From Chromatiaceae bacterium (lineage in GTDB: Bacteria; Pseudomonadota; Gammaproteobacteria; Chromatiales; Chromatiaceae), in assembly GCA_024639005.1 (NCBI GenBank), contig JAHEJD010000015.1, positions 1-48,695 of the forward strand: DNA of 48,695 nucleotides, read 5' to 3'. Of this stretch, positions 1 through 48,695 are shown piece by piece; positions within the stretch are counted from its first letter, which is position 1, and each line of letters starts with the position of its first letter. The position numbers and the translations under genes are program-made. The notes under the pieces were generated by a model. The model had not been told where the DNA came from. It did not search any database and saw only the letters and a program-made list of their open reading frames with translations.

Positions 1-687
1 GCCATCGCCGGCGGCGGCGGACTGCTGGCATTACCGGCAATCCTATGGGCCGGGCTGCCGCCGATACAGGCGCTGGCGACCAACAAGCTGCAGGGCAGCT
101 TTGGCACCCTGACCGCCTCGTACAACTACTGGCGACGTGGCGAGATCGATGTCAAGCGTCTGCGCATTCCGATCCTGATGACGTTCATCGGTTCGGCATC
201 GGGCACCCTGGTCGTGCAACGCGTTTCGTCGACGCTGCTCGACCAGGTCGTCCCCGCACTGTTGATCGGTTTCGCACTGTATTTTCTGTTCTCCCCGCGG
301 ATCGGTGACGAGGACGCCCATCACCGCATCAGCCATGGGCTGTTCGGTCTGTTGATCGGCTTCAGCATCGGCTTCTACGACGGCTTCTTCGGGCCCGGCA
401 CCGGCAGCTTTTTCGCCGCGGCCTTCGTGCTGCTGCTCGGCTACAACCTGCGTCGCGCCACCGCTGGCACCAAGATCCTCAACTTCACCAGCAATATCGC
501 CTCGCTGATGTTCTTCGCGATGGCTGGGCAGGTCATCTGGCAAATCGGCCTGCCGATGGGGCTGGCGCAGATGGCCGGCGCCTGGATCGGTTCGCACCTG
601 GTGATCCGTCACGGCACGCGGCTGATACGGCCGCTGCTGGTCGCGGTCTCGCTGGCGATATCGCTCAAGTTGTTGTTGAGCGATTAA
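1..687 (+). CDS. TauE/SafE (TSUP) family permease, 5' truncated by window edge
   Basis: The reading frame is open from base 1 and ends at TAA 685-687, leaving 228 residues of the C-terminal part. The visible start has the Gly-rich helix and the ATNKLQGSFG segment typical of TSUP permeases; the second half repeats the pattern with GFYDGFFGPGTGSFF and TKILNFTSN, the paired motifs of this duplicated-fold family. About six to seven hydrophobic helices are visible. Members export or import sulfite, sulfoacetate or other small organosulfur anions across the inner membrane; the substrate cannot be read from sequence. The stop overlaps the stop of the convergent SQR-like gene by 4 bp. That neighbour makes a sulfur substrate plausible, which is inference. 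Confidence 0.9.
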   Translation, partial: AIAGGGGLLALPAILWAGLPPIQALATNKLQGSFGTLTASYNYWRRGEIDVKRLRIPILMTFIGSASGTLVVQRVSSTLLDQVVPALLIGFALYFLFSPRIGDEDAHHRISHGLFGLLIGFSIGFYDGFFGPGTGSFFAAAFVLLLGYNLRRATAGTKILNFTSNIASLMFFAMAGQVIWQIGLPMGLAQMAGAWIGSHLVIRHGTRLIRPLLVAVSLAISLKLLLSD

Positions 688-1811
688 CGATACTTGCGCA
701 GGTACCACCACTCGAACGCGCGTTTGGCCCAGTGGAAGCCGATAAAGGACGGGGTGACAATGTTTCTGTTCGGTGTCCGGGTCACCAGCAGCCCGCTGTT
801 GCGCGAGTCGACGATGCAGATCAGCTCCGACTTAAAGGTCTGGCTGGGCCGCCGGCCCTGGAAATCGCCCATTAGATTGGCCACCGCCGCCTCGGCCTGC
901 AGATCCGCCATATGCGCCTGCTTGGGCATCCACTCCGGACCCGGGAAGCTGCCCGAATCGCCGGCCACATAGACTTTACCCCAGCCCTCGACCTGACAAT
1001 ACTGATCGGCCTTGATCATGCCGCCCGGAGAGCGCGGCAGATCGGTGTTGTCGAACCACTGATTGCCCGTCATGCCAGGCATGAACAGAATCAGGTCGGC
1101 GTCGAATTCGGCGCCCTCGGTTATCACTTTGTCTGCCTCGAATGCCTTTAGCTTGTGTCCAAGGTAGGTCGCGATATTGCGCTTGCCCATTTCTCGCAGC
1201 AGTCCCTCCACTGCCTTCGGCCCCAGCCGCTGACCGGGTTTCTCTGCCGGCGTGAAGAATGCCAACTTGAACCTGTCGCGCCGCCCTTGCTTGCGCAGCC
1301 AGGAATCGATGCCAAACAGGAACTCGAACACCGGCCCGCCGCGCATCGCCGCGGGTTCCATGGGATTGCCGGCAAATCCGAATGCCAACGTGCCACCGTC
1401 CATCTCGGCAAGGCGGTCGCGCACCTTCGCGATCACCTCCACCCCACCACATGGCAGATAGGAATGTTCGATACCCGGCAGTTTGCGAAGAAAACGGCCG
1501 CCGCAGGCGATGATCAGGCCGTCGTTCGACACCTCACCCTGATCGGTGACCACTACCCGCCCGGCGTCGCGCAGCCCCTGCGCCGAGGACGGGTGAAAGG
1601 TCACGCCCATGCGATCAAAAAACCCGCTCAGCGGAATCACCAGATCCTCGGGCCGGCGCAGGCCGGTGGGAATCCAGATAGTGCCGGGGTAGTAGACAAA
1701 TGACGGCTGCGGCGCGATCACATCGATCCCGAGGCTGGCATCCGCGGCTCGCAGCTTGCGAACGGCAGTTAGCGCGGCAAACCCGGCGCCGATGACGGTG
1801 ACTCGTGGCAT
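684..1811 (-). CDS. FAD-dependent oxidoreductase, sulfide:quinone oxidoreductase-like
   Basis: A protein of 375 residues. I place the start at the ATG at 1811 because GGAGAG lies 8 bp upstream; an in-frame TTG two codons earlier lacks this. The N-terminus has the dinucleotide-binding fold (VTVIGAGFAAL), and VYVAGDSG near the C-terminus is the second FAD-contact motif of the SQR / flavocytochrome c family. Cysteines in LIIACGG and YLPCGG lie in the region where SQRs keep redox cysteines, but I cannot confirm the full three-Cys set, so the enzyme may be an SQR-like protein of a divergent type. The expected role is oxidation of sulfide or a related sulfur compound with electron transfer to quinone at the membrane. 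It is convergent with the TSUP permease. Confidence 0.8.
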   Translation of the reverse strand: MPRVTVIGAGFAALTAVRKLRAADASLGIDVIAPQPSFVYYPGTIWIPTGLRRPEDLVIPLSGFFDRMGVTFHPSSAQGLRDAGRVVVTDQGEVSNDGLIIACGGRFLRKLPGIEHSYLPCGGVEVIAKVRDRLAEMDGGTLAFGFAGNPMEPAAMRGGPVFEFLFGIDSWLRKQGRRDRFKLAFFTPAEKPGQRLGPKAVEGLLREMGKRNIATYLGHKLKAFEADKVITEGAEFDADLILFMPGMTGNQWFDNTDLPRSPGGMIKADQYCQVEGWGKVYVAGDSGSFPGPEWMPKQAHMADLQAEAAVANLMGDFQGRRPSQTFKSELICIVDSRNSGLLVTRTPNRNIVTPSFIGFHWAKRAFEWWYLRKYR

Positions 1812-1879
1812 CTGCAAGACTCTCCTCGACTGCGTGGAATCGCATTCTAAGGCTGCGGCAACGAGATGTCAGACACTAG

Positions 1880-2053
1880 CCGCTTATCTCACCGGGTTTC
1901 GTCGCGAGGGCGGCGAGATGCCGCTGCGACGGGGGGCACGCAGTGAAAGACGGTGCCGGCGTAGCCGACACTACGTCAAACCGGCTGTAACGAGTACGCC
2001 CCGACGCAGCGAGCATAACGGCGTCCGCAGCAGGAAGTTGGTTAGATAAGCGG
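1880..2053. repeat. Dispersed inverted-end repeat, full copy A (174 bp)
   Basis: The ends are ccgcttatctcacc (1880-1893) and ggttagataagcgg (2040-2053), complementary at 13 of 14 positions. The interior has no credible gene. It aligns along its whole length, with clear divergence, to 48291-48466, and its ends recur at 20013-20058 and 27436-27493. It lies between the divergent SQR-like and HerA genes. Size, inverted ends and lack of coding capacity resemble a MITE; no target-site duplication is evident. Confidence 0.8.
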
Positions 2054-2131
2054 GCCGAGACCCGGAGATCCTTGGGAAATGACCGGGTTGCCGGTATTCT
2101 TGCCGCACGCAGCTGCAACGAACGGACGCTC

Positions 2132-3772
2132 ATGACAGACACCCATCCCGGCTTCCTGGGCACATTGACGGATATCTCGGGCGGTCGATTCATCGCTCGA
2201 CTGCACGACCACAACGACACCTTCGACGCCTATCGGGATATCGGCGCGGAATCGATCAGCGTCGGTCAGGTAGGTAGCTACGTGATCGCCAAGAGCAAGC
2301 AAGAACAGGTGCTGTGTCAGGTGATACGTGCCTGGGAGGAGTCGCGCGAGCACAATACCGAGCGGCTGCTGCACCTGCTGCCACTGGGTGAAGTGACCGA
2401 TGACGGCCGCTTTTTTCGCGGCGTCGGACGCTATCCGCCGCTGCAGACACCGGTCTATGTCGCTGAAGGCACCCAGCTGGAGACCATGTTCGATGCCGTT
2501 CGCCGCTATGGCCTGCACATCGGGCGACTTAGCCAGCGTGCCGAGCTTCGCGTCTATGTAGAACCGAATCTGCTGTTCAACCGCCATGTCGCAGTGCTGG
2601 GACAGTCAGGTTCAGGCAAGTCGTGGGCGGTGAGCAGCCTTTTGCAACGCACCGTCAAGCTGATGCCCAAGGCGCATATCGTCCTGCTGGACCTGCACGG
2701 CGAATACGGCTGGCGCGACGAAAAGGGTATTTTCCACAGCGCCTTTCCCGTCGATATGGTGCGCCATGTAGATGCCCGCAGTCTGGAGATACCCTACTGG
2801 CTGCTGACCTACAGCGAACTGGTTGACCTACTGATAGATCGCACCGATCCAAACGCCTCGCTACAGGTGTCGTTCATGCGCGAGGTGCTGCACACCTTGC
2901 GCAAGAAGGGCAACGAATACCTGGGCATCGACCGCTTGTCGGTCGACTCACCGGTATTCTTCTCGCTGAAGGACATGTATGTGCATTTCAAGCAGGCCAA
3001 CGAACAGCAGTTCGATTTCGGCAAGTCCAAGGGCCCACTTTTCGGCGCATTCGACGAATTCCTGGTGCGTTTCCAGGCGATGTTCAACGACTCGCGCTAC
3101 GACTTTCTGTTTCGCCCGCGACGACGGCTCAAATCACTCGACCTCGAGGGCCTGTTGCGCGACTTTATCGGCCTAGGTGAACCGAAGCGGCAGATTACCG
3201 TGATCGATCTCAGCGCCGTGCCGCACGACGTGCGGCCCACGGTGTCCTCACAAATCGGCCGGCTGGCATTCGAGTTCAACTACTGGAATCCCCAACGGCG
3301 CGAGTTTCCGATCCTGCTGGTGTGCGAAGAGGCGCATCAGTACATCCCGCGCGAGGCGGACGTACAGCATCAGGGCAGCCGGCGGGCAATGGAACGGATT
3401 GCCAAAGAGGGTCGAAAATACGGCGTCGGGCTGTGCGTGGTAAGCCAGCGCCCCACCGAACTGTCCGAGACGGTACTGTCCCAGTGCAGCAATTTCCTCT
3501 GCCTGCGCACTACCAATCCCGAAGACCAGCAGTACATCCGGAGGCTAATGCCCGAGGGTGAACAGGACCTGGCCGACGTCTTGACTACACTGCGCCGCGG
3601 CGAGGCCCTGGCAGTGGGTGAGGCCATCCCGTTGCCAACCCGTGTCCGTTTGTATCCCCCCGATCCGGCGCCCGAGAGCAGCGATACGCCAGTCGCCGAG
3701 AGCTGGCGCACCGGCCCCGACGACCTTAATGTAAGCCGCATCGTCGAGCACTGGTGGCGCCAGCAACGCTGA
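2132..3772 (+). CDS. HerA/FtsK-type P-loop ATPase (DUF87 family)
   Basis: A protein of 546 residues, started at the ATG at 2132; the frame is open further upstream but lacks similarity there. A HAS-barrel-like N-terminal domain (about residues 1-110) precedes the motor. Walker A is GQSGSGKS at 157-164 and Walker B is ILLVCEE at 394-400, followed by a conserved VVSQRPTELSETVLSQC segment that carries the sensor/arginine region of HerA ATPases. HerA proteins form hexamers that translocate double-stranded DNA, classically with the nuclease NurA in archaea and with various effectors in bacterial defence. No NurA is encoded nearby; the only companion is the small ORF 13 bp downstream. The role in this genome is unknown. 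Confidence 0.85.
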   Translation: MTDTHPGFLGTLTDISGGRFIARLHDHNDTFDAYRDIGAESISVGQVGSYVIAKSKQEQVLCQVIRAWEESREHNTERLLHLLPLGEVTDDGRFFRGVGRYPPLQTPVYVAEGTQLETMFDAVRRYGLHIGRLSQRAELRVYVEPNLLFNRHVAVLGQSGSGKSWAVSSLLQRTVKLMPKAHIVLLDLHGEYGWRDEKGIFHSAFPVDMVRHVDARSLEIPYWLLTYSELVDLLIDRTDPNASLQVSFMREVLHTLRKKGNEYLGIDRLSVDSPVFFSLKDMYVHFKQANEQQFDFGKSKGPLFGAFDEFLVRFQAMFNDSRYDFLFRPRRRLKSLDLEGLLRDFIGLGEPKRQITVIDLSAVPHDVRPTVSSQIGRLAFEFNYWNPQRREFPILLVCEEAHQYIPREADVQHQGSRRAMERIAKEGRKYGVGLCVVSQRPTELSETVLSQCSNFLCLRTTNPEDQQYIRRLMPEGEQDLADVLTTLRRGEALAVGEAIPLPTRVRLYPPDPAPESSDTPVAESWRTGPDDLNVSRIVEHWWRQQR

Positions 3773-3785
3773 GACGGAGAGCCGC

Positions 3786-4025
3786 ATGTCAGACGACAAC
3801 ATCCTGCCCTTCCCCGATCGATTGCGTAACGCCATCGACGAACAGGCATGGCAGACGTTGCAGGGCGAGTTCTATCTCGATTGTTATTTCGCCCATCACG
3901 GCAGGGCCGCCGAGGACCCGGAGGAGCTGCGCGCCTGGCTGAACGAGGTCAAGCTGTTCGCCGACACCGAGAAACCCTTCTTTCGCGGCTGGCTGATGCG
4001 GCGTCTGAGCGAACCTGACCTCTGA
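3786..4025 (+). CDS. Small hypothetical protein downstream of HerA-like ATPase
   Basis: A 79-residue acidic protein that starts 13 bp after the HerA-like stop with GAGACGGAGAG as ribosome-binding site, so it is probably co-transcribed. It is rich in Trp, Phe and Glu, has no membrane segment and no Cys pair, and ends in an amphipathic stretch (KPFFRGWLMRRLSEPDL). I do not recognise the family. Position and spacing suggest an accessory subunit of the ATPase, which is inference. Confidence 0.65.
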   Translation: MSDDNILPFPDRLRNAIDEQAWQTLQGEFYLDCYFAHHGRAAEDPEELRAWLNEVKLFADTEKPFFRGWLMRRLSEPDL

Positions 4026-4045
4026 GGTGCAGCGCGGCCGCCCGA

Positions 4046-5320
4046 TCAGGCCGCAGCAGCGAGCGCCTGATCGATGTCCGCGATGATGTCGTCGACGTGT
4101 TCGATGCCGATCGACAGACGTACCATGTCTTCGCGCACGCCGGCCGAGACCAGTTCCTCAGGCCCCAGCTGGCGGTGCGTGGTGGTGGCCGGGTGGCAGG
4201 CCAGCGACTTGGCGTCACCGATATTAACCAAACGGAGAATCATCTGCAGGGCGTCGATAAACTGGGCTCCGGCCGCTTTGCCCCCTCGGATGCCGAAGCT
4301 GAGGATGCCGGACGCCTTACCGCCGGTAATCTTCTTACACAGCGTATGATAAGGGCTGTCGGACAGACCCGCATAGCTCACCCACTCCACCTGCGGATGG
4401 CGCTGCAGGTGTTCGGCGACCCGTTGTGCATTCTCGCAGTGGCGCTCCATGCGCAGACCAAGCGTCTCCAGCCCCTGCATGATCAAAAAGGCGTTTAGCG
4501 GGGATATGGCCGCCCCGGTGTTGCGCAGCGGCACCACGCGACAGCGGCCGATATAGGCCGCAGGGCCGAGCGCCTCGGTGTACACCACCCCGTGATAAGA
4601 GGGATCGGGTTCATTGAGCATCGGAAAACGCGCTGCGTGGGCCGCCCAGTCGAACTTACCCGAGTCGATGATGACGCCGCCAATGCTGGTGCCGTGACCC
4701 CCGATGTACTTGGTCAGCGAGTGGATCACGATGTCTGCCCCCAACTCGAATGCCTTACACAAAAAGGGCGTGGGCACGGTATTGTCGACGATCAGCGGCA
4801 CGCCATGGCGATGCGCGATCTCGGCCAGGGTAACGATATCCACCACATTGCCGGCCGGGTTGCCGATGGATTCGCAGAATAGCGCGCGCGTGTTGTCGTC
4901 AATGTGAGCCTCGAGAGCGGCATAGTCGTCATGCGATGCGAAGCGCACGTCGATACCCTGGCGGGGGAACGTATGCGCAAACAGATTGTAGGAACCGCCG
5001 TACAGCTGACTGGTGCTGACGATATTGCAGCCCACAGAGGCGAGACACTGGATCGAATAGGTGATCGCCGCCATGCCCGAGGCCACACACAAGGCCCCGA
5101 CTCCGCCCTCCATCTCGGTAAGACGCTGCTCCAGGACGGCCTGGGTAGGGTTCATGATGCGCGTGTAGATATTCCCCGCCACCTTGAGGTCGAATAGATC
5201 TGCACCATGCTGGGTGTCATCGAAGGTGAATGAGGTGGTCTGATAGATCGGGGTGGTTGCGGCATGCGTCGCCGGGTCACCGTCATAGCCGGCATGCAGG
5301 GCCAGGGTCTCGAGTTTCAT
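4046..5320 (-). CDS. metY: O-acetylhomoserine sulfhydrylase (Cys/Met metabolism PLP enzyme)
   Basis: A protein of 424 residues, the usual MetY length. The start at 5320 has GGAGGAG 6 bp upstream; an in-frame ATG at 5377 has none. The N-terminal METLALHAG-type signature (here KLETLALHAGYDGD) and PIYQTTSF, the phosphate-binding ASGMAA, and HSLTKYIGGHG with the PLP lysine identify the Cys/Met metabolism family; overall length and the insert around residues 230-260 favour MetY over MetB or MetZ. It joins sulfide to O-acetylhomoserine to form homocysteine in the cytoplasm. The gene stands alone, followed on the same strand by nothing and preceded by a glycosyltransferase gene 53 bp upstream. Confidence 0.9.
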   Translation of the reverse strand: MKLETLALHAGYDGDPATHAATTPIYQTTSFTFDDTQHGADLFDLKVAGNIYTRIMNPTQAVLEQRLTEMEGGVGALCVASGMAAITYSIQCLASVGCNIVSTSQLYGGSYNLFAHTFPRQGIDVRFASHDDYAALEAHIDDNTRALFCESIGNPAGNVVDIVTLAEIAHRHGVPLIVDNTVPTPFLCKAFELGADIVIHSLTKYIGGHGTSIGGVIIDSGKFDWAAHAARFPMLNEPDPSYHGVVYTEALGPAAYIGRCRVVPLRNTGAAISPLNAFLIMQGLETLGLRMERHCENAQRVAEHLQRHPQVEWVSYAGLSDSPYHTLCKKITGGKASGILSFGIRGGKAAGAQFIDALQMILRLVNIGDAKSLACHPATTTHRQLGPEELVSAGVREDMVRLSIGIEHVDDIIADIDQALAAAA

Positions 5321-5373
5321 TGGGGTCTCCTCCGTCTTTTTTGTGAACAGCGCCAGCCGCTGCGGGATGTGCT

Positions 5374-6594
5374 TCACATCATGATGTCTAACATACGATC
5401 ATAGGCGCTTTGGTAATTGGCTACCGATGTGGCCCAATTGCGCTCACTCTCGACAAATCGCCGGCCGGCCTGCTTCAACGACTCGCCGAGCCGTGAATCT
5501 TGCAACAACAGGGCCAGTTTCTCCGCGAGGCTCGCAGGATTGCCGGCCTCGTGCAATATGCCGGTCTCGCCATCCACGATCAGCTCCTTGTGGCCACCGA
5601 CATCAGAGGCGACGAACAGGCGCTTAAGCGCCATCGCCTCAAGCGGCTTGAGTGGCGTCACCAGTTCGGTGATGCGCATCGACTGGCGCGGATAGGCAAG
5701 GACATCAATAAGGCTGTAATAGTTCGCCACCTGCTGTTGCGGTACCCGCCCGGTGAACGTCGTTATGTCGGCGATGCCGAGCGTGAGGGATTTCCGGCGC
5801 AGCATCTCCTCGGCCGGCCCCCCGCCCACCAGAAGCACATGGAGCTCAGGAAACCGCTCGCGCAGCAGGCTAGCTGCCTCGAGTAACAGTTCGATGCCCT
5901 CGTAGAAATAGAACGAACCGATGAAACCGATGACCTGCCTGCCATTCAGACTGAGCTCGTTCCGTAGCGCCTCGTCCGCAGTTTCGATGGGCTGAAAGTT
6001 GTCGATGTCCACCGCATTCGGGATCACAGTAACCTTGTCGGCCGCGATGCCCCGAGCCACGATGTCCCGACGCAGTCCTTCGCAGATACAGAAACAGTGG
6101 TCGGAATGTCGCAGCGCCCAGGTCTCCAGGCCGCGCGTGATACGGTAGCGCAGATCGCCCTCCCGTGCCGTGCCATGACTGACCGCAGCATCCTCCCAGA
6201 AGCCGCGCACCTCGTAGCCAACCGGGATACCCAGCGCCCTGCCAACGCGGATCGCGGCAATGCCGTTCAAGGCCGGCGAATGGGCGTGCAGCAGGTCGGG
6301 CTTGCACTGCCGTGCAACCTCGGTGAGACGCCGTTCGAGGTCACGAATGACGGCATACTGATTGACGACCGGCAGGCGATGCAGCCATCGACTGCGTAAC
6401 CGGGTGCGGAAAAAATGCAGCCCTTCGACAGTCTCCTCGTCCGGCTGGTTGGCGACGGCCGCGGCATGCTTGGTACTGGTAACGTGTTCGGTTCCCCAGC
6501 CGCGCTGTCGCTGCTGGGTAAAGATCGACCGCGACCGGAAGGTATAACCGCTATGCAGCGGGATCGAATGGTCGAGCACATGGAGTATCAGCAT
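5374..6594 (-). CDS. GT4 glycosyltransferase, exosortase A-system-associated type
   Basis: A protein of 406 residues with two Rossmann halves. The N-terminus (LHVLDHSIPLHSGYTFRSR) followed by an HVTSTKH-like segment is characteristic of the glycosyltransferase subfamily that accompanies XrtA/PEP-CTERM exopolysaccharide loci. The donor-binding half has GFIGSFYFYEGIELLLEA and the acidic motif ELVTPLKPLEAMA (E-x7-E type retaining GT4). It probably adds a sugar to a lipid-linked exopolysaccharide intermediate on the cytoplasmic face. No exosortase, PEP-CTERM protein or chain-length regulator is in this window, so its pathway lies elsewhere or is cut off. The second GT4 gene lies 106 bp upstream on the same strand. 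Confidence 0.85.
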   Translation of the reverse strand: MLILHVLDHSIPLHSGYTFRSRSIFTQQRQRGWGTEHVTSTKHAAAVANQPDEETVEGLHFFRTRLRSRWLHRLPVVNQYAVIRDLERRLTEVARQCKPDLLHAHSPALNGIAAIRVGRALGIPVGYEVRGFWEDAAVSHGTAREGDLRYRITRGLETWALRHSDHCFCICEGLRRDIVARGIAADKVTVIPNAVDIDNFQPIETADEALRNELSLNGRQVIGFIGSFYFYEGIELLLEAASLLRERFPELHVLLVGGGPAEEMLRRKSLTLGIADITTFTGRVPQQQVANYYSLIDVLAYPRQSMRITELVTPLKPLEAMALKRLFVASDVGGHKELIVDGETGILHEAGNPASLAEKLALLLQDSRLGESLKQAGRRFVESERNWATSVANYQSAYDRMLDIMM

Positions 6595-6700
6595 CGGGTC
6601 GTGGCCATTTCAGCGACTTTAGATCGGGGCTTGGGTGCAGGCAGCCGGTCGCAGGGTAAGGCAGTGGCTGAGAGCCAATCGATCCGGTACCCTGCGGTCT

Positions 6701-7885
6701 TCATTCGTCCACCGCGAGGATGCGCCGGAATATCTCTACCTGGCCTCGCGAAGTGGCCTGCCAACTGAAGCCCTCCGCATAACGCCGCGTGGCATCGCGC
6801 GCCGGGGCATCGGCAAACAGCGCCTGCAGAGCAGCCACGATGGCAGCAGGACTGCGCTCGCGGGTCAATCGACCGGCGTCGGCGGAAGCGACCACCTCGG
6901 GCGTGCCGTCGACTGCCGTGGCGACGACTGGGGTGCCGCACGCCATGGACTCCAACAAGACGTTGGCCCAGCCCTCGCGGCTGGATGCCAGGACCAGTGC
7001 ATCCGCGGCCTGATAATGCTCGCGCAGTCCCTCTTGTGACAGACGCCCGGCGAAACGCACCCGATCGTGCAGCGACAGTTGCGCCACCAGGTCGCGCAAG
7101 GTCCCCTCTTCCGGCCCGTCACCGGCGATCACGAGATCCATGTGCGGCAGATCGCGCATCGCCTCGACTACTAGGTGATGGCCCTTGCGCTCGATCAGGT
7201 GACCGACCGATAGCAGCGTGATTCGTCCCCCGAAACCCAAGCGTTCGCGCAGCGTAGCCCGCGCAGTCGCGGGATGGAAGAACCCCAGATCCACGCCATT
7301 ACGCAACACGGTGACGCGCTCCTCGGGCACGCCGAGATCACGCAGGTAGTCCCGGAGAGCAGCGGCGACGGTAATCAGTTGCGCAGCCTTGCGCGTGACC
7401 TCCACGATCTGTCGCCGCGGCCCAGCGTAGCGCGGGATCAGGTTGAGGTCGGTACCACGGCCGGTGACGACAAACGGGCGCCCGAACTCAGCCGCGAGAT
7501 GCATTGCCGCCACCCCGTCGGGGTAGAAATAGTGGGCGTCGATAAGGTCAAAATCAAAGCCCGCGTCGCGCAGCCGCCGAACCTCGCTTCTTACCGCCCG
7601 ATACATCAACCAGGGCGCGATGCGCATACCGACCTTCGGGATCACAGGATAGCGTGGATGCCACACCTCGATGCCGTGACGCTGCTCATGCAATGCGACA
7701 TCGGCGAACTTGGCGTAGCTGCCAAACATCGGGCCGCGAAACGGGAACCATGGAACGGGCGCGACCACCTGTACGCTGACATCAGGAGTGAAGGCGAGCA
7801 ACTGGCGCAATCGATTCTCGACAAAGATGCCGTGCGACGTCTGCTGCGCATTGGGATACAGCGAGCTGAAGGTTAGGATTTTCAA
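6701..7885 (-). CDS. GT4 family glycosyltransferase
   Basis: A protein of 394 residues starting at a TTG at 7885; no ATG lies near the conserved MKILTFSSLYPN-like N-terminus. The first half holds GIFVENRLRQLL and the acceptor-side VTGRGTDLN; the second half holds TLLSVGHLIERKGHHLVVEAM and EGWANVLLESMACGTPVVAT, the nucleotide-sugar-binding E-x7-E region of GT4. This is a retaining cytoplasmic glycosyltransferase, probably in the same exopolysaccharide pathway as the neighbouring gene. Sugar donor and acceptor cannot be inferred. Confidence 0.85.
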   Translation of the reverse strand: MKILTFSSLYPNAQQTSHGIFVENRLRQLLAFTPDVSVQVVAPVPWFPFRGPMFGSYAKFADVALHEQRHGIEVWHPRYPVIPKVGMRIAPWLMYRAVRSEVRRLRDAGFDFDLIDAHYFYPDGVAAMHLAAEFGRPFVVTGRGTDLNLIPRYAGPRRQIVEVTRKAAQLITVAAALRDYLRDLGVPEERVTVLRNGVDLGFFHPATARATLRERLGFGGRITLLSVGHLIERKGHHLVVEAMRDLPHMDLVIAGDGPEEGTLRDLVAQLSLHDRVRFAGRLSQEGLREHYQAADALVLASSREGWANVLLESMACGTPVVATAVDGTPEVVASADAGRLTRERSPAAIVAALQALFADAPARDATRRYAEGFSWQATSRGQVEIFRRILAVDE

Positions 7886-7957
7886 GGCAACGGCGAACCC
7901 GTTGTCGGTCGGTGGCGCACAATCCCGTAGTCTGCACTCAAAGGCCGCCCCAGGTGC

Positions 7958-8899
7958 TCAGGGTCCGTCGTCCACCACACCCTCTTTCTTGACCTGCATC
8001 AGGTCTGCCTTGCTGACGCCAAGCATCAGGATCGCGGTGCTGGCGACATAGATCGAGGAGTAAGTACCGATCAAGACACCGATCAACAGCGCGAAGGCGA
8101 AGCCGTGGATGATCTCGCCGCCGAGAAAGAACAGCGCCAACAAAACCAGCAGCGTGGTCATCGAGGTCACCAGGGTGCGTGACAGGGTCTCATTGAGCGA
8201 ACGGTTGACGATGTCGACCGGCGTGCCCTTGCGCATCTTGCGGAAGTTCTCACGAATACGGTCGAAGACCACAATGGTGTCGTTCAGCGAGTAGCCGATA
8301 ACGGCCAGAACCGCAGCCAGAACCGGCAGGTCGAACTCGATCTGCAGCAGGGCGAACAGACCGACCGTGATAACTACGTCGTGCACCAGCGCGACGACAG
8401 AACCGACCGCAAAGCGCCATTCGAAGCGCATCGCGACATACATCAGGATCGCAATCAGCGCCACCAGAACTGCCAGCGCGCCATCTTCGGTCAACTCATC
8501 ACCGACCTGCGGTCCCACGAATTCAACCCGGCGCAGTTCCACCTCACTGTCGACCGCCTGCGACAGCGCCGCAAACACATCGTTGCTCAGTCGCGCACTG
8601 TCATCTCCCTCTCCGTCTCCGCCCCCAAGACGAATCAGTACGTCACGCGACGTGCCGAACTGCTGCACCGAGCTGTCGCCGTGCCCACTCTGCTCTAAGG
8701 CCGCACGCACGGCCTCGAGATCGGCGGGCTGCGCATAACCGACCTCTATCAGCGTGCCGCCGGTGAAATCGATACCGAGGTCCAGGCCTCGCACGACGAT
8801 GGAACCGATCGCGACGACGATCATAACGAGCGAAACAATCGCCGCGGTCTGGCGCTTGCCCATGAAATCGATTTGTTGACCGCTCTTGAGAATTCGCAT
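7958..8899 (-). CDS. secF: Protein translocase subunit SecF
   Basis: A protein of 313 residues, the normal SecF length. It has an N-terminal membrane helix, GLDLGIDFTGGT at the start of the periplasmic P1 domain, and the C-terminal five-helix RND-like bundle with GYSLNDTIVVFDRIREN. With SecD it uses the proton-motive force to pull proteins through SecYEG from the periplasmic side. It is the last gene of yajC-secD-secF, 16 bp after secD. A Glu/Gly/Asp-rich insert (about residues 95-105) within the periplasmic domain is unremarkable. Confidence 0.97.
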   Translation of the reverse strand: MRILKSGQQIDFMGKRQTAAIVSLVMIVVAIGSIVVRGLDLGIDFTGGTLIEVGYAQPADLEAVRAALEQSGHGDSSVQQFGTSRDVLIRLGGGDGEGDDSARLSNDVFAALSQAVDSEVELRRVEFVGPQVGDELTEDGALAVLVALIAILMYVAMRFEWRFAVGSVVALVHDVVITVGLFALLQIEFDLPVLAAVLAVIGYSLNDTIVVFDRIRENFRKMRKGTPVDIVNRSLNETLSRTLVTSMTTLLVLLALFFLGGEIIHGFAFALLIGVLIGTYSSIYVASTAILMLGVSKADLMQVKKEGVVDDGP

Positions 8900-8915
8900 G
8901 ACTGATCCTGAGGGG

Positions 8916-10772
8916 TTAGATCGCGAGCCTGGAGACGCGTTTGGCGCCGTAGATCAAATTGACCACTGCGCGGGTGCCAATGATGGCGGTGAACATGGAC
9001 GTGAGAATCCCGATTGCCAGCGTGACCGCAAAGCCGCGCACCGGGCCGCTGCCGATCGAGAACAAAACCACTGCGGCGATGAAAGTGGTGACATTCGCAT
9101 CCAGGATGGTGCTGAACGCCTTGGCATAGCCGGAGTGGATACTGGCCTGCGGAGTGCTGCCTACCCGCAGCTCTTCGCGGATCCGCTCGAATATCAGTAC
9201 ATTCGCGTCCACTGCCATGCCGACCGTGAGCACAATGCCGGCGATACCAGGTAAGGTAAGGGTCGCCTGGAGAATAGACAACACCGCGACGATCAGCACC
9301 AGGTTGGTGACTAGGGCCAGATTGGCGACCAGGCCGAACACCCGGTAATACGCCGCCATAAAGACCAAGACCAGGCCCAGACCGACCATCACCGAGGCAA
9401 AACCCTGGTCGATGTTGTCCTGACCCAGGCTGGGGCCGATGGTGCGCTCCTCGACGATATCGATCGGCGCAGCCAGCGCGCCAGCGCGCAGCAGCAACGC
9501 CAACTGGTGCGCCTCCTGAGGGCTGTCGAGGCCGGTGGTCTGAAAGCGCCGCCCGAAGGGTTCACGGATGGTGGCGACATTGATCACCTCCTCGATCCAC
9601 TTGCGGATGGGCTTACCCTCGGCGTCACGACCAACGGTGCGTTTTTCCTTGAACACCACCGCCATGGGTTTGCCGACATTGTCGGTGGTGACGTTCCGCA
9701 TGCGCCGCGCGCCCTTGCTATCGAGATTCACGTAGACCGCCGGCTGCCCAGACTGCTGATCGAAGCCGGATGAGGCGCTGGTCATTTCATCACCAGTAAC
9801 GATGACCTGGCGCTTGAGCAGAATGGGTTGGCCATTGCGCTCCCGATACAACGCCGTGCCTGGCGGCACGCGGCCGCTGCTTTCAGCCTCGAACGCCTGT
9901 GCGATATCACCGTGCGCGAGACGGTACTCGAGCGTTGCCGTGGCGCCCAGCAGGTCCTTTACCTTGCCTGGGTCTTGCACGCCCGGCAGCTCGACCACGA
10001 TACGTCGCTCGCCCTGCTGCTGGATGATCGGTTCTGCCACACCCAGCGCATTCACTCGGTTGCGCAGTGTCGTGATGTTTTGTTCCAGCGCCAGACGGCG
10101 CGCCGAACGCTCTTCGGAGGCCGGCATGAATACGCGCACGTAGTAATCGTCACCTTCGGCGCGCACGCTAACAGCGAGTTCGCGGTACTCGGCACCGAGC
10201 TCCTTCTCGGCGCGGTCACGCAATTCTGGGTCGTTGAAGCGAACGTCGACGCCGTTACCCGACTCTTTCACCGTGACATAGCGGATACGCTCTTCGCGCA
10301 GCGTGGTGCGTACGTTGCCGGCAATCCGCTCGACGGCGTTCTGCATGGCCGCCTCCATATCGACGTCGATAAGCACGTGGATGCCGCCGCGCAAGTCGAG
10401 ACCCAGGTTCATCGGTTGTCCACCAATCGCGGAGAGCCACGCAGGCACGTCCGGCGACAGCGTTAGCGCATGGGTGAACTGCGGCGGCAGCGCCTTGGCC
10501 ACCGCGTCTTGCCCGGCCAGTTGATCCTCTGGCGTGCGGAAGCGGATCTGGAGGCGGTCGGGTTTGAGCTCCGAGGACTTGATATCGATCTGCGCACGCT
10601 CAAGTGCAGCAAGCAGATTCTGTTGCAGGGTCTCTCCGACCTGCTCGCCCCGTGCGCCAGTCACCTCGATCACCGGATCTTGCGGGTAGATATTGGGCAG
10701 GGCGAATAGCAGGCCCGCCAGTAGCAAAAACGCCACCAGTAGGTTCTTCCACAGCGGATATTGGTTAAGCAT
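8916..10772 (-). CDS. secD: Protein translocase subunit SecD
   Basis: A protein of 618 residues, typical for gammaproteobacterial SecD. It starts with one membrane helix (NLLVAFLLLAGLLFALPN), then has the large periplasmic P1 head including GLDLRGGIH, and ends with the six-helix membrane domain carrying GMAVDANVLIFERIREE. It is the partner of SecF in proton-driven late-stage protein export, encoded between yajC and secF with spacing compatible with one transcript. Confidence 0.97.
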   Translation of the reverse strand: MLNQYPLWKNLLVAFLLLAGLLFALPNIYPQDPVIEVTGARGEQVGETLQQNLLAALERAQIDIKSSELKPDRLQIRFRTPEDQLAGQDAVAKALPPQFTHALTLSPDVPAWLSAIGGQPMNLGLDLRGGIHVLIDVDMEAAMQNAVERIAGNVRTTLREERIRYVTVKESGNGVDVRFNDPELRDRAEKELGAEYRELAVSVRAEGDDYYVRVFMPASEERSARRLALEQNITTLRNRVNALGVAEPIIQQQGERRIVVELPGVQDPGKVKDLLGATATLEYRLAHGDIAQAFEAESSGRVPPGTALYRERNGQPILLKRQVIVTGDEMTSASSGFDQQSGQPAVYVNLDSKGARRMRNVTTDNVGKPMAVVFKEKRTVGRDAEGKPIRKWIEEVINVATIREPFGRRFQTTGLDSPQEAHQLALLLRAGALAAPIDIVEERTIGPSLGQDNIDQGFASVMVGLGLVLVFMAAYYRVFGLVANLALVTNLVLIVAVLSILQATLTLPGIAGIVLTVGMAVDANVLIFERIREELRVGSTPQASIHSGYAKAFSTILDANVTTFIAAVVLFSIGSGPVRGFAVTLAIGILTSMFTAIIGTRAVVNLIYGAKRVSRLAI

Positions 10773-10828
10773 GATTCAAGTGCAGCTAAGTTGGAGGCGG
10801 CCACTTCGAGACATGGCCGGCGGGAAGG

Positions 10829-11155
10829 TTACAGCTCTTTCAGGCTGCCCTTAGGCATAACGGCCTCGACCGAGGTCTTGCGCACCGTGACCACGACGTT
10901 GTCGGCGACTTCGACCTTCATGAAGTTGTCGCCGAGCTCGATAACCTTGCCCATCATGCCGCCCATGGTCTGGATCTCGTCACCCTTCTTCAGCCCCCCG
11001 ACCATCGCCTTGTGTTCTTTTTGACGCTTGACCTGCGGCCGGATCAGGAAGAAATACATAATGACGAACATCCCGATAAGGAAGATGATCGACATCCCCC
11101 CGTCGCCACCCGGTACGGGACTCTGTGCCATTGCGTCAGAAATAAAGAAATTCAT
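10829..11155 (-). CDS. yajC: Preprotein translocase subunit YajC
   Basis: A protein of 108 residues with one membrane helix (IIFLIGMFVIMYFFLIRPQ) followed by the conserved RPQVKRQKEHKAMVGGLKKGDE and a small cytoplasmic beta domain. YajC associates with SecDF at the inner membrane. It lies between tgt and secD, the usual order. Confidence 0.96.
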   Translation of the reverse strand: MNFFISDAMAQSPVPGGDGGMSIIFLIGMFVIMYFFLIRPQVKRQKEHKAMVGGLKKGDEIQTMGGMMGKVIELGDNFMKVEVADNVVVTVRKTSVEAVMPKGSLKEL

Positions 11156-11228
11156 CGTTCGCTCCAGTGGGTCAAAACCTCGGCCGGCCTCGCTTGGCTA
11201 GCCCAAAGGTCGCCGATTATGCCATAGC

Positions 11229-12359
<1,131 letters not shown>

Positions 12360-12366
12360 TCAATGC

Positions 12367-12395
12367 TTGACGCCGATTAATTAATATTAGAGAAT
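12367..12395 (+). promoter_or_regulatory. Candidate sigma-70 promoter for the tgt/queA intergenic RNA
   Basis: TTGACG (12367-12372) and GAGAAT (12390-12395) are separated by 17 bp. The -10 matches consensus at four of six positions. Initiation would fall near 12401-12403, exactly at the first hairpin of the predicted small RNA. Confidence 0.4.
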
Positions 12396-12400
12396 TCCAA

Positions 12401-12478
12401 TGTACTGATCATTCAGTGCACTCCTCCATCCTCCTTTGGTGGAACTTAGGCGCGGCACCCCCTGCCGCGCCTTTCTTT
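12401..12478 (+). ncRNA. Candidate small RNA with anti-Shine-Dalgarno motifs
   Basis: The structure has three parts. A hairpin pairs tgtactga (12401-12408) with tcagtgca (12413-12420), with one G-U pair. An unpaired CU-rich linker (about 12421-12447) carries ctcctcc and cctccttt, both complementary to Shine-Dalgarno sequences. An intrinsic terminator follows. A promoter-like pair lies correctly upstream. Small RNAs with such CCUCC loops ending in a Rho-independent terminator are known in other Proteobacteria, but I do not recognise this one. Alternative: on the minus strand the same bases read AAAGGAGG and GGAGGAG ahead of a tiny 11-codon ORF, so the region could be a leader of tgt. Confidence 0.45.
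12448..12478 (+). terminator. Strong intrinsic terminator, plus-strand orientation
   Basis: A perfect 10-bp stem (aggcgcggca, 12448-12457, with tgccgcgcct, 12463-12472) closes a five-C loop and is followed by TTCTTT. Read on the minus strand the hairpin is not followed by a T run, so it is oriented against the flanking genes and calls for a plus-strand transcript. Confidence 0.7.
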
Positions 12479-13496
12479 AACGCCCACGCTCCAGCAGCAT
12501 GGCATCGCCGTAGCTGAAGAAGCGATACTGCTGCTGCACTGCATGGCGGTAGGCGGCCATCGTCGATTGGTAGCCGGCAAAGGCACATACCAGCATCAAG
12601 AGCGTCGACTGCGGCAGATGAAAGTTGGTGAGCAGCATGTCGACCACCCGAAACCGATACCCGGGACGAATGAACAGCGCCGTCTCACCGCGGTAAGGAG
12701 CCAGCATCCCCTCGCGCGCCGCCGTTTCCAGGCTGCGTACGCTGGTCGTGCCGACCGCCACCACGCGCCCGCCGGCGGCATGCGTCTCCTGCACCGCGCT
12801 CACCGTTGCCTCGACCACCTCCAGCCACTCGCTGTGCATCTGGTGCGCATCTAGCTCGCTTACCCGTACCGGTTGAAAGGTCCCGGCACCCACATGCAGC
12901 GTGACGCGCGCGGTCTTTACGCCGAGCCGATCGAGGCGATTCAACATGCCCTGTTCGAAATGCAGACCGGCGGTTGGCGCAGCGACCGAACCGGGCCGGT
13001 CGGCGTAGACGGTCTGGTATCGCTCGGCATCCTGCGGCGTGTCGGTCCGCTGGATGTACGGCGGCAATGGCATATGGCCATAAGCGGCCATCAGTGCGGC
13101 GAAATCAGTGCCCTGCGACCGCAGACGGAAGAGTTCTCCCTCCCGGCCTTCCATCGATAACCAGGTGTCTGCAATCCGGATGCGACTTCCCGGCTTGGGC
13201 GACTTGCTGGCTCGGACATGCGCCAGCGCAGAATCCGCGGCCAGCAGGCGCTCGATCAGGACCTCCACCTGACCACCGGTCTCCTTCGCGCCGAGCAAGC
13301 GGGCACGCATCACCCGGGTGTCATTGAACACCACCAGATCGCCGCGACGCAGCAGGCTAGGCAGGTCCGAAAAGTGCAGGTCCCGCGGATCACCGTCGGC
13401 CGGCAGGTACAGCAGGCGGCTGTCACCGCGCCGCGTACTGGGCCGTTGGGCAATGAGCCGCTCCGGCAGGTCATAGTGAAAATCGCTCAGCTGCAT
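12477..13496 (-). CDS. queA: S-adenosylmethionine:tRNA ribosyltransferase-isomerase
   Basis: A protein of 339 residues starting MQLSDFHYDLPERLIAQ, the standard QueA N-terminus; the ATG at 13496 is the natural start although the frame is open further up through the tRNA. Conserved blocks are VVFNDTRVMRARL, SVAAPTAGLHF, LHVGAGTFQPVR and TNFHLPQSTLLML. It transfers the ribosyl moiety of SAM to preQ1-34 of tRNA, making epoxyqueuosine. It is divergent from tRNA-Leu. Confidence 0.97.
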   Translation of the reverse strand: MQLSDFHYDLPERLIAQRPSTRRGDSRLLYLPADGDPRDLHFSDLPSLLRRGDLVVFNDTRVMRARLLGAKETGGQVEVLIERLLAADSALAHVRASKSPKPGSRIRIADTWLSMEGREGELFRLRSQGTDFAALMAAYGHMPLPPYIQRTDTPQDAERYQTVYADRPGSVAAPTAGLHFEQGMLNRLDRLGVKTARVTLHVGAGTFQPVRVSELDAHQMHSEWLEVVEATVSAVQETHAAGGRVVAVGTTSVRSLETAAREGMLAPYRGETALFIRPGYRFRVVDMLLTNFHLPQSTLLMLVCAFAGYQSTMAAYRHAVQQQYRFFSYGDAMLLERGR

Positions 13497-13521
13497 TGGC
13501 GCGCGATGGTAGCACACCCGT

Positions 13522-13549
13522 TTGCCGCTGCCGCGGATGCCGCTATACT
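13522..13549 (+). promoter_or_regulatory. Promoter of tRNA-Leu
   Basis: TTGCCG (13522-13527) and TATACT (13544-13549) are separated by 16 bp, and the -10 lies 13 bp before the mature tRNA start. Confidence 0.55.
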
Positions 13550-13561
13550 CCGCGATTCGCT

Positions 13562-13648
13562 GCCGGGGTGGTGGAATTGGTAGACACAGGGGACTCAAAA
13601 TCCCCCGCTGGCAACAGCTTGTCGGTTCGAGTCCGACCCTCGGTACCA
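13562..13648 (+). tRNA. tRNA-Leu (anticodon CAA)
   Basis: An 87-nt cloverleaf with the long variable arm of class II tRNAs. The acceptor stem pairs gccgggg with cctcggt (G-U pairs at the first and fifth positions), followed by A and an encoded CCA (13646-13648). The anticodon stem-loop is gggga-ctcaaaa-tcccc, giving CAA, which reads UUG. The T arm contains ggttcgagtcc. Integrase and transposase debris lies directly downstream, fitting use of the tRNA 3' end as an attachment site. Confidence 0.95.
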
Positions 13649-13802
13649 TATTGAAAACAATGCGTTAGAAAACTCCCCCACTCTCGCCACCCTCGTAATT
13701 TCGGATTTGGTTCAAATTTGGTCCAGTTCGACGCAACACGACCCAGTTTCTTAGTTCTCCGCACTGAAGTTCGCCTGGGAGACAACCGTCCACAAGGCAC
13801 AG

Positions 13803-13985
13803 ATCACAAATTTCACCTTTCACGATCGTAGGCATTCAGCCGCATCGGAGTTAGCAATGAACGGCGCCAGCCTTCACGAGATCGCGGCAGTTCTTGGTCA
13901 CCGGACCTTGGCGATGGTGCAGCGATACGCGCACCTGTCGGAGCAACACACAGAAATGGACCCCGGAAATTGGACAGCGCGATAA
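13803..13985 (+). pseudogene. Tyrosine recombinase (phage-type integrase), C-terminal remnant
   Basis: In frame, the text reads FTFHDRRHSAASELAMNG, then EIAAVLGHRTLAMVQRYAHLS and a stop at 13983-13985. This matches the box II region of tyrosine recombinases: the H-x-x-R motif (HDRRH), GH, and the nucleophile Tyr in QRYAHLS. The N-terminal domain and the first catalytic Arg are missing, and the normal tail is replaced by IS3-derived sequence. It is non-functional and lies about 155 bp from tRNA-Leu, as expected for the remains of an element integrated there. Confidence 0.8.
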
Positions 13986-14065
13986 GTGCATCCTCGGGTC
14001 ATGCCGCCAGCTTGGCAGCGTTTTCGTAGTACACGCTGTCCGGCGTGCGCCGGTGCTTTATCTGA
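13960..14065 (-). mobile_element. IS3-family transposase 3' end remnant
   Basis: On the minus strand a frame ends TPDSVYYENAAKLAA and a stop at 13998-14000, the characteristic C-terminus of IS3-family OrfB transposases. The bases just beyond (tggaccccggaaattggaca) look like the terminal sequence of such elements. Upstream coding sequence is absent, so only the end survives, inserted into the integrase tail. The left edge is approximate. Confidence 0.6.
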
Positions 14066-14348
14066 CACACCAGGGTCGACACACGCCCGATGTGCCGTGT
14101 GATGTGTTCTTTGAACCAGCCAAGTGGAAAGCGTTGTGCACTTAGTCATGATCAAAGCCCGACGCCGCCCGAGCAACCGCCGACGCTGGGAGTCGCGACG
14201 CGGATGGTGGCCAAGATCGGGGACTTTCTCGGCCGCCGTGCCGATGGCGACCCCGGTGCTACCGTGCTATGGCGCGGACTCGACAAACTGGCTTTTATCA
14301 CCGATACCTTTCGTATTTTTCATCCGATATTGACAACGGTGCCGTAGG
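14044..14348 (+). pseudogene. IS4-family (Tn5-like) transposase C-terminal remnant, frameshifted
   Basis: One frame reads LTHQGRHTPDVPC and EPAKWKALCT and ends near 14145; a second frame continues with TPPEQPPTLGVATRMVAKIG, FLGRRADGDPGATVLWRGL and ends at about 14347. Together they give the C-terminal third of an IS4/Tn5-type transposase, whose tail has the pattern PPTL-x-IAxLGGFLGRKxDGxPGxxxLWRGL. The frame break and missing catalytic core make it a pseudogene. Confidence 0.7.
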
Positions 14349-14626
14349 CTGTTGGCACGGTTACGCCGCCAATTCACCGCTCGTCATGTGCTAAAGACTC
14401 GATGCGGTACTGCGCTCGGTGGGCGTCACCTTCAATCCTTTGTCATCCGCGCCGCTCAGCGATTTCTTTCGCCCGCCAAGGCGGCCCGCTCCCAAAACAC
14501 TAAATACCCGATGACTCGATGATATCCGCCACATCGGCTTTGTTTCGCGCATGAGAGTTCCAAGCGACCTCTCCGATACCGCTATCCTTTCAAAAAAACG
14601 GTGTCTTGTGCGGGTAATAGTCAGGT
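14349..14626. other. Gene-free stretch in decayed region
   Basis: I see no gene, RNA or clear repeat here. The composition is mixed and lower in GC than the core genes, consistent with eroded mobile DNA. Confidence 0.5.
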
Positions 14627-15322
14627 TTATACCCCAGCATCATTCGGGCGATCTCTATCGATAATGGATTCCAAGCGGCGCTCAACCTGTTGTTCGAAGA
14701 TCTTATATTCTTCAGGGCTCATGAAGCGACTGGCTGAGTGCATTGCGTTTTCTGCTAAGTTGATATGCAATCTCGCGCCTTCGGTATTTCCCTCTCTCGC
14801 CAGAATTAAGGAGATATTGATGTGTTCCATGGTGTTGCTTTGAAGCTGCTCATTCATGCGGGGCAGTAGTCGACTTGCTGCATTTCGCTTATTGTGCTCG
14901 GCAATTTGACTAGACACTTCCGCCGTTACAGGTGCACCTCTTTGTAGATTGGGGTCGGCTACTGGAGCTTGTGTTATCGTGCGAGATTTGGTGTCCGGTT
15001 GTTTATCTGCTGAGATCTTTTCAACATGGCTTCGAAGCTTTTTCCCTATGTCGTAGCTGCCTTTGGCATCCCCCATCGCCGAACCATGGATCTGCGTATG
15101 GCGTAGTCGGGAGGAAATCATGATGACTAACTGATGAAGTGAATCCATCAAACCACGGAGCGATCCATGGGATCTGGAGGGCGGGGAAGAAGTCTGGCCA
15201 GAGACGTTTTGTTTGTCCATTATATCCCCCAGGGAGCTGTCTAGGGTTGTACTGAAAACGCTATTCTGCGAACTCGATGCGGCTATTTGTTCAGCATAGT
15301 CGGAAACCCGGGACACTGACAT
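14627..15322 (-). CDS. Orphan hypothetical protein, Ser-rich N-terminus
   Basis: The frame runs from an upstream start at 15361; I favour the ATG at 15322 (MSVSRVSDYAEQ), 231 residues, though neither start has a convincing ribosome-binding site. The first 60 residues are Ser/Gln/Asn-rich without a hydrophobic core, the middle is basic and polar, and the end (MEHINISLILAREGN onward) is predicted helical. There is no membrane segment, Cys motif or nucleotide-binding motif. Base composition is clearly more AT-rich than the housekeeping genes, so it was probably acquired. I do not recognise the family. A disordered polar N-terminus with a helical C-terminus could fit a secreted effector, but this is speculation. 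Confidence 0.5.
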   Translation of the reverse strand: MSVSRVSDYAEQIAASSSQNSVFSTTLDSSLGDIMDKQNVSGQTSSPPSRSHGSLRGLMDSLHQLVIMISSRLRHTQIHGSAMGDAKGSYDIGKKLRSHVEKISADKQPDTKSRTITQAPVADPNLQRGAPVTAEVSSQIAEHNKRNAASRLLPRMNEQLQSNTMEHINISLILAREGNTEGARLHINLAENAMHSASRFMSPEEYKIFEQQVERRLESIIDRDRPNDAGV

Positions 15323-15592
15323 TACATTTACTGATAACAGCACCGAAGCCCGGCAGGCCAATAGTGCCCGTTTGGTTGGGTTAGCGGGGGTATGGCCTCT
15401 CAGAGCCGAGCATATTGCTGTTCATTGGGCCGAAGACAGCCAACAAGAGACATTCCCCGCCCGGGTTGCCGACTGTCAGAATTTCTTCCACTTGAAATTC
15501 CCGGAATGGGTGCGCCCGGCCACATGCGGCCGATCGCTACCATCGGGTTTCGCCGAGAATGTGGGTCAGAAAGAGAAAGTATCGAGGTGTGT

Positions 15593-15871
15593 GTGAAACG
15601 CATTGTCAAATCCAGTTCTGAAGGACTGACTATCGAAGTCTCAGAGATTTCGGGGCAACAGGAGCAACTGCTTGCAGAGTTCCGGGCGTGTGAAGAAGGT
15701 CGCTGCTCTTGTCCAACGAACGAATATGAAAAACTCGACTCGCTGAACATCGAGGCGGCGGGCGGAAAAGTTCGTCTGAGCCTTAAGGCGAAATCAGGGC
15801 AGGTACTTGATGGCAGCGAAATTCAGAAGTGCCTGGATCATACCGGGAAGAAACTCGATCCAGGCAGCTGA
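15593..15871 (+). CDS. Small hypothetical protein with Cys pairs
   Basis: The frame is open from 15392, but composition suggests coding only from a GTG at 15593 (gaggtgt upstream), giving 92 residues. Features are EISGQQEQLLAEFRACEEGRCSCPTNEYEKL, holding three cysteines in C-x5-C-x-C spacing, then a beta-rich segment and SEIQKCLDHTGKKL. It looks like a compact soluble domain that could bind metal or form disulfides. I do not recognise the family. Confidence 0.5.
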   Translation: MKRIVKSSSEGLTIEVSEISGQQEQLLAEFRACEEGRCSCPTNEYEKLDSLNIEAAGGKVRLSLKAKSGQVLDGSEIQKCLDHTGKKLDPGS

Positions 15872-15976
15872 TGCACTTCAATGGCTCGATCTGCGGCCAT
15901 GAACAGTCCTTCGTCAACAGGTTGCCAATGCCGGCTTCATCCGCAACTCGGACGGTTGTCTTTGGCTGGGGGATTG

Positions 15977-16007
15977 CCTGCGGCCCTTTCGGGACACAGG
16001 CCGCAGG
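15977..16007. terminator. Hairpin between convergent genes
   Basis: cctgcggcc (15977-15985) pairs with ggccgcagg (15999-16007) around a 13-nt loop, midway between the stop of the plus-strand small gene and the stop of the minus-strand membrane gene. It could end transcription from both sides, but no T run follows. Confidence 0.35.
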
Positions 16008-16025
16008 AAGGCCGACTTTCAAGGG

Positions 16026-16547
16026 CTACTGACTAGCAGGTTGCGGTTCTGCACGCACTGCACGTCTTTTTCCACTTTCGCGCACCAAAAGCCAGAAGAT
16101 GTAGCCATGCGATACGAGTAACGGCGGGACAAACAATGCTGGAATCCAGAACGCCGCCCCGAGGGCACCATCGGGCGTATACATGATGCCTCGCGCCACG
16201 GCATTGAGCAGGTCAGCCAGTCCCCATACATTGAAAATCCAGACGACTGTCAGGGCCACGGAACGGGACAGCCGCAATGCCGCCAACGCAGCAAACGCTA
16301 GAGCTGCGGCGACGAGGTCGCCGTACGCCGCCGATATGGCAAAGCGGGGGTCAAGGGGGGTAGCCGTGACGCCCGGAATCAGAAACATCAAGCCGATGTA
16401 ACGGAAGCAGTGCAGCAGAAGCATCGGCCGCAGGGCATCGGCGAATGGTTGCGCGCGCAGCACGGGGTGAACGTACCAGACGAGGATCAGAACCCAGGTT
16501 ATAACCGCGATCGTCATGCTCACGGGCAGTACCAGATCAATCGGCAT
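16026..16547 (-). CDS. Integral membrane protein, unknown function
   Basis: A protein of 173 residues with a good ribosome-binding site (GGAGG, 6 bp before the ATG). Four to five hydrophobic helices are visible, starting with VLPVSMTIAVITWVLILVWY, and a short basic cytoplasmic tail. No transporter or enzyme signature is recognisable. It is divergent from the HxlR regulator gene; the shared intergenic region carries two inverted repeats, so the regulator probably controls it. It may be a target in stress or small-molecule response, which is inference. Confidence 0.75.
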   Translation of the reverse strand: MPIDLVLPVSMTIAVITWVLILVWYVHPVLRAQPFADALRPMLLLHCFRYIGLMFLIPGVTATPLDPRFAISAAYGDLVAAALAFAALAALRLSRSVALTVVWIFNVWGLADLLNAVARGIMYTPDGALGAAFWIPALFVPPLLVSHGYIFWLLVRESGKRRAVRAEPQPASQ

Positions 16548-16564
16548 GGCAAACCTCCATTAGT

Positions 16565-16583
16565 CACTTGTATTTGGCAAGTA
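16565..16583. promoter_or_regulatory. Candidate HxlR operator, site 1
   Basis: CACTTG-N7-CAAGTA, an inverted repeat matching site 2 in arm sequence and spacer length. It lies just upstream of the membrane-protein ribosome-binding site. Confidence 0.6.
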
Positions 16584-16598
16584 ATAGCGTAGTTCTGA

Positions 16599-16617
16599 CA
16601 CTTGTAAAACGCAAGTG
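16599..16617. promoter_or_regulatory. Candidate HxlR operator, site 2
   Basis: CACTTG-N7-CAAGTG, a perfect inverted repeat 34 bp from site 1 (about three helical turns) and 19 bp before the regulator's ATG. Dimeric winged-helix regulators bind such sites, and the position suggests autoregulation together with control of the divergent gene. Confidence 0.65.
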
Positions 16618-16636
16618 ACTTGGCTAATCTCCCGTC

Positions 16637-17032
16637 ATGAGCAAGCAGAAACTGGCAGATGGGCTTCCGTCGCGTCGCTCCGACTGTCCCATCGCTGCCG
16701 CGTTGGACCTCGTCGGCGATAAGTGGTCATTGTTGCTGATTCGCGACATTGGCCTGTTAGACAAGCACCGCAACAAAGACTTTCAGTCCGCTTCGGAGGC
16801 GATTCCATCAAATATCCTCGCCGATCGACTGAAACGCATGACCGCCTATGGTCTGCTAGAAAAACGGCCCTATCAGGATCGCCCACCGCGCTACGAATAC
16901 CATCTCACGCGGCAGGGCAGGGAACTGTTGCCCGTACTGCGCAAACTCGCGTTGTGGTCTGAAAAAAACCTAGCCGGCGTCAAGATCCCACGCGCCGCCA
17001 AAGCGCCTACCCAGGACCGTGACGTGGACTGA
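16637..17032 (+). CDS. HxlR-family winged-helix transcriptional regulator
   Basis: A protein of 131 residues. SDCPIAAALDLVGDKWSLLL is the family hallmark with its N-terminal Cys, followed by the recognition helix region (SNILADRLKRMTAYGLLEKR) and the wing (DRPPRYEYHLTRQGREL). Many members sense reactive aldehydes, quinones or oxidants through the conserved Cys, which is present here. It is divergently transcribed from a membrane-protein gene across the two CACTTG-N7-CAAGTG sites. Confidence 0.9.
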   Translation: MSKQKLADGLPSRRSDCPIAAALDLVGDKWSLLLIRDIGLLDKHRNKDFQSASEAIPSNILADRLKRMTAYGLLEKRPYQDRPPRYEYHLTRQGRELLPVLRKLALWSEKNLAGVKIPRAAKAPTQDRDVD

Positions 17033-17647
17033 GTTGCCGAACAGCGGTCGTCTATCGCCCTTGGTTTGCGCTCAAGCTATCACGTAGATCTGCATCGGCC
17101 CTGCCCATGAATCATTTGACACAAAACTTTACGCTGGAGTGCGGTCGCTGCGCCGAGAAATGATCGCTTTGTGTTGTCTGTGGACCCATGCCCGAGCAAT
17201 TCTCTCAGGCTCTTTCGCAGCGGCGGCTAAGGACAGCGGTCAGCCATGAACGGACACAAGCCGGGACGCCGATTCAACCGCCAGGATGGGCTGCACGTCC
17301 TGGTTGGCCAATTGGCGCTCCTGCCCAATTCTGGACATATGGATCGGAATTCTCTCGGCACTGAACAAAAAGAAAACGCAAACAAACCCATTGCGGGGTG
17401 CGCTATCACAACTTGCTAGGCAGCCAGAAAAAATAATCAGAAGTAGCGGTGCCCCGGCGACCTGTAAGAGATCTCTGCAAACCCTGGATAAGAAAGAAGG
17501 CGAAAAATTTTTGCCGTCCATGCGGTCTTCTCTACTGAAGCCGGATGAACACTTGCTTTCGGCCAAACGCCAGCGACGTCGTCGGCCCTGTTTGCTGGTA
17601 TCTCCGGCTCCATAGCAAAACAAACCGTATCTGAACAGGAGAGTAAA
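17033..17647. other. Gene-free stretch of 615 bp
   Basis: I find no convincing gene, RNA or repeat. Short open frames have neither coding composition nor recognisable products. An A-rich, GC-poor segment occupies about 17340-17530. Confidence 0.45.
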
Positions 17648-18052
17648 ATGCAAACTGTAATCAAAAATGGCCTGCTGAGCTTGACCCTGGGGATGGTGAC
17701 CGCTGCACCAGCCGCCTTTGGGGATACCTTTTCCGGAAAGATCAACGGTCACGAATGCGCGCATGCGGGGGTGACATGCCCCGTTGATCGACTGGATCCG
17801 CACATTGCCCTTGAAAGGGACTTTGTCCTGCAAAAGTCCGACGGGAACTACATGTTCATGCCGAACGTCCCGCGGGACGTCAAGGTCCGCTACGCGCTGA
17901 GCACTGCCGAAGTGAAGGGTGACCTGAACAGCAGGTATCAGTCCATCGACGTTGATGAATTCCGGGTCGGGGGCAAAGTTGTCTGGTCGAAAGCGATGGC
18001 GAAGGCAGAGTTTGCGAACTTTTATTCGGAATCCCCGATTCCTGGCCGTTGA
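17648..18052 (+). CDS. Periplasmic hypothetical protein
   Basis: A protein of 134 residues with ribosome-binding site AGGAGAG 5 bp before the ATG. A Sec signal peptide is clear (NGLLSLTLGMVTAAPAAFG, cleavage near residue 25). The mature part has two cysteines (HECAHAGVTCP) eight apart that probably form a disulfide, then a beta-rich domain. I do not recognise the family. The TlpA-like thioredoxin gene starts 57 bp downstream on the same strand, suggesting that the two act together in the periplasm. Confidence 0.75.
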   Translation: MQTVIKNGLLSLTLGMVTAAPAAFGDTFSGKINGHECAHAGVTCPVDRLDPHIALERDFVLQKSDGNYMFMPNVPRDVKVRYALSTAEVKGDLNSRYQSIDVDEFRVGGKVVWSKAMAKAEFANFYSESPIPGR

Positions 18053-18072
18053 TAACGTGGAACGATGACGGA

Positions 18073-18098
18073 CGGGCTCTTGCAGCCCGCCCGATTTT
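18073..18098 (+). terminator. Weak hairpin between periplasmic protein and thioredoxin genes
   Basis: cgggct (18073-18078) pairs with agcccg (18084-18089) around a 5-nt loop, followed by ccgatttt. It may act as a partial terminator that lowers expression of the downstream gene. Confidence 0.35.
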
Positions 18099-18109
18099 CG
18101 GTGGTAGCC

Positions 18110-18637
18110 ATGAACCGATTCATTGCAGTCTGCACCGGCATTTTTCTTATCTGGGTTTCACAGGCATTCGCTGTACCCGTCGGGCTCCATGTGTATGCCG
18201 CGCCTCAACCGGCGCCGGTACTCGAGGTGGCTGACCGGGCAAACAAGGTCCATCGAATAGAAGATTATCGGGGCCGGGTGGTAGTAGTGAATTTCTGGGC
18301 TTCGTGGTGCGCGCCATGCAAGAAGGAACTGCCTTCTTTGCTGGCGATGAATAAGACGTACAGTGATGCGGGGTTGGTTGTACTGGCAGTCTCTCTTGAT
18401 GATTCGTGGGAGGCGGTGTCCGCTGGGCTGGGTCAGCACGAGTCGGCATTTGTCAGCCTGCTTGACATGAAGCAAGACGCGTCGGTCCGCTGGGGAGCGA
18501 TTGGGGTGCCGACAGCGTTCGTTCTCGATAAGAAGGGTCGTATCAGACTGAGAATTGTAGGCGGCTATGATTGGGATGATGCGGATTTGCGAAGCCGAAT
18601 CGAGGATCTTCTTGAACAAGATACGAAACGACCCTGA
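18110..18637 (+). CDS. TlpA-like thioredoxin-fold protein
   Basis: A protein of 175 residues. I start it at the ATG at 18110 because a Sec signal peptide begins there (RFIAVCTGIFLIWVSQAFA); an in-frame ATG at 18065 would mask it. The thioredoxin-fold active site is FWASWCAPCKKEL with Cys67 and Cys70, and the cis-Pro loop is GVPTAFVLD. Periplasmic TlpA/ResA-type proteins reduce disulfides, often in cytochrome c or copper-centre assembly. The Cys pair in the preceding periplasmic protein may be a substrate, which is inference. Confidence 0.88.
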   Translation: MNRFIAVCTGIFLIWVSQAFAVPVGLHVYAAPQPAPVLEVADRANKVHRIEDYRGRVVVVNFWASWCAPCKKELPSLLAMNKTYSDAGLVVLAVSLDDSWEAVSAGLGQHESAFVSLLDMKQDASVRWGAIGVPTAFVLDKKGRIRLRIVGGYDWDDADLRSRIEDLLEQDTKRP

Positions 18638-18782
18638 GTTCCGCTTGGCGTTGGTGGATTGCCGACCCATATCCGAGTGAATCGATCAGGTTTTCGGTTG
18701 GGATGGCGTTCTTAAAGAAATCTTTTACAGGGACTTTGTCTCCGCAGACGCCCTGGTATCTTTGCTATCAGACTGTCGGCGC

Positions 18783-18992
18783 CTAAACAAAGGGATCTCC
18801 CGCCGAGGTCACCCTCGCTGAATAAGGGCCACGATATATGTTCAGCACCACCATCGAGTCCGCGAGGAAATCCACGAACCGACGCATTTCACCGTGCTGG
18901 TTGGGAAGACTGAAATCAGGCATACGGTCTCCGACACGCAGCGCGCGATTCTCGATGCAGGTATCCTTCAGCTCGGCCGTAGCCCGGGCCAT
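18783..18992 (-). pseudogene. Peroxiredoxin (AhpC/TSA-like) N-terminal remnant
   Basis: A 69-residue frame reading ENRALRVGDRMPDFSLPNQ, then VDFLADSMVVLNIYRGPYS and unrelated residues to a stop. Intact relatives continue from FYRG into WCPYC with the peroxidatic Cys; here that Cys is Ser/absent and the rest of the protein is gone. The start codon lies 5 bp from the end of the 269-bp inverted-repeat element, so the 5' region is also disrupted. It is non-functional as a peroxidase. Confidence 0.65.
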
Positions 18993-18997
18993 GGTGG

Positions 18998-19266
18998 CTA
19001 GTGGGCCATGCGGGAAGTTCGGTAACCCACAGCCAGTCCACAAGCCGGGTTGGCAAGGCACGCGAGCGCAGGACTGGCCGTCGCCAATTCCAGCGAGCGT
19101 AACGCGGTCAACGTGGCTTGTGGGCTGGCCCGGAGGGAGCGTCGCTGATGAGCCAATGTGGCGTTGCACACCTTGAAAAGGGCCTGCCATTCCCTGCGGC
19201 GTGCGCCTTACCTTGGCTCATCAGCGGCGCTCTGTGAGTAACCGAACTTCCCGCATGGCCCACTAG
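18998..19266. mobile_element. 269-bp element with 26-bp perfect terminal inverted repeats
   Basis: Bases 18998-19023 are the exact reverse complement of 19241-19266; both outer ends read ctagtgggcc. Inside, cgctgatgagccaa (19143-19156) pairs perfectly with ttggctcatcagcg (19213-19226), giving a second hairpin. No gene is present. The form is that of a MITE or a relic of an IS. The ends are bordered by the palindrome CTAG, which might be the target site. It sits immediately upstream of the broken peroxiredoxin. Confidence 0.75.
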
Positions 19267-19343
19267 TGCCTCGGCAGGCATTTCTTCTTTCTTGGCGGCG
19301 TTGTACTCGTCGATGGCGGATTGGAGTCAATGCCCTGTTCCTG

Positions 19344-19493
19344 CTACAGCGCATCGACATCCATCAGGGTCTCTTGTGGATCGAGATCGACCACGGATAC
19401 CTTGATTCTGGCCACGCGCAGCCATACCGCCAGACTGGATATCGCCTTACTCTTATCGGTTCCACTCTTGAGGCTTCGAACAGCAATTATCAT
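19344..19493 (-). pseudogene. ParA-type ATPase N-terminal remnant
   Basis: The frame reads MIIAVRSLKSGTDKSKAISS, then AVWLRVARIKVSVVDLDPQ and stops. It matches the first 45 residues of ParA/Soj ATPases, but the deviant Walker A (KGGxGKST in the family) is degraded to KSGTDKSK, and the rest of the protein is missing. The intact ParA at 45815-46453 shares the same layout (SLKGGSGKST, ending in DADPQGTLTDV), so this is a decayed relative. Confidence 0.6.
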
Positions 19494-19605
19494 TCTGATT
19501 GCCCGGCCCGTCCCTAAGACTGGAGGCTCTCCCCGCGTTCTCGGTTTTTTTCGGAATCCTAGCAGTTGAATTGCCCGACCGGCGAATGAGCGGAGCGGCC
19601 GCGTA

Positions 19606-19938
19606 TCACTTCCGGTCGCCAGAGACGATGTCTTCAATCCAGGAGAGCGTCGCGGCCGCCTTCGGGAACCCGGCTGTGGCGATCAGCAGCAAAGCGACCT
19701 GGCGCAGCGCTTCGGGCGCTACACCTTCGGCCAGGGCGCGTCGGACATGTGAGTGCACTGCACCCTCCGATCCGACCGCAGCGGCCACGGCGAGTTTGAT
19801 CAGGCGCAGCGTCTGGCTGTCCAGGGGACCGGCCTCGGCACACGCCTTACCCAGCAGCTCATAGGCCCGCCAGACGTCCGGATGCTGTTCTGCGATACGC
19901 CGAGCCCCGTGGGGAAGTTGCTCATTGGTCATCTGCAT
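19606..19938 (-). CDS. Carboxymuconolactone decarboxylase / AhpD-like family protein
   Basis: A protein of 110 residues, all-helical, with the family core LIKLAVAAAVGSEGAVHSHVRRAL. The C-x-x-C pair of AhpD peroxidases is absent (the equivalent segment reads EGAVHSH), so it belongs to the non-thiol branch of the CMD family whose activities are mostly unknown. It may relate to oxidant or aromatic metabolism. It is divergent from the polyferredoxin gene. Confidence 0.85.
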   Translation of the reverse strand: MQMTNEQLPHGARRIAEQHPDVWRAYELLGKACAEAGPLDSQTLRLIKLAVAAAVGSEGAVHSHVRRALAEGVAPEALRQVALLLIATAGFPKAAATLSWIEDIVSGDRK

Positions 19939-20012
19939 TCACCTCTCTGCAATCGTTGTGTTGGACGGCTCATAATGCGAAGAACCATAGACCACTTTAC
20001 GCCTGAATAACA

Positions 20013-20058
20013 CGCGGCCTCTCGCCGCCCTCGCAACGAAACGCGGTGAGATAAGCGG
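20013..20058. repeat. Dispersed inverted-end repeat, left-end fragment (copy C)
   Basis: Read on the minus strand from 20058, it begins ccgcttatctcacc and follows the first ~46 bases of copy A with a few mismatches, then similarity stops. Only one end survives, in the gap between the CMD-family gene and the polyferredoxin gene. Confidence 0.7.
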
Positions 20059-20293
20059 ACTGGAAATTCTCTCGACGGACGATATGCGGGCTCGGGTCTT
20101 TTTCGCTGTCGTCGAGACCCGACCTTTTCATCGTGCATGCAGGATCAGACAATCGCAAATCCGCTACACTGATTTCCAACGTCAGCACGATAGCCACCAG
20201 ATCCACCACCAATGAAAAGCACTCTCTCACCGCTGGCCCTGCAGCTCTGCTGCGAACGTCCGGCGACCGCCAACGCACGCGGTTGGGTTAGCC

Positions 20294-21868
20294 GTGACAT
20301 CTAGCCGCCTCCCCGCCGTACTTACGCGGCTGTCCGCACAGCACGATGTGCCCGTCAACGCGGTCACTTTTGAATCCCACGGTGTCACGCTGGTGTTGGC
20401 AGACGGCCCCGAGGCCCTGGCCGTGGCGAGGCGGCTGGCCGCCGACCATCCGGTCATCCTGGTAGCACCGCAGACGACAATCCAGCAGGCGACCGCGGGC
20501 ACGGATCACATCGATCTCCGGGTGGCGCAGGGCCGGGTCGAGGCGCTCCAGGGTTGGCTGGGGAACTTTCGGGCAGACGTGATGATGAACGACGCCGCTG
20601 CGGCAGCATCTCTCCAGTTGGCGGACAAAGGTGTGACTTTCGACCTGGTCTTGGATCTTTCGGCCACGCCAGTCATCCAGCAATCGGTCCGGCCGCTGGG
20701 TTACTTCGCCGCCCGTGAGCCTGAGTCCATCGCGCGTGCGGAGGACGCTGTCAGACAGCTGGTCGGCCGCTTTGCCAAAGCGCGTTTCTTCGATTATGCG
20801 GTGGAGCTTTGCGTCCATCAGGCGTTTGGCCATTCGGGCTGCTCGAGGTGTCTCGATGTCTGTGGCGCCAATGCAATCAGCTCCAGCGGCGCTCAGATCG
20901 CGGTGGAACCGCATCTGTGCCAGGGCTGCGCCGCCTGCTCGCTCGCCTGCCCAACCGGCGCCCTCAGCTTCGCATCACCCACCCGGGCGGAACTGCTGCA
21001 CGGCATAGAACAGGCCATCGAGAGGTCAAGCGAGCGGCACCCGATACTCGTCATACACACGCCAGGTGCAACAGACGCGGTGCGCGACCAGGGCGGCTGC
21101 GCTGCCCTTGCCGTGAATCCGCTGGCCGCTTTCGGCGAGGAACTCTGGCTGGCGGCACTCGCCTTGGGCGCCCGCCAGGTCGTGTTGCTGGACACAGCGC
21201 CTATGCCGGTCGAAAGCCAGCGCCTCATCGAGGAACGCATACGAATCGCCCAGATCCTGTTCCGCGCCATGGGGTGCGATGACAACGCCCTAGCCATGGC
21301 GACCGGCCTAGGTGAACTCGCACGGCTGGTCGGCCAAGCAAGACAGCCTGTGACGAACGAAGCGGCACAAGGAGCCATACCCGGCCGACACAAGCGGGTG
21401 CTGCTGATGCAGAGCGTGGACAAGATCGAGCCTGATGCCGACTTGCCGACGGTGGAACTACCGACCGGCGCGACGATCGGCGAGATTACGGTTGACGCTG
21501 AGCTATGTACGCTGTGCTCTTCGTGTGCGCGACTCTGCCCTACCGGTGCCATCACTTTTGTCGATCGCCCCACCGCGCGACTGCAGTTCTTCGAAGCCTC
21601 TTGCGTACAGTGCGGGATCTGCCAACGCGGATGCCCCGAACAGGCCATTGCACTACACCCACGCTTTGCCCCGAAGGCTGTTCGCGCGACATGGCGTGTC
21701 ATCAGCGAAGACCCGCTGGCGCCATGTATCGAGTGCGGTCAGCCGTTCATACCGGGAAAGCTACTGATATCGCTGCTGCGCAAAGCGGAGGAAGACCTCG
21801 GGCTTCAGCCGGAACAGATCGAGCAGATGCGGCGATGCCCGGAATGTCGCCATCGCCGGCCGGGGTGA
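20294..21868 (+). CDS. Multi-cluster 4Fe-4S polyferredoxin
   Basis: A protein of 524 residues from a GTG at 20294; no ribosome-binding site is evident, and an overlapping frame from 20212 (30 codons) could mark a frameshifted true N-terminus. Cysteine motifs lie at 183/186/190, 209/212/215/219 (CQGCAACSLACP), 405/408/411/415 (CTLCSSCARLCP) and 437/440/443/447 (CVQCGICQRGCP), so three to four 4Fe-4S clusters, plus a C-terminal C4 site (478, 481, 515, 518) that may bind zinc or iron. The middle domain (residues 240-350) is a Rossmann-like unit. It is convergent with the Psr/Phs-type operon (21 bp between stops) and may serve it in electron transfer or maturation. Confidence 0.85.
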   Translation: MTSSRLPAVLTRLSAQHDVPVNAVTFESHGVTLVLADGPEALAVARRLAADHPVILVAPQTTIQQATAGTDHIDLRVAQGRVEALQGWLGNFRADVMMNDAAAAASLQLADKGVTFDLVLDLSATPVIQQSVRPLGYFAAREPESIARAEDAVRQLVGRFAKARFFDYAVELCVHQAFGHSGCSRCLDVCGANAISSSGAQIAVEPHLCQGCAACSLACPTGALSFASPTRAELLHGIEQAIERSSERHPILVIHTPGATDAVRDQGGCAALAVNPLAAFGEELWLAALALGARQVVLLDTAPMPVESQRLIEERIRIAQILFRAMGCDDNALAMATGLGELARLVGQARQPVTNEAAQGAIPGRHKRVLLMQSVDKIEPDADLPTVELPTGATIGEITVDAELCTLCSSCARLCPTGAITFVDRPTARLQFFEASCVQCGICQRGCPEQAIALHPRFAPKAVRATWRVISEDPLAPCIECGQPFIPGKLLISLLRKAEEDLGLQPEQIEQMRRCPECRHRRPG

Positions 21869-21889
21869 AGTCCCCGATAGGGTCGAGAT

Positions 21890-22546
21890 TCACGACAGCG
21901 GCGCGCTGCCTGCTGCGCTGTGTCCCAGGTGCCGGGCTTCGCGGTCGCAGAATGCCTGGGTGAGTCCGGCGAGTCCCGCGTAAAACGGCGAGTGAGATCC
22001 TGCCTCGCCCACCGCCGCCGCAAGGCTCGGCAGCCAGTGGCCGAGATGCTGGCGCCAAAAGCGTTCCTGTCGTTCGCGCCAGAGTCGATCGTCCTCGGTA
22101 GCCTCCTGAAAGGCGAGAAAGTACATGAACTCCAGCTCGTGCGTGACGTGATCGGGCGCATCAGTGGGGCCTCCGCCCGGGGCCAGGCCGGCTTCCGCAT
22201 AGGCCTCGGCGGCATAGCGGCTATGGGGACCCATCAATCGCTGCTCCGGGTCCAGATAGGACGACGCCCACGGCGCCGCCTGGATCTCGAAGGGTCCGAG
22301 GAACAGCCTGGCATGATCCACTGACAGTGCGCGTTTGTCTTCCGCGCTGTCGAGCATCTGCCCGATCAACGCCGAAGCGTCCCCGTCGGTGGCTGCGAAC
22401 GTCTTGTGCAGCAGATCCTCGAATGCATCCGGCCAATCGTCCGGGCGACCGAAGGCGCGAGCGAGGACGTAGTAGGCATTGGCCCGGGCCGCGGCCGACC
22501 TATCGATCTGTGCGAGGTCATCTGCCTCGGATCCGTCCTCTCGCAC
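21890..22546 (-). CDS. TorD/DmsD-family molybdoenzyme chaperone
   Basis: A protein of 218 residues, helical, starting at a GTG directly after the FeS-subunit stop codon (TAAGTG), which implies translational coupling. Landmarks are the YxxLxxxF-type N-terminal helix (ANAYYVLARAFGRPDD), the DHARLFLGP motif and the conserved ELEFMYFLAFQEA. Such chaperones bind the Tat signal peptide of the catalytic subunit and hold it until molybdopterin is inserted. The partner is the Tat-tagged subunit encoded two genes upstream. Confidence 0.92.
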   Translation of the reverse strand: MREDGSEADDLAQIDRSAAARANAYYVLARAFGRPDDWPDAFEDLLHKTFAATDGDASALIGQMLDSAEDKRALSVDHARLFLGPFEIQAAPWASSYLDPEQRLMGPHSRYAAEAYAEAGLAPGGGPTDAPDHVTHELEFMYFLAFQEATEDDRLWRERQERFWRQHLGHWLPSLAAAVGEAGSHSPFYAGLAGLTQAFCDREARHLGHSAAGSAPLS

Positions 22547-23242
22547 TTAGAAGTCCCGGATGTAGAAAACGCGTGGTTTCGTGCCTTTCTCCTTCTGCAG
22601 CACGCGCGGTGCATGCTTGGCCAGGGCCTGCCGCGGCGCGCTTTCCGGATCATTCAGGTCACCGAAGATGCGCGCCTCCGTGGGACAGGATTCGACACAC
22701 CAGGGCAATTCGCCTTGGGCGAGCCGGTGGTCGCAGAAGGTACATTTTTCCACGATACCCTGCGCCCGAACGCCCGGGTAGGTCGTGGCCCGTGCAGGAT
22801 TGTAGTAGGGGATTGGCACGCCGGTCCGCAAGGCGACTTCCTGACCGGTCGAGGTACATTCGGGTATCGCGGGGGCGTTGTCGTTGTCAAACTGGCTGAA
22901 CGGTGCCTGATCGTTGAAATAGATCACGCCATAAGGGCAGGCCAGCTGGCACAAGCGACACCCGATGCATTTGTCGGCATCGTGCAGGGTCAGGCCATCC
23001 GCCGACTTGTACATCGCCGTCGTGGGGCAGTTATGGACGCACGGCGCGTTTTCGCAGTGATTGCACAGCGTCGGTATGTACCGGTAGCGCACGTTGGGAA
23101 AGGTTCCCGTGGTCTCCAGGATATGGTTCGACCAGTGGAACTCGTATGGTACGTTGTTCTCGCTCTTACAGGCGATGTCGCAGGCGGCACACCCGACGCA
23201 ACGGTGAAGATCAATCACCATGCCATATCGTTTTGCGGTCAT
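22547..23242 (-). CDS. 4Fe-4S electron-transfer subunit (PsrB/DmsB-like)
   Basis: A protein of 231 residues with four 4Fe-4S cluster sets: CVGCAACDIACKSEN, CNHCENAPCVHNCP, CIGCRLCQLACPYG and CTFCDHRLAQGELPWCVESCP. It carries electrons between the membrane NrfD-type subunit and the molybdopterin subunit. No signal peptide is present, so it is co-exported with the Tat-tagged catalytic subunit. It lies between those partners' genes and torD. Confidence 0.95.
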   Translation of the reverse strand: MTAKRYGMVIDLHRCVGCAACDIACKSENNVPYEFHWSNHILETTGTFPNVRYRYIPTLCNHCENAPCVHNCPTTAMYKSADGLTLHDADKCIGCRLCQLACPYGVIYFNDQAPFSQFDNDNAPAIPECTSTGQEVALRTGVPIPYYNPARATTYPGVRAQGIVEKCTFCDHRLAQGELPWCVESCPTEARIFGDLNDPESAPRQALAKHAPRVLQKEKGTKPRVFYIRDF

Positions 23243-23268
23243 GTCTTTGTCTCCGTTGGCGGTGGGCT

Positions 23269-25851
23269 TCAGGCCCTTACGACCTTGACTCGGGCGCAGC
23301 CGCCATGGCGCGCCGTCGATCCGCTCAATCTTTCATACTCGGCCGGCAGGATGACGTTGTTGTTGCCGCCCCTCGGCATGCGTCTCTTGAAATCGAGTGC
23401 GGCCACCCGGCCATAGGCCCAATGCCCCTGCCCGTAGCACTTGGCGACGGTGCCCGGTCGCACGCCCTCCCACAGTTTGAGCCGGACCGTCATCTCGCCG
23501 GTTTGCGACACCACCCGAACCATCTCGCGATCGTTGAGTCCCAGCCGCGTGGCATCGACCGGGTTCATCTTCAGCACGTCGTCCCAGTTTTCGTCGCCCG
23601 GGTCGGCGTTCTTGTGCGCCTGGTACCAGGTGCAGTTGGCCGAGCGTCCTTCCCGATTGAGCCGGCTTCGGTGCTCGAAGAACACCAGCGGAAACTCCTT
23701 CTCATCGCCCCACCGCCGCGCGGGCTCGAAGTGCGGGACGAAGGCGGCTTCACCGCTGGCGGTGTAGTTGGTCGCGGCCAGCACTTCGTCGATGGTGACA
23801 CTGTGCTTTTCGGCGTGCTTGCCGAGCGCCTCCTTCAAGGTCTCGCTGTAAAATTCGAACTTGCCGGTAACGGTCTTGAACTTGCCCCAGTGGCTGCGGT
23901 ACTCATAACGCTTGGAGTTCCACACGCCCTTGTCTACGAAGTCCTGCCAGCCGGCAAGGCGATCGCCGTACTTGCCGTAGTCCTTGTGACCGCTGTCCCA
24001 GCAAGGCCGGGTGAACATCTTGAGGGCGGTCAGGGTGAATTCTTCGCTGTTGGTCGGGTGCGCGCCCGTCTCGGGATCGGCATATGCCTCCTTGAAGTAG
24101 CGCTGCATGTTATCGAAACCGCGTTCCGCGAGTTTTTCAGCCAGCAACCAGGGGACCTCGGTTTCGTCCTGGCGCACGTCCCAGATCGGTTCAACGAGCC
24201 GCTGTGTCAGGCTGGCATAGCCGTGCAGGTTCTGCTTCGACTTGAGAAAACTCCACTTCTCGAACAGCTGTTGTGCCGCGGGCAGCACCACATCCGCATA
24301 GTGTGTTGTTTCCGAGGCGTTCACCGTGATGTGCGCCAGGAACGGGAGTTTTGTCAGGGCCCGTTCCCAGCGGTCGCTATCGGAGCACGAGAACGCGAAA
24401 TTTGCCCAATAGGCGATCGCCACCTTGATCTCGTAGGGGTCTTCATCGAGGATCGCATCCGCCGCATTGTTGGTCACGACGCCGCCGCCACTCTTGCCCT
24501 TGTTGAGTGCTGGAAACGTCAGCGTGCCGCGCTGGTCCATCTTCGGCTTCTTCGACAGCTTCTTCGCGAGCTCGTCCTGATAGTCTTCGTAGCTCGGCGG
24601 CTTCTCCGCGGGTACCTTGGTCTTCTGCACCACCCCGCCCATGCTGTCGGTCGAACCGACGAGACCGTTCAGGGCGTGCGCGGCCATCGCCGCGTAGCCG
24701 CCGCGCGCCTGCATCGAGGCGCCCGGTGACACCCAGCTGATCGCCGCCGGTGCCGCGCGGCCGAAGCCGATCGCGACCCGTCGGATCTGCTCGGCCGGGA
24801 TGCCGCATCGTTCGGCCGCCCATTCGGGTGTGCGATCTTTCAGCTCGATGTTCCACCAGCGCACCAGACCGTAAGTGTGGACCTCGCCGAAGCTCTCCTC
24901 CGGCACCTCGGCACCGGCCTGGAAAAGGTTCTCGCCGTCCACGAAGTCGCCGACGAACTCGCGGCTCCACAGGCCCGCTGTCAGGATCACGTGCGCCATC
25001 GCGACCGCCAGCGCGGCGTCCTCACCCGGAATCACCGGCAGCCACTCGTGGGCCTTGGCGGCAGTCGCCGACAAGCGCGGATCGACCACCGAGATGGTGG
25101 CCTGATCCCCCACCTGCCCCCAGATATTCATCGCGTGCGGCACCTGCCGATTCGAGGACACCGGATCGGCGCCCCAGCAGAGCACGTAGCGGGTGTGTTC
25201 CAGATCGTAGTCGCGGTAGTCCCAATAGCCCTCCGTGAAAAACGCACCAAACTTCTCGGCCTCGGCGCAGATTGCCGAATGGCTGATACCGTTGGGCGAA
25301 CCGAACACCTTGGGCATGGCCGAATAGATCACGTCCCGCAGGTAGCTGTAGCGTCCTCTGAACAGCACGAACTTGTGCGTCTCCTCGTTGGCACGCAGCT
25401 CCATCATCTTGTCGGCGATAATGCCCAGCGCCTCGTCCCACGAGATGGGTACGAATCCGGGATCCTCATCACGCCCCTTGCGCGGGTTGGTCCGCTTCAT
25501 CGGTACCTTGATGCGGTCTGGATCATAGAGCTGTTGCAGCGCCAGGTGCGGACGCGGGCAGATGTTGCCGTGATTGGCCTTGGAATGCGGATTACCCCGA
25601 ATCTTCACCGCGCGACCATCGACCACCTGCACCTGGACGGGACACCAGCTGGTGCAGCCCTGGCAGGTGGACGCCAACCATTGACCGGCAATATCCCCCG
25701 GCTGGGCGTTAGCCTCGCGTGCAAAGAAGCTCAAAATGGGGCTGCCCGCCCCTGAGGCGACGAGTCCGAACCCGAGGCCGCCCGCGCCCTTCAGGAAGGC
25801 ACGCCGCGAAACGCTCAGCTCCGGTGCCTGTTGATCGAAATCGCTAGCCAT
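23269..25851 (-). CDS. Molybdopterin oxidoreductase catalytic subunit, Psr/Phs-like, Tat-exported
   Basis: A protein of 860 residues from the ATG at 25851 (AAAGGAG upstream). The Tat signal is SRRAFLKGAGG at residues 15-25. A 4Fe-4S site follows (Cys63, 66, 70, 98), then the bis-MGD domains; SAICAEAEK places Cys195 as the likely molybdenum ligand, as in polysulfide, thiosulfate and tetrathionate reductases. It is shorter than TtrA or ArrA and nearer PsrA/PhsA length. Cytoplasmic SoeA sulfite dehydrogenases lack a Tat signal, so a periplasmic sulfur-compound reductase or oxidase is likelier. The substrate (polysulfide, thiosulfate, selenate, arsenate) cannot be fixed from sequence. Confidence 0.9.
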   Translation of the reverse strand: MASDFDQQAPELSVSRRAFLKGAGGLGFGLVASGAGSPILSFFAREANAQPGDIAGQWLASTCQGCTSWCPVQVQVVDGRAVKIRGNPHSKANHGNICPRPHLALQQLYDPDRIKVPMKRTNPRKGRDEDPGFVPISWDEALGIIADKMMELRANEETHKFVLFRGRYSYLRDVIYSAMPKVFGSPNGISHSAICAEAEKFGAFFTEGYWDYRDYDLEHTRYVLCWGADPVSSNRQVPHAMNIWGQVGDQATISVVDPRLSATAAKAHEWLPVIPGEDAALAVAMAHVILTAGLWSREFVGDFVDGENLFQAGAEVPEESFGEVHTYGLVRWWNIELKDRTPEWAAERCGIPAEQIRRVAIGFGRAAPAAISWVSPGASMQARGGYAAMAAHALNGLVGSTDSMGGVVQKTKVPAEKPPSYEDYQDELAKKLSKKPKMDQRGTLTFPALNKGKSGGGVVTNNAADAILDEDPYEIKVAIAYWANFAFSCSDSDRWERALTKLPFLAHITVNASETTHYADVVLPAAQQLFEKWSFLKSKQNLHGYASLTQRLVEPIWDVRQDETEVPWLLAEKLAERGFDNMQRYFKEAYADPETGAHPTNSEEFTLTALKMFTRPCWDSGHKDYGKYGDRLAGWQDFVDKGVWNSKRYEYRSHWGKFKTVTGKFEFYSETLKEALGKHAEKHSVTIDEVLAATNYTASGEAAFVPHFEPARRWGDEKEFPLVFFEHRSRLNREGRSANCTWYQAHKNADPGDENWDDVLKMNPVDATRLGLNDREMVRVVSQTGEMTVRLKLWEGVRPGTVAKCYGQGHWAYGRVAALDFKRRMPRGGNNNVILPAEYERLSGSTARHGGCARVKVVRA

Positions 25852-25870
25852 GTCGGTGGCTCCTTTAGTC

Positions 25871-26815
25871 TCAGAAAACGGAAATCGGCAGGGAAACCTG
25901 ACCACCCATGACGACCGCATAGCGGATCGCGAAGCCACCGACAAGGACGAGCAGGCTGGCCAGGCCGATCGCCGAAAGCGTCAGTGCCGGCTTGCTGACA
26001 GGCGCGTTGCCGAAGAACCAGGCAATCAGTACCAGCGGCACGACAAGACCCAAACCGATACCGGCGAGCAACAGTAGCGGGCCATAGGCCGACCAAGCGG
26101 CTGCCAGTGCCTGAGCGCTTTCGAGCGAGCCAAAAGAGAGGTCGACCCACCAGAAGAAGAAATTCGCCAGCATCAGGGCCAAGGCAAGCAGCAATACGGT
26201 ACGCACAGGTCGCAGACCATCGACGTAGCCAGTCAGTTCGCCCTCCTCATCCGAGCGCCCGGCGACAGTCATTCTTAGCAGGTGCGCAACGAGCGCCCCG
26301 GCAACACCGGTGGTCGTGAACGCCAGGACCGCCATCAAGACCATCGAACCCGAGGCCCAGATCGGATGCGACGTCAGCACCGCCAGCAGCAGCCCGTGGT
26401 AGACACCAACGAGCAGTGCCAGCGCACCGACCAGCAAACCCAGCCTGTCGCGCGCCGCATTGGGCGCCCGGTCCAGCCATTGCCAGGCATGGATCAATCC
26501 CAGGGCGACCAATGCCGACTGAATCAGAAATCCCCACCACATCAGCGAGCTAGGTGCGAGATTGATCGCCATCTGGTAGACGTTGGTTTTGTTGCCGACC
26601 TTCCAGAACAGGAACGCCAGCCCGAGCATGACTAGGAACGGGGCGATGATCGCAGCCGTCTGGGCGAGCCGCTGATAGCGTTGCTCGCCGAATCTCGACA
26701 GCAGGATGGCGAACAGGAACGCGCCGACGCCGACGCCACCAGCGAACAGATCGACCGCGACGCGCCAGTCCCAGATAGGTCCTGATTGGATGCTGTAGAA
26801 AACGTTGGGGTCCAT
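25871..26815 (-). CDS. NrfD/PsrC-type membrane quinone-interacting subunit
   Basis: A protein of 314 residues with eight hydrophobic helices, the PsrC/NrfD size. RVAVDLFAGGVGVGAFLFAI in helix 1 is the family motif. It anchors the FeS and molybdopterin subunits and exchanges electrons with the quinone pool. GAGGAG lies 6 bp before the ATG. It is the first gene of the four-gene operon (nrfD-like, catalytic, FeS, torD-like). Confidence 0.93.
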   Translation of the reverse strand: MDPNVFYSIQSGPIWDWRVAVDLFAGGVGVGAFLFAILLSRFGEQRYQRLAQTAAIIAPFLVMLGLAFLFWKVGNKTNVYQMAINLAPSSLMWWGFLIQSALVALGLIHAWQWLDRAPNAARDRLGLLVGALALLVGVYHGLLLAVLTSHPIWASGSMVLMAVLAFTTTGVAGALVAHLLRMTVAGRSDEEGELTGYVDGLRPVRTVLLLALALMLANFFFWWVDLSFGSLESAQALAAAWSAYGPLLLLAGIGLGLVVPLVLIAWFFGNAPVSKPALTLSAIGLASLLVLVGGFAIRYAVVMGGQVSLPISVF

Positions 26816-27050
26816 CGCGGTCTCCTCGCTTCAGGGAGAATCCAACGCAGCGGACAATCCCGCTGGGTCATTATGATGACGCAAGATGCGACGAGCAGAC
26901 TGCAACTGTCACCGGGACGTTATCGAAGACGGGCGCCCGACGGAGCACCGCGCTGTGTCTGAACCGCCCCCGCGCTCTTGCCTATCCCGCCGCGCTAAGG
27001 GAATTAAGGTTGCTTTTCGCGTTAATGGCTACAAACAAGAAACAGTCGAA

Positions 27051-27064
27051 TTGATTTGAATCAG
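27051..27064. promoter_or_regulatory. Candidate FNR/Anr box
   Basis: TTGAT-TTGA-ATCAG matches the FNR consensus TTGAT-N4-ATCAA at nine of ten defined positions. It lies 236 bp upstream of the nrfD-like gene. Control by oxygen would suit a respiratory molybdoenzyme, but the promoter itself was not identified. Confidence 0.4.
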
Positions 27065-27212
27065 AATTGAATCGAAAACCTGACAGGGGCACGGGTCGCC
27101 AGGCGACGAATACCTCGAGCGCTGCGACGCAGATCAATTAGCGAATAATCGAATGGTTATGAAGAGTTCGGCGTCGATGGTCGCGGTCCGTTTCTTGGCC
27201 ATGCGGGCTGCC

Positions 27213-27425
27213 TCAGAACCGAAAAAAGAACTCGCGATAAAGGAGTTCGACGAAATCATATGCAGAGATCACGAATGCAAAAGTAAGCCAGACTTTCGTT
27301 ATTTTTCCGACACGCGATTCGCTCCAGGACCGTAGCCGTGCGCTCAGAAGCAACAGCGGCCACCACCACGCCGCGACGATGGGAATGGTCGGTATGTCGG
27401 GCTCGTGCGGCCGCGGGTTAGAGAG
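27213..27425 (-). pseudogene. C-terminal remnant of a membrane protein
   Basis: A minus-strand frame of about 70 codons with no proper start reads HEPDIPTIPIVAAWWWPLLL, then KVWLTFAFVISAYDFVELLY and REFFFRF before a stop at 27213-27215. Two hydrophobic stretches look like transmembrane helices. Its 5' end is lost where the adjoining repeat copy begins. The parent family is not recognised. Confidence 0.4.
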
Positions 27426-27435
27426 TTTCCTCAGC

Positions 27436-27493
27436 CCGCTGTCTCATCAACTTCCTGCTGCGGACACCGCTATGCCGCCCTCGCGACGAAGCC
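27436..27493. repeat. Dispersed inverted-end repeat, internally deleted copy D
   Basis: Read on the minus strand, the bases that follow copy A's left terminus (ttcgtcgcgagggcggc) are joined directly to copy A's right end (ccgcagcaggaagtt onward). Most of the interior and the outermost left end are missing. It forms the 3' end of the truncated symporter frame and supplies its stop codon. Confidence 0.7.
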
Positions 27494-28057
27494 GTCGATA
27501 CGCATGATGGCCCCGCCGATGACGTCCAGGTCCTCGATGAAGTTACCCTTTTTCGGCACGCCGATGATTGCCAGGCTGAATAGCACGATTGCCGGGACGA
27601 TACTGCTGGACAGCGAGAAAAACGGGTTGGAGGGGATGTACAGCGCGACCAGGTCGGTCTGCTCCGGATTCTCGACCAGGCTGCTGCTGAAGAAGGTGGC
27701 CGACTCCCAGTCCGGCAGCGTGACCGTGAACGCGACTGTGATAGCGAGCGCGACAACCCAGAACAGCAATACGAAGCGGCCGCGCTGGACCGCAAACACC
27801 CGCATCTCGGGATAGCTCAGCTTGCCGATACCGGCGATCAGCGAGACCAGGATGTACGGCAACACCGTCATCTGCAGCAGCCCGATGAAGATCTTCCCGA
27901 CGATTTCCAGCGGCTTTATCAGTTCGCCGAAGAACAATCCGGCGACTATCCCGAGCCCCAGCGAAATAAAGACCTGCGCCGACAGGCCCATTCTCGGGCC
28001 TTGTTGCGCGGGCGGTTCGACGGCCAGCGCGGCATCGTCGGCGCCCGGCGTGTTCAT
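27470..28057 (-). pseudogene. Dicarboxylate:cation (glutamate-type) symporter, 3' truncated
   Basis: A frame of 195 residues begins at an ATG overlapping the upstream stop (ATGA). It contains helices 1-4 of a DAACS-family Na+/H+:dicarboxylate symporter: GLGIVAGLFFGE, FIGLLQMTVLPYILVSLIAG, and the SLSSSIVPAIVLFSLAIIGV stretch. Full-length members have over 400 residues with substrate-binding hairpins in the C-terminal half, all missing here. The last codons (GFVARAA, stop) come from the repeat copy. It cannot be a working transporter. Confidence 0.8.
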
Positions 28058-28521
28058 TCCGCGGCGGTCTCTGTGGCCGACGCCAGGCGGGTCCAGACGC
28101 GCTGGAACGAGTCGACCTGCAGCAGCGCGTCGAGGAGACCGGCCGAGACTCCCAGACCCTGGCGGTTGGCGGCCGACAGGTGGCGCCACGCGGGATTCTC
28201 CAGCAAGGCCCGCTGGGCCGCCGCCTGGGGCTTACCCTCCATCAGATGTATCTCGGCGAGGAACCACCAGCCGTAGTCGCCGGAGGGATGCATCTTCAAC
28301 GCGCCGAGCATTAGGTCGCGCGCCTCGGCCACCAGCAACAATCGATTTTCGGCTGATTTCCTTGCCGCCATACCGGCGGTCACCATGGCCGATAGCACCG
28401 TGCGCACGGTCTCGTGCGCCAGAATACGCTGCCCTGTGATCGGCTGAACGCCGTCGTTGGCCAGCGTGGCGCCAATTTGTGCAAGCTCATACCCGCACGC
28501 GTCGCGTCCCCGGCGCGGCAC
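28054..28521 (-). pseudogene. Chimeric ORF: glutaminase C-terminal piece joined to TPR-like segment
   Basis: The frame starts at a GTG without a ribosome-binding site and has 155 codons. Residues 10-50 (YELAQIGATLANDGVQPITG, then RTVLSAMVTAGM) match the C-terminal region of GlsA-type glutaminases, but the serine-lactamase-like catalytic core is missing. The remainder (MHPSGDYGWWFLAEIHLMEG) reads like a tetratricopeptide unit unrelated to glutaminase. It overlaps the symporter start by 4 bp. Glutaminase next to a glutamate-type symporter suggests remains of a glutamate-utilisation locus. Confidence 0.5.
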
Positions 28522-28532
28522 AAAAACCGAGA

Positions 28533-29567
28533 CTATTGGGACTTTTCCGCCCCCTGCTGCTCGCGACGCAGCGCGCCGAGCCGATTCAACACGGTCTCGG
28601 CACGCTCGATGCGCGACTGGATATCTTCGTCTTCCGGTCTCAGATCCAAGGCCGCTCGCCAGGTCGCCAATGCCGCATCCAGCTGTTCGTCCAGGTACAG
28701 CCTGTCGCCGAGTTTGACCAGCGCCTCGACCTGCGGGCTGATCATCAACGAGGCCTCCTCGCGCAGACCGTGCAGCTCCCGGTCGTCAGGCTGCAGCTCT
28801 GCGACCTGATCGAGTATGTCGAGCGCTCGACGATAATCGTTGGCCTGGATCGCGGCCCTTGCGGCCTCCAGCAGCACCCTGGCGCGCAGCTCACGTTCTT
28901 TTTTTAGACTAGAGCGGCGGCGCTCGGCCGCAAGCTGCTCACTCGCCGCCAGTTGATCCCCTACCTTGGCCAGACGCTGTTCGAGTTCCGGGGTGTTCGC
29001 CAGGTGAGAGGCCAACCGCAGGCAGCGACGAGCGAGTGCGGCGTCTGTCGAGGCGTGGTATTCGCAGCAGCGGGTCAGGTCCTCGACCTTGCCTGCGAGG
29101 ATCTCCTTCGAGAAGAGCCGGCGCGAGGCCAAGACCAGGTCATCAGGTTTCGCCGCAGACAGCTTCTCGAGCAGGGCGATTTTCGCGTATTGATTTTCCG
29201 CATCCCCAACCAGGATCTGATCTTCGAGCAGGCGTTCTGTCTGCAGGCGCTGCGCCTGCAAGCGCTCGCGCGCCTCACCCAGCCGAGCGTCATCGGGGAA
29301 GCGCAGTGCGGCCGCGTCGATCACGTCCAAGGCATCTTGCCAGCGGCCACGCTCGGCAAGATCTCCCGCAATTCCGATCGCCTCATCGGCCGACGCCGGG
29401 GGCTTGATCAGGCCTCGCCCGGAAGCCGCAGCGCCTTCGTCAGTGGCAGAACGACCTTCGACCCGTGGAGGCCGCTCTTCGACAGGCGCTGGGCGATCTT
29501 CGACCATGGCGCACGCTGCGAGCAACAGCCCGCCGATCAACCCCAGCGCGGCCGTGCGGCGCGTCAT
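28533..29567 (-). CDS. TPR-containing lipoprotein
   Basis: A protein of 344 residues starting at 29567, whose ATG overlaps the cyclase stop (ATGA), so the two are co-translated. The signal peptide ends in a lipobox (LLLAAC, Cys19). A Pro/Glu-rich linker follows, then long helices with TPR-like repeats: DALDVIDAAALRFPDDARL, RALDILDQVAELQPDDRELH and AALATWRAALDLRPEDED. It probably sits on the periplasmic face of a membrane as a protein-interaction scaffold. Coupling with the cyclase suggests a link to its sensing or signalling. Confidence 0.8.
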   Translation of the reverse strand: MTRRTAALGLIGGLLLAACAMVEDRPAPVEERPPRVEGRSATDEGAAASGRGLIKPPASADEAIGIAGDLAERGRWQDALDVIDAAALRFPDDARLGEARERLQAQRLQTERLLEDQILVGDAENQYAKIALLEKLSAAKPDDLVLASRRLFSKEILAGKVEDLTRCCEYHASTDAALARRCLRLASHLANTPELEQRLAKVGDQLAASEQLAAERRRSSLKKERELRARVLLEAARAAIQANDYRRALDILDQVAELQPDDRELHGLREEASLMISPQVEALVKLGDRLYLDEQLDAALATWRAALDLRPEDEDIQSRIERAETVLNRLGALRREQQGAEKSQ

Positions 29568-31078
29568 TCTGCTACCGCGATCAATATGTTGTCGATTAGC
29601 TGATCGGCGTTGACTTCTCGTGCCACGGCGTCCACGTCCATCGCTCGCACACGCACATTGCCCTTGCGTCCCCGCAGCTGCGCAGGTCCCTGATGATGAT
29701 AGTGCCCAGCCTCTCCGGGATGCCCGGTGGCCATCATTGCCTCGGTGACCAGCACCCCCCCCGGGTCGGCCATACTGCATAGCCGTGCGGCCACGTTCAC
29801 GGTGTCACCAACAACGGTATATTGCATGCGCGCGGGGCTGCCAAGATTGCCGGCGAGCATGGGTCCGCTGCTGATGCCTACTCTTAGCATGACCGTCGGC
29901 TGATGGTGTCTGTGCCGGATCGCGTTGATCCGATGTGTCAAGCCTTGAATCAGCATCCCGCAGGTGATGGCATGCAATGCATGCAATGGGTCTTCATTGG
30001 GTACACCAAAGACGATCATGATGGCATCACCGATGAACTTGTCGACGGTGCCGCCACAACTCTCCGCCGCCAGCGCGAAATAACCGAAGTAGTCGTTCAA
30101 CAGACTGGCGACCTCGGCGGGCTCGCGCGCCTCGGACAATTGGGTAAAGCCGACAATGTCACAGAACAGAACGCTGCCGTTCACGCGTTTACCGCCCAAG
30201 TCACCCTGCATACCGCCTTCGAGCACACGCTGCGCGACCTGCGGCGAGACATAGCGCGACAACGCGGCCTCGACCTCGTTCTTGCGTTGGTAGCCCTCCG
30301 CCAGATGCTGGAAGCTCTCAAGCACCTGCCCGATCTCATCGCGGCGATCGGCAATACCCAGCGGTCGCCCCGCGCCCAGCGCCTCGCCGGCGCGTGCAAG
30401 CCGCTGGATCGGTCGCGACAGCCGATAGGCCAGCAACGAGGCCAACACGACGCCGATGGCGATCATGGTCAGCGTCGACACCATCAGAAAGTGCAGGGTC
30501 TCCCGCAGGTCTTTCTCCAATGGCGAGCGATCGATGCTGACGGTCAGATAGCCCGCTGTGACGTCCTGGTAGACGACCGGGCTGAAATAAGAGACCGCCT
30601 TGTATTCGCCATTATCCCAATCCCAGGAATCAATGGTGATGCCTGCGGAGGAGCGGCCGCCTGCCCGCGGCGGACTGACCCCGGCCTCGACCAGCATGGC
30701 GCCCTGCGCATCATGCAGGGCCGCACCCAGAATCAGGGGGCTCTGCGCGTGCCGCTGAACCAGGGCCTGCATCGTCAGGGTATCGCCGGCCATCAACGGC
30801 TCACCGGCGACACGCACCAACTGATCAACAATCACCTGACTGAAATCATAGGCCTGGCTTCGAAAGCCGGCCTCCTGCTGCTGAATGAGGTAGAAGCCGA
30901 GGATCCCCATGGCCGTGACGATCAGCGCCGCAATGCTCACCGACCATTTGAGGCCGAGGGGCAGCGATGAGTTTTCATAGCGCTGCCACGCACGATGCAT
31001 CCAACCCGCCGACCCTGAGTCCAGGGTGACGACCGGGTCGGCAGGATAGCGTCCGTTGGGTTCCTGGCTGACACGCAT
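29564..31078 (-). CDS. Membrane-bound class III adenylate cyclase with HAMP domain
   Basis: A protein of 504 residues; the ATG at 31078 has GGAGAG upstream. Two membrane helices (about 45-65 and 198-220) flank a periplasmic sensor domain; a HAMP segment follows (SRPIQRLARAGEAL to about 265). The cyclase domain has metal Asp307 in LFCDIVGFTQLSE and Asp351, base-selecting Lys347 and Asp425, and transition-state Asn428 and Arg432 (VVGDTVNVAARL). All catalytic residues are present and the Lys/Asp pair favours ATP, so cAMP is the expected product. The lipoprotein encoded next may be part of the same sensory unit. Confidence 0.9.
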   Translation of the reverse strand: MRVSQEPNGRYPADPVVTLDSGSAGWMHRAWQRYENSSLPLGLKWSVSIAALIVTAMGILGFYLIQQQEAGFRSQAYDFSQVIVDQLVRVAGEPLMAGDTLTMQALVQRHAQSPLILGAALHDAQGAMLVEAGVSPPRAGGRSSAGITIDSWDWDNGEYKAVSYFSPVVYQDVTAGYLTVSIDRSPLEKDLRETLHFLMVSTLTMIAIGVVLASLLAYRLSRPIQRLARAGEALGAGRPLGIADRRDEIGQVLESFQHLAEGYQRKNEVEAALSRYVSPQVAQRVLEGGMQGDLGGKRVNGSVLFCDIVGFTQLSEAREPAEVASLLNDYFGYFALAAESCGGTVDKFIGDAIMIVFGVPNEDPLHALHAITCGMLIQGLTHRINAIRHRHHQPTVMLRVGISSGPMLAGNLGSPARMQYTVVGDTVNVAARLCSMADPGGVLVTEAMMATGHPGEAGHYHHQGPAQLRGRKGNVRVRAMDVDAVAREVNADQLIDNILIAVAE

Positions 31079-31465
31079 TGCGCGCTCTCCGCTTCGGCCA
31101 AACCGGGATAAGCCGCGGCCGGAAAGGTTCGGGTCTGGAATGTACCACCTGCCGGTGAGAAATTGTGGTCTGCCTCGGCGGACCGGCAGCCCCTCGCCGC
31201 CGTCGGGGTGCCCGGCTCGCCGCGCTCGCCAGCCCATTCAGCCTTGGTTCAGCCGTCACGTACCAGACTTTGCTCAACTCAGACAAGGACTTGCGCCACT
31301 GCACGCGCGGCAGGCACCAATACCGTCCGAAAGGATCGTCGGTACTCAATAGCGGCGACGCAAGGGTCTGAGCTCGCATATTATAGAGGGTATTCACAGC
31401 GGCGCTTCGCCGGATCGCCGGCGGTTGCAGCGCTTTCATTTCTGACCGGAAACGCCAGGGAAACG
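31079..31465. other. Divergent intergenic region, 387 bp
   Basis: This separates the cyclase gene from the PepSY-led operon. The minus strand is open over most of it and encodes a stretch resembling protein (LSTDDPFGRYWCLP, residues after an ATG near 31379), but this runs into a low-complexity Arg/Ala segment with no ribosome-binding site. I do not call a gene. Promoters for both directions must lie here. Confidence 0.4.
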
Positions 31466-31747
31466 ATGATCAGACGGGCCCTATCGACGAAGCGGCAGCT
31501 GTGTTGGTTGCTCGCAGGGATCCTTGTCAGCGCGGGCGCCGTGGCACAACCGGATCGCCGCACGTCGCTGGATCAGGCGGTAGAAGAGGCACGCGGCCGC
31601 TTTCCCGGCAGGGTGCTGTCAGCCGAGACGCAGCGTCAGGGGGGGCGCGAATCTCACAGGATCCGTATCCTCACCGACGACGGTCGAGTCAAGCGCCTGC
31701 GCATAGACGCCGAGTCCGGGCGCTTCGAACGTGGCGGTGGGCGCTGA
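31466..31747 (+). CDS. Small secreted PepSY-domain protein
   Basis: A protein of 93 residues with AGGGAA before the ATG. A signal peptide (CWLLAGILVSAGAVA) precedes one PepSY-like domain (SLDQAVEEARGRFPGRVLSAE to DGRVKRLRIDAESG). Such proteins are often encoded immediately before a PhoP/QseB-type response regulator and are thought to modulate the sensor or proteases in the periplasm. The response-regulator gene starts 2 bp after this stop. Confidence 0.85.
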   Translation: MIRRALSTKRQLCWLLAGILVSAGAVAQPDRRTSLDQAVEEARGRFPGRVLSAETQRQGGRESHRIRILTDDGRVKRLRIDAESGRFERGGGR

Positions 31748-31749
31748 TT

Positions 31750-32433
31750 ATGCGCATCCTGGTAGTCGAGGACGAACCTGCCCTGCGCACCCAGTTACGA
31801 GATCGGCTCGTGACGAAAGGTTACTCGGTCGATGTTGCCGCCGACGGCGAGACCGGTCTCCATCTGGGCCGCGAATACCCCATGGATCTGGCGATTGTGG
31901 ACCTCGGATTGCCAGGACTATCGGGCCTTGAGCTTATCCGCCAGCTGCGCGCCCTGCAGCGCAGTTTCCCGATCTTGATTCTCACCGCGCGCGATGCCTG
32001 GCAGGACAAGGTCGACGGCCTGGAAAGCGGCGCCGACGATTATCTGACCAAGCCCTTTCATCACGAGGAACTGCTGGCCCGCGTCAATGCGTTGCTGCGA
32101 CGCGCCGCCGGTCACAGTACGCCCCTGCTGCATTTCGCCGGTATCGAGGTGGATACGATTGCACAGCGGGTGTGCAGCCAGGGTGCCGAAGTCGATCTGA
32201 CCGGTCACGAATACCGCATCCTCGAGTATCTGATGCTGAACGCCGGCAAAGTCGTCTCGAAGACCGAGTTGACCGAGCATATCTACGATCAAGACTTCGA
32301 CCGCGACAGCAATGTGGTCGAGGTCCTGGTGGGCCGGATACGCAAGAAGGTCGATCCGGACGGCCGCTTCAGACCGATCGAGACTCTGCGAGGTCGCGGG
32401 TACCGGCTGAACAAGGCGCCCGCGCCAACGTGA
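31750..32433 (+). CDS. OmpR/PhoP-family response regulator
   Basis: A protein of 227 residues. The receiver domain has the acidic pair in VVEDEP, phospho-acceptor Asp51 (LAIVDLGLPG), and Lys in LTKPFHHEEL. The OmpR-type winged helix ends in VVEVLVGRIRKKVDPDG and ETLRGRGYRL. The PhoP/QseB subgroup fits best. Its stop overlaps the kinase GTG (GTGA). Confidence 0.93.
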   Translation: MRILVVEDEPALRTQLRDRLVTKGYSVDVAADGETGLHLGREYPMDLAIVDLGLPGLSGLELIRQLRALQRSFPILILTARDAWQDKVDGLESGADDYLTKPFHHEELLARVNALLRRAAGHSTPLLHFAGIEVDTIAQRVCSQGAEVDLTGHEYRILEYLMLNAGKVVSKTELTEHIYDQDFDRDSNVVEVLVGRIRKKVDPDGRFRPIETLRGRGYRLNKAPAPT

Positions 32434-33758
32434 ATCACTCGATCACCCGCCGGCTACTGATCAGTCAACTGGTCATCTTGGGCGCGTTTCTCGGCCTCGC
32501 CGGCGCTGCATTGGATCGCGCGTTTCGCGCCAGCAATGAGATCGCGACCCGCGATCAGCTGCAGGCGCATATCTACACCCTGCTTACTGCGGCCAAAGAG
32601 GGCCCGCAGGGTCGCATGCGCCTGCCCGAGACGCTGGCCGCTGCTGCGTTCAACAAGCCCGACTCCGGGCTGTACGCCGAGGTTGAGGGCGAAGACGGTG
32701 CCTATCGCTGGCGCTCTGGCTCGCTGGTCGGACGACCCCGGCCCCTGTCGCGCGCCGTCGATCCCGGCACCATCCGCTTTTATTTTGCGCCGCGCCTCGC
32801 GATCTTGGATCAAGGCGTATTCTGGGAGGACGACGCCGGCACACCGCTGGCCTATTCCCTGACCGTCGCGATGGACCGTCAAGCCCTGGATGCGCAGCAG
32901 GCCGAGTTCCGCACCACGCTGTGGCGATGGCTCGGCGGTGTCGCGGTGCTGCTGCTGATGGCCCAGATTCTGGCTGCCCGCTGGGGTCTGACCCCGGTGC
33001 GCGAAATGAGTGCCGCGGTCCGACGCATCGAGAACGGCGAGGCCGAGCGTGTCGAAGGCCCGGTGCCACTGGAACTGCGAAGTCTGAGCAGCAACCTCAA
33101 CTCCCTGCTTCAACAGAACCAGCGCCGTCAGGAACGCGTCCGTAACAGCCTGGCCGACCTGGCACACAGCATGAAGACCCCGCTGGCGGTGCTTCGCGGC
33201 GCCGCGCAGGAAAGCGACGACCGTGCGCTTTCCGACCTGATCGAAGAGCAGACCGAACGCATTGACCAGATCGTGAGTTATCAGCGCCAGCGTGCCGCGG
33301 TCGCAGGGGGCAGCGGCGCCACGCGTCCGATCGCGCTAACTCCTATTCTGAGTCGCCTCACCGCGAGTCTAGACAAGGTGTATTGGGAGCGCGCTCTGCA
33401 GATCGACGTCCAGACCGCGAGTGACCTTCATCTGCGCGCCGACGAGGGCGATCTGTTCGAACTCTTGGGCAACCTGCTGGAAAATGCCTATAAACACGCC
33501 ATTCACAAGGTGCGGGTCCATGCCCGGAGCCAGGGCAGAGAACTTCAAATCGATATCGAGGACGATGGCGAGGGAATACGCAAAGACGATGTGAACCGTC
33601 TTCTCCAGCGCGGTGAACGCGCCGATCAGCGTTCTCCCGGCGAGGGTATCGGGCTCGCCGTGGCGAATGAAATCGTCCACCAATACGGCGGTGCCATGAG
33701 CATTCACGATTCGGCGCTGGGCGGGGCGCTGTTCCGGGTCTTGTTACCCGTGGTCTGA
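32430..33758 (+). CDS. PhoQ-like sensor histidine kinase
   Basis: A protein of 442 residues from a GTG overlapping the regulator's stop. Two membrane helices (about 9-28 and 165-185) bracket a periplasmic sensor of about 135 residues. A HAMP-like linker leads to the H box (DLAHSMKTPLAVLRG, His246), then N box NLLENAYKHA, and ATP-lid motifs DDGEGI and GEGIGLAV. The H-box form HSMKTPL is typical of the PhoQ type. The sensor has no evident acidic Mg-binding patch, so its ligand is unknown. Expected to phosphorylate the preceding regulator. Confidence 0.93.
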   Translation: MNHSITRRLLISQLVILGAFLGLAGAALDRAFRASNEIATRDQLQAHIYTLLTAAKEGPQGRMRLPETLAAAAFNKPDSGLYAEVEGEDGAYRWRSGSLVGRPRPLSRAVDPGTIRFYFAPRLAILDQGVFWEDDAGTPLAYSLTVAMDRQALDAQQAEFRTTLWRWLGGVAVLLLMAQILAARWGLTPVREMSAAVRRIENGEAERVEGPVPLELRSLSSNLNSLLQQNQRRQERVRNSLADLAHSMKTPLAVLRGAAQESDDRALSDLIEEQTERIDQIVSYQRQRAAVAGGSGATRPIALTPILSRLTASLDKVYWERALQIDVQTASDLHLRADEGDLFELLGNLLENAYKHAIHKVRVHARSQGRELQIDIEDDGEGIRKDDVNRLLQRGERADQRSPGEGIGLAVANEIVHQYGGAMSIHDSALGGALFRVLLPVV

Positions 33759-33844
33759 TCCTCCGGCCGTGACACCCCGGCCGTTCAAGGGCCATATGCC
33801 GCGGTCGCTAAACTTGGATACCGAACCGCTGAACGACCAGGCCC

Positions 33845-34372
33845 ATGTCGCGCGAGTCAAACGATAATCCGATCGACGAACCCGTTATCCGCTTTGGCGG
33901 CAAATGGGTACCGGCGCATGACCTATGGTGCAAGATGGAGATGGCGCACGCGGTCGCCGATGCGATCGAGCGCTTCAACCAGCATTTCCCGCGCTTGGCC
34001 AGCGCAGGCACTCGCGAGGTCGTGCCGTTGGTTCGCCAGCGACTCAAAGGTATCGAACTACGCATTCCAGACAGGCCCACGCCACCCGATCTCGCGGGGA
34101 TCGCGTCGGACCTGCTCGACCGCCTGTCACCCGAGGCGGTGATCGCCGTGCTGAGTGAAAATCACGCCACCACCCTGGACATGGTGGGATTGATCGAGCT
34201 GGCCGGCGAGGCCCCCTATCTGCAGGCGCTGCGCCGCGAGGGTGTAGATTTCACCATGAACCAGGTGGCGCCGGACCAGACCGCCCAGGCGTGGAACAGT
34301 GTCGGGCGACCCGCGCCCGGCGGCGGCCTGTGGACGCAGAAAAAGGTCAACGCCCTGCTGGACGACGACTAA
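33845..34372 (+). CDS. Hypothetical protein
   Basis: A protein of 175 residues, soluble, with good coding composition. It opens with a polar tail, then IRFGGKWVPAHDLWCKMEMA, and ends GGGLWTQKKVNALLDDD. Helical segments dominate the middle. There is no signal peptide, metal site or nucleotide motif. I do not recognise the family. It stands alone between the two-component operon and msrB (convergent, stops 2 bp apart). Confidence 0.75.
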   Translation: MSRESNDNPIDEPVIRFGGKWVPAHDLWCKMEMAHAVADAIERFNQHFPRLASAGTREVVPLVRQRLKGIELRIPDRPTPPDLAGIASDLLDRLSPEAVIAVLSENHATTLDMVGLIELAGEAPYLQALRREGVDFTMNQVAPDQTAQAWNSVGRPAPGGGLWTQKKVNALLDDD

Positions 34373-34374
34373 GA

Positions 34375-34776
34375 TCATTCGTCCTGCGGCTCGAGCTGCA
34401 GCGATACGGAGTTGATGCAGTAGCGCAGACCGGTCGGCTTTGGGCCGTCGGGGAAGACGTGTCCCAGATGCGAACCGCAGCGCTGGCAGTGCGCCTCAGT
34501 GCGGACCATCCCGAGGGTCTGATCGGTCTCGGTCTCCACTTTATCCCCGTCCAGCGGCTGCCAGAAGCTCGGCCAGCCAGTGCCGGAGTCGAACTTGGCC
34601 TGCGAACTGAAAAGCGGCTCGCCGCAAGCGGTGCAGCGGTAGGTGCCTGGGGTCTTGGTGTCCCAGTAGACGCCACTGAAGGCGCGTTCGGTGCCTTTCT
34701 CACGACATACATGAAACTGTTCGGCGGTTAAGGCCTCGCGCCATTGCGCCTCGGTCTTTTCGATCTTGTCTGTCAC
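34375..34776 (-). CDS. msrB: Peptide-methionine (R)-S-oxide reductase
   Basis: A protein of 133 residues from a GTG with GAGGAG upstream. Zinc cysteines are 48/51 (CTACG) and 97/100 (CQRCG); the catalytic Cys120 is in [10 protein letters not shown], and SGTGWPSFW and HLGHVFPDG complete the family pattern. It reduces methionine-R-sulfoxide in cytoplasmic proteins. It is divergent from the aminotransferase gene. Confidence 0.97.
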
Positions 34777-34896
34777 GTTGGTGCTCCTCGCCTGTTAGTC
34801 AGACTGGATGGGCTCCGGGTTGATTGCGCTTGCCCCGGCCTCGCTAGGCTCTCTATACTCGCGCGCTCACCGCACCGGCTTTTCTTGGGTTTTGTC

Positions 34897-36078
34897 ATGG
34901 CCTTCAACGCGTTCCATCCCCCGCTCCGTACTCTCATGGGACCGGGCCCCTCCGACGTACCACCGCGGATTCTGGAGGCACTCGGCCGCCCCACCATCGG
35001 CCATCTCGATCCCAAGTTCATCGATCTGATGGATGAGGTCAAGGCCCTTCTTCAATACGTGATGCAAACCGAGAATGCCCTCACCTTGCCGATCTCCGCC
35101 CCGGGATCGGCCGGCATGGAGGCCTGCTTTGTGAATTTGGTCGAGCCGGGCGAAAAAGTCATCGTGTGTCAAAACGGTGTGTTCGGCGGGCGCATGAAGG
35201 AAAACGCGGAACGCTGTGGCGCTGACGTCTTACTACTGCAGGACGCCTGGGGCAGCGCCGTCGATCCGCAACAGCTCGAGGACGCACTCAAGGCCAACCC
35301 GGACACAAAGGTCGTCGCCTTCGTACATGCCGAGACCTCAACCGGTGCCCAATCGGACGCCCGAACACTGGTCGAACTGGCCCATCGGCATGACTGCCTG
35401 ACGATCGTCGACGCGGTCACCTCGCTCGCCGGCACCCCGGTGATGGTCGACGAATGGGAGATCGACGCGCTCTATTCCGGCAGTCAGAAGTGCTTGTCGT
35501 GCGTGCCGGGCATAGCGCCCGTCAGCTTCGGCGAACGCGCCCTGCACAAGATCACCAATCGCGTCCACAAGGTGCAGAGCTGGTTCCTCGATATGAACCT
35601 GGTCATGGGCTATTGGGGCGCGGGCGCACGCCGCGCCTATCATCACACCGCACCGGTAAACGCCATGTACGCGCTGCATGAGGCGCTCTTGATGGTGAGG
35701 GAAGAAGGCCTGGAAAACGCCTGGACACGACACCGACGCAATCATGAGGCGCTGAAGGCTGGGCTCGAGGCGATGGGCCTTAGTTTCATCGTCGACGAAG
35801 CACATCGACTGCCGCAGCTCAATGCCGTCGCCATCCCGGCAGGCGTCGAGGACGCCGCGGTCCGCGCCCGCCTGCTCAAAGAGCACCATCTCGAGATCGG
35901 TGCCGGCCTCGGCGACCTCGCCGGCAAGGTGTGGCGGATCGGCCTGATGGGCTACAGCAGTCGCATCGAGAACATCACCCAGTGCCTCGCCGCGCTGGAC
36001 GGCGTGCTGGCGGATATGCAGGCGCCTGTCGTTCACGGCGTCGCCCTGCCCGCCGCCGAAAAGATCCTTGCCGCCTGA
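34897..36078 (+). CDS. Alanine/serine-glyoxylate aminotransferase family protein
   Basis: A protein of 393 residues of the class V PLP fold. [22 protein letters not shown] is the family start, [15 protein letters not shown] binds the phosphate, [13 protein letters not shown] carries the cofactor Asp, and [13 protein letters not shown] holds the PLP Lys198. Members move amino groups from alanine or serine to glyoxylate; which donor is used here cannot be told. An open frame continues upstream to 34744, but similarity begins at the chosen ATG. Confidence 0.92.
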
Positions 36079-36084
36079 TGCGGC

Positions 36085-36678
36085 ATGGGTGAATGGCAAT
36101 GGCGCGGCCGCGGGGCGCGCCTGGTCGTTACCCTGGCCGCGCTGGCCAGCCTGATCCTCGGCTACTACGCCGGTCAATACTGGCAGCGACGGCCGCTATC
36201 GGATCTGAGCGCGATCGTTTACCCCACCGGACAGCGGATCGACGCTATCGATGAGCTGACCGCGCTGGCGGGCGCGGATGAGGCATGGCGACTGTTCTTG
36301 GTCGCCGATACGCGGGCACCTTCATGTGCTGCGCTGTTGCGGCATTTCGCGAAAGTCTTCAACCGTCTCGCGGCATGGCCGGATATCCAGGCGAATCTGC
36401 GGCTGAGCTTGCTCGCCTATGACGAGCCGGACGAGGCCGCCATTGCGGCGTTCACGGCTGGGGTAAGCTGGGCCGAGGTGATAAGTGCGGATCCGCAAAG
36501 GCTCGCGCAGTTGAGCCAGAAGCTGGGTATCGCGCCCAGCGGCACCGACTGGTGCGGCGAGAATCAGCGGACCGGCGCGCTGGTATCGCCTGCGCGCCGG
36601 CGCTGGGCATTGCTGCCGTACGAGCCGGCCCCCGCGATGGCGCGAAATTTACAGCGCATCATCGCCTTTGTAGAGTAG
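36085..36678 (+). CDS. Membrane-anchored hypothetical protein, possible Sco/thioredoxin-like fold
   Basis: A protein of 197 residues starting 6 bp after the aminotransferase stop. One N-terminal membrane helix (VVTLAALASLILGYYAGQYW) precedes a periplasmic domain. The arrangement FLVADTRAPSCAALLRHFAKVFNRL resembles the strand-helix of Sco/thioredoxin-like proteins, but the metal-binding Cys-x3-Cys is reduced to a single Cys and the partner His is unclear. A catalytic role is therefore doubtful. The psd gene follows after 7 bp. Confidence 0.65.
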   Translation: MGEWQWRGRGARLVVTLAALASLILGYYAGQYWQRRPLSDLSAIVYPTGQRIDAIDELTALAGADEAWRLFLVADTRAPSCAALLRHFAKVFNRLAAWPDIQANLRLSLLAYDEPDEAAIAAFTAGVSWAEVISADPQRLAQLSQKLGIAPSGTDWCGENQRTGALVSPARRRWALLPYEPAPAMARNLQRIIAFVE

Positions 36679-36685
36679 ATTTTGT

Positions 36686-37564
36686 ATGTCGGAATCGACG
36701 GAACCAACCCTGCGCGATCGTCTGTCCACCGGCCTTCTGCGCATCCTTCCCCAGCACCTGCTGGCGGCGGCGATGTCCCGGATAGCGCGCTCCGAGATCG
36801 GCTGGCTGAAGAGCCTGCTGATCCACTTCGTCAGCCGCCGTTACCGGGTCGACATAACCGAGGCCGCGCAGCAAGACCCTACTGCCTATCCCAGCTTCAA
36901 CGCCTTCTTCACGCGTGCGTTAGCCCCCACGGCGCGGCCGATCGCTATCGGCAGCCTGGTAGCACCGGCCGACGGCGTGCTGAGTCAGATCGGCGCAATC
37001 CGCGGCGAGTCCCTGCTACAGGCCAAGGGACACGACTTCGAGCTATGTGCACTGCTTGCCGGCGATAAACACAAGACGGCTGCGTTTCGGGATGGGCAGT
37101 TTGCCACCGTCTATCTATCGCCACGAGACTACCATCGTGTGCATATTCCGTATGCCGGGACACTGAAATCCATGGTGTTCGTACCGGGTGATCTGTTCAG
37201 CGTCAGCGCAGCCACTGTCCAGCTGGTGCCGGGCCTGTTCGCGCGCAACGAACGCCTGATCTGCCACTTCGATACCGAACTCGGGCCGATGGCGGTGATC
37301 CTGGTGGGCGCCATCTTCGTCGGCAGCACACAGACCGTATGGCACGGCGAGGTCCGCGGCGCTCGCGCGCAGCCGACCAAATGGAGCTACGCCGGTCGAG
37401 AGGCCAGGCACTTCGCGGCCGGCAACGAAATTGGCCGCTTCAATATGGGATCGACGGTGATCGTACTAATGCCCGCCGGCACGTGCGTCTGGGAGGAGCA
37501 CCTCGGCCCCGGCAGCGCAGTCCAGGTCGGCCAAGCCATCGGCCACCCACGGCGTGCGGGCTGA
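36686..37564 (+). CDS. psd: Phosphatidylserine decarboxylase
   Basis: A proenzyme of 292 residues. The self-cleavage motif is MGST (residues 254-257, Ser256 becoming the pyruvoyl group) in place of the commoner LGST. PADG (Asp96) and YHRVH (His150) complete the protease-like triad. It makes phosphatidylethanolamine at the inner membrane. Cleavage gives the membrane-bound beta chain and a short alpha chain of about 37 residues. Confidence 0.95.
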   Translation: MSESTEPTLRDRLSTGLLRILPQHLLAAAMSRIARSEIGWLKSLLIHFVSRRYRVDITEAAQQDPTAYPSFNAFFTRALAPTARPIAIGSLVAPADGVLSQIGAIRGESLLQAKGHDFELCALLAGDKHKTAAFRDGQFATVYLSPRDYHRVHIPYAGTLKSMVFVPGDLFSVSAATVQLVPGLFARNERLICHFDTELGPMAVILVGAIFVGSTQTVWHGEVRGARAQPTKWSYAGREARHFAAGNEIGRFNMGSTVIVLMPAGTCVWEEHLGPGSAVQVGQAIGHPRRAG

Positions 37565-37606
37565 CCGACCACAAGCCTGATCTGCAGAGCTCACCGGTAA
37601 CCCTGG

Positions 37607-38614
37607 TCAGCAGCGCCGCAGCGAAAAGCTCATGGCGGCATCGAGATCGTCGAGGCCCTGGCGCAGCATCAGCAGGCGATCCAGGCCCACTGCGACGCCG
37701 CAGCAACTCGGCAACCCGGTCTGCATCGCCGCGAGCAACTGACGGTCCACCGTCACCGGCCGCTTGCCGCGCGCCCGCCGCTCGCGGTTTTCCGCCTCGA
37801 ACCGGGCGGCCTGTTCGCCCGCATCGGTCAGCTCATCGAAGCCGTTGGCCAGTTCGACGCCGTCCAGAAACACCTCGAACCGCGCCGCTGTAAGCCGGTC
37901 AGGATTGCGCCGGGCCAATGCGGCCTGACTGGCCGGATAATCTGTGACGAAACACAGCCTGCCCGGACCCAGCGCAGGCTGGATCAAGTGGCTCATCAGC
38001 AGGTCCAGCCAACCATCTCGGTCGAGCTTCAGACCTTCGGCACCGCTCAGGTGATGCTGCACCGCCACTTGGCGTAGCGACTCCGCATCAACCGCAAATA
38101 CATCGATCCCGAAACGCGCGGCGAACAGCCCCGCGTAAGACTGCGTCTCGATCTCAAGCCCGCGTCGGTACAGGGCACAGCGGACCACCGCGGCCACCTC
38201 GGTCATCATTCCGGCGACCGTGTAACCGGGCCGATACCACTCGAGTATGGAGAACTCGGGGTTGTGCAGGCGTCCCGCCTCACCGTCACGAAACGCCTTG
38301 CAGATCTGGTAGATCGGCCCACTTCCGTTCGCCAGCAGACGCTTCATCGCGAACTCGGGCGAGGTCTGGAGGTAGAGATCGACCCCCTGCGGGTACAGCG
38401 GGCCGGTGTAGCGCGCAATCAGCGGGTCGATCGCTGGATCGGTCCCGGCCGCACGGCAAGCGAGCGGGGTCTCGACCTCGAGGACCCCGACGGCGGAAAA
38501 GTAATCCCGGATGTCCGCCAACATGGCCGCCCGGGCACGCAGGACGTCTCCCTCCGCCCCGGGACGCCAGACAGCCGGCGGCAAATCGTCAGTCGTCCTT
38601 GACCCGGCTGACAT
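37607..38614 (-). CDS. epmA: Elongation factor P--(R)-beta-lysine ligase
   Basis: A protein of 335 residues resembling the catalytic core of class II lysyl-tRNA synthetase without the anticodon domain. Motif 2 region is [27 protein letters not shown], and motif 3 is [26 protein letters not shown] is the amino-acid site. It attaches beta-lysine to EF-P. Its start overlaps the end of efp by 26 bp, so the two are translationally coupled, and epmB lies just beyond efp on the other strand. Confidence 0.96.
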
Positions 38615-39161
38615 AGGCGCCGGTGCGGGTGTCGACCTTTATCTTCTCGCCGGTCTGGATGAACAGCGGGACACGCACCACCGCCCCCGTTTCCAGCGTG
38701 GCCGGCTTTCCACCGCCACCGGAGGTGTCGCCTTTCAGCCCCGGATCGGTCTCCGTGATCTCCAGGGTGACGAAGTTTGGGGCCTCGACCACGATCGGGG
38801 CGCCGTTCCAGAGGGTCACCAGGCAGCTATCCTGGTCCTTGATCCACTTCGCCGCCTCGCCCATCGCGGTCTCATCCGCCTGGTATTGTTCGAAACTCTC
38901 GTTGTCCATGAAGTGCCAGAACTCACCATCGCTGTAGAGATACTGCAGATCGCGGTCGATCACATCTGCGGCTTCGACGGTCTCACCGGAGCGAAAGGTC
39001 TTCTCCAGGACGCGGCCGGTCTTCAAATTGCGTATCCTGACCCGATTAAAGGCCTGGCCTTTGCCCGGCTTCACAAATTCGTTTTCAATGATGGTGCAGG
39101 GATCGCCGTCGAGCAGCAGCTTGAGGCCGCCCCTGAACTCGCTAGTGCTGTAAGTCGCCAT
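38589..39161 (-). CDS. efp: Translation elongation factor P
   Basis: A protein of 190 residues in three OB-like domains. The modification loop is KPGKGQAF with Lys34 as the target of EpmA. It relieves ribosome stalling at polyproline runs, which is notable given the very Pro-rich secreted proteins at the right end of the window. It is co-transcribed with epmA and divergent from epmB (38 bp between starts). Confidence 0.97.
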
Positions 39162-39199
39162 TCATTCCTCGTTGAAACCCAGACCAACCAAAGCCAGCG

Positions 39200-40216
39200 A
39201 TGATAACCCTTTCCCCGCCAACCTTGGAAATTCACCCGTGGCAGCGAGAGCTCGCTGCGGCGATCACCGATGTGAACGAGTTGTTGAGTCTGCTCGAGCT
39301 GGAGGAAGGCGACGTGGTGGGTGGCGTATCACCGGCCGCGGCCCGCGAATTCCGCCTGCGGGTGCCGCGTTACTTCGCCGGCCTAATGCGCCCTGGAGAT
39401 CCGGACGATCCGCTGCTCGCTCAGGTGCTGCCGAGGGCCGCCGAGGACCACGTGGTCGAGGGATATGTAGAGGACCCGGTGGCTGATCTGGCCGCCGCAT
39501 GCGCGTATGGCATCCTGCAGAAGTACCGGGGTCGGGCGCTGATGATCACCACCGGGGCCTGTGCCGTTCACTGCCGGTATTGTTTTCGTCGCCATTTTCC
39601 CTATGCCGAGCAGTCGGTGCTGCCGCACTGGCAGGCCGCACTGCAGGCCCTGCATAAGCTGCCGGACATCACCGAGCTGATCCTCAGCGGCGGTGACCCG
39701 CTGAGCCTCGCCGATGGCCGGCTGTCGCGCCTGGTCACAGCGGCGGAGGAGATCCCCCATCTGCGTCGACTGCGAATTCACACCCGGCTCCCAGTGGTGC
39801 TACCGGCCAGGATTACGCACAAGCTCGCGGACCTGCTGTCACACAGCCGACTGCAGACCGTCGTGGTGATCCACGCCAATCACCCCAACGAAATCACCGC
39901 GTCGCTTGGCCAGGCGCTCGGCGAATTGCGCAGTCGTGGGACATCACTGTTGAACCAGGCCGTGCTGCTCAAGTCTGTCAACGATGATGCCGATACCCTC
40001 GCAGAGCTGAGTGAGTCGCTGTTTGGGATCGGCGTTTTGCCCTATTACCTGCATCTGCTCGATCCCGTGGCCGGTGCCGCACATTTCGATGTGCCAGTCG
40101 ACCGGCCCCAGAGACTGCTCGAACAACTGCGGTCGCGGCTTCCTGGTTACCTGGTGCCGCAGCTGGTGCGAGAGCTTGCGGGACAGCCGTTTAAGGTCCC
40201 GATCTCGCCGCTGTGA
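39200..40216 (+). CDS. epmB: EF-P beta-lysylation protein, lysine 2,3-aminomutase type
   Basis: A radical SAM protein of 338 residues with the cluster motif CAVHCRYC (Cys121, 125, 128). ELILSGGDPLSL and the HTRLPVVLP stretch are shared with lysine 2,3-aminomutases; the N-terminus (WQRELAAAITDVNELLSLLEL) is of EpmB type. It turns (S)-alpha-lysine into (R)-beta-lysine for EpmA. It is divergent from efp-epmA, completing the pathway. Confidence 0.96.
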   Translation: MITLSPPTLEIHPWQRELAAAITDVNELLSLLELEEGDVVGGVSPAAAREFRLRVPRYFAGLMRPGDPDDPLLAQVLPRAAEDHVVEGYVEDPVADLAAACAYGILQKYRGRALMITTGACAVHCRYCFRRHFPYAEQSVLPHWQAALQALHKLPDITELILSGGDPLSLADGRLSRLVTAAEEIPHLRRLRIHTRLPVVLPARITHKLADLLSHSRLQTVVVIHANHPNEITASLGQALGELRSRGTSLLNQAVLLKSVNDDADTLAELSESLFGIGVLPYYLHLLDPVAGAAHFDVPVDRPQRLLEQLRSRLPGYLVPQLVRELAGQPFKVPISPL

Positions 40217-40272
40217 CGAAGTTCGCGCGCGGCACTGCCCTTATCGGCGTGCGCTGGCTAGAATTCCGGGAC

Positions 40273-40297
40273 AGCCAGGGGCTTTGTCCTGGCTTTG
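40273..40297 (+). terminator. Candidate terminator after epmB
   Basis: agccagg (40273-40279) pairs with cctggct (40288-40294) around an 8-nt loop and is followed by a short T stretch. It lies 57 bp beyond the epmB stop. Confidence 0.4.
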
Positions 40298-40325
40298 ACT
40301 CGCTCTGTCGGATAGCGCCGGGGCG

Positions 40326-42287
40326 ATGCCACGGAGGGCACTGTGGGACCGGCAACAACCTGAACTGGCGGCTAACTTGACCGAATCAGACAACAATTCG
40401 AACGAAAAGCGGGTCAACAAGCCGGGCGCGGGTGGCCAGCGCCCCTACCTGGGGCTGCAGATCCCAACGCAATCCGCGCCCAAGGCTGACAATATCCTGC
40501 TCGACCTCAAAGAGACCGAAGGCTGGTTCGATAGCCTGCCGATGGCCAATGTCGGCGAGACCGCGCGCCAGGTCTTCAGCACGCTGGTCGAGTTCAACCG
40601 CATCGAGATCCCGGATCTGCTGCGCGCCAAAACGGTGGAAAAGTTCAGACCACCGGTGGCATATATCACCACGAATCTGCAGAAATACTACGTCGATGTC
40701 GGTCTGCCACTATCGGCGAAAGGGTGGAAGACGGCGTCGCTGGCACGCGAGCTGCAAAAGGAGCTGGCGATTTCCTACAAGATCATCGTCGAACGGATGA
40801 TGTCCGGCGATAGTGCCGACTTCGACCGGCGTTTGCTGGTGATTGCCTTGCATCGGGCGTTGCATTACCTCGGCCAGACGCTGCTACAGAACGCTCTGGT
40901 GTACAGCGCCTGGCCCGAGGGCATCTGGCGCGAGATCAACTTCTTGTATTCCTATGCCTCGCAGAACGGCATTCACCTGATTCCCGTGCGACCGGATGAT
41001 GGAAAGTCGGGCGTCAGCACGACGATCGAGGATATCTTCAAATCACTGATGCTTTTCGCCAGCGCGACACCGCATCGTCTGCGCCAGAGCCATGCCCGCC
41101 TGCTGTTCAGCCACCTTCAGGATTGGTCGCAGTTCACGACCATCCTGACACAAGACGATGGCGGCACCAGTCTCGGTCGCTTCAACGTCGACCTGTGGAC
41201 CGATTCGGCGCCGATGCACAACTCTCTGCGTACTCCGCTTCCCGGCAAGCGTATGGCCGTTCTCGACGTGCGCGAGCTGCTCAAGAGGTTACGCAGCGAC
41301 TTCGAGGAGGCGCCCTGGGACAGCCGAGGGAGCCTGCAATCGGGAAGCCCTGTACTGACCCGCCCGCTGCTGCGGCTGCTGATCCTCGCCTGGAGTCGTC
41401 CACCAGACCGACGCTTCGTGCGCACCAGACTCAACTTCGACCTGCAGGTGGTCGCCGGGCTGCACGCCATCCATGGCAACCTTCAGGCCGACGATCAGGC
41501 GCCCTATTCAACGACGCGCACGGCGCTGTTCAGGCTCGAAGAATCCGACCCGCCAAGCGGTACTCCTCGACGAAAGGTCACCTGGTCATCCGGCAGTCTG
41601 GAGAATGTCTCGCTGACACCGCTCGATAACGAGTTCGTCAATGACTCGATGTTCAACGATAGCCACTTGACAAACGACAGCGGTAAGAACGCCGGATCTT
41701 CGCTGAAAGACTTTGGAGAGGAAGTCACACCGCCCTCCAAGGAGGAAGAGGCGGTTCGCCATGCCGTGAAGACGATCAACGAGAGCGCCGGTGGCTATTG
41801 TATTCGGTGGCAGGGCGATGACCTCCCGCGCATCAAGATCGGCGAACTTATCGGTGTGGAATCACCGACCGATCGGCGACGGTATGGACTCGGTGTGATC
41901 CGCTGGATGACCCAACAACCTGATCGCATACTCGATCTGGGTCTGGAAGTCGTTTCGACACGCTGCGAAGCGGCAGAGGTGCGCGAGCCAGGTAAGCAGT
42001 CACTGCGTAATCGCATACCTGCCTACAAGTGTCTGGTCATCAACGACACGGATCCTTCATCCAATGCGACCGCCAGTCTGGTCATGAATGCCTTGAACCT
42101 GACAATTGGGATCGACCTAGTGCTCTCGATCGGCGGCACCGAGCGCCTGATTCGTCTGACCAAGGTGGTCGAATTCAGCAGCGCTTTCGCGCGCTACCTT
42201 TTCGAGTTCGTGAAATCGGAGGCGGAGACGCCGGCCGACGGCAGCCGCCCCGAAGACGAATTCAGTGATCTCTGGAACAGCCTCTAG
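40326..42287 (+). CDS. Large cytoplasmic protein, FimW-like candidate c-di-GMP receptor
   Basis: A protein of 653 residues from the ATG at 40326; a TTG at 40377 (LTESDNNSNEK) is an alternative start. It has a helical N-terminal two thirds (for example GIWREINFLYSYASQNG), a polar low-complexity linker (about residues 420-480) and a C-terminal beta-rich domain beginning RWQGDDLPRIKIGELIGVES, then RRRYGLGVIRWM. That last part resembles an atypical PilZ-like barrel. Position directly before a FimX-like gene, 71 bp away, mirrors what I recall of the FimW-FimX pair in Pseudomonas. Assignment as a c-di-GMP receptor for type IV pilus control is inference. Confidence 0.6.
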   Translation: MPRRALWDRQQPELAANLTESDNNSNEKRVNKPGAGGQRPYLGLQIPTQSAPKADNILLDLKETEGWFDSLPMANVGETARQVFSTLVEFNRIEIPDLLRAKTVEKFRPPVAYITTNLQKYYVDVGLPLSAKGWKTASLARELQKELAISYKIIVERMMSGDSADFDRRLLVIALHRALHYLGQTLLQNALVYSAWPEGIWREINFLYSYASQNGIHLIPVRPDDGKSGVSTTIEDIFKSLMLFASATPHRLRQSHARLLFSHLQDWSQFTTILTQDDGGTSLGRFNVDLWTDSAPMHNSLRTPLPGKRMAVLDVRELLKRLRSDFEEAPWDSRGSLQSGSPVLTRPLLRLLILAWSRPPDRRFVRTRLNFDLQVVAGLHAIHGNLQADDQAPYSTTRTALFRLEESDPPSGTPRRKVTWSSGSLENVSLTPLDNEFVNDSMFNDSHLTNDSGKNAGSSLKDFGEEVTPPSKEEEAVRHAVKTINESAGGYCIRWQGDDLPRIKIGELIGVESPTDRRRYGLGVIRWMTQQPDRILDLGLEVVSTRCEAAEVREPGKQSLRNRIPAYKCLVINDTDPSSNATASLVMNALNLTIGIDLVLSIGGTERLIRLTKVVEFSSAFARYLFEFVKSEAETPADGSRPEDEFSDLWNSL

Positions 42288-42358
42288 GATGCTGCGCCAG
42301 GGTCTCCGATTGATGCTCTCACCGATCTGTCGGTGCCTTGGTAGGGAGATACTCTTTT

Positions 42359-44467
42359 ATGGCCGCTAACGCTCAACTCGTGTTCCAGAATCCCGACACC
42401 ATCGACAATCCGGTCGAGATGATCGTGGTCGGCTGCTCGCTGGGCATTGCTGACGGCTTCGCAACCGCACTGCGCAACCAGGGCCAGGCCGCGCATCTCA
42501 ATACAGCCGAGAGCCTAGAAGATCTCGAAGAGCTATTGGCTGGAATGCGTTGCCGGCTGGCGGTCATAAACGCCGATGCAGGTGGGATTCCGACAGAACA
42601 GGCGATCGGGCGCATTCGCGCCGCCAATACCGCCGCGAGCATCCTGCTGATCAGCGCAAGACCGAAGCGGCAGCGTCAGCTGGCGATCGAACAAGGTCTG
42701 CAGGATCTCATCGATATCGAAGACACGGAGCATCTGGCGTTGGCGCTGCGACGCGAACACCGCACACAGATGCTGCGCAGCGAAACCCGCCGACTGAGAA
42801 GGCAACTCGAAGAGGCGGAAGAACGCAGTAATCTGCTCGTTCAAAGCTCCCGTGATGCCATTGCCTACATTCATGAAGGAATGTATCTGAACACCAACCA
42901 GGCATACCTCGACATGTTCGGGTACGAGTCACCCGACGAGCTGGATAGCCTGCCAATTATGGACATGATCGACGCCGAGTCGCGCGGCAGCTTCAAAGCG
43001 GCGCTGCGAAAGATCAGTGAAGACGGTAAATACGCGGAAGAGTTTCGCTGCGTGGCCAGCGACGACCAGCGCTTCAATGCACGCATGGAGTTCTCCCCGG
43101 CGAGTATCGACGGCGAACGCTGTACTCAGGTCATGATCCGCGACCAGAGCCAGAATCTGGCGCTGCAAAAGCGTATCGAGGAACTCACCAGCAAAGATTC
43201 GCAGACCGGGTTCTTTAATCGGCAGGCCTTCATGGAGAGACTTGAGGCGCTGGTTGGCAGCTCGGCGCCCTCAGAAAAGGGCTATGCGCTGGTACAGATC
43301 TCCATCGCCAATTTTCCCGATATGCGGGAGGCCTGCGGCTTCGGCTGCGCCGAGCAGATGCTGACCGAGGTCGCCAGCGTTCTCGCGTCAACCGTCACGC
43401 GGGCGCACACCATCGCGCGCTTCGGCGATCACGATTTCATCATCCTTTGCGATGATGAAGAGCCGGCCCTGGAAGTCGCGGAGCGGTGTCTGCACAACCT
43501 GCGCGGACATGCGTTCGAGAGTATCAGCGACTCGCCGGTGAAGCCGATCTATTCGATCGGCGTGACGCGTACGGATAAGGGCGTTGAGATCAGCGCCCAC
43601 GAATTGATCAACCGCTCCTGTCGCGCTACCGGCATTGCGCGCTCCGAGGGCGACAACCGCGTCGTCTTCTATAGCGAGCAGATACCCAGTGATACCACGC
43701 ACCTTGCCGAGGCCGACGCAGCGGTTGTCGCGGAGATCGACAACGCCCTCGCCAACGACGGCTTTCGCCTCAAATATCAACCTATCGTCAGCCTCCAGGG
43801 CGATACGCGGGAGAACTACTCGGTTTACCTTCGCCTATTGGATGAGAAAGGCAACGAGATCGTGCCGGAGGTATTCCTCTCGCCGGCCAGGGATGCCAAT
43901 CGACTGGCGGAGATCGACCGCTGGGTCGTGCGTAACGCCATCCGCGAACTCGCCAGTCAACGCCGCGATGGAAAGAAGATCGTCTTCCATATCATCATCT
44001 CGCGCAGCGCCATTGAAGACGACTCTATGTTGTTGTGGATCTGTGACTGCCTGCGTGAATTCCGCGCCAAGGGCTCCTGGCTGGTCTTCCAGTTCCGCGA
44101 AAACGACCTGCGCCAGGCATTGCAGCCGGCAAAAGAGCTGATCGAGGGTCTGCGGAAAATCAACTGCCGAATCGCGGTCAGTAATTATAGCGGTGACGAT
44201 AACAGCGATAGCCTGTTACAGCATCTCGAGGTCGAGATCATCAAGCTCTCACCCGAATTCATGCGCGACCTCTCTACCAACGCCGGTCAACAGGAGCGAA
44301 TGAACGCAGTGAGCCGAAAGCTGCAGGAGGCCGGCTACAAAACCATCGCCAGCAATGTCGAGGATGCCGGGAGTCTGGCCATCCTGTGGAACATCGCGGT
44401 CAATTACATACAGGGCTATTTCCTGCAGGAACCGTCCAGCACCATCACCTTCGACGACGACACCTGA
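42359..44467 (+). CDS. FimX-like protein: REC-like, PAS, degenerate GGDEF and EAL domains
   Basis: A protein of 702 residues; the ATG at 42359 has GGGAG at good distance, whereas the frame's earlier TTG does not. Order of domains: receiver-like without phospho-Asp (about 20-130), coiled coil (135-160), PAS (160-265), GGDEF (275-440), EAL (455-695). The GGDEF signature is FGDHD (355-359), so cyclase activity is not expected. The EAL signature is SVY in NYSVYLR (487-491), lacking the catalytic Glu, so hydrolysis is not expected either. QPIVSL and NYIQGYFLQEP retain the fold. This pattern matches FimX, a c-di-GMP-binding effector of type IV pili. Confidence 0.85.
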   Translation: MAANAQLVFQNPDTIDNPVEMIVVGCSLGIADGFATALRNQGQAAHLNTAESLEDLEELLAGMRCRLAVINADAGGIPTEQAIGRIRAANTAASILLISARPKRQRQLAIEQGLQDLIDIEDTEHLALALRREHRTQMLRSETRRLRRQLEEAEERSNLLVQSSRDAIAYIHEGMYLNTNQAYLDMFGYESPDELDSLPIMDMIDAESRGSFKAALRKISEDGKYAEEFRCVASDDQRFNARMEFSPASIDGERCTQVMIRDQSQNLALQKRIEELTSKDSQTGFFNRQAFMERLEALVGSSAPSEKGYALVQISIANFPDMREACGFGCAEQMLTEVASVLASTVTRAHTIARFGDHDFIILCDDEEPALEVAERCLHNLRGHAFESISDSPVKPIYSIGVTRTDKGVEISAHELINRSCRATGIARSEGDNRVVFYSEQIPSDTTHLAEADAAVVAEIDNALANDGFRLKYQPIVSLQGDTRENYSVYLRLLDEKGNEIVPEVFLSPARDANRLAEIDRWVVRNAIRELASQRRDGKKIVFHIIISRSAIEDDSMLLWICDCLREFRAKGSWLVFQFRENDLRQALQPAKELIEGLRKINCRIAVSNYSGDDNSDSLLQHLEVEIIKLSPEFMRDLSTNAGQQERMNAVSRKLQEAGYKTIASNVEDAGSLAILWNIAVNYIQGYFLQEPSSTITFDDDT

Positions 44468-44514
44468 CCGCGTCCGCTTCGCGGGGTCCTCCAAGGGTCG
44501 ACCGACTGCCCGGC

Positions 44515-45078
44515 TTACCAGGGGATGAAGGCATTCATCACAGACATCGGCCGGCCGACGCCATAACTCAGACGCCCCATATCCGCCTGCATATTTTGCG
44601 TTGCCCTGCCCATGGTGTGCGTGGCATAAGTCATCGACTGGATCGCGCCGTCCATGGAATCCAGATTGGCCAACATCGGTTCCAGCGTGGTCATCTTGCC
44701 GTCGATGGAATCCATCGCGACCGTCATGGCCCGCACATTCGCGGTCAGATAACCCATATTCTCCGACACGCTCTGCATATTGGCCGACAGCGTCGTCATA
44801 TTGGTATCCACACTGATCGCCAGATAGTGCACATCGCGCGTCAGGTTGTAGATAAGGTAAAAACCGTAGGCCGCCAGAATGATGAACGCAAACAACGACG
44901 GGTAGACGATGAGCTCCCAACGCCGCGCGCTGGATTCGAAGACTTCCGAGAGCCTCGCATAGCCCGCATTGGCATCGGCCACCTCCGCAGTGGCTTCTTT
45001 GGCGTCGCTCACGGTGATCTCCGACCGGTCTATTTTTGAGTTTGCTAATGTTAGCATAAAATGAAATAGCGAGACCAT
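44515..45078 (-). CDS. Membrane-anchored protein with Met-rich heptad coiled coil
   Basis: A protein of 187 residues from 45078, or 180 from the ATG at 45057; a GGAGGAG lies about 17 bp before the first. A polar N-terminus (about 55 residues) precedes one or two membrane segments (LIVYPSLFAFIILAAYGFYLIY), then about 80 residues in strict 7-residue periods, starting MTTLSAN, MQSVSEN, MGYLTAN, with Met or another hydrophobic residue recurring at the same positions for some eleven repeats. This predicts a long coiled coil. It is the last gene of the ParA-led operon and convergent with the FimX-like gene. I do not recognise the family. Confidence 0.75.
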   Translation of the reverse strand: MVSLFHFMLTLANSKIDRSEITVSDAKEATAEVADANAGYARLSEVFESSARRWELIVYPSLFAFIILAAYGFYLIYNLTRDVHYLAISVDTNMTTLSANMQSVSENMGYLTANVRAMTVAMDSIDGKMTTLEPMLANLDSMDGAIQSMTYATHTMGRATQNMQADMGRLSYGVGRPMSVMNAFIPW

Positions 45079-45148
45079 CGAAAAGGGCTAACGAGCTCCT
45101 CCGCCGCGGTGCCGCGATGGCACCTGCCAACCACTCAGACCCACCCGC

Positions 45149-45805
45149 TCAGCGGAGCAGATCTGCGACTCTGTCGTCGTTCTCTTTGCGTAAGATATCA
45201 ATCACTTGCTGAAGCCTATCGGCGTCACCGGCGGCCTTTAATCGGAGCCCTGCGGCATAGTAGGCATCCAAGGCCTCGGCAGGCCTACCCATGGCTGTAT
45301 AGAGATTGCCCAATTCACCAAACGCATCCGCATCTGCCGGATACTCGCCGATCAGCGCCATGTAGGCGATCTCGGCCGACTCGAAATCATCGGTCCAGAA
45401 CGCGCGCCGTGCCTGCTGCAGGTAATCCTGGCGCGACAGCGGGGAAGGTAGCGCAGCGTCGGTCCGGTTGATTGGCCGGAAACCTTCTGCTGGCCCTTCG
45501 CCGGCACCTCGGGGCCGGGCATACACGGGGAGGCTGCCTCCGATGAGTTTGGGCTGTTGGGGCCCAGCTTGCGCCACGCCGTCACTGCGCCGGGCGTCCG
45601 CGGTGCCCGTGGAGTTCTGCTTCCGTGGCAATGGCGTGCGGTCGGCTTGGGCCGGCCGCTGGCCCTCGGCAACGAACAGGTCGTCCCATCGCATGTCGAC
45701 GACCCCAAACACGAACAGGCCGGCGATCGCAAATCCAAGCAGGCTGAGCGCGACCAGGTGCCTGACCAGCCAGGCCAGAAACATCACGAGGGGATTGCCG
45801 AGCAT
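45149..45805 (-). CDS. Membrane-anchored TPR protein
   Basis: A protein of 218 residues beginning 9 bp after the ParA stop. An N-terminal membrane helix (LVALSLLGFAIAGLFVFGVV) is followed by a disordered Pro/Gln/Arg-rich linker (about 45-115) and a C-terminal TPR pair: DYLQQARRAFWTDDFESAE and DAFGELGNLYTAMGRPAEAL. It is probably an inner-membrane scaffold. Operon position suggests it is the interaction partner or cargo adaptor of the ParA ATPase. Confidence 0.75.
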   Translation of the reverse strand: MLGNPLVMFLAWLVRHLVALSLLGFAIAGLFVFGVVDMRWDDLFVAEGQRPAQADRTPLPRKQNSTGTADARRSDGVAQAGPQQPKLIGGSLPVYARPRGAGEGPAEGFRPINRTDAALPSPLSRQDYLQQARRAFWTDDFESAEIAYMALIGEYPADADAFGELGNLYTAMGRPAEALDAYYAAGLRLKAAGDADRLQQVIDILRKENDDRVADLLR

Positions 45806-45814
45806 GTCCGGAGT

Positions 45815-46453
45815 TTAACTCAGAATATCGGCATACAAGACCGCGGCCAGCGCATTCCATTCGGCCGCGCCTTTGCCCCTGGGCTCCTGTTCAAACACGG
45901 CCAGGCCCTCGCTGAACGCGCGCCGATAGACCGTGCGCTGCGCGAGGCGTGATTTCAGATAGCGAATGCCCGGCAGGGACACCAATGCGGCGGCGGCCTC
46001 GTCGGATTCTCTGACGGCGCGATGCGTATCGCCGCGATTGATGAATCCCAGGATCTCCGGATTACGTTTGTCGGCTATCGACTCGACGAAGCGCAGGAAA
46101 CGCTGCGTCGACCAGATGTCAGCCTGGCTCGGTGGCACCGGCACCAACAGGCGATCGGCAATCGAAATGGCCCGCCTCAGATTGTCCATCGACGCGGTGC
46201 CGACATCGATCAGTACCTCTTCGTGCTCGGCCAGCAGGTTACCGCGGTCGCCCATCTGCGCAGAATCCAGACGATCGACCATCGGCTGGAAACCTTCCTC
46301 GCGGCGCACCTCGAGGACATCGGTAAGCGTCCCCTGCGGGTCGGCATCGATCACAGCGATCCTTCTTTCCGCCATCGCGAGCCAAATCGCGAGATTGAAG
46401 GTGACCGTGCTCTTTCCCGATCCGCCCTTGAGGCTTCCGATTACCGTGATCAT
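45815..46453 (-). CDS. ParA/MinD-family ATPase
   Basis: A protein of 212 residues, the short orphan-ParA size without an N-terminal DNA-binding domain. The deviant Walker A is KGGSGKST (9-16) with both lysines; AVIDADPQGTL is the switch I region and VLIDVGTASMDNLRRAI corresponds to switch II, where the usual Asp-x-x-x/Pro pattern is altered. No ParB is encoded in the window. Such ATPases position plasmids, chemoreceptor arrays, carboxysomes or pili along the nucleoid or membrane. The two downstream genes encode membrane proteins, so a membrane cargo is likely. Confidence 0.85.
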   Translation of the reverse strand: MITVIGSLKGGSGKSTVTFNLAIWLAMAERRIAVIDADPQGTLTDVLEVRREEGFQPMVDRLDSAQMGDRGNLLAEHEEVLIDVGTASMDNLRRAISIADRLLVPVPPSQADIWSTQRFLRFVESIADKRNPEILGFINRGDTHRAVRESDEAAAALVSLPGIRYLKSRLAQRTVYRRAFSEGLAVFEQEPRGKGAAEWNALAAVLYADILS

Positions 46454-46471
46454 GCAATCCTCGCCGGTTGT

Positions 46472-47410
46472 TCAGCTACCGCCGCACCAGCTGCACAGGC
46501 CCCCGTCATTGGTGTCTTGGTAGGTTGTCGCCCAACCCGGCAGTCTTGCCCTGCTGGCCGCCGACATGGGGGAGGTATTCGAGGCGACACGCCTGGTATT
46601 AACCGCGGCCCGTCCATAGCCCATTGGCCGAAATGCGGTCGCCGAGCGCGACGGCAGGGCCTGCCCTCGGGTCACCGGTCGCCAGTTCCGATAGGTGGCG
46701 CGAAGCGAAGTTGGACTCAGGCCCACAGGGGCCTCCCTTAGGCCAGCCGGAAAAACAGCGCCGTTGTGTCCCAGGTCACCCCGGAGACCCGGAGTATAAC
46801 CGGGGGCCGGCGAATTCGCAGCGCCCGCCGCCGCTGCATTGGCCTGCCTTACCGGTCGCCAGCTCCCGTAAGCCGGCAGGCCGCGCGGATCCGCAGGACG
46901 GAAACCGAGCCTGCGCGGCGCAGTCGGCATGCGTTGCCAGTAGTGGCGCGGGGCTGCCGCGGGGCCCGCCCTGTATTGCGGCGCGGGAGGTGGGCGATTG
47001 TCCAACCGCCGGGCAAACCCGCGCGGCGGTTGCCGCCACGGCTGCGCCGTCATCGCCGGCGCCGGCATCCACGGCGATGTCCCTGGGCCGACCGCCTGAA
47101 ATCCTGGCCCCCAATACTGCGGCATGCGGTGCATAGGGTAGACAGCCGGGGAGCGGGCGACCGAAGACGGGTGAACTCGCTGCGGTGCAAAGCGCCTGTG
47201 CCGCGTCTGATAGAACCTGGGTGGCGGCGCGGTCTGCGGCCGGAAACCCGGCGCACTGGCAATCTGCCTAAAGCCGGCGCCATTGGTCGCTGCATAGCCG
47301 GGCGCGGGACGCCATTGCGGACCATAGGCGGCCGCCGACGTGCTCAACAAGCAACATCCGCTGAACAGAATCATTCCGCCGAAAGCAATCGCTTGCTTCT
47401 TCGATTTCAT
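46472..47410 (-). CDS. Secreted Pro/Arg/Ala-rich low-complexity protein 1
   Basis: A protein of 312 residues. Start at 47410 (GAGAGG 6 bp upstream), although an ATG two codons earlier also exists. The signal peptide (AIAFGGMILFSGCCLLSTSAAAYG) could be Sec or lipoprotein type. The mature chain is basic and rich in Pro, Arg, Ala, Gly and aromatic residues, with recurring WRP/FRP units such as PQWRPAPGY, GSWRPVRQ and RNWRPVTRG, and ends CSWCGGS. It looks like a structural or surface-coating protein. It follows the second such gene on the same strand. A large antisense open frame is a composition artefact. Confidence 0.65.
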   Translation of the reverse strand: MKSKKQAIAFGGMILFSGCCLLSTSAAAYGPQWRPAPGYAATNGAGFRQIASAPGFRPQTAPPPRFYQTRHRRFAPQRVHPSSVARSPAVYPMHRMPQYWGPGFQAVGPGTSPWMPAPAMTAQPWRQPPRGFARRLDNRPPPAPQYRAGPAAAPRHYWQRMPTAPRRLGFRPADPRGLPAYGSWRPVRQANAAAAGAANSPAPGYTPGLRGDLGHNGAVFPAGLREAPVGLSPTSLRATYRNWRPVTRGQALPSRSATAFRPMGYGRAAVNTRRVASNTSPMSAASRARLPGWATTYQDTNDGGLCSWCGGS

Positions 47411-47477
47411 AGTCATCCTCTCGTGATTGATAGCCGGCTGCCTACCCGAAAAATGCAGCGCCATCAGGGGCGATTTA

Positions 47478-48047
47478 TTAACGCCAATGCGGCCAATAGC
47501 CGTATCTGCCCAGACGCGGCGCTCCGGGCGTCGGCAGGCCCGCCCTGTGACGGGCCTGAAGCACCTCATAACGCGGCCGCGGCGCCCTCGGCACGGGCCG
47601 GAACTGCGCGTGGAGCCTCGCTGGATAGCGCCGGTCGTGCGCGGCCGACGCGGGGCTCGCCGCGTTGGTCGTCGACGCACGACCTTCGGGCCGGAAACGT
47701 ATGCCGAGTTGGCTCCCACGCCCGGCCGGCACGGCCTTGCGGGGCGTCGTGCGCTGCAGTGAAAAGACCGGTTGGGTCTGTCGTCGGTTGTAGGTAGCGG
47801 CGCCTGCACGTGAAATCGACGCAAAGGTGGCCGCGCGTGAACCGGCGCTGACCTGCGGGCGCCAACGGGGGATCATGGGCCGACGTTCGCTGTTGCTGAC
47901 GGGCCTGAAGTACAGGCGCTTCGGCTGCGACACGTTGCCTGACCAGGCCGGATAGGCCGCCTGCGCGGCCGAAAGGGGCGACATAGCAAGACAGGTCAGC
48001 GTGGACACCCCGAGCGTGAAACCCAAGCTGAGCAAGCGCGCGACCAA
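47478..48047 (-). CDS. Secreted Pro/Arg-rich low-complexity protein 2
   Basis: A protein of 189 residues, from a TTG at 48047 with GGGAGG about 9 bp upstream. The signal peptide is LLSLGFTLGVSTLTCLAMSP to about residue 30. The mature chain is very basic, with YFRPVSNSERRP, RFRPEGRAS and, near the end, QFRPVPRAPRPRYEVLQ. The last motif recurs in the partial gene at the window edge. It lies downstream of the promoter at 48109-48136. Confidence 0.65.
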   Translation of the reverse strand: MVARLLSLGFTLGVSTLTCLAMSPLSAAQAAYPAWSGNVSQPKRLYFRPVSNSERRPMIPRWRPQVSAGSRAATFASISRAGAATYNRRQTQPVFSLQRTTPRKAVPAGRGSQLGIRFRPEGRASTTNAASPASAAHDRRYPARLHAQFRPVPRAPRPRYEVLQARHRAGLPTPGAPRLGRYGYWPHWR

Positions 48048-48105
48048 ATTCCTTATCCTCCCGGCCGTCAGCCGGTCTTGTCACCGCGTTGGACTTCTCT
48101 TAATG

Positions 48106-48151
48106 CACAATATATGTGAGGTATCGCGGCTGTCAACCACAATATATTGTG
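48106..48151. promoter_or_regulatory. Tandem palindromic operator
   Basis: cacaatatattgtg (48138-48151) is a perfect 14-bp palindrome next to the -35. A shortened copy, cacaatatatgtg (48106-48118), covers the -10. The centres are about 32 bp apart, close to three helical turns. This arrangement suggests a dimeric repressor bound on one face. Confidence 0.6.
48109..48136 (-). promoter_or_regulatory. Near-consensus sigma-70 promoter
   Basis: On the minus strand TTGACA (48136-48131) and TATATT (48114-48109) are separated by 16 bp, directing transcription into the secreted-protein genes 2 and 1. Palindromic sites overlap the -10 and adjoin the -35. Confidence 0.7.
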
Positions 48152-48290
48152 TATTTGCGCTGTGAAAAGGCTTTGATAACCTGTGGATCGTCTGTGCAAC
48201 GCAGGCGAGAGCGCGGCATGATACGGAACGGACAGGGCCGCCTGAATTACCACCGGGTCGCCGTCGGCGGTGCACGCGGGTGATCCCCAG

Positions 48291-48466
48291 CCTGCATATC
48301 TCACCGTCTTTCGTAATGAGGACGTCGAGACGCCGCTATGGCGGGGTGCACGGAGTGGGAGGTGGTGAAGGCGTAGGCGACACTGCGTTGAACCGCCTGC
48401 AACGAGTACACCCTGTCATGGCGAGGGTATCGGGGGCCGCAGCAGGAAATTGGTGAGATATGCAGG
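48291..48466. repeat. Dispersed inverted-end repeat, full copy B (176 bp)
   Basis: cctgcatatctcacc (48291-48305) is perfectly complementary to ggtgagatatgcagg (48452-48466). The interior aligns with copy A throughout, including cgacactgcgttgaaccg-like and ccgcagcaggaa blocks. It lies between the partial gene at the window edge and the promoter of secreted protein 2. Confidence 0.8.
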
Positions 48467-48491
48467 CAGACTAGAAGATCTCGCCGGCTGA

Positions 48492-48695
48492 CTACCGGGT
48501 CGGCGGGTAGGTCCCGTAGCCGCGCAGCGGCGGCGCCCCCAGCATCGGGTAAGGCATGATCGGCGCCACGCCTCGTGGCGGCACCGGCGCCATTTCGGAC
48601 TGTAGCTCTTCGTAGGTGGGTTTGCGCCGTTTGGGGATCGGCCGAAACTGGGATTGCAGCGCGTCCGAACCCGGCTGACCGGCGTCCGTCGGCGC
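48492..48695 (-). CDS. Pro-rich protein, C-terminal part only (5' beyond window)
   Basis: The minus-strand frame is open from the window edge to a stop at 48492-48494, giving the last 67 residues. It contains SQFRPIPKRRKPTYEELQSE and a Pro/Gly/Tyr-rich tail (PYPMLGAPPLRGYGTYPP). The QFRP(I/V)P-x4-P-x-YE-x-LQ pattern matches the end of secreted protein 2. It is probably a third member of this secreted cluster. Confidence 0.65.
   Translation of the reverse strand, partial: APTDAGQPGSDALQSQFRPIPKRRKPTYEELQSEMAPVPPRGVAPIMPYPMLGAPPLRGYGTYPPTR

Follow-up and report, generated by a model that had tools for sequence, protein, structure and literature searches.

What kind of element is the repeat that recurs between the genes of this Chromatiaceae genome, and what moves it? 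The first-pass annotation of the window, which is the whole 48,695-nucleotide stretch of DNA analysed here, had described two complete and two partial copies of a repeat with inverted ends. We are confident that these repeats are a MITE family mobilised in trans by an IS1380-family transposase, as their ends and their CTAG target are common to the insertion sequences (ISs) of that family; both the mobility and the part played by this transposase are inferred from comparison of sequences. What keeps the two arms of each element matched is a separate matter, and it is here that the alternatives have to be weighed.

The copies in the window and in the genome

All four copies are real, and for the complete ones the earlier coordinates were off by 1 bp at most (Table 1). 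Copy A is 175 bp long, its 5' end being short of one C, and copy B is 176 bp long with perfect 15-bp TIRs. The two align with 76% identity over 182 bp (E=1.2e-31), far above the background to which their likeness might have been put down. A covariance model built from 35 copies of the own genome scores them at 185.7 and 199.2 bits, respectively. As for the partial copies, the first is a lone 5' end and the second an internal deletion, scoring 22.9 bits (E=8e-5 within the window). The ends, which had been read as a fixed CC(G/T)C-TATCTCACC, are better described as a covarying CCYG-NNN-ATCTCACC. The family consensus runs from a YTAR target through CCYGNNNATCTCACC to GGTGAGATNNNCRGG and a second YTAR, with typically 176 bp between the targets.

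Table 1. Features of the element family in the window, and palindromes with the same ends at other loci
Feature	Position in window, or locus	Strand	Basis or remark
CTAG target, left flank of copy A	1876..1879		sequence; YTAR flank consensus, 33 copies
Copy A, full-length MITE, CCGCTTATC subfamily, long hairpin	1880..2054	+	sequence, BLAST, covariance model
Right-hand target copy of copy A, decayed (CCGA)	2055..2058		by position; weaker than left flank
Remnant of ~47 nt, from the 5' TIR into the interior, CCAG on outer side	20013..20059	-
Internally deleted derivative without 5' TIR	27435..27493	-	59 bp
CCAG (CTAG-like), left flank of copy B	48287..48290
Copy B, full-length MITE, CCTGCATATC subfamily, long hairpin	48291..48466	+	sequence, BLAST, covariance model
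Palindromes of about 254-281 bp	L111, L112, L129		same ends
143 bp palindrome	L113		same ends
120 bp palindromes	L109, L110		same ends
71 bp palindrome	L108		same ends
45 bp palindromes	L121, L123, L131		same ends

Neither copy A nor copy B contains an ORF of at least 150 aa, and 176 bp is too short for a transposase. The PF13701 transposase is therefore not encoded by the window elements, which are not IS1380 insertion sequences themselves. At the gathering threshold, an Rfam search of the window left the elements unmatched; its sole match was a tRNA, the gene for which lies at 13562-13645 (+).

The host assembly is a 3.2-Mb draft genome in 155 contigs, and a genome-wide search did return further copies. 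The covariance model finds about 41 near full-length ones (41 loci whose better strand scores 109 bits or more, the 35 training copies included). At E<0.1 it adds as many as 13 derivatives that are shorter or carry deletions; chance may account for the weakest of these matches. BLAST gave 43 matches with a 196-bp copy A query and 53 with copy B, some of them opposite-strand self-matches. The TIR pattern, allowing up to 2 mismatches, occurs 94 times per strand, as against 3 and 7 times for a reversed-pattern control. The high genomic density that had been predicted from four copies is thus borne out. Across the genome, identity to copy A ranges from about 75 to 94%, and this wide divergence fits the earlier suggestion of old or repeated activity.

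The placement between genes also holds, since in the 35 copies examined any overlap with a predicted gene is 20 bp at most (crude gene calls). At several copies, the CTAG supplies or adjoins the stop codon of the neighbouring gene. The deleted derivative in the window overlaps the predicted 3' end of a minus-strand ORF (27470-28057) and appears to supply its last codons and TAG stop (GFVARAA and stop). A role as a convergent terminator was considered and set aside: the gaps were oriented 13 ++, 7 --, 8 convergent and 5 divergent, without clear bias, these being raw counts from crude codon-usage gene calls with no genome-wide baseline.

Target sites and the IS1380-family partner

The target is a 4-bp YTAR, mostly CTAG. 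In the left flank the inner bases are nearly fixed (A in 32 and G in 30 of 33 copies) and the outer ones more variable. CTAG itself is rare in the window, with 33 occurrences against 171 expected by base composition. Target duplications were found: in 9 of 33 copies the same 4-mer stands on the left and on the right, compared with 3.7 by shuffling (p=0.001), and these include the non-palindromic TTAG/TTAG as well as TTAA/TTAA. The outer bases often read CC(AG) or (CT)GG instead of CTAG, so many duplications are imperfect. An insertion without duplication, by an element ending AG...CT, would account for such flanks but fails for the TTAG/TTAG and TTAA/TTAA copies. It was also observed among the 33 copies that the left flank is often CCAG and never CTGG, while the right is often CTGG and never CCAG, the change being confined to the outer T, or to the A that mirrors it; this asymmetry could come from mutation, from mismatch repair of donor/target mismatches or from a looser target. 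Empty sites are present as well. When the flanks of two copies (L004 and L005) are joined, they align without length difference to G003, a congener that lacks the element, and the alignment length fits 176 bp plus a 4-bp duplication; the targets there are too diverged to reveal the original 4-mer.

A transposase with matching ends was found on IS1380-family ISs of G109, G147, G194 and Pseudomonas putida. Of 210 family genomes, 15 contain the exact CTAGCCYGNNNATCTCACC, and the reversed-pattern control gave zero. G109, from a sister genus, has four matches, which are both ends of two 1758-bp spans. Each span carries one 490-codon ORF, of whose product 396 aa match PF13701 (E=9e-129), and both 1.76-kb copies have identical ends, with CTAG followed by CCCGCATATCTCACC. 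Further full ISs were found in G147 and G194, with CTAG on both sides and with unequal left and right ends (CCCGGAAATCTCACC and CCCGGATCGCTCACC in G147). The RefSeq-annotated IS1380 of P. putida pKF715A likewise shows CTAG and CCCGCATTTCTCAC on both sides, that is, the same target and nearly the ends of the MITE. A Rhizobium plasmid locus annotated as IS1380 (L241) is without the TIR plus CTAG; the end motif is hence not universal in the family. A plasmid collection searched with the element itself gave no match.

The own genome also holds PF13701 fragments (best E=5e-63), and no intact IS1380 copy was found there, all being fragmented or cut by contig ends. One fragment, which lies at the start of a contig and shares 64% identity with G109 and 85% with G007, has the end CTAA followed by CCCGCATCGCTCACC; an opposite IS end, CTAG followed by CCTGCATCGCTCACC, lies on another contig. 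The strict MITE end pattern missed the IS ends at PF13701 loci because they read CCYGCATCGSTCACC, and relaxed patterns detected them. At the ends of the broken copies, CC(C/T)GCATCGCTCACC, 2 of 15 positions depart from the MITE, with CG in place of AT, and the MITE resembles the IS no further than the TIR. Two loci with transposase fragments, L101:1-756 (G000:C5) and L104 (G000:C106), lie at the ends of contigs, which suggests that the assembly breaks at repeated IS copies and that the number of autonomous copies may be underestimated.

The same ends also bound other palindromes with unrelated interiors (Table 1), and the window family is part of a larger set of elements, about 45-281 bp long, with common ends. 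In several Gammaproteobacteria MAGs, elements delimited by these 5' and 3' ends measure 68-247 bp; the named records with the element are mostly uncultured Gammaproteobacteria MAGs. Lone ends consisting of YTAR and CCTGAAAATCTCACC, mostly followed by GGCCGGCCA, were noted at L124:2024, L132:1759, L133:1998 and L128:2012. Within 2 kb no opposite end was found for any of them, and they look like the left end of the 254-281 bp elements. Another 460-bp span, L176:335-794 (G211:C222), has CTAG and IS1380-type ends of unequal sequence on both sides; it may be a further MITE or an internally deleted IS.

Taken as a non-autonomous element with inverted ends, as the first-pass annotation had it, the repeat is supported by its copy density, intergenic sites, 4-bp target duplication, empty sites and a transposase with matching ends, and the IS1380 family is well supported as the autonomous partner. 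Its transposase would recognise the ~15-bp ends CCYGNNNATCTCACC of the MITE in trans, excise the element and insert it at a rare 4-bp YTAR, preferably CTAG, duplicating these 4 bp. Going by general knowledge of both families, the chemistry would be a cut-and-paste like that of IS1380/piggyBac. After insertion, the arms remain complementary while their sequence changes; the hairpin of the plus-strand transcript may act as a tolerable or protective UTR structure, and template-switch repair between the arms may assist the matching.

Matched arms and the folded strand

The whole element folds into one long hairpin, and its two ends covary within each element. In the 15-bp TIR helix, where 95.2% of cells are paired, 7 pairs change on both sides; the two-sided changes amount to 35 cells, whereas shuffling yields 9.3 and sliding the partner column no more than 13. 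Interior pairs give 36 against 7.3, the structure being derived from the same alignment. Recognition by the transposase alone does not explain this matching, as the ends of the ISs are free to differ mutually.

The fold is not the same on both strands. The z-score is -7.7 on the plus strand and -3.9 on the other; copy A folds with a dG of -96.1 on the plus and -83.0 on the minus strand, and copy B with -102.8 and -66.1. For all 35 own copies the plus strand is the more stable one (mean -98.3 vs -77.6 kcal/mol), and it folds better in 22 of 23 copies from other genomes, common descent contributing in both cases. Parsimony on the interior tree gave 17 two-base changes from pair to pair, 26 changes to G-U and 9 to A-C. 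The arms are reverse complements, so strand-symmetric mutation predicts parity of G-U and A-C. The 26:9 excess (p=0.006; 21:9, p=0.04 with one pair excluded; p=0.002 with other genomes added; 7:3, not significant, in the other genomes alone) speaks for selection acting on a single strand in its folded form, probably RNA. In our estimate, the chances are about even that the arms are matched by selection for a stable hairpin of the plus-strand transcript, perhaps aided by template-switch repair.

A quite conceivable, if somewhat doubtful, account is that the matching is a mutational by-product, in which template switching (quasipalindrome correction) homogenises the arms without structural selection. 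Many of the 17 inferred two-base changes are transversional (T-A to G-C, A-T to T-A) and impossible via a G-U intermediate, which favours such switching, and E. coli is known to undergo template switching associated with quasipalindromes (PMC7202029). Nevertheless, a strand-symmetric DNA process should leave G-U and A-C equal, and the more stable strand is the same in all 35 own copies, though shared ancestry contributes to this. We lean towards selection on the folded strand, with template-switch homogenisation contributing.

A further alternative is that the host retains the element chiefly for a function as a structured RNA or in transcript processing, in the manner of ERIC or BOX hairpins, its mobility being long extinct or irrelevant. 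The single long hairpin with covariation over its full length, the difference in z-score between the strands and the wobble bias all agree with such a role. It is nonetheless unlikely in view of the 4-bp target duplications and orthologous empty sites, the presence of the same ends on IS1380 ISs, a spread of lengths from 68 up to 247 bp across genomes, the lack of an Rfam match to the window elements and the lack of a clear preference for convergent or codirectional gaps. A combined reading, which we also hold to be rather improbable, takes one folded strand (RNA or single-stranded DNA) as the selected or recognised state, the MITE then being both mobile by a DDE transposase and conserved as a hairpin RNA. 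It is similarly a tentative idea that, under such a state, the transposase would read the conserved CC-G...ATCTCACC positions and no others, leaving the arms to coevolve.

Other routes of mobility fare worse. The IS5 group and IS701 use 4-bp YTAR targets too, and a transposase from such a family could in principle mobilise the element; this is very unlikely, since the exact TIR plus CTAG is found on IS1380-family elements, and the IS701-type transposase (PF13546, DDE_5) was not found in a search of the own genome. Spread as single-stranded hairpins, in the manner of REP/RAYT or attC, is suggested by the palindromic form and covarying arms but is hardly credible, as a 4-bp target duplication and a DDE IS with the same ends are unlike HUH or integron recombination.

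Known systems and significance

The IS1380 family (PF13701; IS1247, ISPme1 and relatives) is familiar mostly as a carrier of resistance genes (ISEcp1) and as a relative of piggyBac. It resembles the window MITE in its CCCG..TCTCACC ends and its 4-bp CTAG/YTAR target; unlike these ISs, the MITE is gene-less and has only the ~15-bp ends in common with them, and its ends match, whereas the left and right ends of IS1380 elements may differ mutually. For IS1247, a length of 1672 bp and a 5-bp duplication are given (PMC3281130).

Palindromes of the ERIC, REP and BOX kinds are also imperfect, intergenic and of high copy number. The spread of REPs is linked to TnpA-REP (RAYT) transposases and proceeds without target duplication, which the window MITE has. 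Bacterial MITEs folding into long stem-loops have been described before (PMC10969869, PMC11578231). Coxiella QMITE1/QMITE2 and other bacterial MITEs (PMC10969869) are likewise short, gene-less and intergenic, with TIRs, direct repeats, tens of copies, stable stem-loop transcripts and truncated derivatives; these have other TIRs and another target, and the window MITE is GC-rich, not AT-rich. MITEPye1 of Paracoccus yeei is also an intergenic MITE with a long stem-loop, but its ends match the IS1182 family and it has 1-3 copies only (PMC11578231). The review of bacterial MITEs does not mention IS1380 (PMC10969869), and our search of the open-access literature found no paper on MITEs with IS1380 ends.

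Beyond the first-pass annotation, the analysis adds the IS1380 family identity, the wider related set and the end-to-end covariation. IS1380 thereby joins the IS families with abundant MITEs. The many covarying copies, furthermore, lend themselves to a question that is seldom settled for the hairpins of bacterial MITEs, namely whether they are kept by RNA selection or arise from template-switch mutation.
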